Shown here in pieces: positions 1 to 36,014 of a DNA stretch of 36,014 nt. The position numbers were made by a program, and so were the translations under genes. The number at the start of each line of letters is the position of its first letter. Positions within the stretch are counted from its first letter, which is position 1. Source of the stretch: a virus; the IMG/VR virus record IMGVR_UViG_3300025133_000334, positions 1 through 36,014 of that record; one strand, written 5' to 3'. The notes beneath the pieces are model-generated. The model had not been told where the DNA came from, made no database searches, and was given only the letters and a program-made list of their open reading frames with translations.

Positions 1-75
1 TTTGATCTCCCCGCTGACCTTGATGGGATCGTCGGCCAATGGACGGCAGTTAAAGCCAAATTTCCGAAAGAGTAG
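1..75 (+). CDS. 3' end of an unidentified gene (partial)
   Basis: The first 24 codons of the window are open in frame 1 and end in TAG just before the next gene. The visible residues (FDLPADLDGIVGQW..., ending KFPKE) match no family I recognise. It precedes the lysis/membrane cassette. If the genome is circular it would lie downstream of the tail-fibre gene that leaves the window on the right, so a tail or host-contact protein is possible. That is position-based inference only. Confidence 0.5.
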   Translation, partial: FDLPADLDGIVGQWTAVKAKFPKE

Positions 76-84
76 AAAATATTA

Positions 85-411
85 ATGGTTAGACCTATTC
101 TCCTCGCTATCGTTATTTTTGCTTGGTCATTACCCGCAACAGCGGAACTGTTGATGAGAAGCGTGGTAACGCAGATGGTTTGCGGTGATAGCGAGGACAT
201 GGGGAGATTTCTTGCGGGATCAGGGGCTTTTATCGTGGGCTACGGAAAAGGGCATGATGCGGATGTGTCTGTTGCTGTTTGGCAATTAAAGGACGGTCAG
301 TTTATTGTGACAAGTCTTGATGAGAGTGGCGCTGGCTGTATCATTCAAGCCGGTAGCGATTGGAAAAGCAGTTTAGTAAAACTTGGGCCAGACACAGACG
401 TAAAACTATAA
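85..411 (+). CDS. Small exported protein with signal peptide
   Basis: This 108-residue protein starts with a textbook signal peptide: two charged/polar residues, a hydrophobic core (ILLAIVIFAW) and an AxA cleavage site (PATA|EL) near residue 20. The mature part of about 88 residues holds two cysteines (in MVCG and AGCI) that could form a disulphide in the periplasm. I recognise no catalytic motif. It is the first complete gene of the lysis/membrane cassette, so a periplasmic role in lysis or superinfection control is conceivable, but this is only position-based. Confidence 0.7.
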   Translation: MVRPILLAIVIFAWSLPATAELLMRSVVTQMVCGDSEDMGRFLAGSGAFIVGYGKGHDADVSVAVWQLKDGQFIVTSLDESGAGCIIQAGSDWKSSLVKLGPDTDVKL

Positions 412-446
412 TGTGTCTATTGCCTCGTCAATATTGAGTACATATT

Positions 447-809
447 ATGGAACTAGGCGTAAGAGAATTAATGACAATTGCTACGGTTTTGAGTGGATTA
501 GCCGCTACTTGGGGATTGGTAAGAGGCCAGATTGCGCGATTGTTGGAAGACCTAACAAAAGCCAACGACTCGATTACCACACTGTATACGAGGCTTGATC
601 AGATGGAGTCATCAGACAGTGTGCAGAAACACCAGATTCGGGTGATCGCCAGTATGTTATCACCAGAGCAACGAGAGCAACGAGCAAGAGAGCTAGAATC
701 TTTGCAGCATAAGGTTAGTTCAATTAGGCGGGATTGTGATACACTTATGTCGTCGCATAATGGCTCTCATCCTTACATACCACCGCCAGCGGGGTGTATA
801 GATCAATGA
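447..809 (+). CDS. Membrane-anchored coiled-coil protein
   Basis: This is a 120-residue protein. Residues about 9-26 (MTIATVLSGLAATWGLV) form a single hydrophobic segment. A long charged helix with coiled-coil character follows (LLEDLTKANDSITTLYTRLDQ and onward), and the C-terminus is proline-rich. This resembles small phage membrane proteins of the DUF2730 type found in lysis regions, but the match is tentative. It ends in an ATGA overlap with the next gene, so the two are translationally coupled. A rival ORF at 413-598 in another frame has no recognisable content. Confidence 0.65.
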   Translation: MELGVRELMTIATVLSGLAATWGLVRGQIARLLEDLTKANDSITTLYTRLDQMESSDSVQKHQIRVIASMLSPEQREQRARELESLQHKVSSIRRDCDTLMSSHNGSHPYIPPPAGCIDQ

Positions 810-1132
810 CCGAAACATCATGGCATCTTAGCAAGAACTTCACCATCGGTCATGTTCTGGCAGTGGTAGGGGTGATCAGCGCAGGGATAATCGCATTTAA
901 TACGCTGGAACAAACAGTGGCGAATGATGTTAGGGACTTACAGGCCCACAAAATCTCACAGTCGGCAGACCAGATACAACAAGTCGAAGCGAATCAAAAT
1001 GATCGTGAGCAAATTAACGAGCTTAAAACGCAGACAGCGGTTATTCAAAACACGATAGAAATCATGCAGCGGACACTAGATGACAACCGACAGGATATAA
1101 AGGAAATTTTAACAGAGGTAAAAAGGCGATGA
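806..1132 (+). CDS. Membrane protein with periplasmic coiled coil; i-spanin-like topology
   Basis: I place the start at ATG 806, which forms an ATGA junction with the preceding stop, rather than the in-frame GTG 12 bases upstream. The 108-residue product has one transmembrane segment (roughly residues 13-33, HVLAVVGVISAGIIAF) and then a highly charged helix to the C-terminus (VRDLQAHKISQS... to EVKRR). An N-terminal anchor plus long coiled coil is the topology of phage inner-membrane spanins (Rz-like). No lipobox outer-membrane partner is visible, so spanin function is only a hypothesis. Confidence 0.65.
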   Translation: MTETSWHLSKNFTIGHVLAVVGVISAGIIAFNTLEQTVANDVRDLQAHKISQSADQIQQVEANQNDREQINELKTQTAVIQNTIEIMQRTLDDNRQDIKEILTEVKRR

Positions 1133-1206
1133 CATTTTCTTGGGGCGAAGGAATTATTCTGATTGTGCTGGTCGTCATACTGATAAACCAAATAAGGTAC
1201 AAATGA
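1129..1206 (+). CDS. 25-residue single-span membrane peptide
   Basis: This micro-gene is nearly all transmembrane: MTFSWGEGIILIVLVVILIN, followed by QIRYK. The positive C-terminus after the hydrophobic stretch suggests an N-out/C-in span. Its reality rests on two junctions: its ATG overlaps the previous stop as ATGA, and its own TGA overlaps the next gene's ATG as ATGA. It sits within the membrane/lysis cassette and could be a pinholin, antiholin or holin modulator, but nothing in the sequence decides this. Confidence 0.6.
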   Translation: MTFSWGEGIILIVLVVILINQIRYK

Positions 1207-1793
1207 CTCTGACAAAAAATATTGCAATGATTGTAGTGGCGGCTATTACAGGGTTCAGTCCAATGGGCGTCATGCTGGTACAGAATCATCTTGAGCGGCA
1301 GGAATTAGCATCAGGTGAGATCAACCGAACGGTTCTATTGAATCATTCGCTTTTTACTCATGCGGATACTTGGTTGCAATTGGTTATTCCGCAACTGAAT
1401 GTGACAGCAACGGCTAAGAAATTCCTAACGATTAAGTTCGCTGCGTTCCAAGACAGTCTGAAAAAACTGGTCAAGTCCACAAATTTCAATGAATTGTCGG
1501 ACTCTGAAATGCATACCTTGTTATCCCACAACCTAACTGAAACGGTTACAGATTATCTTGCAGATGCAAGACGAGGGGGGATATCAAGTGCGTTCATTGA
1601 CAACTTCAATAAGTGGCATAGGCGGGTAGTGGACATTTTGGTAAGGGCGATTGAGGATAATGTCTACTCGGTAGTTCACACATCACAAAACGGTAAAATG
1701 TATGCGATTTTAACTGCTTATGACGCTGCTCTTGGTGCCACGATTGATGACGTTGAAAAGACGTTGATCCAACTGGACATAAAGGAGAAGTAG
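1203..1793 (+). CDS. Membrane-anchored hypothetical protein
   Basis: The start at ATG 1203 gives an ATGA overlap with the 25-residue membrane peptide. A longer reading from 1140 would only add out-of-context codons covered by that gene. The 196-residue product has an N-terminal hydrophobic segment (IAMIVVAAITGFSPMGVMLV, about residues 7-26). It could be an uncleaved anchor or a signal peptide. A predicted mostly helical soluble domain follows. I do not recognise the family. It lies directly before the holin gene with one base between them, so a role in lysis timing or envelope interaction fits its position. Confidence 0.7.
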   Translation: MTLTKNIAMIVVAAITGFSPMGVMLVQNHLERQELASGEINRTVLLNHSLFTHADTWLQLVIPQLNVTATAKKFLTIKFAAFQDSLKKLVKSTNFNELSDSEMHTLLSHNLTETVTDYLADARRGGISSAFIDNFNKWHRRVVDILVRAIEDNVYSVVHTSQNGKMYAILTAYDAALGATIDDVEKTLIQLDIKEK

Positions 1794-1794
1794 T

Positions 1795-2217
1795 ATGCTT
1801 AGTTTACTTGGATCACTCTTGGGTTTTGGGACCAGCTTCCTGCCTAAAGTCATGGATTTCTTCCAGGATCGTGCTGATAAGAAGCACGAATTAGCGGTGA
1901 TGACTAAGGCGGCAGAAATCCAACTGGATAGGACTGCGATAGATGCGAACATTAGAGAAGTTGAGACTATACACGAACACGATGCCTCTCTTGACGGGGG
2001 TGGCTTCATTAACGCTCTCCGTGCTAGTGTACGTCCTGTTATCACTTATCTTTTTATGGCCTTATTTATAGGGGTTGAAGTTACTACATATATGCTCCTA
2101 TTGGACAAAGGTATTGAGCCAGGGGATGCACTTATTAATGTTTGGAACGATGAAGTTATGGCTATGTGGGCCGCAATCTTGGCCTTCTGGTTTGGTGGTA
2201 GGCAGTTTAGGAAGTGA
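1795..2217 (+). CDS. Holin, three-TM (GTA-type) family
   Basis: This 140-residue protein has an N-terminal amphipathic/hydrophobic stretch (LLGSLLGFGTSFLPKVMDFF). A charged helical middle follows (DKKHELAVMTKAAEIQLD), then two strong hydrophobic segments near residues 79-100 (PVITYLFMALFIGVEVTTYMLLL) and 120-133 (MAMWAAILAFWFGG). The order matches the three-TM holin family first described for gene-transfer-agent release. Such proteins permeabilise the inner membrane so that the endolysin can reach the cell wall. The gene overlaps the endolysin gene by a GTGA junction, the usual holin-endolysin pairing. Confidence 0.8.
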   Translation: MLSLLGSLLGFGTSFLPKVMDFFQDRADKKHELAVMTKAAEIQLDRTAIDANIREVETIHEHDASLDGGGFINALRASVRPVITYLFMALFIGVEVTTYMLLLDKGIEPGDALINVWNDEVMAMWAAILAFWFGGRQFRK

Positions 2218-2666
2218 GAACTAATGCAGAAGGTATTAAGTTGGTTAGTGATTTTGAGGGATTTCGTCCTCAAGTTTATAGAGACAGTGGTGGGATTCCT
2301 ACTATTGGTTACGGTTCTTGTTTTACTCCTAATGGCTCTAGGGTTACAATGGATCATGGAGAAATTACACACGAAACAGCAATTAGTTATCTTGAGTTCG
2401 GCCTACAAACGGCTGAACAAGCGATTGGACGATTGGTTAGTACCCCTCTGACACACAACCAATTCTCAGCTTTAACATCGTTTGTGTACAATGTTGGATC
2501 AGGGAACTTCCAAAGAAGCACCATGAGAATGAAAATAAACAGAGGAAGTTTTGTGGATGCTAGTAACGAGTTCTGGAAGTGGCGTAGAGCCGCTGGTAGA
2601 ATACTAAAGGGTTTGGTGAGGCGTAGAGAAGCAGAGCGTAGGCTGTTCACAAAGAAGGATATATAG
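2214..2666 (+). CDS. Endolysin, GH24 (T4-type) lysozyme
   Basis: This is a 150-residue muramidase that cleaves the N-acetylmuramic acid to N-acetylglucosamine bond of peptidoglycan. The catalytic triad is visible with T4-lysozyme spacing: Glu15, Asp24 and Thr30 in DFEGF...YRDSGGIPTIGYG. The later conserved parts are also present (LTHNQFSALTSFVYNVG, then RREAERRLF near the end). No signal peptide or signal-anchor is visible, so it should be a canonical, holin-dependent endolysin. The start is GTG, overlapping the holin stop as GTGA. No separate strong ribosome site is needed if translation is coupled. Confidence 0.93.
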   Translation: MRTNAEGIKLVSDFEGFRPQVYRDSGGIPTIGYGSCFTPNGSRVTMDHGEITHETAISYLEFGLQTAEQAIGRLVSTPLTHNQFSALTSFVYNVGSGNFQRSTMRMKINRGSFVDASNEFWKWRRAAGRILKGLVRRREAERRLFTKKDI

Positions 2667-2667
2667 A

Positions 2668-3324
2668 ATGAGTTTTCGTACAGTTATAGATAGTGTGCTT
2701 ACTAGGATGCGAGAGGACACCATAGGTTCCGACTGGACAAGCATCCTGTCTACTTCCTCAGAGACTGATGATTATCAGAAACTTATCGGTGAGTTAGTCA
2801 ACGAGACTAAGTACTACATAGAGGACGCCTGGAATTGGGGTGTTCTAAGGACTATTGAGACAGTAACCACTGTAGCATCTACGGCTACCTATGACATGTC
2901 CGGTCTGGATAATAGGTCCCGTATCCTGCAGGTTATCGACAACACTAACGACCATCAATTGTCTCAGATTGGTGATAATGACTTTTATCATTTCACTTAT
3001 GTAGGTACTACCCAAACTGGACAACCGACACATTTTAGACTTATTGATAACGACATATCGTTCTATCCCACCCCTGATGCGGTATATGACATTAAAGTTC
3101 ACGCTATACAACCTCAGGATAGTCGTACACTAGCCGCAGACACCTTTAGTATTCCTGAACATTTAGTGATCCTAGGTGCTTATGCTCTGGCTCTTAATGA
3201 GCGAGGTGAGGATGGTGGTACTTTAAGTGACGTAGCTGCGACTAGGTTCGCCACTGCACTTACCGATGCTATTTCACATGATGAACTTCGGACTGTAGAC
3301 GAGATAACTTGGTATGCCAGCTAA
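2668..3324 (+). CDS. Head-tail adaptor (tail tubular protein A, T7 gp11-like)
   Basis: This 218-residue protein has the layout of podovirus adaptor proteins. An N-terminal helical region (TRMREDTIG...YQKLIGELVNETKYYIEDAWNWG) is followed by a beta-rich middle and a C-terminal helix. The phrase about an early Trp-rich helix then T.YDM is typical of gp11/SU10-adaptor-like proteins. These form a ring beneath the portal and connect to the nozzle. The gene overlaps the nozzle gene by 11 bases, as expected for subunits made together. Assignment is by pattern and neighbourhood; an AAGGA ribosome site precedes the ATG. Confidence 0.8.
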   Translation: MSFRTVIDSVLTRMREDTIGSDWTSILSTSSETDDYQKLIGELVNETKYYIEDAWNWGVLRTIETVTTVASTATYDMSGLDNRSRILQVIDNTNDHQLSQIGDNDFYHFTYVGTTQTGQPTHFRLIDNDISFYPTPDAVYDIKVHAIQPQDSRTLAADTFSIPEHLVILGAYALALNERGEDGGTLSDVAATRFATALTDAISHDELRTVDEITWYAS

Positions 3325-4951
3325 ACCCACTACACCAGTAGTACTTAAGGGTCTAGGGTCTAAGGGACTTAATACACAATCTCAGAGTGCAACCCTATCC
3401 CCTGAGTGGCTTACTGTGGCTGAAAATGTAGTCTATGATCTTCAGGGTCGAATGGGGCCTCGTCAGGGTGCTAAACAGATTAGCAAGACCTTAGCTTCCT
3501 CAATCAAGTCCTTTGGTAACTACATTAAGTCAGATCGCACCAGAGAATTCTATGGTGGTTCAGGTGCCACTATAGTAAAACTGGACACAACGGTAACACC
3601 TAATAGTCTAACTACACAGTCCTTCGCAGGTACACCTCAAACCATTACCGATAGTAATTGGCAATGGATTAATTTCAATGATGAGTTCTGGGGTATACAA
3701 AGTGGACATAAGGTAATTAACTACGATGGAACTTCTTGGTACGATATTGATGATCTTAGTGCTTACGTTGCTGCTTCTGGAGTAACTACCTTTGACCCCT
3801 CATGTGGACTTGGTGACTTTGGTCGTATGTGGTACGGAGGTATTACTGAGGACGTAGGTACATTATACTACTCAGATAATCTCATTGGTGAGAAGTTGAA
3901 CACCGGGGCTGCAGGTTCACTTGACCTTAAGACTGTGTGGGGTAACGATGAGATAATTGGTCTAGCTTCCCTTGAGGACAAGATCATTATCTTTGGTAAA
4001 CAAAACATAGCTATCTACACAGGGGCCAATAATCCCTCGACAATGGTCCTTGATGACCTCATAAGGGACACTGGTCTCGCAGGTAGGGACAACATAGTCT
4101 ACGTTGGGACCGACATCTACTTCCTTAGTTATGAGGGTCTTAAGTCCATAAAGCGTATCACTCAGACTGACGGTAAGTCTCCAATTGAGGATGTGTCGAT
4201 AGCAGTAAGGAATGACTTAACGAGACTTATTGCCAAAGCGGACTTAGATACCGTAAAGAGTATCTACTACCAAAAGGAAGGTTTTGTTTTGACCTTCATG
4301 CCGGGATATAGCAGAACGTATTGTTTTGACTTTTCCTCTGGAAAAGGGTTGCCACGAATAACCACTTGGACCTTTACTGATGATCCTTTGTGTGGTGTCT
4401 CGACTATTGACGGTAAACTCTATATGGGTATCTCAGACTCCATAACTGAGTACGATGGTTATTATGACGTAACTATTGCAGATGTTACGGGGGCCTATGG
4501 TTCTGAGGGAGTTTGTGTAGCAGCTAGTAACACATGGGAAACATCTACTTGCTGGAGCTACACCAACAACGACTACAACTGGACCTTTCAGTCTCCCTGG
4601 ATGGACTTTGGTGATCAAGTTTTTGCTAAGATACTCAAGAGGGGTCTATTCACAGTTACTGGTGGTCAAGGTGCTGCCTCAACGATTACTATCGCTAAGG
4701 ACTACGAGGAGGACTCGACGTACTCTAAGACCTTTAACTTAGTGACCGACGCAATTACGTATCTTTGGGGTAGTGCGGCCTCACTATACGGTGCAGCTAA
4801 GTATGCACCTGCAGACGGACCAAAGGAGTACACATTACCTTTGGCACGTACAGGTAAAGTCATTAGACTTAAGATGGTTACTGAAGTTTCGGGGAATTAC
4901 TCGAGTTTAGTGAATACTACATTTTTGACCAAACAAGGTAAAATTAGGTAA
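3314..4951 (+). CDS. Tail nozzle (tail tubular protein B, T7 gp12-like)
   Basis: This 545-residue, beta-rich protein begins with a conserved-looking segment (KGLNTQSQSATLSPEWLTVAENVVYD then GRMGPRQG; residue pattern described, not complete). In many podovirus nozzle proteins this segment carries the 'all genes annotate parameters' style of repeated beta-propeller blades. Repeated short blades with aromatic residues (IYTGANNPS, LYMGISDSITEYDG) support a propeller. It would form the hexameric DNA channel at the tip of the short tail. It follows the adaptor gene with an 11-base overlap and precedes the internal virion genes, the normal order in this phage group. Confidence 0.78.
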   Translation: MPAKPTTPVVLKGLGSKGLNTQSQSATLSPEWLTVAENVVYDLQGRMGPRQGAKQISKTLASSIKSFGNYIKSDRTREFYGGSGATIVKLDTTVTPNSLTTQSFAGTPQTITDSNWQWINFNDEFWGIQSGHKVINYDGTSWYDIDDLSAYVAASGVTTFDPSCGLGDFGRMWYGGITEDVGTLYYSDNLIGEKLNTGAAGSLDLKTVWGNDEIIGLASLEDKIIIFGKQNIAIYTGANNPSTMVLDDLIRDTGLAGRDNIVYVGTDIYFLSYEGLKSIKRITQTDGKSPIEDVSIAVRNDLTRLIAKADLDTVKSIYYQKEGFVLTFMPGYSRTYCFDFSSGKGLPRITTWTFTDDPLCGVSTIDGKLYMGISDSITEYDGYYDVTIADVTGAYGSEGVCVAASNTWETSTCWSYTNNDYNWTFQSPWMDFGDQVFAKILKRGLFTVTGGQGAASTITIAKDYEEDSTYSKTFNLVTDAITYLWGSAASLYGAAKYAPADGPKEYTLPLARTGKVIRLKMVTEVSGNYSSLVNTTFLTKQGKIR

Positions 4952-4970
4952 ATAGGAAGAGGAAGTTATT

Positions 4971-5783
4971 ATGGCAGATTGGTGGGACGTAGCTGGACAG
5001 GTAATTGGAGGTGGATTAAGTTGGCTTGGTGCTAGGGACAACGCCGATGCGGCTCTACAGGCCTCTCAACAGTCAGCCGATGCGATTACGGCTGCAGCCA
5101 GAGAGGCGACGAGGGCTGCTGAACCTTGGTCCATAGGTAGCCTTGGTGGTACGGCTCAGTTCGATGATGACACGGGTACTGGCTTACTGAACTTGTCCCC
5201 TGAGTTAGCCCAGGTGTACCAAGGTGCCTTAACTCGTAGTGGTCTATGGGGAGAACAAGCTCTTAAATATGGGCTAGACCCTTTTGAAGCTGCCAATACT
5301 TTTTATAATCAACAACAAGAGTACTATCAACCTCAGGAAGACAAACTACGTACTGACTTGGAGACACGTTTGTTGGCCCAAGGTAGGTTAGGTTCTACTG
5401 GTGGCGCTCATAACATGGGGCAACTTGAGGAAGCCATAGGACAAGGGCAGACACAACGTAGAACTCAGGCCTTCTCTCAGGCCCAGTCATTAATCAACAG
5501 TCTGCTTGGTAGAGAAAGTGGTGACATTGCTACAGCAACTGGTCTCCTTGACATACCACTTCAGTTGAGTAATGTTGGTAGAGGTATAGGCGGTAATTTG
5601 GGCGGCGTTGCGGCGGCGGGACTTAAGTCCAGGGCCGACGCAGCACAGAACCTTAGTGCCACTATGGCTGCAGGTGGTACCGGGTGGGGTAATGCCCTAA
5701 CCGGACTTGGTGGTATGTTTACCAATAACTTTGAACGACCAAAACAACAACCAATCAACATTACCTTACCACGTGGTACATAA
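4971..5783 (+). CDS. Internal virion / DNA ejection protein, small
   Basis: This 270-residue protein starts with a glycine-rich hydrophobic helix (VAGQVIGGGLSWLGARDNADAA) and has long Ala/Gln-rich helices, including a segment around RLLAQGRLGSTGGAHNMGQL. A Gly/Ala-rich C-terminal half may insert into membranes. This composition and its place right after the nozzle match the gp14-type ejection proteins of T7-like phages, which leave the head first and build a channel in the envelope. A GGAAGAGGAAG ribosome-binding stretch lies before the ATG. Function is inferred from composition and gene order. Confidence 0.65.
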   Translation: MADWWDVAGQVIGGGLSWLGARDNADAALQASQQSADAITAAAREATRAAEPWSIGSLGGTAQFDDDTGTGLLNLSPELAQVYQGALTRSGLWGEQALKYGLDPFEAANTFYNQQQEYYQPQEDKLRTDLETRLLAQGRLGSTGGAHNMGQLEEAIGQGQTQRRTQAFSQAQSLINSLLGRESGDIATATGLLDIPLQLSNVGRGIGGNLGGVAAAGLKSRADAAQNLSATMAAGGTGWGNALTGLGGMFTNNFERPKQQPINITLPRGT

Positions 5784-5785
5784 AA

Positions 5786-7027
5786 ATGGCTATTGAAGGA
5801 CTTACGGGAGGAGACATACCTCAGTGGCTAGAGGACTGGTTGTTGTTTTTAGGGGTTATGTCCCCTGAGGAAGCGACTAACGAGATTAGTGCTGTGAATG
5901 ACACACAGAGTTCCAATAACAATGCGCGACATACTGCTATGGTCCCTTTGTCTGATGGTTCCGCTGATCTAAACAATGATCCTACTTATAACTCTAATTC
6001 AAATGTGTCCTTAAGTGACTTCTTCTCCTTGAACAACTTAGGTAAAAGTTTTACGGGTGCCTCTGATGACCTAAGTAAGGCCTGGGGGAACAATAACTTT
6101 AATACAAGTGATTTTATAAATGCCATAACTCCTGGTTTTATGGGGGGTAATACAGCAAGTAAACCTGGGTATTCAGTAACCCCATGGGATCAAGTTTTGT
6201 CTAATTCTACGACATTGTCTGGTGCCACAAGGAACGCACGTAATGTAGATGCATTTTGGTCCAATCAAAACTCTCCTATTATGGGTAAGTTAGCTGGACT
6301 TTCGGCGTTGGCAATTCCTGCGGCAAGTCTTATCCCTGGTGGTTCTTTACTGGGTCTTGCAGGTGGTCTGTTTAATGCTATGGGTGCATATCAAGACCCA
6401 AGTAAAGTTGAAGGTCCTTCCTATTACGATTGGGAAAGTGGTATGTTCGGAGGGGCACTTAACAGTGATACTCCAAGCGGTTATTTCTACCAAGAAGGTG
6501 CTAAAAATAATGCTAATTTTGCTGCAGAACTTGCAGCCTTAGACCCTGGATCACAATCACCAACGTCCTTAGGTTGGGCTTTAAATGCTGATCTTGCCGA
6601 TGCCTTATCTCTTGGTTTAACACCGGACAATATGGCTTGGGGTACTGATTTATTTACTGAGGAGCCTCAGAACTATGGACAACAAATGTCCCAGTACGGA
6701 GTGACTAATGATGAAGCTATTAACTCCCTTTCGGCACAACGAGGTAACGCTTGGAACGCCTTCGCAGCTAACTTAGAAAGCCAAGACCCAACTATAGGTT
6801 ATAATCAGTTGTCCGACTTAGCACAACAAGAAGCTCAGAATATGCAGGGAGAGGCTGAGGCAGCGGCTGAGTTGGCGAGTACCCTGCTGGGTGGTGAATC
6901 ACAATGGACCGATTATGGCCCATCAGTGGGTGACGGTTCTTCTGGTGCGGGTGACTCACAAGGCGGTGGAAGTGGTGCGGGTGCCAGCCCATCTGATGAT
7001 GGCGACAATGATATGGGTCCGTGGTGA
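5786..7027 (+). CDS. Putative internal virion protein, Asn/Ser/Gly-rich
   Basis: This 413-residue protein has low-complexity, Asn/Ser-rich stretches in the first third. A hydrophobic Ala/Gly/Leu segment lies near residues 170-200 (LAGLSALAIPAASLIPGG...LLGLAGGLF). The acidic C-terminus is rich in Gly, Ser and Asp. No enzymatic motif is visible. It lies two bases after the previous ejection-type gene and before two large virion-type genes, so it is most likely another structural or ejection protein. No clear ribosome site precedes its ATG, suggesting coupling to the upstream gene. Confidence 0.6.
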   Translation: MAIEGLTGGDIPQWLEDWLLFLGVMSPEEATNEISAVNDTQSSNNNARHTAMVPLSDGSADLNNDPTYNSNSNVSLSDFFSLNNLGKSFTGASDDLSKAWGNNNFNTSDFINAITPGFMGGNTASKPGYSVTPWDQVLSNSTTLSGATRNARNVDAFWSNQNSPIMGKLAGLSALAIPAASLIPGGSLLGLAGGLFNAMGAYQDPSKVEGPSYYDWESGMFGGALNSDTPSGYFYQEGAKNNANFAAELAALDPGSQSPTSLGWALNADLADALSLGLTPDNMAWGTDLFTEEPQNYGQQMSQYGVTNDEAINSLSAQRGNAWNAFAANLESQDPTIGYNQLSDLAQQEAQNMQGEAEAAAELASTLLGGESQWTDYGPSVGDGSSGAGDSQGGGSGAGASPSDDGDNDMGPW

Positions 7028-7065
7028 TCACTGATGCCTACTAATTCACAAAGGAAGATATAGAC

Positions 7066-8859
7066 ATGGCAACTAACAATCCATTTAATTTATTCCAAGG
7101 GGCTACTCCGGGTGACGTACAGCAACTTATGCGCCAAGAGAGAGCCAAGAGGATACAGGATCAATTTAATACTGTAGCCGCTACTGGTAATGTCCCCGCT
7201 GCAGTGGCCGCTAGGGCGCGTCAGGCACAAATTGAGGCTATTCAAGGTGCCGGTGGTGGTCTCTTAGGGGCCGCAGGTATGCGTAGGGAGGACCCTAGGC
7301 TACTTAAGGCACGTAAGAGAGAGACTGACAAAGCTAAGTACATGGAGATGTTCAAGGACCTTAAGATGGATAGTCCTGAGGACTTCTATAAGATGTCTCA
7401 AGTCTTTATGGCTGATGGTTATATACAGGAAGCTCTTCAACTAACGGATCAGGGCCATGCCTTTAGGAAAGAGGCCAGAGGTGATAAGGGTCTGGACCTT
7501 AAGGCAGCTGCGGATGCATTTGATCGTGAACATAAAACACATGGGATGTCAGTTAAGAACAAGACCTTACAGCTCAATGAACTCATGGCTAGACATGGCC
7601 GTCAGCTTGACTGGTCTAAGTTTGGTCTGGCCGAAAAGGACTACGGTCTTAAGAGGGATATATTCATAGCTCAGGAAGCCTTCAGGGATAGGTCCCAAGG
7701 GTGGAAAGAGAAGATGGATGAGATCAACAACAAGCTGGCTGAACGTGGTTTGGACATCCGTGTGGAGGGTAACAACATTGCCCGTCTTGGTACTGTGGGG
7801 AACTTAGAACTAGGGAAAGCGAGGCTCTCATTTGATCAAGTGAAAGAGTTGTTTAAACAAGACCTAGAGACAAGTAGACTAGGTATTGACAAGATGTTGG
7901 CCCAAAATAGGGTCTTTGTTGATGGTAAGAACATAGAACACCAAGGGCTGTCCTTAGAACATCGTAAGGAAGTGGCGAAACAAGACCACGACCTACGCCA
8001 GACTTTAGGTATTGGTAATCTTCAACATAAGGCCGCTAGTCTTAAGGTACAAAAGTACGCCACTGAACATGATATAGCACTTAAGTACAAAGGTCAGGCT
8101 TTAAACGAAAGGCAACACTCAGAGAATATGGAGCTTCTGAGGAATAGGTTTGACTTTGATAAATATAAGTTTACCGCTACTATGAATGAGACAGCCAAGC
8201 AACGTGTTGTTAACATGGAACTTGCTGAACGTAGGCTTGAACTACAGGAACGTGGTATTGATATAGATGAGTTAGATAAATCAGAACGTAGAAACTTAGC
8301 GTCTAAGATGTTTGCTGAGGACAAGCGTATGAACATACATAAGATGTCCGAGGACGAGAAGAATAGGCATCTCACTGAGCAACTTGCTAACTATAGTAAC
8401 CATTGGAAGGGAAGGGCAGACGAAGTAGCACGTATGTCACTAACACAGAAGAAGGAACTATGGAAAGAAGAGATGGCCTTTAAGACTAGGATGGCCCATA
8501 TTGAAGGGGAGTATACGATAGGTGCTGCTGCCATTAAAGCCAAGGCTCCTAAGCCTACTGAAGTAAAGGCCGTGACTGACAATGATCTATTGGAAATGGA
8601 GAACTTTCTTGAGGCTCATCCTGATATTGAAAAGAGAATAAAGAACTCAGGCATAGGACCTTGGTATACTGGAGGTAATGACACAGAACAACTCTCAGCC
8701 CTTAGTAGTAAATATAAAGCTTGGAAAGGGAAGAATAAAGGAAGAGGAATGACTAACTTCTTTGATGCAATGGTAGGTTCTAAAACAGGAGCCTCTGATG
8801 GAGGTGATGATAACTTCAAAGGCACTACAGTTAAGAAGAAAAAAGGTAACCAGGAGTGA
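7066..8859 (+). CDS. Internal virion protein, charged helical (gp15-like position)
   Basis: This is a 597-residue, strongly charged and almost wholly helical protein. Residues about 140-480 read as long amphipathic helices rich in Glu, Lys, Arg and Leu. Its C-terminus is lysine-rich (TTVKKKKGNQE). In T7-like phages a long helical core protein (gp15) sits between the small ejection protein and the largest core protein, and this gene occupies that slot. I see no enzymatic motif. AGGAAGATATAG provides a ribosome site. The stop overlaps the next gene's GTG (GTGA), coupling the two core proteins. Confidence 0.65.
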   Translation: MATNNPFNLFQGATPGDVQQLMRQERAKRIQDQFNTVAATGNVPAAVAARARQAQIEAIQGAGGGLLGAAGMRREDPRLLKARKRETDKAKYMEMFKDLKMDSPEDFYKMSQVFMADGYIQEALQLTDQGHAFRKEARGDKGLDLKAAADAFDREHKTHGMSVKNKTLQLNELMARHGRQLDWSKFGLAEKDYGLKRDIFIAQEAFRDRSQGWKEKMDEINNKLAERGLDIRVEGNNIARLGTVGNLELGKARLSFDQVKELFKQDLETSRLGIDKMLAQNRVFVDGKNIEHQGLSLEHRKEVAKQDHDLRQTLGIGNLQHKAASLKVQKYATEHDIALKYKGQALNERQHSENMELLRNRFDFDKYKFTATMNETAKQRVVNMELAERRLELQERGIDIDELDKSERRNLASKMFAEDKRMNIHKMSEDEKNRHLTEQLANYSNHWKGRADEVARMSLTQKKELWKEEMAFKTRMAHIEGEYTIGAAAIKAKAPKPTEVKAVTDNDLLEMENFLEAHPDIEKRIKNSGIGPWYTGGNDTEQLSALSSKYKAWKGKNKGRGMTNFFDAMVGSKTGASDGGDDNFKGTTVKKKKGNQE

Positions 8860-11819
8860 CAGTCTTAACACTTGCGGACATACAAAGCTCAGAGACTCTT
8901 CAGTCCTTAGGCGCACTTGCGGGTGACAAGGTTGAGGATGGTGGCTTAGTACGTGTGTTCTCTGAAGATGAGGACGAACTAGGGCAGAAGATCACTGCAC
9001 AGGACATCTCTCAAAGTGAGACACTTCAGAAGCTAGGTGCTAAAGACGGAGACCGTGTTGTCAACGGGGAGTTGATCCAGACTGAACAGGACTCAGCATG
9101 GAGAGCCTTTAGGTACGGCAAGGCTAAGGGTGAGGAAGAGGGTATCGTTGACTATGCCACTAACATACTGACACAACACTTTCCTACAGTGGGCAACATG
9201 GTGGACTATGGTCTTAATCGTATTGCCCACCATCTTCTTCCGGGTGACCTCACTGATACTTGGGCTGATAAATTAAGAAGCCATAACCGTAAGTATCAAT
9301 CTGCCGATGAGAGATATGGTGAGGGGTTCACTCAGGCCACACCGGACCAACGTAGGGAGATGATGCTACGGGCCAAGGAACGTGCATTACAGAAGCAGTT
9401 CAAAGGTTACGTACCTCAGGGTGGTTTTGCTCAGGGTACCGGTGAAATATGGGGTACACTTAAGGACCCTACTACACTCCTTCCTGCTGGTCAGGGCATT
9501 AAAGCCATGGTGGGTATAGGTGCGGCTATGGGTGGGACCTATAGTGCCGCTCAGGACTTAGCGACTAAGGGGAAAGTTGACCCCACTAAGGCTGGTCTCT
9601 TTGCTGCTGGTGGTGCCGTGTTACCCGTCGGTATAGTAGGTGGTTTCAAAGCCATCCCTATAGTCAAGAAGGGTGTGGCTGGTCTGTACACTAAGGGTAC
9701 ATCACAGAAGATAGTACGTAAGGCTCAGGCTCTGATAGCCAAGAAGCAGAGTCAAGGAATTACTGTGACTGAGAAGTCTCTCCCTGAGATAGCACAGGAA
9801 ATAGGTGTGTCACCCTCAAGACTGGTTGACTCATACAAGGCACAGAAGGTAGAGCCTAGGTTCCATAGCTCAGTGGACGAGGCAGAGAAGGCACTACAGG
9901 CCTCCATAGCTGAGGACAGTTCCATGTTAAGGACTGTATCCAAACAGGCAGACAACTTCTTAGGTGCCCTCTCGACACGTATAAAGAACATAGACGATGG
10001 ACTCTATGGTAGACTTATGAAGGCTGAGTTCGACCTACATAAGAACACCCAAGGCTACCTGTCACGTACCGAACCCTTTATGAGACAGATGGACACTTTA
10101 CCTAAGGAAGCCCAACAGGAATTAAACTTCTATCTACGTAGTGGTAACTTTGACGCAGCCGAGAGTTGGATGAGAGCCAAGGCACCTCAGTTACTTGAGA
10201 CTACTACAGGCCCCACCAGGATGGTCATACGTCCATTCGATGACGTTAAGCAAGTGTTGACTGACTTAGGTGAGGAGTTGGCCGCTAATGGTCATAAGGT
10301 GGACGTAGAGAACTACTTCCCCTCCAGTGTCAAGAGCTACGAAGGTATACTTAAGGGACTTGGTGTCAAACAAAGAAACATATTTACTAAGGAACTGGAG
10401 AAAGTAGCCGCAAGTAAGAAAAAGACAGTGGGACAACTTACTGACACAGAAAGAGATAGAGCTATAGAGAAGGTTATCAAGGGGAAGAACTTTGATAAGT
10501 CTGACGTAGGGCCTAGGAATACTAAGCAAAGAATGTTGGGACCTGAGGACTTAAGTGTTGAACTGATGAAGCATTATGAGTCCCCTGTCCATGCACTTCA
10601 GTCCTACATTAGGTCCTCAGTTAACCATGTGGAACGTAAGAAGTTCTTTGGTAAGACTGTGGTGGATGATCTTGATGACGCTTCAGGGATGGACGTAAAC
10701 GCCTCTATCTCTACACTAGTGGAAGAGATGAATGCTAGGGGTAACCTCACTACTGATCAGGCATTAGAACTACAGAAGGTCTTAGGTGCTAGGTGGTCTA
10801 GTGACGGGAAGCAGATGCATGGTGCATTGATTGGTATAAAGAACTTAGGTTACATAGGTACACTTGGGGACTTCATGTCCACCCTAACACAGATTGCGGA
10901 CACAACTAACATCATGGGTTATCATGGGTTTGGTAATACCATCAAGGCCGCATTCAAAGCCAAGGACTTCAAACTGGACGACATAGGTATGGCGGACAGT
11001 ATTGCCAGAGAACTAGGTGACTCAGGTAAGTTCTCCAAAACACTCAACAGTGTCCTTAAGGTTACTGGTTTTAAGAAGATAGATAGGTTTGGTAAAGAGA
11101 CCTTAATGAATGCAGTTAAGAAAAAGTACAGTAAGCAATTGAACACTCAGAAAGGTGTCGATAAGTTCAAAGAGAAATGGGGAGACATATATGGTCCTGA
11201 AATTGACACTATCATAGGTCAACTTCAGAGAGGTGAGAAGACTGAACTTACTAACCTCCATATGTTTACTAAGCTATCTGAGCATCAGCCCATCTCCTAC
11301 AGTGAGTACCCCGCCGCCTATATGAACAACCCTAATGGCAGGATATTCTATATGCTCAAGTCCTTTACCCTTAAGCAGTACGACTTGGTCAGACGTAATC
11401 TATATCAGGAGTTTAAGAAGGCAGGTAGTAAAAGAGCTAAGGCTAAGGTAATGGCTAAGGCAGGTAAGGTTGCCGCCTTCATGTCAGCCGGTGGTTTAGG
11501 CGTGGACAAGACAAAGGATTGGATATTAGGTAGGGACATTAAACCTGAGGACTTAGGATGGGACGCTGTCTATGCTTTGGCGGGTGCCTTTGGTGTCAAC
11601 AAGTACGCAGGTGATAAGTTCCTTAAGCAGGGGGACTTAGCTGGTTTTGCGGATAACCTTACTGACATACCATTGCCTGTGTTCCAAGGGATACAGTCCC
11701 TAATGACGGGTGACTTCACTAAGACCGCTAAGTCAGTACCCATCATAGGCAGGACGTTACACTCAAGGGCCTTTGGTGGGGCTAAGAAGTACAATAAGAA
11801 GCTAAGGAAAAGTAGATGA
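8856..11819 (+). CDS. Largest internal virion protein (gp16-like position), with N-terminal duplicated motif
   Basis: At 987 residues this is the longest complete gene here. It starts at a GTG that overlaps the previous stop (GTGA). The N-terminus carries a two-fold repeat with a 42-residue period: SSETLQSLGALAGDKVEDGGL (starting near residue 11) and QSETLQKLGAKDGDRVVNGEL (near residue 53). Gly/Ala-rich hydrophobic stretches follow near 215-265, as in membrane-penetrating ejection proteins. The rest is mainly helical and basic, ending KKLRKSR. I cannot see a lytic transglycosylase motif like that of T7 gp16. Its role in DNA ejection is inferred from size and position. Confidence 0.7.
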   Translation: MTVLTLADIQSSETLQSLGALAGDKVEDGGLVRVFSEDEDELGQKITAQDISQSETLQKLGAKDGDRVVNGELIQTEQDSAWRAFRYGKAKGEEEGIVDYATNILTQHFPTVGNMVDYGLNRIAHHLLPGDLTDTWADKLRSHNRKYQSADERYGEGFTQATPDQRREMMLRAKERALQKQFKGYVPQGGFAQGTGEIWGTLKDPTTLLPAGQGIKAMVGIGAAMGGTYSAAQDLATKGKVDPTKAGLFAAGGAVLPVGIVGGFKAIPIVKKGVAGLYTKGTSQKIVRKAQALIAKKQSQGITVTEKSLPEIAQEIGVSPSRLVDSYKAQKVEPRFHSSVDEAEKALQASIAEDSSMLRTVSKQADNFLGALSTRIKNIDDGLYGRLMKAEFDLHKNTQGYLSRTEPFMRQMDTLPKEAQQELNFYLRSGNFDAAESWMRAKAPQLLETTTGPTRMVIRPFDDVKQVLTDLGEELAANGHKVDVENYFPSSVKSYEGILKGLGVKQRNIFTKELEKVAASKKKTVGQLTDTERDRAIEKVIKGKNFDKSDVGPRNTKQRMLGPEDLSVELMKHYESPVHALQSYIRSSVNHVERKKFFGKTVVDDLDDASGMDVNASISTLVEEMNARGNLTTDQALELQKVLGARWSSDGKQMHGALIGIKNLGYIGTLGDFMSTLTQIADTTNIMGYHGFGNTIKAAFKAKDFKLDDIGMADSIARELGDSGKFSKTLNSVLKVTGFKKIDRFGKETLMNAVKKKYSKQLNTQKGVDKFKEKWGDIYGPEIDTIIGQLQRGEKTELTNLHMFTKLSEHQPISYSEYPAAYMNNPNGRIFYMLKSFTLKQYDLVRRNLYQEFKKAGSKRAKAKVMAKAGKVAAFMSAGGLGVDKTKDWILGRDIKPEDLGWDAVYALAGAFGVNKYAGDKFLKQGDLAGFADNLTDIPLPVFQGIQSLMTGDFTKTAKSVPIIGRTLHSRAFGGAKKYNKKLRKSR

Positions 11820-11911
11820 CCTGTCGTACCTTCCTAAAACGTATTATAGCCAGAGAACGCTACCTCTGTAGGTCCTTCTGGCTACATACGAAACACTATA
11901 GAAAAGGTTAA
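11816..11911 (+). CDS. Possible 31-residue basic peptide gene
   Basis: A short reading frame (MTCRTFLKRIIARERYLC..., ending HYRKG) starts at an ATG that overlaps the stop of the largest virion gene as ATGA. An AGGAAAAG ribosome-like site lies about 8 bases upstream. The peptide is rich in Arg, Lys, Tyr and Trp. It would be the last gene of the late operon. A stem-loop (11847-11854 with 11877-11884) falls inside it, so the stretch could instead be an untranslated 3' structure. Confidence 0.35.
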   Translation: MTCRTFLKRIIARERYLCRSFWLHTKHYRKG

Positions 11912-11966
11912 ACCCCCTATTTTGGGCAAATTACCCCTTGTTTCTAAAGGATAATTCAGGATAAAC

Positions 11967-12002
11967 TGGTAGGGTAAGGTAGCATGGGTACTTGCCCTAC
12001 CA
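11967..12002. terminator. Hairpin between convergent operons
   Basis: A 12-bp stem (tggtagggtaag with cttgccctacca, one G-T pair) closes a 12-base loop. It lies between the end of the rightward late genes and the stop of the last leftward early gene. This is where a bidirectional terminator is expected. Neither side has a strong T-run, so Rho-independent action is uncertain. A second, weaker stem (11847-11854/11877-11884) lies upstream on the late side. Confidence 0.5.
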
Positions 12003-12004
12003 CT

Positions 12005-12424
12005 TTAGCGCCTTAGGAACTCAGGAATAGGGGGAAAACCAGTAAAGAAAGTACCTAATTCCTCCAGTTCAGTCAGTATGTCTCTATTCGTAGTGGTCTT
12101 GACTGGCATATCCATGATCATGTGATCAGGCAAGGGGTGTATAGCCTCTTTAGAGCCTTCCTCAACGGAGGGCTTTTGTGCTATAATGGCTACTTTAAAC
12201 CTGTTGTACGCCTTGGCCCACCCCTCACGTTTCCAATCTATGATAAGCTGCTTGGCTCTGGACTCGATATGTGCCTTAGTACCCACAGACCACTTACCTA
12301 GCTCCTCCCATTCAAGTTCCATAGCGGCCCATATAACCTTATCATTGATCTTGGCTTGATCCTTGGGCCTAAGTTGTCCAAGGAGAGTGAAGTAGGAAGT
12401 GTCTATAGGTTTCTTAGGTTTCAA
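12005..12424 (-). CDS. Hypothetical protein, last gene of the early operon
   Basis: This 139-residue protein starts with TTG, supported by a strong AGGGAGG site 7 bases upstream; no ATG gives a better start. It is mostly helical with several Trp residues (KVIWAAMELEWEELGKW, LIIDWKREGWAKAYNRF) and ends in a Pro-rich tail (FPPIPEFLRR). The recurring W..EG.AKAYN pattern is seen in unnamed phage proteins, but I cannot assign a function. Its end abuts the inter-operon hairpin. Confidence 0.7.
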   Translation of the reverse strand: MKPKKPIDTSYFTLLGQLRPKDQAKINDKVIWAAMELEWEELGKWSVGTKAHIESRAKQLIIDWKREGWAKAYNRFKVAIIAQKPSVEEGSKEAIHPLPDHMIMDMPVKTTTNRDILTELEELGTFFTGFPPIPEFLRR

Positions 12425-12426
12425 AA

Positions 12427-12492
12427 CTAGTCCTCCCTAGTGGGACAATCAGGACACTTACCGTAGGGACACTTCTTACAGGGTCTTGTCAT
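12427..12492 (-). CDS. 21-residue cysteine-rich (zinc-knuckle-like) micro-protein
   Basis: The frame reads MTRPCKKCPYGKCPDCPTRE plus a final Asp, giving C-x2-C-x4-C-x2-C, which could bind one zinc ion. Its ATG overlaps the stop of the preceding gene as ATGA. Its stop lies just before the TTG start of the next gene, whose strong ribosome site is inside this frame. The tight packing and the patterned cysteines argue that it is translated. No function can be read from it. Confidence 0.55.
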   Translation of the reverse strand: MTRPCKKCPYGKCPDCPTRED

Positions 12493-12674
12493 TTGGTTTT
12501 CTCAACCACTCTAACAGTGACCCATTCGTCCTTGTTCATGGAGTAGAACTCCTCGTTACGTTGCTTCTCTACGTTGTAACGGGAGAACGAAAGTACTCCA
12601 TCGTAACTTGAGAAATCGTCCGCTTCAACCACCATTGTGTTACGTTGTTTTGTAGTCACTTCATAAGTCTTCAT
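12489..12674 (-). CDS. Small hypothetical protein downstream of the reductase
   Basis: I start this at ATG 12674, which overlaps the reductase stop (ATGA) and has GGAG 8 bases upstream. A GTG 9 bases earlier is also in frame. The 61-residue product (MKTYEVTTKQRNTMVVEADD...) looks like a small beta-rich domain with alternating polar and hydrophobic residues, ending VTVRVVEKTK. I recognise no family. Coupling to the reductase suggests shared expression, not necessarily shared function. Confidence 0.7.
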   Translation of the reverse strand: MKTYEVTTKQRNTMVVEADDFSSYDGVLSFSRYNVEKQRNEEFYSMNKDEWVTVRVVEKTK

Positions 12675-14392
12675 TGGCCACACTCCTTATCACCTGTATC
12701 AGGGTCTATGAAGCAAGCTGCACCCTCTTGCTCCTCTGTTGTATTCATGATGCCGTATCTCTTACCGGCAAGTCTGAAGGTTGTGCATCCCTTTAGCTTA
12801 GTCTTCCATGCTGTGTGGTAGATAGACTTGAACTCATCAAACGTAGTGTCATCACCCACATTGATAGTCTTAGATACTGCACTGTCTACGTAGTATTGTA
12901 CAACACCTTGTACATGTAAGTGGTTAATAGGTTCAAGGTCAGCTACAGTCTCACCCTTGATACCGAAGTTACGATAGACGTAGTCTTGCATCTGTACGAT
13001 AGAGGTACCTCCTTCGTTCTGTACAGTACGATCATACTCTAAAGCAAACACAGGCTCAATACCACTAGAGATATTATCAGCAGTGAAACTAATAGTACCC
13101 GTAGGCGCAATGCTAATGAGGTGTGAGTTACGTATTCCTTGATCTTTGATCTTACGCTTGAGGTCTTCGGGTAGTCTTGTAATAAACCCACCATCTAAAT
13201 ACTCCTTCTCTTTGTATGCCGGGAATGAACCCTTCTCCTTGGCTAAGTCTGACGAAGCAGCATAGCATGTGTACGTCAGGGTCTTCATAAGTTTACGGAT
13301 GAACTTGATACTATCAGATGAGCCATAGCGGAACCCTAAGAGAGTGAGGCAGTTAGCAAGACCGGTAATACCAAGCCCCATCCTGCGTTTCCTCTTTGCT
13401 TCCTTAGACTGAGCATCAAGAGGGTACTCAGTCCTATCAATAACATTGTCCATAGCACGAACAACATGAGGGATGTCCTCCTTTAGCTGTTTGAAGTTAA
13501 AGTAGTTCTCCTCCTCTTTTTCAGTAAGGTAAGGGTTGTTTACTACAGTTACGTACTTAACCATATTAAAGCTACCTAACAGACAGGCACCGTAAGGTGG
13601 TAGAGGTTGCTCACCACAGGGGTTAGTGGCCTCAATAGTTTCACAGTAGTGTAGGTTGTTCTCTCTGTTGATCTGATCAATAAAGATCACTCCCGGTTCT
13701 GCCCAGTCCCAGTTGTTACGCATAATCTCATCCCATAGCATGGACGCATCGATAGAGCCATAATCTTTACCACCAAACCTAAGCATGAACGGTAGTTTCT
13801 TAACTACACAGTTCATGAACTCATCAGTTACACCTATAGAGATGTTGAAGTTAGTTAGGCGGTTGTCGTTCTTCTTAGCCCGTATAAACTCCTCAATGTC
13901 AGGATGATCTATACGTAGCACACCCATCATGGCCCCTCGTCGGTGTCCTGATGAAACAATGACACTACATACTGCATCATAGATTTGCATGAATGATACA
14001 GGGCCACTAGCAGAACTACCAAGAGACACAATACGATCACCACTAGGGCGAATACGACTGAAATCAAACCCAATACCACCTCCTCGACGCATCGTTTCAG
14101 CAGCTTCACTGGCTCGTTGCATGATAGTGTCCATAGAGTCTTCGATGTTACCGGAAACAAAGCAGTTGTACGCAGTAATACTCCTTGGAGACCCCATCGC
14201 GGATTGTACACGGCCCGCTGCCATATACCTTTGATCCATGATAATGTCTTTGTAACTCTTCCTGTGTTCATCAGTATCTCCCATTGCCGCTGCCTCTCTA
14301 GCTTTGGCTTCTTCAAACGATTCATTGGGTAGCCTGTACTTCATAGCGTGTAGCTCTGAACAGGCAGGTACTTGTGGTCCATACTTACTCAT
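12671..14392 (-). CDS. nrdJ: Class II (adenosylcobalamin-dependent) ribonucleotide reductase
   Basis: The enzyme makes deoxyribonucleotides from ribonucleotides for phage DNA synthesis. With the ATG 14392 start (573 residues) the thiyl cysteine is Cys259 in NPCGE, with Glu261. Cys270 (YGACLLGS) and Cys77 (YNCF) fit the redox pair; the 11-residue gap between Cys259 and Cys270 is that of class II enzymes. APTGTISF and a C-terminal C-x10-C (ACFIDPDTGDKEC) also match. Class II enzymes need B12, so the host must supply cobalamin. No NrdB-like or activase gene is present. An in-frame ATG at 14416 is possible but has no ribosome site; 14392 overlaps a small upstream gene as ATGA. Confidence 0.95.
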   Translation of the reverse strand: MSKYGPQVPACSELHAMKYRLPNESFEEAKAREAAAMGDTDEHRKSYKDIIMDQRYMAAGRVQSAMGSPRSITAYNCFVSGNIEDSMDTIMQRASEAAETMRRGGGIGFDFSRIRPSGDRIVSLGSSASGPVSFMQIYDAVCSVIVSSGHRRGAMMGVLRIDHPDIEEFIRAKKNDNRLTNFNISIGVTDEFMNCVVKKLPFMLRFGGKDYGSIDASMLWDEIMRNNWDWAEPGVIFIDQINRENNLHYCETIEATNPCGEQPLPPYGACLLGSFNMVKYVTVVNNPYLTEKEEENYFNFKQLKEDIPHVVRAMDNVIDRTEYPLDAQSKEAKRKRRMGLGITGLANCLTLLGFRYGSSDSIKFIRKLMKTLTYTCYAASSDLAKEKGSFPAYKEKEYLDGGFITRLPEDLKRKIKDQGIRNSHLISIAPTGTISFTADNISSGIEPVFALEYDRTVQNEGGTSIVQMQDYVYRNFGIKGETVADLEPINHLHVQGVVQYYVDSAVSKTINVGDDTTFDEFKSIYHTAWKTKLKGCTTFRLAGKRYGIMNTTEEQEGAACFIDPDTGDKECGQ

Positions 14393-14493
14393 GGTCTTTT
14401 CCATTGTTTTATCCATAGATAGTTATCAAGTTTATGTATCCCTCTGGCAAACATACGTACAGGGTATGATCTCCAGAAGTACTTACGTATCAT
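14389..14493 (-). CDS. Possible 34-residue basic protein between DUF3310 and reductase genes
   Basis: This short frame (MIRKYFWRSYPVRMFARGIH then KLDNYLWIKQWKRP) is rich in Arg, Lys, Trp and Tyr. Its ATG lies 11 bases inside the end of the upstream gene, with AAGGAA just upstream. Its TGA overlaps the reductase ATG at 14392 (ATGA). These junctions match the coupling seen across this operon and explain the otherwise empty 90-base gap. No family is recognised. It may be a leader peptide or a small nucleic-acid-binding protein. Confidence 0.5.
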   Translation of the reverse strand: MIRKYFWRSYPVRMFARGIHKLDNYLWIKQWKRP

Positions 14494-14722
14494 AATAAAG
14501 TTCCTTAGCCAACTCAGCGTAGTGGATAACCTTGTCTAGGTCCTCTATCTGACCCTTCTGTTCATGTCTACATATGTACTTAACGATGTTACCTTCACAC
14601 CATCCTAACTTGTTCCTATGAATGAACTCAATGGGTTGGATAACCATATCTTTGTAGTGCTTACCACCTATTTGTTGTTCCAACACGGGTTGTTTCTTCA
14701 TGTACTCTACTGCACTTACCAT
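14483..14722 (-). CDS. DUF3310 protein (T7 gp1.7-like)
   Basis: This 79-residue protein has the DUF3310 signature: GGKHYKDMVIQPIEF..., then LGWCEGNIVKYICRHE and DLDKVIHYAELAKEL. This domain occurs in T7 gp1.7, which has been shown to phosphorylate deoxynucleoside monophosphates (dTMP/dGMP). A role in nucleotide supply fits its place directly upstream of the ribonucleotide reductase, but activity here is not shown. ATG 14722 is preceded by GGAG at normal spacing. Confidence 0.85.
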   Translation of the reverse strand: MVSAVEYMKKQPVLEQQIGGKHYKDMVIQPIEFIHRNKLGWCEGNIVKYICRHEQKGQIEDLDKVIHYAELAKELYYDT

Positions 14723-14735
14723 TTAACTCTCCAGT

Positions 14736-14957
14736 CTAGTGTTTCAATGTGGTTACGTTGTCCGGTAGTTGGGTGTCCTTAGGGTCAGGCGTAGAACAAC
14801 TGTCCAACAATAGAGTTACTGCCTGTCTAAGTGACGTTAGTTCCTCAGCGGCAAACGCATGTGACTGCATAGTCTCCACAAGTTTCCTCACCTGCTCCAT
14901 ACGTCCCACTAAGATGTCCGGTGGGAACATAAACATAGGTTCCGACATATCATCCAT
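14736..14957 (-). CDS. Small hypothetical helical protein
   Basis: This 73-residue protein (MDDMSEPMFMFPPDILVGRM...) has a Met/Phe/Pro-rich beginning, then an amphipathic helix (MEQVRKLVETMQSHAFAAEE LTSLRQAVTLLLD in pieces). No motif is recognised. The start overlaps the upstream gene by 8 bases, with GAGGAAG as a ribosome site inside that gene. It belongs to the string of small genes between the replication enzymes and the reductase. Confidence 0.65.
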   Translation of the reverse strand: MDDMSEPMFMFPPDILVGRMEQVRKLVETMQSHAFAAEELTSLRQAVTLLLDSCSTPDPKDTQLPDNVTTLKH

Positions 14958-15150
14958 CTATTTCTTCCTCTTCATAGTCAATTTCAATATCAACGTCATA
15001 GGCTTCTCTTAGAACCTTCATGTAGTCCTCTATGTAGTCCTCAAAGCGTTCTATGATGTCCTCCGTACTGATGTCCAGTATGTCACATAATAGGGAAGGG
15101 TCAGTCAGTACCGCTAATCTATTTAGGAATTGCTGGTTATTTAAAGGCAT
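14950..15150 (-). CDS. Small acidic hypothetical protein
   Basis: I start this at ATG 15150, with GGAGG 9 bases upstream. Longer readings (to 15195) run over the endonuclease gene without a better site. The 66-residue product is helical and very acidic at its end (DVDIEIDYEEEEIDG), reminiscent of small DNA-mimic or inhibitor proteins, though such a role is speculative. The segment LCDILDISTEDIIERFEDYI looks like a compact helical pair. It overlaps the endonuclease stop by 14 bases. Confidence 0.65.
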   Translation of the reverse strand: MPLNNQQFLNRLAVLTDPSLLCDILDISTEDIIERFEDYIEDYMKVLREAYDVDIEIDYEEEEIDG

Positions 15151-15505
15151 CTCTACTGTCCTCCAAAGTGTACCACTTAATCCCTTCCTTGTCACACCAT
15201 TGTGCCATCGTTAACCTTCCACCTTTACGTACCTTCTTGTTTGGGTTATGAAGAATGAATACTAATTGTTTCTTCTTTGGTAACGAGTCCCTAATGGCTT
15301 TGTACTTCTGAATATCTCCTACCCTAAAGTACCCCTTGGCCTCAACAAGTGTCTCTATGTTGTTCTTGGATCGACCTACAAAGTCAGGTATGTATTCCCT
15401 GTGTACCACATAGGGAACCTTGTGTGGTTCGTAGGTAGCAAGACCCGATAAGGCCTTACCACACTCCTCCTCGAACTTATTCCTGTACTTTGGTTGCTTT
15501 GGCAC
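15137..15505 (-). CDS. Endonuclease I-like Holliday junction resolvase (T7 gp3-like)
   Basis: This enzyme cuts branched DNA (Holliday junctions and replication forks) and helps host DNA breakdown and packaging. The PD-(D/E)XK core is visible: an acidic helix (KFEEECGKAL), then YIPDF (catalytic Asp), then LVEAKG (Glu and Lys, ExK), as in T7 endonuclease I. The C-terminal GIKWYTLED also fits. The start is uncertain: GTG 15505 (122 residues) or TTG 15541 (134 residues), neither with a well-placed ribosome site. The conserved part begins at PKYRNKFEE, so both include the domain. It overlaps the upstream small gene by about 29 bases. Confidence 0.88.
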   Translation of the reverse strand: MPKQPKYRNKFEEECGKALSGLATYEPHKVPYVVHREYIPDFVGRSKNNIETLVEAKGYFRVGDIQKYKAIRDSLPKKKQLVFILHNPNKKVRKGGRLTMAQWCDKEGIKWYTLEDSRDAFK

Positions 15506-15686
15506 TGGCCTTACTCTTTGGTTGTTTACCCTCCTTAACAAAGAAACGGAATAGTTCTCCTGTCGATTGGTTTAAAATGACTGGTCCGTCGAACTCCCAC
15601 CCTTCGTCAAGAAGCTCATTCATGTCGGTGATGAAATGCTCTAATCGTGTCGGTGTCCGTCTGATCATTGCAGTTTTTTTAACCAT
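15477..15686 (-). CDS. Small hypothetical protein (possibly DUF1737-like)
   Basis: This is a 69-residue protein. The middle (MNELLDEGWEFDGPVILNQS, then ELFRFFVKEG) resembles the 'long helix, GWe..Gp, strand, FvK' pattern of DUF1737-type small proteins. The C-terminus is Lys/Ala-rich (PKSKASAKATKVQE), suggesting nucleic-acid contact. The family match is tentative. AGGAGAAGTAGAC supplies a good ribosome site inside the end of the nuclease gene, which it overlaps by 8 bases. Confidence 0.65.
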   Translation of the reverse strand: MVKKTAMIRRTPTRLEHFITDMNELLDEGWEFDGPVILNQSTGELFRFFVKEGKQPKSKASAKATKVQE

Positions 15687-16596
15687 AGTCTACTTCTCCT
15701 TTATCTAAATTAATCTCAGGTTGTTGCACCCCGGCTCTATTCTTAGGGGCGTTTACTACAGTAGTTAAGAACTTTGGACCACTGCCAGTATAGAAACCTC
15801 GCACTTCTGGATAACAATGTCTCTTGTATTTGCAGTACGAGCAAATAGTAGGCAGTTTTAAGTTGCCTGATTTCCCGTCCTCCACAGGCGAGTCGCATCG
15901 AAAGGGACGGTCTTCCTTTACGACACATTGCTTTACATGTTTAACACGTTCCTCAATGTCACTTGAGTAGAACTCATACATAGGATCGTCCTTGTCGGCA
16001 AGGTCATATGTGAGGACAGAGAGAGTGCCGTTCTGTTTGTCCATAGCTAACCAACCAAACTTGGTGTCCCCTTCTGCATGGGCGTATGCTTTACACTGAT
16101 CGACATAACCAAAGCTATCATTAGAGGCTAAGGTACGATCTTGGAACTTCTTAATTCCAAAATTAGTGGTGGACTTTACGTCAATAACCGTACCGTCAAT
16201 CTTACAGTCCATATGTCCATCAATACCACCTACGGAAACCTTCTTCTGTTCGTCAGTCACCTCATGTCCACTCAGGCGTACCAGCATGAGTAAGAACTCC
16301 TCGATCATATGACCATACATGAACTTGATCAGGGTCTTGGGTTGTATCTTCTCGCCTGTGTACTTATTAGTAGCGAACCATTGTTGTAGGTCAGGTTTAC
16401 CAATGGCGGATAGGCGAAGGTTACCATTACCGTAGTTCCGATCAGAAGGTAAGAACTCCTTCTTCATGAGGTCCTTCATTGCCTCACCAAAGCGTTCGAT
16501 CTCCTTTGATGTATCAACACCCTTGGCAGTATTCTTATTCTGCATCAGCGTGTAAATGTCCTCTACTAATGTGTCTAATGTTTTCTCTTCAGTCAT
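15679..16596 (-). CDS. PD-(D/E)XK exonuclease, Cas4/RecB-like, with cysteine cluster
   Basis: This 305-residue nuclease probably works as the 5'-3' exonuclease of phage recombination and replication, in the slot filled by gp6 in T7. The core motifs are GHMIEE (Glu near residue 100), GIDGHMDCKIDG (Asp130) and VIDVKS (Asp139 and Lys141). Further on, YVDQCKAYAH resembles the RecB-family QxxxY helix. Near the C-terminus, TICSYCKYKRHC together with an earlier Cys could hold an iron-sulphur cluster, as in Cas4/AddB nucleases. It lies 13 bases downstream of the polymerase gene and has an AAGGAAG ribosome site. Confidence 0.85.
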   Translation of the reverse strand: MTEEKTLDTLVEDIYTLMQNKNTAKGVDTSKEIERFGEAMKDLMKKEFLPSDRNYGNGNLRLSAIGKPDLQQWFATNKYTGEKIQPKTLIKFMYGHMIEEFLLMLVRLSGHEVTDEQKKVSVGGIDGHMDCKIDGTVIDVKSTTNFGIKKFQDRTLASNDSFGYVDQCKAYAHAEGDTKFGWLAMDKQNGTLSVLTYDLADKDDPMYEFYSSDIEERVKHVKQCVVKEDRPFRCDSPVEDGKSGNLKLPTICSYCKYKRHCYPEVRGFYTGSGPKFLTTVVNAPKNRAGVQQPEINLDKGEVDYG

Positions 16597-16609
16597 ATCA
16601 CTTCCTTTG

Positions 16610-18355
16610 TTAGTGGGTTTCTGCCCAGTTAGTTCCTATCTTGTAGTCCCCATCTAAGGGGCATCTCATGTTAAACTTAATTCCTGCGTCCTTAATACAC
16701 TCCACTGCCAACCAACCAAATTCCTCTGCCTGTTTCTTAACTACTTCAGTTTGGAATTCATCATGTACGTTGGCTACAAATCTGTATTCTATATTATGTA
16801 TTTTAGCATATGTATCTAATGTTGTCAATGCCTTTTTCATAATAATTGCACCGGCTGACTGTAGAAGTGTATTAAGTGCCGCATGTGGTGACCTGATGAT
16901 TAGTTTCCTTCCGTCCAACCCCACAAGATATCCTTTTGTATTAACGACTCTTTCCACTCGTTCCCGTAGGTCTCGTAAAGCTGGTGTATTTCGGAGGAAC
17001 TCGTCTTTAAGTCTTGCGCCATCTTTTTTAGAACCTCCGACGATAGACCCGATTTTAGAATCTCCCGCTCCATAGAGGAAAGCGTAGATAAAAGTTTTAG
17101 CGTTGTCTCTTGTTGTAAGTCCAGTAGCGATTTGATTTGCTGTGTGTATGTCTCCATTAATGACTTCATTAGTGTACTCCTTATCATTCATGTAATGTGC
17201 CAACATGCGTAGTTCTAACCCAGACGCATCGACACCAACTAGTTTGTAACCCTCTGGGACTGTCCAGCAACTACGGCATTCCTTTCCATAGGGTGAGTAA
17301 CTTGCGGGGACCTGGGCCACATTAGGGCCACTATGGGTCATTCTCCCGGTCACTGCGCCTATTGTATTCACACTACCATGTACTCTTCCGTCTTCCTCAG
17401 TCTTCTCAAGCCATGAGTCCACCATCCCAACTCTCTTGACTATCATAAGGTACTCAGCTATTAACTGAGCCTCAGGTATATTCACCTTACTAAGTACCTC
17501 CTCGTCCACCAAAGGTCTACCTGTGGGAGTAAAGTCCTTAGGTTTCCACCCGTAGAACTCAAGGTGTCTTGCTATCTGTTGACGAGAACCTAAGTTGAAT
17601 TCATTCCAATCAACTCTTGTAAAGGGACCACCTACGTTGCACATATCATCACCTAAGAACTTAATATTAGTGATTTTATAACGTGATCCGCCCTTTATTA
17701 ACTCAGGCTCTATAGTTTCTTCAGTTGACGTAGGTAGAGGGATGAACTTCTCATGTACCTCGTCCTCTAGTTCCATCTTACGTTCCTTAAGTTTGGCCTG
17801 TAGATCATGTAGCTTACGTTGATCCACAAGCCAACCATTGTCCACTTGCTTTGTGATTATCTTCTGTACCTCATGCTCTAGCTCTACGGACTCCCCTGTA
17901 AATGACTCAAGCTTTTTAATAAGAGTAGTATAAACGTGATGGGTTAAATCCAAGTCCCTTTCGCAGTACTTAATCATCTCAGGGGACAGTTGTGTCCAAT
18001 CATCATGGTCTCCCTTGGGAGACTTAAGTCGATCACCCCATGCCTTAAGACTATGACCGTCCTCTAGTTGAGGATTGAAAAGTCTAGATAGGACCAAAGT
18101 ATCTATAATCTCATGTCCACTAAAGTCCAACCCCAGATGCTCCTCAAGTACGGGAAGATCAAACCCTATAACATTGTGACCAATAATATGAGTATATCCA
18201 GCAAGATCATTTTTAATCTCCTCTAAATCATGAAGGGGAAAGTAGTGCTTGATCTGGTTCGTCTGCAGGTCCTTTGTACCCATCATCCAGATAGTCCCCA
18301 CGTTTCGGTTCACTAGCTCTGTGGTCTCTATATCTAAGATAAGTTTCTTCGTCAT
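16610..18355 (-). CDS. DNA polymerase, family A, T7-like
   Basis: This is the 581-residue replicative polymerase with proofreading. 3'-5' exonuclease motifs: LDIETT (Asp8, Glu10), NVIGFD (Asp66) and YCERD (Tyr130, Asp134). Polymerase motif A is VDASGLELR (Asp376, Glu381). Motif B is RDNAKTFIYAFLYGAG (Lys420, Tyr424, Tyr428). Motif C is VHDE (Asp532). Tyr424 sits where E. coli Pol I has Phe762 and T7 has Tyr526, typical of fast, lytic T7-like polymerases. A thioredoxin-binding loop is not evident at this length. The start (GAGAG 8 bases upstream) gives the expected N-terminus, yet the upstream HNH gene runs 128 bases into it. Confidence 0.97.
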   Translation of the reverse strand: MTKKLILDIETTELVNRNVGTIWMMGTKDLQTNQIKHYFPLHDLEEIKNDLAGYTHIIGHNVIGFDLPVLEEHLGLDFSGHEIIDTLVLSRLFNPQLEDGHSLKAWGDRLKSPKGDHDDWTQLSPEMIKYCERDLDLTHHVYTTLIKKLESFTGESVELEHEVQKIITKQVDNGWLVDQRKLHDLQAKLKERKMELEDEVHEKFIPLPTSTEETIEPELIKGGSRYKITNIKFLGDDMCNVGGPFTRVDWNEFNLGSRQQIARHLEFYGWKPKDFTPTGRPLVDEEVLSKVNIPEAQLIAEYLMIVKRVGMVDSWLEKTEEDGRVHGSVNTIGAVTGRMTHSGPNVAQVPASYSPYGKECRSCWTVPEGYKLVGVDASGLELRMLAHYMNDKEYTNEVINGDIHTANQIATGLTTRDNAKTFIYAFLYGAGDSKIGSIVGGSKKDGARLKDEFLRNTPALRDLRERVERVVNTKGYLVGLDGRKLIIRSPHAALNTLLQSAGAIIMKKALTTLDTYAKIHNIEYRFVANVHDEFQTEVVKKQAEEFGWLAVECIKDAGIKFNMRCPLDGDYKIGTNWAETH

Positions 18356-18680
18356 CTAAAATACTCTCGTTAAATTTCCAAGCTATATGCTCAAGATCGT
18401 GACAAGGTCCACATAGAACCACACATTTATTGGCTTCGTCAAGGGATTTTTGTGAAGGCCCTTTAACCCCTCTCCACCTCGTTACGTCTACCTTCATTAC
18501 TTTGTCGGCAGGGACAGGGTGATGGAAATGTAATAACTCTATAGGGTATTTAGTCCAACAACATTCACAGGATGAATCACATCTGTTATCTAAGTAAATC
18601 TGTTTATTCCATTTTCCCATATCGGCATAGAACTTACCCTTTGAATAAACTGAGGCCCATGCTTTAAAATTCTTCATCAT
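18228..18680 (-). CDS. HNH endonuclease overlapping the polymerase gene
   Basis: The product is about 150 residues. Zinc cysteines lie in CECCWTKYP, the HNH histidines in LLHFHHPV, and a second part in NKCVVLCGPCHDLEH (with CxxCH). This is the C-C-HH-C-C-H layout of HNH nucleases. ATG 18680 (or 18677) overlaps the end of the primase-helicase gene. The core is complete by about residue 100. The rest (RASEPKRGDYLDDG...) is read from DNA that also encodes the first 43 residues of the polymerase in another frame. It may be a free-standing homing-type nuclease or a replication nuclease. Confidence 0.88.
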   Translation of the reverse strand: MMKNFKAWASVYSKGKFYADMGKWNKQIYLDNRCDSSCECCWTKYPIELLHFHHPVPADKVMKVDVTRWRGVKGPSQKSLDEANKCVVLCGPCHDLEHIAWKFNESILDDEETYLRYRDHRASEPKRGDYLDDGYKGPADEPDQALLSPS

Positions 18681-20319
18681 CAACGTCCCCTGTCTCTGGG
18701 TTACAAGTCTCTACCATACGCCCTGTATCCCTGTCGTACAAAAGGTAACAAGCAGGTCCGGTCTCACCACTGTAGCGATTCTTAAGTACCCTTACGGTAG
18801 TGGTGTTACGTATGGTTAGGTCCTCATGTTGCTGATCTCTCTCTAACCCAATGACCATATCGGACAACTGAGCTATGGCGGCTGAACCCCTCAACTGACC
18901 AAGTGAAATCTTACCGCCGTCCTCATGGGCCTTACCGTCAGGCCTCTTAAGATGGGACACTAGGAAGATACCTACACCAGTCTCCTCCACAATGGTACGG
19001 AACTTAGTCATAATACTGTCGATAGCCTTACGCTCGTCGTTGTTCTCCTGATCAGACACAATGATGCTTAGGTGGTCGATAATGACCCACTTACAGTCAG
19101 TCCCTTTAATCATGTACCTTAGCTTGGACAGGAGATTGTCCTCTCCGGTGCTGCCAAAATGCTCCATCAAGGTGAACCTACCCGTACCTAAGGTCATGTT
19201 GAACCATTTAATATGATCAGACTTTGGTATGTCCGGGTCATTCCTGAGTGTAGGCAGTGGAAGGTTAGCCTCAATGGACATGATACCCTTACCCGTTAGG
19301 TCTACGGATTCCTCAAGCGCCATAATGCCAATGTTATCACTGGTCTGCCGTAGTAGATAATGGCTTAACTCTCTGGTCACCTGAGACTTACCCATGCCAG
19401 AGCCTGACGTAAAGGTAACTAACTCCTTAGGTCTGAACCCGTGAGTAAGTATGTTAAGGCAGGACCATGGATAGGGGACACTCTCCACAATAGGGGAATT
19501 AATGATACGATCATAGAGGTCGGCCCCATTGATTAGCCCAGAGGGTTTGTAGGGTTTTGCGTCCCACCAAGCCCTTGTGAACTCCTGTAGCTTACCCTGC
19601 ACAAGCATCTCCCCTGCGTCCTTAAGGGGTAACTTAACCACCTTGGCCTTACCATGAGAGAACAAAGGTAGCACTTGATCCAAAGCCTTCGATCCGGCAT
19701 CATCATTGTCAAAGCAGAGTACTATGGACTCAAAGCTCTCAAGCCATTCTAGGTTGTTTTTAATGTCAGTCTTTGCACCTGCCGCACCAGTCCTAATGGA
19801 CACTACGGGCCACTTACCGTCGAACATCTCACTGACTGCCATGGCGTCGATCTCACCCTCAGTGATGGTGACTGCCCTACCTCCCTCACCGTACAGATGT
19901 TGACCAAACAAAGCTAAGTTGCTTGAGTCCCCTTGATAAGGGAATGTTTTGTTGTTCACAATTCTAGTCTTGACACCGGACATTTTACCAGTATCTCTAT
20001 TGTAGTAAGGGTAGTGGTGCTTAACTATATCAGTCCCTTTGTACTCCAAGGTAACACCAAACTTCTCCACAATCCTCTGTGAAATACGTCTGTCCTTAAT
20101 TGGACCAGCTACACCGGACATCTCAAAATTACCTTTCTCTCTATGTTCAACTACGTTTGTAGTTACTCCATTACCATTGGCATAGTGACCACATTTGTAG
20201 CAGTACACATGACCATCGTCAAAGACACCTAGGTTATCACCCTTACGGTCATGCCCTGACTCACGGCACCTAGGACAAGGCTCCTTACGTATCTCTTTGC
20301 TTTCAACTTTCTGTAGCAC
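18664..20319 (-). CDS. Fused primase-helicase (T7 gp4-like)
   Basis: This 551-residue protein unwinds DNA and primes lagging-strand synthesis. An N-terminal zinc ribbon has Cys15/Cys18 and Cys40/Cys43 (CPRC...CYKC). The TOPRIM motifs are TEGEIDAM (Glu154) and FDNDDAG (about 203-209). The DnaB-type motor has Walker A SGSGMGKS (305-312), Walker B WVIIDHLS (Asp415), then VSHLKR, LRGSAAIAQLSD and an arginine-containing NRYSGETG. It ends DVDDEEF: an acidic tail with terminal Phe, as in T7 gp4, where it contacts the polymerase. Start is GTG with AAGGAG 8 bases upstream. Confidence 0.96.
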   Translation of the reverse strand: MLQKVESKEIRKEPCPRCRESGHDRKGDNLGVFDDGHVYCYKCGHYANGNGVTTNVVEHREKGNFEMSGVAGPIKDRRISQRIVEKFGVTLEYKGTDIVKHHYPYYNRDTGKMSGVKTRIVNNKTFPYQGDSSNLALFGQHLYGEGGRAVTITEGEIDAMAVSEMFDGKWPVVSIRTGAAGAKTDIKNNLEWLESFESIVLCFDNDDAGSKALDQVLPLFSHGKAKVVKLPLKDAGEMLVQGKLQEFTRAWWDAKPYKPSGLINGADLYDRIINSPIVESVPYPWSCLNILTHGFRPKELVTFTSGSGMGKSQVTRELSHYLLRQTSDNIGIMALEESVDLTGKGIMSIEANLPLPTLRNDPDIPKSDHIKWFNMTLGTGRFTLMEHFGSTGEDNLLSKLRYMIKGTDCKWVIIDHLSIIVSDQENNDERKAIDSIMTKFRTIVEETGVGIFLVSHLKRPDGKAHEDGGKISLGQLRGSAAIAQLSDMVIGLERDQQHEDLTIRNTTTVRVLKNRYSGETGPACYLLYDRDTGRMVETCNPETGDVDDEEF

Positions 20320-20329
20320 TTGTGTTCTC

Positions 20330-20340
20330 CTTAAGTAGTC
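20330..20340 (-). promoter_or_regulatory. GACTACTTAAG motif in primase-helicase leader
   Basis: On the minus strand GACTACTTAAG runs directly into the GGAG ribosome site of the primase-helicase gene. The same 11-mer occurs in the leaders of the small gene at 22005 and of the small terminase gene. It could be an operator, an RNA element or a shared translation enhancer. No factor is known. Confidence 0.4.
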
Positions 20341-20346
20341 ATTGGC

Positions 20347-20390
20347 GGGGAGGGAGTCTCTTGATCAAGGACACAGGACACTTCCTCCCC
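20347..20390 (-). other. Intercistronic stem-loop upstream of primase-helicase
   Basis: Nine bases (ggggaggga) pair with ttcctcccc, one G-T pair, across a 26-base loop that itself contains the palindrome cttgatcaag. It fills the 104-base gap between the SSB stop and the primase-helicase start. With no T-run it may be a processing site or an attenuator rather than a strong terminator. Confidence 0.4.
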
Positions 20391-20423
20391 TCTCTCCACT
20401 ATAGCTCTCCTACGGTGTGTTAG

Positions 20424-20801
20424 TTAAAAGTCCTCATCATCCACATCGTCAGTATCATGAATGGCTAACTCCAAGACTTTGATCTTCTTGAAGTACGGAG
20501 CCACACCGTGTGTAGGGTGTGCCTTACCCGGAGTCCACATGACCTTAACTTTGGAACCATAGGGAATCTGTTTACTGGTAGGTTCACCTTCCACATCCAG
20601 TACCTGAAAGTCAGGATACTTAGTTACAAACTTCCGTTGCTTCTGGTTTTGGTATTCCCTAAGGTGGACACCTTCACTCTCCACCGCTTCGGCTTCCTCT
20701 GCCTCAAGGGTGAGGACGATGCTGTATTTGCCAGTGTCCTGACCATTAAACTTTTCTGTTTCCTGAAGATCAGAAAACGCCACGATACCCTCTGTAATCA
20801 T
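20424..20801 (-). CDS. Single-stranded DNA-binding protein (T7 gp2.5-like)
   Basis: This 125-residue protein has an OB-fold-like pattern. Strands run GIVAFSDL, TGKYSIVLTL, then KFVTKYPDFQVLDVEG, YGSKVKVMWTPG and APYFKKIKVLEL. The acidic C-terminus DTDDVDDEDF ends in Phe. In T7 gp2.5 that acidic, Phe-terminated tail binds the polymerase and helicase. It is shorter than gp2.5 but sits beside the primase-helicase. The GPYFKK-like segment near the end is typical of viral SSBs of this group. A strong AGGAGGG ribosome site lies 8 bases before the ATG. Confidence 0.82.
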   Translation of the reverse strand: MITEGIVAFSDLQETEKFNGQDTGKYSIVLTLEAEEAEAVESEGVHLREYQNQKQRKFVTKYPDFQVLDVEGEPTSKQIPYGSKVKVMWTPGKAHPTHGVAPYFKKIKVLELAIHDTDDVDDEDF

Positions 20802-20815
20802 ATCTTTAGCCCTCC

Positions 20816-21013
20816 TTAGGCTGCTTTGGAATAACGAACGTACTTACGTCCGGTAGGGTCTGTCTTACGAACCCGGTTGATCACTACTCCCTGTTCCTCT
20901 AGATCATTAATCCGACGAGACAGTGAAATAATGCGGTACAGGTCACGTGCTTCATAGTTCGAGATGCTACGACCTGCGTTAAAATGTTTATTCAACATTT
21001 GTAATTGTGTCAT
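20816..21013 (-). CDS. Small helix-turn-helix protein (HTH_39-like)
   Basis: The start is ATG 21013 (65 residues), with AGGAG 8 bases upstream. A longer frame to 21076 would run across a clear promoter. The sequence MTQLQMLNKHFNAGRSISNY, then EARDLYRIISLSRRINDLEE and a basic wing KTDPTGRKYVRY, is the pattern of a common phage winged-helix domain (HTH_39 type). As the first gene after a strong promoter and before SSB and helicase, it may regulate the replication genes. Confidence 0.8.
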   Translation of the reverse strand: MTQLQMLNKHFNAGRSISNYEARDLYRIISLSRRINDLEEQGVVINRVRKTDPTGRKYVRYSKAA

Positions 21014-21047
21014 GTGTTTAACTCCTGTTTTCTGATTAACTACCAAT

Positions 21048-21076
21048 ATAATAGCATGTCTAATTTTGTTTGTCAA
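21048..21076 (-). promoter_or_regulatory. Strong sigma-70-like promoter for the replication genes
   Basis: On the minus strand a perfect TTGACA (21076-21071), a 17-base spacer and TATTAT (21053-21048) point left. The expected start of transcription is near 21041, leaving a short leader before the HTH gene's AGGAG and ATG 21013. It would drive HTH, SSB, primase-helicase and the genes beyond. Use of host RNA polymerase fits the lack of a phage polymerase. Confidence 0.82.
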
Positions 21077-21081
21077 GTGTT

Positions 21082-21261
21082 TTATTCTCTACACTCCATC
21101 ATCTCTATAATAGTATGCAACTTATTCACTAGTTTTTCATCGTCAGGGGTTACCATGGTCTGTAAACGGATTACCTGACTGACAATCTCAGTGCATCTAG
21201 TCAATTGCCAGTCGGCCCCTTGGTCAAATGCTTCGGTATATTCATTTGTTTCATTAAGCAT
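21082..21261 (-). CDS. 59-residue hypothetical protein
   Basis: The frame (MLNETNEYTEAFDQGADWQL...) begins at an ATG 8 bases inside the end of the preceding gene, with GGAAGG upstream. It ends just before the minus-strand promoter at 21071-21076. It is an acidic, helical protein (TEIVSQVIRLQTMVTPDDEK, KLHTIIEMMECRE). No family is recognised. Good ribosome site and packing support it. Confidence 0.6.
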   Translation of the reverse strand: MLNETNEYTEAFDQGADWQLTRCTEIVSQVIRLQTMVTPDDEKLVNKLHTIIEMMECRE

Positions 21262-21421
21262 CTTTAGGTCCTTCCTTCTTTAGTATCTCAAGTGCGACAT
21301 CATAATTATGAACTACGTTATTAATCATTAGGAAACTGGACGTAGCACCTAGGTCATGTTCCTTGATGTACTTTAGCCTCTCGTTAACCTCAGTACGTTG
21401 TGGTTTAGTTAATTTTATCAC
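21254..21421 (-). CDS. 55-residue hypothetical protein
   Basis: This frame starts with GTG (MIKLTKPQRTEVNERLKYIK...), has GAGGA 8 bases upstream and overlaps the previous gene by 17 bases. The product is mixed-charge and helical (SFLMINNVVHNYDVALEILK, ending EGPKDA). No motif is visible. It belongs to the run of small early genes. Confidence 0.58.
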   Translation of the reverse strand: MIKLTKPQRTEVNERLKYIKEHDLGATSSFLMINNVVHNYDVALEILKKEGPKDA

Positions 21422-21662
21422 TACTTAGTTCCTCTTCACCCTTAATGGACCTCTGTAGCCTATAGGGGAGACAAACCAAAGTCATTGTATGCTTATGGTG
21501 TCCCGCTATGTAGCTCTTATTCCCCATTGTGTACCTAATCCTACTTGCTGTATTCTCGCATACGTCCTCAGTCATTGCAATAGGGGAATAAGGTAAAGGT
21601 TTCCACTGTAATTGTCCATTACTCGACATGAACATTATGTATACTGTGAAAAACAGTTTCAT
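21405..21662 (-). CDS. 85-residue putative exported or membrane-associated protein
   Basis: The first residues (MKLFFTVYIMFMSSNGQLQW) look like a short signal peptide: a lysine, a hydrophobic core and small residues. Two cysteines (ENTASR preceded by VCE, and LVCLPYR) could pair outside the cytoplasm. It starts at an ATGA overlap with the preceding gene. Similar small exported proteins occur in phage early regions, but no function is assigned. Confidence 0.65.
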   Translation of the reverse strand: MKLFFTVYIMFMSSNGQLQWKPLPYSPIAMTEDVCENTASRIRYTMGNKSYIAGHHKHTMTLVCLPYRLQRSIKGEEELSSDKIN

Positions 21663-21847
21663 AACTCATTACCCAGTGGCTCCGTTGGCTCGATGCGCCC
21701 TAATTCGTCACTATGCCGGGTAATTAGAAGATGTTTGTCAAGCTCATCGTCATAAGTACCGTCTACACAAATACCACCCTGGAAGTAAGCACCTATACTA
21801 ACACTCTTCCAGACCTCTTCGGTGACTACAAAAATTTGATACTGCAT
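21659..21847 (-). CDS. 62-residue hypothetical protein
   Basis: This small acidic protein (MQYQIFVVTEEVWKSVSIGA...) reads as beta strands in the first half, with ICVDGTYDDELDKHL in the middle. It starts at a TAATG junction with the preceding 52-residue gene, whose end carries a good GGAG. It stops at an ATGA junction with the next. No family is recognised. Confidence 0.65.
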   Translation of the reverse strand: MQYQIFVVTEEVWKSVSIGAYFQGGICVDGTYDDELDKHLLITRHSDELGRIEPTEPLGNEL

Positions 21848-22005
21848 TAGTCTACTCCTCTGTAAAAATCTCTAATCTGTTGATCGGCGTCTTTAGCTCC
21901 TAAGGACCGCTTACGATGCCGAAAAACCTTAGGCCGATAATACCTATCCATAATCACTTTCTGGTAATTTCTCTTCTTAAGTACTTTCCGTTGCTTTTTA
22001 ACCAT
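21847..22005 (-). CDS. 52-residue basic hypothetical protein
   Basis: The frame (MVKKQRKVLKKRNYQKVIMD..., ending DFYRGVD) is very rich in Lys and Arg, so it may bind nucleic acid. Its TAA overlaps the next ATG (TAATG), and the GGAG for that gene lies in its last codons. Upstream sit a GAGAGA stretch and the 18-bp inverted repeat. It fills what would otherwise be a 250-base gap. Confidence 0.6.
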   Translation of the reverse strand: MVKKQRKVLKKRNYQKVIMDRYYRPKVFRHRKRSLGAKDADQQIRDFYRGVD

Positions 22006-22029
22006 TGCTTTTCTCTCTTCTTAAGTTGT

Positions 22030-22095
22030 CTTAAGTAGTCATAAGGAGTATAAACTTAAAGTTATCAAACTAAGTTATCCTTATGACTACTTAAG
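22030..22095. repeat. Perfect 18-bp inverted repeat between early genes
   Basis: cttaagtagtcataagga (22030-22047) is repeated exactly in reverse complement at 22078-22095, around a 30-base AT-rich loop. The loop itself has a 6-bp aactta/taagtt pair. As RNA this is a long perfect hairpin in the early transcript; as DNA it is a large operator-like palindrome. No T-run follows, so a processing site (RNase III-like) or an operator is more likely than a simple terminator. Confidence 0.75.
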
Positions 22096-22100
22096 TTATT

Positions 22101-22289
22101 CTACTCCCATTCGTCTATAATGTCAATAGGTATTTTCAAACCTAGTGGATCAAACAGAGAATTATCCTCTAACTGTGTCTTATTTGTCACTTGATTACAG
22201 ATCGAACAAGTGTCCCTAAACTCACCATTATCGTCTTTAATAGTTAATTCGTCATGGGCTAAACGTTTATCGCATATCCTACAGCGCAT
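22101..22289 (-). CDS. Small zinc-ribbon protein
   Basis: This 62-residue protein begins MRCRICDKRLAHDELTI and has a second cysteine pair in DTCSICNQVT. That is CxxC-x23-CxxC, typical of a four-cysteine zinc ribbon. The remaining C-terminal part is acidic (IPIDIIDEWE). Such small zinc proteins in early phage regions sometimes bind host polymerase or nucleic acid; nothing here shows the target. It overlaps the upstream gene by 11 bases. Confidence 0.72.
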   Translation of the reverse strand: MRCRICDKRLAHDELTIKDDNGEFRDTCSICNQVTNKTQLEDNSLFDPLGLKIPIDIIDEWE

Positions 22290-22485
22290 TGTCTCTGTCC
22301 CCTATCACTTTTTTATGGTGGTCCAGTACTTCCTGCATCGACATACCCTTTAGAGCCTCCTTAAAATGGCTTTCAGCAAGCTTCATTATGTCGGCATGGG
22401 CAATAAAATGGAGTTCATATTCCCATAGATCGTCAATGATTTCGTCTTTGTCATTGGTAAATATATCATAATATAGTTCATTCAT
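22279..22485 (-). CDS. 68-residue hypothetical protein
   Basis: I choose ATG 22485, right after the upstream stop (TAG, 4 bases between), with GGAAAGAG as ribosome site. The longer frame to 22563 would run over that upstream gene. The product is acidic and helical (MNELYYDIFTNDKDEIIDDL, then AESHFKEALKGMSMQEVLDH). It has no recognised motif. Confidence 0.62.
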   Translation of the reverse strand: MNELYYDIFTNDKDEIIDDLWEYELHFIAHADIMKLAESHFKEALKGMSMQEVLDHHKKVIGDRDNAL

Positions 22486-22489
22486 TGGT

Positions 22490-22693
22490 CTACTCTTTCC
22501 TATTCTGTAATGTCCAGCTTGCAGCCGTGAGTTTTCTAAAGTCACTAAGGTACATATCACCATCTAGTTCTACTGCATTTCTCATAGGTTCTACTACTAA
22601 TTTGTCTAACTTGTCAAGCAATTCTTCGGCATTACCGTATTCTTGCCATCCTAAACGATACTTATTCTTAGCCGTTCTTTTCTCCGAACTCAT
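22490..22693 (-). CDS. 67-residue hypothetical protein
   Basis: This small, mixed-charge helical protein (MSSEKRTAKNKYRLGWQEYG..., then AEELLDKLDKLVVEPMRNAV) has a basic N-terminus and no recognised motif. It ends just before the next gene's ribosome site. The 78-base gap upstream (22694-22771) holds an AAAGGAA site and no clear promoter. Confidence 0.62.
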   Translation of the reverse strand: MSSEKRTAKNKYRLGWQEYGNAEELLDKLDKLVVEPMRNAVELDGDMYLSDFRKLTAASWTLQNRKE

Positions 22694-22771
22694 AACTTTA
22701 TTCCTTTCATTATGTCAACTTTTCCACCATTGAAAAAATTGATGTTCAACCGCTGATTAGTTGCCTGTTTT

Positions 22772-23119
22772 CTAATCCTCCCTTTGTGACACCTTAACAA
22801 AGAAACCAGCCCTTTGTTGTAAGTCGTTGAAATCATACCAATAGTTCTCTTTAAACTGATCACTGGCAAAGGTTAATTCTAACCCTCTAACACAATCATT
22901 GATATAACTGTCCCCAAGGTCATATCTGTCGTATGTGTAGTCTGATTTGACCGCAATGAACCAACGAGCATAGTTGTTTTCGTTCTCTAAGGCGGGTTTT
23001 TGGTATGCTTTAAGTACTCTTACCTCAGTGTCACCAAATGGACCAATACCCTTAAAAATCGCATATGGGTTATCTTTATCCCGTGACTTGCTGATTACGT
23101 TCTTCTGTTTAATAGTCAT
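22772..23119 (-). CDS. 115-residue hypothetical protein
   Basis: This protein looks beta-rich, with several aromatic residues: YAIFKGIGPFGDTEVRVLKA, YARWFIAVKSDYTYDRYDLG, YWYDFNDLQQRAGFFVKV. No family is recognised. It has its own promoter candidate about 50 bases upstream and a GGAG ribosome site 9 bases before the ATG, suggesting a distinct transcript start within the early arm. Confidence 0.68.
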   Translation of the reverse strand: MTIKQKNVISKSRDKDNPYAIFKGIGPFGDTEVRVLKAYQKPALENENNYARWFIAVKSDYTYDRYDLGDSYINDCVRGLELTFASDQFKENYWYDFNDLQQRAGFFVKVSQRED

Positions 23120-23165
23120 AACACATTACTCCAATCTTAGTTTAAACGAGTTAATGAAGAATTTA

Positions 23166-23194
23166 ATTATACACTACTGCCGCAAAAATAGCAA
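23166..23194 (-). promoter_or_regulatory. Sigma-70-like promoter within the early arm
   Basis: On the minus strand TTGCTA (23194-23189), 17 bases, then a perfect TATAAT (23171-23166). The -35 box is weak (4 of 6) but the spacing and -10 are ideal. It would fire toward the gene starting at 23119. The rest of 23120-23254 holds only peptide-sized frames without support. Confidence 0.6.
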
Positions 23195-23254
23195 TACAAA
23201 AATAACATAATCTTCATATAATTTATGCATAGCTGCTATTCCTTTTCTCACTAC

Positions 23255-23401
23255 TCATAATATTACCTCTATCCAGTTAACTCTATCCCTGCGCCTAATT
23301 TTCTTGCGTATCTTTAGCAATCTAATCCCCGCAACTACAATTGTAGTTACTTTAAAACGCTGACCTCTATTATATTCGATATATCGCCTGAATAAAAACA
23401 T
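23255..23401 (-). CDS. 48-residue strongly basic protein
   Basis: The frame (MFLFRRYIEYNRGQRFKVTT..., then LLKIRKKIRRRDRVNWIEVI) follows the Gp88-like gene by 17 bases, with AGGAG 10 bases before its ATG. It has about 14 Arg/Lys residues. A nucleic-acid-binding role is conceivable, or membrane association through the VVAGI segment. No family is recognised. Confidence 0.55.
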   Translation of the reverse strand: MFLFRRYIEYNRGQRFKVTTIVVAGIRLLKIRKKIRRRDRVNWIEVIL

Positions 23402-23418
23402 TGTTCTAATCTCCTTTA

Positions 23419-24036
23419 TTAGTGTTTCCTATAGGCTACATTCTTGACCTGTTTAGACCAACATGCACGACATTGGTCACATTTACCGCCTTGTTGAGGT
23501 GCTGGACACTCATGCCCTATAGCTTCCCCCACCTTGTCAAATACAGTAGACGTATTGAGTCCATTAGGGGCGATACCGTTAACCTTAGAACCACTCAGGC
23601 GAACCACTAGGTTATCCGGCAATTCAACCCCTTTGAGCATATCGCGTTCCTGAGTAGGTAACCAGTGGTTGACCTGAGGTGTTAACCTAGCGACACGTAC
23701 AATGGCCATTAGCATCTTTTTAGACTGTAAATCACCACTATCAAACCAGCGATGGTAACTTGTCCCGTTACGTTCTATTTGAAATACCATTGCCTGAACC
23801 CATTGTTCCGTCCTGGCTCTATTCCACTTCTCCAGATTAGCTTTCCATCCTTTGTCTACACTAGGGCGCAGTTTCTGCAGTTTCCTAGCGTAGCATTGAT
23901 TGCATGGAGTACCTTTAACCATGGCAAGCTTTGAACCTGTTTTACAAGCGAATGCGTCAATGGCGTAGCTTGTCCCTGGCATTTTAGAATTACCCTTGGA
24001 TACTTTACCGAATTCAATTGCTTCTTTAACTAACAT
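23419..24036 (-). CDS. Gp88-like (gene product 88 / DUF7227) cysteine-motif protein
   Basis: This 205-residue protein has the recognisable run of the phage Gp88 family: GTPCNQCYARK near the start, then YHRWFDSGDLQS, WLPTQERDM, VVRLSGSKV, and a C-terminal CPAPQQGGKCDQCRACW. Seven cysteines in CxxC arrangements suggest an iron-sulphur or zinc site. The biochemical role of the family is not established to my knowledge. ATG 24036 has AAAGG at good spacing and overlaps the upstream gene by 11 bases; a GTG at 24045 is also possible. Confidence 0.82.
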   Translation of the reverse strand: MLVKEAIEFGKVSKGNSKMPGTSYAIDAFACKTGSKLAMVKGTPCNQCYARKLQKLRPSVDKGWKANLEKWNRARTEQWVQAMVFQIERNGTSYHRWFDSGDLQSKKMLMAIVRVARLTPQVNHWLPTQERDMLKGVELPDNLVVRLSGSKVNGIAPNGLNTSTVFDKVGEAIGHECPAPQQGGKCDQCRACWSKQVKNVAYRKH

Positions 24037-24301
24037 TGGTTTCACCTTTCGCTTTTTCCCATATATCCATTAATACGTTATCGACATTATCCTTACCCCA
24101 ACGATTATATATAACCCTTAGGAAACTATGGCTTTGTCCGTAAACAGGGTGCATATATTGTCCCCATCCGTTAGGTGTCCCATTAATTAAGTCGACGTAT
24201 TCTTGGCAATCTCTATTCATATCCATTGTACTATACCCTTCCTTTGTTGCATTATTCATGCATATTTTAACAAGCTTATCTCTATACCTATTGCGTATCA
24301 T
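24026..24301 (-). CDS. 91-residue hypothetical protein
   Basis: Start is ATG 24301 (a TTG two codons earlier is in frame). The product has a basic N-terminus (MIRNRYRDKLVKICMNNATK), then WGQYMHPVYGQSHSFLRVIY and a helical end (NVLMDIWEKAKGETNVS). No family is recognised. It overlaps the Gp88-like gene by 11 bases, so the two may work together. Confidence 0.65.
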   Translation of the reverse strand: MIRNRYRDKLVKICMNNATKEGYSTMDMNRDCQEYVDLINGTPNGWGQYMHPVYGQSHSFLRVIYNRWGKDNVDNVLMDIWEKAKGETNVS

Positions 24302-24336
24302 TGTCAATACTCTTTGTATTGTTAACCTGCTTAGAT

Positions 24337-24369
24337 CTTCACTGGATTTCTTATGTGTTACCAGTGAAG
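24337..24369 (-). other. Intercistronic hairpin
   Basis: A 9-bp perfect stem (cttcactgg with ccagtgaag) closes a 15-base loop, between two small early genes. No T-run follows on the minus strand. It may be an RNA-processing or stability element, like the hairpin at 24579-24608. Confidence 0.45.
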
Positions 24370-24380
24370 TGCTAAAGAGG

Positions 24381-24533
24381 TTAGTCTTTATCTAGCTTAA
24401 CACCATCAGGCAATTGATTTCCTAAAGTATCCAATAGATCATTAACTTGTTCGAGAATACTATCAATATCATTATCGTCTACCTGATTAAACTTTTCCTC
24501 AGTTAATTTAAACCGTACATTCATTAAAAGCAT
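24381..24533 (-). CDS. 50-residue acidic hypothetical protein
   Basis: The frame (MLLMNVRFKLTEEKFNQVDD..., then NQLPDGVKLDKD) is acidic and helical, with AAAGGAG 10 bases before the ATG. Hairpins flank it on both sides. It is the second gene of the early arm. No family is recognised. Confidence 0.6.
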   Translation of the reverse strand: MLLMNVRFKLTEEKFNQVDDNDIDSILEQVNDLLDTLGNQLPDGVKLDKD

Positions 24534-24578
24534 AATATGTCACTCCTTTAGTTGGTTGGTTGGTAGTCTGCTTAGGTC

Positions 24579-24608
24579 TCCACTAGCAATCTTGTGATCA
24601 CTAGTGGA
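24579..24608 (-). other. Intercistronic hairpin after the first early gene
   Basis: An 8-bp perfect stem (tccactag with ctagtgga) and a 14-base loop lie 13 bases downstream of the first early gene's stop. No T-run is present. Upstream of the next gene a short ggtt tandem is seen (24551-24562). Confidence 0.45.
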
Positions 24609-24620
24609 ATCCAAAGGAGG

Positions 24621-24818
24621 CTATCCTAACGATACTTTAACCGGATTGCGTAACTTAAGGTCATTCAATAAATCTTCCGCCTCTTCAAAGCTTGGTTTGT
24701 CCCAAAAACCACTATCAATATATAGATCATTGAATTTAACTAGTAGCGCCTCTTCATCTCCATAGGTGCCATGCTCATAGAATGACAAACCGCCTTGGCT
24801 GAATAAATATGTATGCAT
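24621..24818 (-). CDS. First gene of the early arm, 65-residue acidic protein
   Basis: This protein (MHTYLFSQGGLSFYEHGTYG, then FEEAEDLLNDLKLRNPVKVS) is acidic, with aromatic residues in the first third. It lies directly downstream of the divergent control region, with GAGAGGG before the ATG. First early genes in lytic phages often act on the host or on regulation; no motif here shows which. Confidence 0.65.
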   Translation of the reverse strand: MHTYLFSQGGLSFYEHGTYGDEEALLVKFNDLYIDSGFWDKPSFEEAEDLLNDLKLRNPVKVSLG

Positions 24819-24855
24819 AGGTAAAACCCTCTCAATTGGTTAATTTGATCTTAGG

Positions 24856-24885
24856 ACTATAGCAGCACCTCAATATCATTATCAA
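24856..24885 (-). promoter_or_regulatory. Leftward early promoter candidate
   Basis: On the minus strand TTGATA (24885-24880), an 18-base spacer and TATAGT (24861-24856) each match 5 of 6 consensus bases for a sigma-70 promoter. Transcription would start near 24849, about 30 bases before the first early gene. This is the best leftward promoter seen in the control region. Confidence 0.62.
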
Positions 24886-24990
24886 TAGTTAAAGCATGTT
24901 TAGCTATATTACTATTGAATAACAGGATTGCCCTTATGTTATACCTTATCGTGCTATACAATATATATATACATCCCTGCAGTGTGTCCC

Positions 24991-25024
24991 TGAGATGACC
25001 TGAGATGACCTGAGATGACCTGAG
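24991..25024. repeat. 10-bp tandem repeat, 3.4 copies
   Basis: tgagatgacc is repeated three times exactly, followed by tgag. A 10-bp period places each copy on nearly the same face of the helix, as for a cooperatively bound protein. Confidence 0.9.
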
Positions 25025-25082
25025 AATAACCATACTCATGCATACTTTCTCCTCAAGTTCTCCCCATGCAATCCACATGCCA

Positions 25083-25134
25083 CTCCTTAGGTCTACCTAT
25101 GCAACCACTGCATACCTGCCATGCACCTAAGGAG
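25083..25134. repeat. 10-bp inverted repeat (ctccttaggt / acctaaggag)
   Basis: ctccttaggt at 25083-25092 is the exact reverse complement of acctaaggag at 25125-25134. The 32 bases between hold several atgca-type words. The right arm belongs to a 16-bp direct repeat, acctaaggagtaccta, at 25125-25140 that recurs at 25525-25540 just upstream of the strong rightward promoter. Confidence 0.8.
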
Positions 25135-25184
25135 TACCTAGGTGGCACCAATGTTGCACCTATGCAATAACCATGCCAAGTTCT

Positions 25185-25295
25185 ACCTATGTAACTACCT
25201 ATGTAGTTACTTAGGACACCTATGTTGACCTATGTAACTACCTATGTAGTTACTTAGGACACCTATGTTGACCTATGTAACTACCTATGTAGTTG
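25185..25295. repeat. 43-bp tandem repeat, 2.6 copies, with inner palindrome
   Basis: Copies begin at 25185, 25228 and 25271 (the last truncated at 25295) with no differences in the shared part. Each full copy contains the hairpin-capable gtaactac-ctat-gtagttac and three CCTATG words. Counting two more upstream copies, CCTATG occurs ten times between 25096 and 25289, at spacings of 12, 21 and 10 in the array. This is iteron-like. Confidence 0.92.
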
Positions 25296-25373
25296 TGGGG
25301 GGGGACCCCTGGAGCCTAAGGATAATTATTGTAATACACTCAGGATCACATGGGAAGCAATTTGGACTCCCTA

Positions 25374-25416
25374 GGTCTACTTAGGTCTACTTAGGTCTAC
25401 TTAGGTCAACATAGGT
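25374..25416. repeat. 10-bp tandem repeat, 4.3 copies
   Basis: ggtctactta occurs three times in tandem, then ggtcaacata (two changes) and ggt. The 10-bp period is the same as in the unrelated repeat at 24991-25024. The two phased arrays bracket the 43-bp repeats. Confidence 0.9.
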
Positions 25417-25499
25417 AATTATGCCTATAATTTAGGCAGATAAGTTATCTATTTGTTATCCCTAAAGTAACAAAAGTGGTACTAATGTGAAGATAAAGC

Positions 25500-25527
25500 T
25501 TGACAAGTGGATATTTGCGGGTATACC
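25500..25527 (+). promoter_or_regulatory. Weak rightward promoter candidate
   Basis: A perfect TTGACA (25500-25505), 16 bases, then TATACC (25522-25527). The -10 box matches only 4 of 6, so this is a second-rank candidate beside the stronger promoter at 25579-25607. Confidence 0.35.
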
Positions 25528-25578
25528 TAAGGAGTACCTAAGGAATAATAAAAGAAGAATAAAGATATACTTTAAGGG

Positions 25579-25607
25579 TTGACTTTTGGTGCTAAATATG
25601 CTATAAT
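25579..25607 (+). promoter_or_regulatory. Strong rightward sigma-70-like promoter for the late arm
   Basis: TTGACT (25579-25584), a 17-base spacer and a perfect TATAAT (25602-25607) form the best promoter on the plus strand here. Transcription would start near 25614, giving a 246-base leader before the small terminase ATG. The copy of acctaaggagtaccta at 25525-25540 lies just upstream, a plausible regulator site. Confidence 0.82.
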
Positions 25608-25780
25608 AGGTGTATACCGTAAGCTACACTACTTAAGCAACAAGTACTCTACATGAGGGGTAATCATTTTGTTAAAACCATTAAGTTATTAACTCATGAA
25701 AAACACTTACTCCTTAAATAAATTCATTAAGTTAAATACCTTAAATCTCCCTTAATTCTACTTCACACCTTGCTCCTAAG

Positions 25781-25791
25781 GACTACTTAAG
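25781..25791 (+). promoter_or_regulatory. GACTACTTAAG motif in small-terminase leader
   Basis: This is the sense-strand copy of the 11-mer also found in the primase-helicase leader and at the gene starting at 22005. Here it extends into the palindrome ctacttaagtag (25783-25794), about 70 bases before the terminase ATG. Confidence 0.4.
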
Positions 25792-25859
25792 TAGACCTAT
25801 CTGAAGAGTAATAGTGTTGTGTCTTTTTTATTAAGGTAAAAGTTTAAAGGAATATATTT

Positions 25860-26243
25860 ATGTCTACTACTAAAGACGACTCGACACTACCTACGAAAAA
25901 GAGACCTCCGGGGAATCCTAATTTCTATAAAGGTATGCCCCCTATGAATCCCGAAGGCAGGAAGAAGGGTTCTGTAAATAAATACACTAAGTTGTCCAGA
26001 AAGTTAATGTCGGACAGGGGTCCTGAGATTGTCAATAAAGTTATTGAGATGGCACTTGAGGGTGATCGACATTGTTTAAAGATGTGTCTAGACAGAATTA
26101 TTCCGACTTCCAAGGCAGTTGAGATTACCCATGACCACCAGGACCTAGGTATTAATATCATAGTTGAAGGTGTTAAGGCCATAGAGAAGAAGGAAGAGGA
26201 AGAGTTTAAGATCATTGAGGGCGAAGTCCTAGACAATGGCTGA
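25860..26243 (+). CDS. terS: Terminase small subunit
   Basis: This 127-residue protein would recognise phage DNA and start packaging. The N-terminal NPEGRKKGSVNKYTKLSRK is the basic 'NPxGRpkGs.nk' motif common at the start of small terminases (DUF5681-like). The core GPEIVNKVIEMALEGDRHCL, then MCLDRIIP, is a typical helix pair. The C-terminus is acidic (EKKEEEEFKIIEGEVLDNG). It overlaps the large subunit gene by 8 bases. AAAGGAA supplies a ribosome site. It lies directly beside the repeat region, relevant if that is a packaging site. Confidence 0.85.
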   Translation: MSTTKDDSTLPTKKRPPGNPNFYKGMPPMNPEGRKKGSVNKYTKLSRKLMSDRGPEIVNKVIEMALEGDRHCLKMCLDRIIPTSKAVEITHDHQDLGINIIVEGVKAIEKKEEEEFKIIEGEVLDNG

Positions 26244-27510
26244 TCTTAAAGTCTCACTTCATGAGGCACAAATGGAGATATTTAAGTCTCCAAAGAGGTT
26301 CAAAGTGGCCTCATGTGGTCGTAGGTTCGGTAAGTCCTACTTAGCGGCATGGGTCCTAATAATCAAGGCCCTACAGTCAACAGATAAGGACGTATTTTAT
26401 GTTGCCCCTACATTCCAACAGGCCAAGGACATCCTTTGGTCCATCCTTAAGACGGTTGGTAAGGACGTAATTAAGTCGGCACATGAGAATACTGCAACAC
26501 TTACTCTGATTAATGATAGGAAGATATACTTAAAGGGGTCAGACAGGCCAGATACGTTACGAGGTGTAGGTCTTAGTTATGTCGTAATGGATGAATATGC
26601 CTCAATGAAGCCTGAGGTCTGGGAGATGATCCTTAGGCCCACTCTGGCTGACGTTAAGGGTGAGGCTTTATTCATAGGGACTCCTGCAGGTAAGAACCAC
26701 TTTTGGCAACTTTGGGTTGACGCACAGAAGGAAGAGAATGCAGAGGAGTGGGAAGCATTTCAGTTCAATTCGACGGACAATACCTTTCTGGACCCAAAGG
26801 AGATCGAAGCAGCAAAGAAGAATATGTCTACCCAAGCCTTCAGACAAGAGTTTGAGGCAACATTTGAGTCCTTCACAGGAGGAGTCTTTAGGGAAGAATG
26901 GGTTAGATACGTAGACGAAGATAATTTTGATGACGTAAAGACCCAAGGGCATTATGTCATCTCAGTCGATCCGGCGGGTTATGAGAAGGCCAATAAGGAC
27001 AGAGGTCTAAAGAGTTCTAAGCTGGACGAAACTGCAATAAGTGTAGTTAAGATAGTCCAAGACGAATGGTTAGTCAAAGATATACATCATGGTAGATGGG
27101 GTATTAAGGAGACAGCCAGTAAGATTTTGGACATTGCGGAGGACGTAAAAGCCACTACGGTAGGGATTGAGTCAGGCGCTCTTAAGAACGCCATTATGCC
27201 CTACATAGAGGACGAGATGAGAATACGTGGTAGGTGGGTCAATATTACTGACGTTAGCCACGGTGGTAAGAAGAAGCAGGACAGGATAGTATGGGCGCTA
27301 CAGGGGCGTATGGAACACGGTAAGATCAAGTTCCGTAAGGCAGATTGGAACCATCACTTTGTTTCACAAATGCTTGACTTTCCTTCACCTTTGGCCCATG
27401 ATGACTTACTTGACTCACTGGCCTACATAGACCAAGTTTCAGTAGCGGATTTCGCTACATCAATAGATTTAGAGGAATGGGAACCAATGGACACCGTATC
27501 GGGGTATTAA
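26236..27510 (+). CDS. terL: Terminase large subunit
   Basis: This 424-residue protein is the packaging motor and headful/cos nuclease. ATPase motifs: Walker A GRRFGKS (28-34), Walker B YVVMDEYA (Glu120) and coupling motif GTPAG (148-152). Nuclease acidic residues: Asp245 (ISVDPAG), Glu312 (VGIESGA) and the C-terminal HDDLLDSLAYID. The length is normal for short forms of TerL in podoviruses and GTA-like systems. It is the most useful marker for placing the phage. Confidence 0.96.
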   Translation: MADLKVSLHEAQMEIFKSPKRFKVASCGRRFGKSYLAAWVLIIKALQSTDKDVFYVAPTFQQAKDILWSILKTVGKDVIKSAHENTATLTLINDRKIYLKGSDRPDTLRGVGLSYVVMDEYASMKPEVWEMILRPTLADVKGEALFIGTPAGKNHFWQLWVDAQKEENAEEWEAFQFNSTDNTFLDPKEIEAAKKNMSTQAFRQEFEATFESFTGGVFREEWVRYVDEDNFDDVKTQGHYVISVDPAGYEKANKDRGLKSSKLDETAISVVKIVQDEWLVKDIHHGRWGIKETASKILDIAEDVKATTVGIESGALKNAIMPYIEDEMRIRGRWVNITDVSHGGKKKQDRIVWALQGRMEHGKIKFRKADWNHHFVSQMLDFPSPLAHDDLLDSLAYIDQVSVADFATSIDLEEWEPMDTVSGY

Positions 27511-27515
27511 TTTAA

Positions 27516-29480
27516 ATGAGTTCAAACAATAAAGACTTAGCATACAATGACCCTCAGGCCTCACTCGCTTCTTGGGTTGTCGATAGAGTTACTCAGTGGG
27601 AAGACCACCGGAATACGAATTACCGTGACAGTTGGGACGAATACTATCGTATCTGGCGTGGTATCTGGGCGCATGAGGATAAACAACATAACTCAGAGAA
27701 GTCCAAACTTATTGCCCCTGCGACACAGCAAGCTATTGAGGCCATTGTGGCTGAACTAGAGGAAGCTGTATTTGGCAGGGAACAGTGGTTTGACCTAAGG
27801 GACGATATTAATGATCAGGATCAGACTGACGTTAAGGTAGTCAAAAAGAATCTTCAGGAGGACTTGGACAGGGCTAAAGTTAAGGACGCAGTAGTTGAGT
27901 CCATCCTTAATGCAGCCATCTTTGGTACAGGTATAGCTAAGATTAGAGTGGATGAAGAGACAGTAAAGAGTGCCAAGGAGTCTCCCATCCCCAATACACT
28001 CACTACGGACACTGTGGTGTATGAGGAAGACAAAGTTACGGTCAGAGTTGAGTCCCTAACACCTAAAGAGTTCGCCATAGACCCTACGGCTACATGTATT
28101 GATGAAGCCCTAGGCGTTGCCCAGGTAGTCATCAAGCCTAAGTACGAGATTATAGAGGGTATCAGAGAAGGTATCTATGAGGACAAACCTATAGGCAGTT
28201 ATGATACAGCCGACATGGGCTTTGATGAGGAGACTAACTCTCAGGAGACCGATGACGATAAGGTTAAGATTACGGAGTACTGGGGGAGAGTCCCTAAGAA
28301 GTTCCTTGATGCCTCTAAGTCCACGACTGGAGATAGTTTTGATTACGATGATGATGAATTAGTCGAAGCAGTAGTTATTATTGCCAACGACTACGCCGTC
28401 TTGAAGGCTTCTGAGAACCCGTATCTAATGGGAGATCGTCCATTTATGGCCTTCCAATTGGATCGTGTCCCCAATAAGTTTTGGGGCAGAGGTGTCGCAG
28501 AGAAGGGATACAATCCACAGAAGGCTTTGGACGCTGAATTAAGGGCGCGTATTGACGGTATGGCTCTTACTGTCCATCCTATGATGGGTGTTGACGCCAC
28601 TAGATTACCAAGAGGTGTTAAGTTTGAAGTCAAGGCGGGTAAGACTATCTTGACCAATGGTGACCCAAGGCAAACCTTAATGCCTATAAACTTTGGTCAA
28701 ATAGCACAGTCCACCTTTACTGAGGCCAGTGAGATGGAACGTATGGTTCAGATGGGTACTGGTGCTATGGACAGTGCCACAAGTAACTTTACGAACCCAC
28801 GTAACTCCACGGCAAGTGGGATGTCGATGCTTCAGGCAGCGTCCATTAAGCGCCAGAAGCGTACCATTATGAACTTCCAAGAGAACTTCTTAATCCCCAT
28901 GATTAATAAGGCCGCTTGGAGATACATACAGTTTGATCCCTCCAGGTATCCCACAGGGGACTATAAATTCATTGCCTACTCCAGTATGGGTATTATGGCT
29001 AAGGAACTAGAGATGACTCAGATGATCCAGTTGTTGTCCATGACACAACAAGGGACACCTGCATTTGGTATTCTCCTTCTGTCCATCTTTGAGAACAGTT
29101 CCTTAAGTAACAGGGACGAACTTAAACAAGCCGTTATGCAATCTCTACAACCTGATCCAAAACAAGCACAGGTTCAGGAGATGGCACAGCAGTTGGAACT
29201 CATGAAGCTCCAAATGGAAATTGAAGAGATGAAGGCAGGTATTGCTAAGGAGATGGCTCAAGCAGCGAAGATACAGTCTGAGACCCAAGGTAATCACCCA
29301 GAGATTAAGATGGCTGAAGTCCAAATGGACCTTGCCGAAAAGATGGCGAGGATTGAGAAACTTAAGATGGATACACAGAACGTACAGTCCGAAACGTACC
29401 GTAATGTCCCTGAGGTTGATCATCTAAGGTCAGAGACAATCCTTAATCTAGCTAAGGCACGTATGGAACGGTCTAGATGA
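27516..29480 (+). CDS. Portal protein
   Basis: This 654-residue protein forms the dodecameric ring through which DNA enters and leaves the head. The N-terminus (ASWVVDRVTQWEDHRNTNYR, then YYRIWRGIWAHEDK) and the following KLIAPATQQAIEAIVAELEE...FGREQWFD resemble the portal proteins of the VpV262/SIO1-type phages. A stem-like central part and a long C-terminal coiled coil (residues about 545-650, rich in Met, Gln, Glu and Lys) complete it. It follows the terminase with 5 bases between and overlaps the next small gene by ATGA. Confidence 0.88.
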   Translation: MSSNNKDLAYNDPQASLASWVVDRVTQWEDHRNTNYRDSWDEYYRIWRGIWAHEDKQHNSEKSKLIAPATQQAIEAIVAELEEAVFGREQWFDLRDDINDQDQTDVKVVKKNLQEDLDRAKVKDAVVESILNAAIFGTGIAKIRVDEETVKSAKESPIPNTLTTDTVVYEEDKVTVRVESLTPKEFAIDPTATCIDEALGVAQVVIKPKYEIIEGIREGIYEDKPIGSYDTADMGFDEETNSQETDDDKVKITEYWGRVPKKFLDASKSTTGDSFDYDDDELVEAVVIIANDYAVLKASENPYLMGDRPFMAFQLDRVPNKFWGRGVAEKGYNPQKALDAELRARIDGMALTVHPMMGVDATRLPRGVKFEVKAGKTILTNGDPRQTLMPINFGQIAQSTFTEASEMERMVQMGTGAMDSATSNFTNPRNSTASGMSMLQAASIKRQKRTIMNFQENFLIPMINKAAWRYIQFDPSRYPTGDYKFIAYSSMGIMAKELEMTQMIQLLSMTQQGTPAFGILLLSIFENSSLSNRDELKQAVMQSLQPDPKQAQVQEMAQQLELMKLQMEIEEMKAGIAKEMAQAAKIQSETQGNHPEIKMAEVQMDLAEKMARIEKLKMDTQNVQSETYRNVPEVDHLRSETILNLAKARMERSR

Positions 29481-29707
29481 CGGACCAAGAGTTTTTAGAG
29501 AAGCGTCTTGATTTGTTTAATAGTGACGCATGGAGTCTCTTCATGGAAGAGTTAACCACCATGGCAACGTCACTTGAAAACATTCAAACCATAGACGACG
29601 AGAAGACCCTCTTCCTTAGGAGAGGACAGGTGGAAATCCTTAATATGATAGTTAATCTAGAGGAAACCACTAAATTAGCGTTGGATCAATTAGAACTTAA
29701 TGTCTAA
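29477..29707 (+). CDS. Small helical protein between portal and scaffold
   Basis: This 76-residue protein is wholly helical and acidic (MTDQEFLEKRLDLFNSDAWS, then QVEILNMIVNLEETTKLALD). It overlaps the portal stop as ATGA. Small helical proteins at this position occur in several podoviruses, often unnamed. A head-assembly role is likely by position only. Confidence 0.68.
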   Translation: MTDQEFLEKRLDLFNSDAWSLFMEELTTMATSLENIQTIDDEKTLFLRRGQVEILNMIVNLEETTKLALDQLELNV

Positions 29708-29758
29708 CTCCAGCAAATGTTAACTCCATAATCTTTAATAGGACGGAGGATTAGTAAT

Positions 29759-30565
29759 ATGGATAGTGTAGTTGTTGAAGAATCAGAAGTAGCCACAGAA
29801 AAAAATCAAGAAGTAGAACAGTTTGATGACATTACTGAGCAAGAGGCTCCTGTAGACACAGAACGGGAACAACCTCAAGAGTCAGAACTACCTGATAAGT
29901 TCAAAGGTAAGTCCATGGAGGAAATTGTTTCTTCCTATACTCACTTAGAACAAGAATTAGGTAGGAAGGGTCAAGAAATTGGAGAACTCAGACAGCTAAC
30001 TGACGGTATCTTACAACAGCAACTTACCACTCCAACAAACGGTGCGTCTACACAAGAAGTAGAAGAGGTTGATTTCTTTGATGACCCTGACCAAGCGGTC
30101 AATAGGGCTATTGAGAACCATCCTAAGTTCCGTCAGTTTGAAGAGCAGCAAAGAGCGCATAGCGCCCAAGCTACAACTCAACAACTGGAAGCAGAGCATC
30201 CTGATTACCTACAGGTCGTAAGTGACCCTAAGTTTCAGGAGTGGGTTCAAGAAAGCCCGATACGCACTCAGTTATATGTTTCGGCCCATAACTATGATAT
30301 TAATTCAGCGAGAGAACTTATTGGTAATTGGAAAGAACGCTCACTGATTAGTAACACTAGCGAGGCGGAATATGCAAAAGCTGAGAAACGAGAACAAGCC
30401 CTTAAGGCGGGGAAAGGTGTGTCGAGAACTTCTTCAGAGTCCACAGCCGGTAAGAAAATCTACCGTAGGGCTGATCTAATCAGACTCCGAACCAACGATC
30501 CTTCTCGTTATGAAAGCCTACAGGATGAAATCCTAGCGGCCTATGCAGACGGAAGGGTTAAATAG
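29759..30565 (+). CDS. Scaffolding protein
   Basis: This 268-residue, acidic, coiled-coil protein sits between portal and capsid. The N-terminus is rich in Glu, Val and Gln. Next comes ELPDKFKGKSMEEIVSSYTH, then LEQELGRKGQEIGELRQ, a motif common in phage scaffolds. The C-terminal end is basic (KKIYRRADLIRLR), the part that touches the capsid in known scaffolds. It guides procapsid assembly and leaves before packaging. A strong GGAGG lies before the ATG. Confidence 0.85.
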   Translation: MDSVVVEESEVATEKNQEVEQFDDITEQEAPVDTEREQPQESELPDKFKGKSMEEIVSSYTHLEQELGRKGQEIGELRQLTDGILQQQLTTPTNGASTQEVEEVDFFDDPDQAVNRAIENHPKFRQFEEQQRAHSAQATTQQLEAEHPDYLQVVSDPKFQEWVQESPIRTQLYVSAHNYDINSARELIGNWKERSLISNTSEAEYAKAEKREQALKAGKGVSRTSSESTAGKKIYRRADLIRLRTNDPSRYESLQDEILAAYADGRVK

Positions 30566-30593
30566 AGGCCTATAAAGAAAAAAGGAGCTAATC

Positions 30594-31532
30594 ATGGCTT
30601 TAGGCACAAATCAACAGACCGTAACCACGGCAGCTAATTTTATCCCCGAATTGTGGTCGGATGAAGTTATTGCCTCCTACAAGCAGAACTTGGTGCTTGG
30701 TAATGTAGTCACCAAGATTAACCACAAAGGCAAAAAGGGCGATACGATTCATATCCCGGCCCCTGTCCGTGGTTCTGCTAATGCTAAATCCGCCAACACT
30801 CAAGTTACGCTGCAGGGTGATACCCACTCCGTAGTGAACCTGAGCATTAACAAACACTATGAATATTCCGTAGTGATTGAAGATATTGCTGAAGTTCAGG
30901 CTTTGTCCTCGCTGCGCCGGTTCTATACCGACGATGCGGGTTATGCGTTGGCTAACCAGATCGATGATGATCTGTTCACACAGTCTGAGGCCCTTCAGGG
31001 CGGCACTTCAGGTGCTGGCGTTTGGACTTCAGCGTTCATTGGTGGTGACGGTGTCACGGCTTATGATCCGACTGCAAACACCAACACTGGTAATGCTTCA
31101 GACATTACTGATGCAGGTATCCGTAAACTGATCCTGCTTCTTGATAATGCTGACGTACCGATGGACAATCGTTGCATGGTTATTCCTCCCATTGCTGCGA
31201 ATGACATGTTGGGCATTAACCGCTTCACCGAACAACAGTACATTGGTGACGGTAATGCGATCAAGTCCGGTAAGATTGGTAGTATCTATGGCATGGACGT
31301 ATTCGTTTCGTCCAACTGCGCCAACGAAACTGCCGCCGACACCTCTACCGTTCATCGTGTTGGTCTTATGATCCATAAGGATGCGATGGCGTTGGTTGAG
31401 CAACTTGGTGTTCGCTCTCAGACGCAGTACAAACAGGAGTACTTGGGTGACCTCTTCACTTCTGACTGCATCTATGGTGTAGGTGAACTACGGAATAACG
31501 CTGGCGTTGCCTTCGTTGTACCTAGCACCTAG
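30594..31532 (+). CDS. Major capsid protein
   Basis: This 312-residue protein forms the icosahedral head (HK97-like fold assumed). The N-terminal FIPELWSDEVIASYKQNLVL, then GDTIHIPAPVRG, is characteristic of T7-like capsid proteins, as is YEYSVVIEDIAEVQ. Its place after the scaffold and a strong AAGGAG support high expression. Codon choice differs from the neighbours: CTG, CCG, CGC/CGT and GCG are frequent, while adjoining genes favour CTA/CTT, CCT and GGT. Translational selection or recombination could explain this. Confidence 0.92.
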   Translation: MALGTNQQTVTTAANFIPELWSDEVIASYKQNLVLGNVVTKINHKGKKGDTIHIPAPVRGSANAKSANTQVTLQGDTHSVVNLSINKHYEYSVVIEDIAEVQALSSLRRFYTDDAGYALANQIDDDLFTQSEALQGGTSGAGVWTSAFIGGDGVTAYDPTANTNTGNASDITDAGIRKLILLLDNADVPMDNRCMVIPPIAANDMLGINRFTEQQYIGDGNAIKSGKIGSIYGMDVFVSSNCANETAADTSTVHRVGLMIHKDAMALVEQLGVRSQTQYKQEYLGDLFTSDCIYGVGELRNNAGVAFVVPST

Positions 31533-31533
31533 G

Positions 31534-32028
31534 ATGAATAGGGACTATAGGATACGGTTTGGAGTAATCCCTGGTGGGCTTATTTCAGATCGTGTCCTAG
31601 TCCTAAATCCTAACTACGGTGATCCTATAGGAAACTATGGGTCTCGCCCAGTAAAACCAGAGGCCTCTTGGTTTAAGAAACTCGAAACTAAGTGGCAATA
31701 TTATAGTAGACTTGAAGACTCCATATTGACTGAGGGATTTAAGAACCCTATTTTCTGCCAAGCAATAGATGAGGGAACCTTCTCCCGATATGGAACTTCA
31801 AGGCTCTATATAGCACAAAAGAACAACTTAGAACTTCCTGTTATCATTGCTGATTACGTAGATAGTTGGGAGAACTTAGAGGAACTTAAGACAGCGGAAG
31901 ACATCCTCACTAAGTTTCAAGACCCTCCTAATCTTCTTGAGTTAAATAAAGAAGACATGAGATTTGATGGTTGTAAACACTTCCATCTAGATGACGACAC
32001 TATTACCCATATGGAGTTGATAGCATAA
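31534..32028 (+). CDS. Putative ParB/sulfiredoxin-like domain protein
   Basis: Start is ATG 31534, directly after the capsid stop; the longer frame from 31483 would overlap the capsid gene for no gain. In the 164-residue product, SRLEDSILTEGFKNPIFCQA, then SRYGTSRLYIAQKNNLELPV and IIADY, recalls the ParB-like fold (SI...G...PI, then G.sRl.aa...gl..pvii.d). No HTH follows. Viral members of this fold can be nucleases or nucleotide-binding proteins. The activity here is unknown. Confidence 0.6.
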   Translation: MNRDYRIRFGVIPGGLISDRVLVLNPNYGDPIGNYGSRPVKPEASWFKKLETKWQYYSRLEDSILTEGFKNPIFCQAIDEGTFSRYGTSRLYIAQKNNLELPVIIADYVDSWENLEELKTAEDILTKFQDPPNLLELNKEDMRFDGCKHFHLDDDTITHMELIA

Positions 32029-32240
32029 TGCCGACATATAACTACACATGTAAGAAATGCGACCATATTCAGGAAGAGTTTAGACACATGGCTGATTGTA
32101 ATGATCCCACTAAGTGTGACAAGTGTGGTGCTAAAGCATTAAAATCTTTATCTACCCCTGCTTTACACTTAGTATGGGGTGAGGACAAGTTTGCCAGAGA
32201 GCATGAAATTGAAGGTAATGGAGTTAGAAGCTACGTATAA
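32028..32240 (+). CDS. FmdB-type zinc-ribbon protein
   Basis: This 70-residue protein starts MPTYNYTCKKCDHIQEEFRH and continues to KCDKCGAKALKSLSTPAL. This is the CxxC_CxxC putative regulatory (FmdB-family, Zn-ribbon_8) pattern, which nearly always begins MP.Y.Y.C..C. Its role in phages is unknown. It joins the preceding gene by a TAATG overlap. Confidence 0.82.
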   Translation: MPTYNYTCKKCDHIQEEFRHMADCNDPTKCDKCGAKALKSLSTPALHLVWGEDKFAREHEIEGNGVRSYV

Positions 32241-32285
32241 TGACTTCCACTAGGACACACCCTAAGTACACTGGACGGAAATCAA

Positions 32286-32864
32286 ATGACAATTACACTT
32301 GAATCAGTCTTTAATGATACCTCCTATGATCTTGAACTTGAAAAGATTAAAGGTAAGATACAAAAGCTCTATATGGACCTTGTGGAGAAGACTTATAAAT
32401 CATTGAATCCCAATGCAACTTCAGAACAACTTCAGTCCTTTCAGGAAGCCAATGCTTTAGAGTTTAAACAGAGTAATGACTTCGGTGAAGAGGCGGAAGG
32501 TCTTGAGAAAATACTTGATCTACTGGTTAACGACGAGAACTTAGATAAAGTCACTGATCAATCCTACGAAAAACCAGACGTAGAGAAGGGTGGAACAAAG
32601 GTTAAGGGTAAGGACAGCTTCTTCAAGGCCATTACAAAGGCCATTGAAATGCCCAAAGGTGGTCTATTTGATCACTTAGATAGCCGTAAGAAGACAAGCA
32701 CCAAGGCACTTAAGACACCTAGAGGTTCCATAGCTCGTCTTATTAAGGATCAACCTAAGGTCGATACTCGCTCTTTACAGGACATTTGGGACGAGGAACG
32801 TGAGAAGCTTTTGGAATTAGTTCGGAAGCGTAATAAAGAACATGGTGTGAGGTTCTGGGAATGA
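32286..32864 (+). CDS. Hypothetical helical protein
   Basis: This 192-residue protein is charged and helical (LELEKIKGKIQKLYMDLVEK, TSEQLQSFQEANALEF, ending DEEREKLLELVRKRNKEHGV RFWE in pieces). A Lys-rich middle (GGTKVKGKDSFFKAITKAI) suggests nucleic-acid or capsid contact. No family is recognised. It could be a head-completion protein by position. Confidence 0.65.
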   Translation: MTITLESVFNDTSYDLELEKIKGKIQKLYMDLVEKTYKSLNPNATSEQLQSFQEANALEFKQSNDFGEEAEGLEKILDLLVNDENLDKVTDQSYEKPDVEKGGTKVKGKDSFFKAITKAIEMPKGGLFDHLDSRKKTSTKALKTPRGSIARLIKDQPKVDTRSLQDIWDEEREKLLELVRKRNKEHGVRFWE

Positions 32865-32995
32865 GTCATTTTAAAGGTAAGCCAGTTAAAGTACGTAAGG
32901 CAAGGAAGTCTAAGAAGAAGTCCACTAGAGAAGGTCCCACTAAGGCTCAAAAACGTAACTTACTCAGATGGAAGTCTGAAGTTAGAGGCTTATAA
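32861..32995 (+). CDS. 44-residue very basic protein
   Basis: The frame (MSHFKGKPVKVRKARKSKKK, then STREGPTKAQKRNLLRWKSE) starts at an ATGA overlap with the upstream gene and ends in a TAATG junction with the next. About 17 of 44 residues are Lys or Arg, so it probably binds nucleic acid. It may be a packaged or assembly protein. No family is recognised. Confidence 0.6.
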   Translation: MSHFKGKPVKVRKARKSKKKSTREGPTKAQKRNLLRWKSEVRGL

Positions 32996-33171
32996 TGCGT
33001 AAAGGTAGAACTAAACCAGCATTTAAGCCATTCCCTAAGGAAAGGACCCCTGCTTGGTCAAGACAAAAAATATTCATGATGTTGTCCGACAGGAAACAGG
33101 AGCAAAGGTCACCTTTCTTATTTGGTGACTCCAAAGCACTTTATGGACAAGCTAAGTTTATATCTAGATAA
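32995..33171 (+). CDS. 58-residue basic hypothetical protein
   Basis: The frame (MRKGRTKPAFKPFPKERTPA, then MMLSDRKQEQRSPFLFGDSK) starts inside the TAATG junction with the previous gene. It is basic and aromatic, with a Pro-rich front. It precedes the tail-protein gene, which has its own AAAGGAAATAGGA site. No family is recognised. Confidence 0.6.
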   Translation: MRKGRTKPAFKPFPKERTPAWSRQKIFMMLSDRKQEQRSPFLFGDSKALYGQAKFISR

Positions 33172-33186
33172 TAAAGGAAATAGGAA

Positions 33187-33756
33187 ATGACTGATTTTAC
33201 ACCCGCAATAGCATGGTCAGGCAAGGACGCTCTAAGTGATGGGGACGCTAATAAGATCATCTCAGGTGATGACTTTAATACTGAGTTCTCAGGTGTCCAA
33301 ACTGCAGTAAACTCTAAGTATGACTCGACGGACCTTGGTGTTACTCTCCAACAGTTCGATTCAGATACTGCCAAGTTAGATACGGCACAGGATTGGACAG
33401 CCATTCAGTCACTTATGCAACTTACGGATTACAGTGTGACTACTAATGCCATAGGTGGCACAGGTGGTGGTACCCAGGACATTGATATAGAACTTGGTAA
33501 CTCAGTTACTGCCACTGTGGATACTTCAGCCAACACCTTCACCTTTAGTAATCCTACGGCTTCAGATGAGTTCTGTGGGTTTACCTTAGGGTTGACCAAT
33601 GGTGCAAGTCAGACGGTGAACTGGCCGTCATCAGTTGATTGGGCCGGAGGATCAGCCCCAACCTTAACGACTTCAGGCGTCGATTGGTTAGTTTTTTGGA
33701 CTGTCGATGGCGGCACAATCTGGAATGGCGCACTAGTTGGAGCGGCGTTCGCGTAA
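33187..33756 (+). CDS. Tail/virion appendage protein
   Basis: This 189-residue protein has a front typical of phage tail or fibre adaptor proteins (PAIAWSGKDALSDGDANKII, then FNTEFSGVQTAVNSKYDST). The C-terminal half is Gly/Thr/Ser-rich and beta-structured (VTATVDTSANTFTFSNP, GASQTVNWPSSVDWAGG). The second half resembles virion surface domains. It precedes the large fibre gene with a TAATG overlap and may connect the fibre to the virion. Confidence 0.72.
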   Translation: MTDFTPAIAWSGKDALSDGDANKIISGDDFNTEFSGVQTAVNSKYDSTDLGVTLQQFDSDTAKLDTAQDWTAIQSLMQLTDYSVTTNAIGGTGGGTQDIDIELGNSVTATVDTSANTFTFSNPTASDEFCGFTLGLTNGASQTVNWPSSVDWAGGSAPTLTTSGVDWLVFWTVDGGTIWNGALVGAAFA

Positions 33757-36014
33757 TGACAAATTTACTCAAAGCCATGGCGGGTGCCGCTGGTGGAAGT
33801 GCTGCTGGCGGTTACGAGGTGGATAATTCAGTACGGTTTAATGACGACGACAACCCCTATATGTCGAAAACGTGGGGGAGCGCCCCCACTGACGCCCGAC
33901 AGTTTGCAGTCATCTTGTGGTTTAAACCCTGCAATGTTGTTGATTACATGTACCACTGGACCTGCAATACGGGGACAGTCGATGGAAGGATACATGCTGG
34001 TTACGACACAAATCAAAGATTATCCATAACAATGTGGCAATCTGCTTCTTGGAAGAAGATAATCACAACTAGGCAATTTCGTGACCCGACTTCTTGGTAT
34101 CATGTCATGTATGTCGTTGATATTGACAATGGCACATCAGCAGATCGTTTTCAAATCTGGGTTAATGGTGTTAGAGAAACTGACTTTGATACGGAAACAC
34201 AACCGAGTACCGGCACTGATGTTTTATTCCTTAAAAGCGGCGAAACGGCTGTTCTTGGTGCCAATGCCGATGGTTCTAATTACTATCACGATGGGTACTT
34301 TTCGCAATACATAGTCCAAGACGGTGAAGCGCCCACAGATATGAGTCATGTAGGAGAATTTGACAGCGAAGGTGAATGGCGTCCCATCGACGTAACTGGC
34401 CTCACATTTGGAGCGAATGGTTTCTTACAGACCTACTCAGACAGTTCCCATTTTGGTAAGGATAGTAGTGGTAATGACGCTATAACCTCAACCATGAACG
34501 AAAGCACCGTAGACGGTTGGGGCTTCGGTGATGGTATAGCCAATGGCAGACACGCTGCTATGCTACACGCTGCCCCGGCGACCGGAGACATAACCAGCGT
34601 TAAGGTCAATGTTACGTATGCCTCCCCTTCCATAACTAACTCCACTTGCAGTATATACTCTGATAACTCAGGCTCTCCCGGTACGATTAATGGCGGGGCA
34701 AGTGATGTTGTGGCCTTAACAAGTACTGGAGATAAAACTTACACTTGGAGTTCTTCTGTACCATCATTGACATTTGGGACTAACTATTGGGTTGTAATAT
34801 CAGATAATGATGGTGGATCAGGTAGTGTTGGCTTGGCTAGAATTAATGGGGGGACAAGTGGCTCGGCAGGTAGGCATGACACGATAACCTCAATAACCGA
34901 CACTCAAAACGATCTGCTAATGGAAGTCTTAATGTCTGGCTTGGGCAATAACTTCACAGACAGCGGCCTTGCTGCGTCTGACCAAGTTTCAGATTCGCCG
35001 ACTAACAATTTTTGTACGATAGCTAGCAATAGTGAGCCACTTCACGCTGGTTCGGGTGTGTGGGCGGTTGCTAATGGCAACACCGAGGCGGGTCTAGCCT
35101 CTGGCACAGGTGATATGCATTATCGCACGACTATGCAAGTTTCAGAGGGCGAATGGTATTGGGAGGATACGGTTGGCACCCAGGGGGCATGGGGCGATAT
35201 GTTTGGTATCCTCGAAATTAATACCGGGGGTCTATATAGCGTCCACAACTATAATGGCTCCCTGAACGCAGACACGACAACTAATTCTACCAGTGGTGGG
35301 GCGCAGGGGTACGGCAGTGGACTATCTTCGGGCGATACAGTATGCAACCATCTAGATCTAGAGAGCGGCGAGTACTCTATGAGAGTTAATGGCGGGTCTT
35401 GGCGTGAGCAATTAACCGGAATGTCCGGGGCCTGGTCCCCGATGATCGGAATGAATAACCAAACGGCTAGTTTTCAGGGTAACTGGGGTACATCTCCGAG
35501 AGGTAGCGGCGGCAATGCAGATGACAATGGTTATGGTGACTTTGACTATGCGCCTCCTACAAATGCACTGTCTCTTTGCACAGCCAACATGACCGCCCTG
35601 ACTTTCGATCCAGCGGAGCATCATCAGGTGGAGCTAGTAAATCATGACGGTAGCTCAACATCCTTTACGCTGGGTTGGGACGCTGATGTCTATGACACGC
35701 TGTTTATAATTAAGAACCGTGATAGTAGTGAGGAGTGGTTCTGGGTGGATGGTCTTAATGGTTACAATAAATATTATAGAACCTCTACCGTGGGGGACAC
35801 ACAGCAGACAGATGCTAATATCATTTCGGTCAGCGGGACGACTATCACTCTTGGGTCAACGCTTGCGGCTGATAATTACATCATTGAGTGTCATAGAGCA
35901 GGGGCAGCGGGTGGAGCTTCAAATACTGATGGGACAATTACTACCACAGTATCAGCTAATTCTACGACACAATTCTCCATCGTTAACTACACCGGAACAG
36001 GCGTTAATGCTACA
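33756..36014 (+). CDS. Large tail fibre / receptor-binding protein (3' end outside window)
   Basis: The frame is open for 753 codons from ATG 33756 (TAATG junction) to the window edge. A glycine-rich N-terminus is followed by a concanavalin/LamG-like domain: FAVILWFKP, WYHVMYVVDIDNG, RFQIWVNGVRE, then EWRPIDVTGLTFGANGF and SDSSHFGKDSSGND. A middle beta domain with ITNSTCSIYSDNSGSPGT follows. Then comes a SPRY-like part (MFGILEINTGGLYS, DTVCNHLDLESGEYSMRVN GG in pieces). Last is a DUF7483-like start (DTLFIIKNRDSSEEWFWVDG, FSIVNYTGTG). These domains are frequent in marine phage fibres that bind the host. Codon use is GC-richer than in the replication genes. Confidence 0.85.
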   Translation, partial: MTNLLKAMAGAAGGSAAGGYEVDNSVRFNDDDNPYMSKTWGSAPTDARQFAVILWFKPCNVVDYMYHWTCNTGTVDGRIHAGYDTNQRLSITMWQSASWKKIITTRQFRDPTSWYHVMYVVDIDNGTSADRFQIWVNGVRETDFDTETQPSTGTDVLFLKSGETAVLGANADGSNYYHDGYFSQYIVQDGEAPTDMSHVGEFDSEGEWRPIDVTGLTFGANGFLQTYSDSSHFGKDSSGNDAITSTMNESTVDGWGFGDGIANGRHAAMLHAAPATGDITSVKVNVTYASPSITNSTCSIYSDNSGSPGTINGGASDVVALTSTGDKTYTWSSSVPSLTFGTNYWVVISDNDGGSGSVGLARINGGTSGSAGRHDTITSITDTQNDLLMEVLMSGLGNNFTDSGLAASDQVSDSPTNNFCTIASNSEPLHAGSGVWAVANGNTEAGLASGTGDMHYRTTMQVSEGEWYWEDTVGTQGAWGDMFGILEINTGGLYSVHNYNGSLNADTTTNSTSGGAQGYGSGLSSGDTVCNHLDLESGEYSMRVNGGSWREQLTGMSGAWSPMIGMNNQTASFQGNWGTSPRGSGGNADDNGYGDFDYAPPTNALSLCTANMTALTFDPAEHHQVELVNHDGSSTSFTLGWDADVYDTLFIIKNRDSSEEWFWVDGLNGYNKYYRTSTVGDTQQTDANIISVSGTTITLGSTLAADNYIIECHRAGAAGGASNTDGTITTTVSANSTTQFSIVNYTGTGVNAT

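Follow-up and report, generated by a model that had tools for sequence, protein, structure and literature searches.

Podophage genomes with direct terminal repeats (DTRs), and with shorter repeats beside these ends, are already known. T7 has CCTAAAG repeats at a spacing of 13 nt around the left terminal repeat; in SP6 the repeated word is CTTAGT and the spacing is 12 nt. In the T7-like Yersinia fPS phages, repeats of 10 bp and 12 bp and poly-C tracts were described in the DTR, with a variable copy number (PMC5923468). P-SSP7 was assembled as a circle until sequencing of its ends revealed a 206-bp DTR; how T7-like phages complete the left end is described as incompletely understood (PMC3350473). 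The locus described in this work belongs to an uncultured virus (IMG/VR record IMGVR_UViG_3300025133_000334; the 36,014 nucleotides analysed are called “the window” below), and had been interpreted in an earlier sequence-only reading as an iteron array of a kind normally missing from T7-like phages. This last statement was wrong, since T7, SP6 and the Yersinia phages carry such repeats.

The nearest podophage capsid relatives of the window phage were found in Saffermanviridae, a family of freshwater cyanophages, though the major capsid protein was only ~28-37% identical. All six of the examined Saffermanviridae records with end repeats (A-4L, PP, LPP-2, Pf-WMP3, Pf-WMP4 and TR020) had the two-arm gene order of the window phage and were linear genomes with the DTR at the early/late junction: exact repeats of 810 bp (A-4L), 237 bp (LPP-2), 234 bp (Pf-WMP3), 216 bp (TR020) and 107 bp (Pf-WMP4), and a near-exact repeat of 225 bp in PP. 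A G6 block was located exactly 26 nt from the early-side end in 4 of the 6 (A-4L, LPP-2, Pf-WMP3 and PP), and 25 and 19 nt from it in TR020 and Pf-WMP4 respectively. The end fell after the G-block, not inside it, and in an AT-rich stretch. In Wumptrevirus (PP, LPP-2 and Pf-WMP3) a conserved block, AGCACACTGTGGAT, followed the cut on the late side, which is the place of the core sequence described below; no common motif was seen at the other DTR boundary in Saffermanviridae. Phased arrays were weak or absent in these DTRs, except in TR020, so that the G-block signal does not depend on them.

Comparable G-runs were present at the ends of other DTR podophages. The distance from the last G to the early end was 25 nt in T7, T3 and phiKMV, 26 nt in P-SSP7 and gh-1, 24 nt in Syn5 and K1-5, 28 nt in LUZ19 and SP6, and 31 nt in N4; the run was G4 in SP6 and K1-5, and G5-G9 in the other eight. 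A run of G4-G9 was thus present in all 16 cultured phages (Autographiviridae, Saffermanviridae and Schitoviridae), separated from the early end by 19-31 nt and in most cases by 24-28 nt. Runs of five or more Gs were found 19-31 nt from the end in 14 of the 16 records, whereas only 0.8% of points placed at random in the terminal 1 kb had such a run. A binomial figure based on these values overstates the evidence, as the records fall into few lineages and are not independent, but the rule itself is plain. Genome ends were taken as stated in the records, and from experiment in the case of P-SSP7 (PMC3350473). Within the terminal 80 nt of the DTR podophages, the G-run near the early end often stood in the context CTAYGGGGG.

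Organization of the early/late junction

The early arm of the window (primase-helicase, PolA, Cas4-type exonuclease) and its late arm (TerS, TerL, portal, scaffold, capsid, tail) converge near 12 kb. By comparison with the gene order of the six Saffermanviridae, the site, from which the two arms diverge, is the early/late junction. The phage seems to work alike, but its core proteins are not similar enough for it to be placed in that family. The early arm ended with a gene for the ribonucleotide reductase large subunit (12671-14416) and had one for a GP88-family protein (23419-24045) near its start. The latter matched only three contigs, all of them 100% identical and uninformative for end mapping, and judged by this contig search it does not appear to be family-wide. 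An identical strain (IMGVR_UViG_3300025072_000041) joined the end of the window to its start via 2302 bp absent from the window. Positions 1 and 36014 are therefore not physical ends, the genome is ~38.3 kb long, and the window is not a closed genome.

The junction and the adjoining terminase genes comprised the following features:

24885-24856, minus strand: leftward promoter candidate (promoter scan)
24989-25025, no strand: 10-bp tandem array CCTGAGATGA, 3.7 copies
25029-25056, minus strand: tentative leftward early promoter TTGAGG-16-TATGGT, weaker, below the scan threshold (read from the sequence)
25082-25182, no strand: degenerate phased words CCTTAGG, CCTATGCA and CACCTATGCA, left of the 43-bp repeat
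25185-25294, no strand: 43-bp repeat (TRF), the phased array of the window phage, in exact copies whose CCTATG words are spaced 10/12/21
25297-25309, plus strand: G-block GGGGGGGG-A-CCCC, family form GGGG(A/G)GGNCCC
25305-25330, plus strand: spacer of 26 nt from the last G to the predicted early-side end, AT-rich at its end (extrapolated from cultured DTR podophages)
25338-25366, plus strand: near-invariant core ACTCAGGATCACATGGGAAGCAATTTGGA, its 5' half common to the arrays and its 3' half unique
25372-25416, no strand: 10-bp tandem array CTTAGGTCTA, 4.5 copies, on the late side of the core
25500-25527, plus strand: candidate rightward promoter TTGACA-16-TATACC, with TTGAC at a similar place in relatives (read from the sequence)
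25579-25607, plus strand: strong rightward sigma-70-type promoter TTGACT-17-TATAAT, extended -10, 11/12 (promoter scan)
25860-26243, plus strand: terS candidate, DUF5681, 127 aa, overlapping terL
26236-27510, plus strand: terL

The 43-bp direct repeat had the highest TRF score in the window (220; 2.6 copies, 100% match), in agreement with the two and a half exact copies noticed earlier. The ten CCTATG words of the sequence-only reading were also recovered, all on the plus strand (25096, 25159, 25186, 25198, 25219, 25229, 25241, 25262, 25272 and 25284), with successive spacings of 63, 27, 12, 21, 10, 12, 21, 10 and 12 nt. A perfect inverted repeat with 8-bp arms (GTAACTAC-CTAT-GTAGTTAC) was present in each of the first two units, as had been claimed for every unit, but the truncated third copy had perfect arms of only 6 bp. 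The block of eight Gs was confirmed at 25297-25304, followed by ACCCC. That reading had overlooked the 10-bp arrays at 24989-25025 and 25372-25416 and, chiefly, the 29-nt core at 25338-25366. The reverse complement of CCTGAGATGA, the unit of the first of these arrays, is CTCAGGTCAT, a degenerate copy of the core 5' half.

Six-mers recurring at 10, 11, 20, 21 or 22 nt were strongly concentrated at the junction: 93 of the 182 cases in the whole 36 kb fell within the 700 bp between 24900 and 25600, so that the junction repeats are not due to chance. A weak 10-bp tandem repeat of similar style (TCTTAAGTAG, 3.1 copies) was seen in the early-arm intergenic gap 22019-22049.

Of the outward promoters proposed earlier, a strong site was found on the rightward side, and candidates, one of them weaker, on the leftward side. 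In many relatives a motif like TTGAGG-16-TATGGT stood ~300 nt to the left of the core. Over the region as a whole, promoter-like sites were no commoner than in shuffled sequence (7 found vs. 6.1 expected).

The G8 run lay 0.56 kb from the terS start (25860), close to the 0.6 kb previously given. The terS candidate encoded a strongly conserved NPxGRPKGSxNK stretch which resembles an AT-hook. The TerS protein had no match in the phage collection, and its structural model was of low confidence (pLDDT 51, 8 sequences) and hence was not used for a fold search. The best PDB match of TerL was 4zni, which we take to be the P74-26 ATPase. An alignment of TerL against genome contigs for host assignment returned no relative. 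SSU5 and Vibrio phage 1.168.O, whose TerL reached 45% identity across half of the protein, were discarded as comparators, as they have other TerS types and their site is not comparable.

Conservation of the G-block, core and array in relatives

Eighty relatives were retrieved with TerL, and no close relative of the window was present among 50,697 phage records. In BLAST comparisons of the intergenic region, positions 25334-25366 were ~90% identical where terS DNA was only ~70-75% identical. The consensus of the core over 41 non-redundant relatives was ACTCAGGACCACATGRGAAGCAATTTGGA (29 nt), with the invariant columns CTCA....CACAT..GA.G.AATT. The distance from the first C of the C-run to CTCA was 30-35 nt in 56 non-redundant relatives from IMG/VR, a set which includes relatives with only ~70% TerL identity, and the sequence of the spacer between them varied. 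The core occurred once per contig in all 77 viral contigs matched with a relaxed pattern, and a terS homologue was located 95-880 nt downstream in nearly all core-bearing contigs, the three exceptions being short loci. An integration or host-derived site was rejected, as the core pattern had no match in 84,980 prokaryote genomes and the ORFs scanned included no recognisable integrase. A structured RNA was likewise rejected, as no Rfam match came near the gathering score of any family.

This conservation bears on the possibility that the junction serves transcriptional control only, as a set of phased operators and a regulator site switching the early and late promoters. Phased repeats are typical of cooperative regulators, and the junction does lie between leftward and rightward promoter candidates, but a core which is single-copy in each genome and invariant where terS diverges argues against such a role, as does the lack of phased recurrences in other intergenic regions (except the weak 10-bp repeat at 22019-22049). 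Control alone would also leave the 30-35 nt spacing to the G-block and the match to genome ends unexplained, and was considered extremely unlikely.

The phased array was conserved in layout. In the 300 nt left of the G-block of 39 non-redundant relatives, six-mers recurred at 10, 11, 20, 22, 30, 38-43 and 50 nt, with counts that reached 40 times those expected from dinucleotide shuffles; a few individual relatives had little or no phased recurrence. The words of the array changed from phage to phage, while its position and helical phasing (10/11 bp) were kept in most relatives. Repeats missing from syntenic relatives had been named in the sequence-only reading as evidence against itself; this was not observed for the layout, although the sequence of the array differed.

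The array words were related to the core. When pooled, they were ~12-fold enriched for 10-mers of the core 5' half, CTCAGGACCACATGAGAAG, in the form of degenerate copies lying mainly on the opposite strand (66 observed vs. 5.3 expected), and showed no enrichment for the core 3' half; in the most distant core-bearing relative of the array set (L114) they were unlike the core. With enrichment for its 5' half and not for its 3' half, the core resembles one strong half-site fused to a unique portion, and the array a row of weaker, phased half-sites. The enrichment of the array in mostly inverted copies of the core 5' half suggests that one protein may bind both. The number of array units is probably variable, since IMGVR_UViG_3300020810_000012, an assembly which closes circularly inside the array, had six copies of a 22-bp unit at one of its ends but three at the opposite end. 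This relative is 36014 bp long, as is the window, apparently by coincidence (TerL only 85% identical).

Phased iteron-like repeats, an AT-rich stretch and divergent arms are also what an iteron-type origin would show, with an early protein binding the repeats, melting the AT-rich spacer and loading the primase-helicase. SPP1 oriL and oriR are likewise built from direct repeats and an AT-rich element (PMC6316719). The cumulative GC-skew minimum, proposed earlier as a check, did fall at the array, but at the same point as the change of coding strand, and is therefore indistinguishable from a strand effect. Among the ORFs compared with Pfam and PHROGs none was assigned to an initiator family, many small early ORFs having no assignment. 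A G-block at a fixed distance from an invariant core would have no obvious part in melting, and an origin would explain neither this spacing nor the match to genome ends. The initiator-bound origin which headed the sequence-only reading was thus considered very improbable, the same junction being the genome end in the syntenic isolates, though a minor origin role for the junction is possible.

Probable role in genome-end formation and packaging

The site is very likely to be the concatemer junction of a podophage with a linear, DTR-bearing genome, where genome ends are made and packaging takes place. This reading is supported by the bipartite element present in 56 relatives, its single copy, its place beside terS and its match to the ends of cultured phages. 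It would very probably be an unusually elaborate version of a known device, and not a new replication origin. A packaging site beside terS had been offered as the second choice in the sequence-only reading, and the conserved core, its single copy and the ends of the syntenic isolates speak for it.

In the proposed mechanism, replication would generate head-to-tail concatemers, and the terminase would recognise each junction via the 29-nt core and the phased half-site array, guided by TerS bound to both. The cut would then fall ~26 nt beyond the G-block, within the AT-rich sequence that immediately precedes the core, at a predicted position of ~25330/25331 which is extrapolated from the 25-26 nt seen in most of the DTR podophages examined. 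It would create the early-arm end, equivalent to the left end of T7, and place the array within or next to the terminal repeat. The G-block, with fixed spacing to the AT-rich stretch and core, was found in the window; the end itself is a predicted position. We infer a DTR in the window phage, the exact position of the cut, and TerS as the protein which binds core and array. DNA binding by TerS would be in keeping with the position of its gene, and its AT-hook-like stretch may possibly contact the invariant AATT of the core 3' half.

The contigs of the relatives closed circularly, as DTR genomes also do (PMC3350473). Their ends clustered loosely over the array (left ends 4-430 nt from the core) with no single-base pile-up, which is weak evidence in metagenomic assemblies; a pile-up is not needed for a DTR, because repeats are collapsed in such assemblies. 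The same data bear on a headful (pac) or cos site, in which TerS would bind the core and TerL would cut at or near the G-block. The element adjoins terS. In its layout, a dyad-like GGG-N-CCC block with an asymmetric core behind it, it recalls the cut site and TerS anchor of HK97, whose TerS binds at +15 to +29 relative to the cut (PMC10370121). The three sets of direct repeats in the SPP1/SF6 pac region (PMC4737164) and the TerL match to 4zni were also counted in its favor. No pile-up of contig ends was found at the G-block, however, and a cos cut inside this block was set aside as unlikely on that account; in addition, the six syntenic Saffermanviridae have DTRs at this place and end after the G-block, not inside it. 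A pac or cos site was therefore judged very unlikely.

As a probable concatemer junction, the locus shares with Saffermanviridae the two-arm order, the location at the early/late boundary and a G-block (G6 in that family), which would likewise precede an AT-rich end, but Saffermanviridae lack the core sequence of the window phage, and their phased repeats are weak or absent, except in TR020. With the left end of T7 and T3 it shares a G-block (25 nt from the early end in T7 and in T3) and short, regularly spaced repeats beside it, whereas T7 differs in its 13-nt repeat period, in its repeat word and in having no 29-nt core. The terminase genes of T7 lie at the far end of a single-direction map. 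SPP1 and SF6 differ from the window phage in their headful packaging, and we know of no G-block rule for them. Like the locus in the window, their pac region has direct repeats around the terS promoter and is recognised by TerS (PMC4737164). The Yersinia fPS phages resemble the locus in their 10-bp and 12-bp repeats, poly-C tracts and variable copy number (PMC5923468), but are Autographiviridae with a phage RNA polymerase, and none was recognised among the ORFs scanned in the window.

As far as the literature searched shows, the new elements are the family-wide bipartite element, with its relation between array and core, and the G-block distance rule across podophage families. No statement of this rule was found in that literature, which consisted mainly of titles and abstracts and had the older subscription work on T7/T3 packaging outside its scope. 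A tentative generalization, with somewhat less than an even chance of being right, is that several families of DTR podophages share a general and ancient left-end signal, a G-block ~25-26 nt from the early end, which the present lineage reads together with a 29-nt core and a helically phased half-site array to which a single ring- or filament-forming protein (TerS) binds.

For this uncultured marine lineage, the junction provides the likely genome ends and hence the correct linear map, and the G-run rule could be used to predict the ends of metagenomic podophages. If causal, the G-run would be a cross-family signal for left-end formation and, if the proposal is true, the G-block, core and array would together offer a sequence-based approach to the duplication of the terminal repeat.
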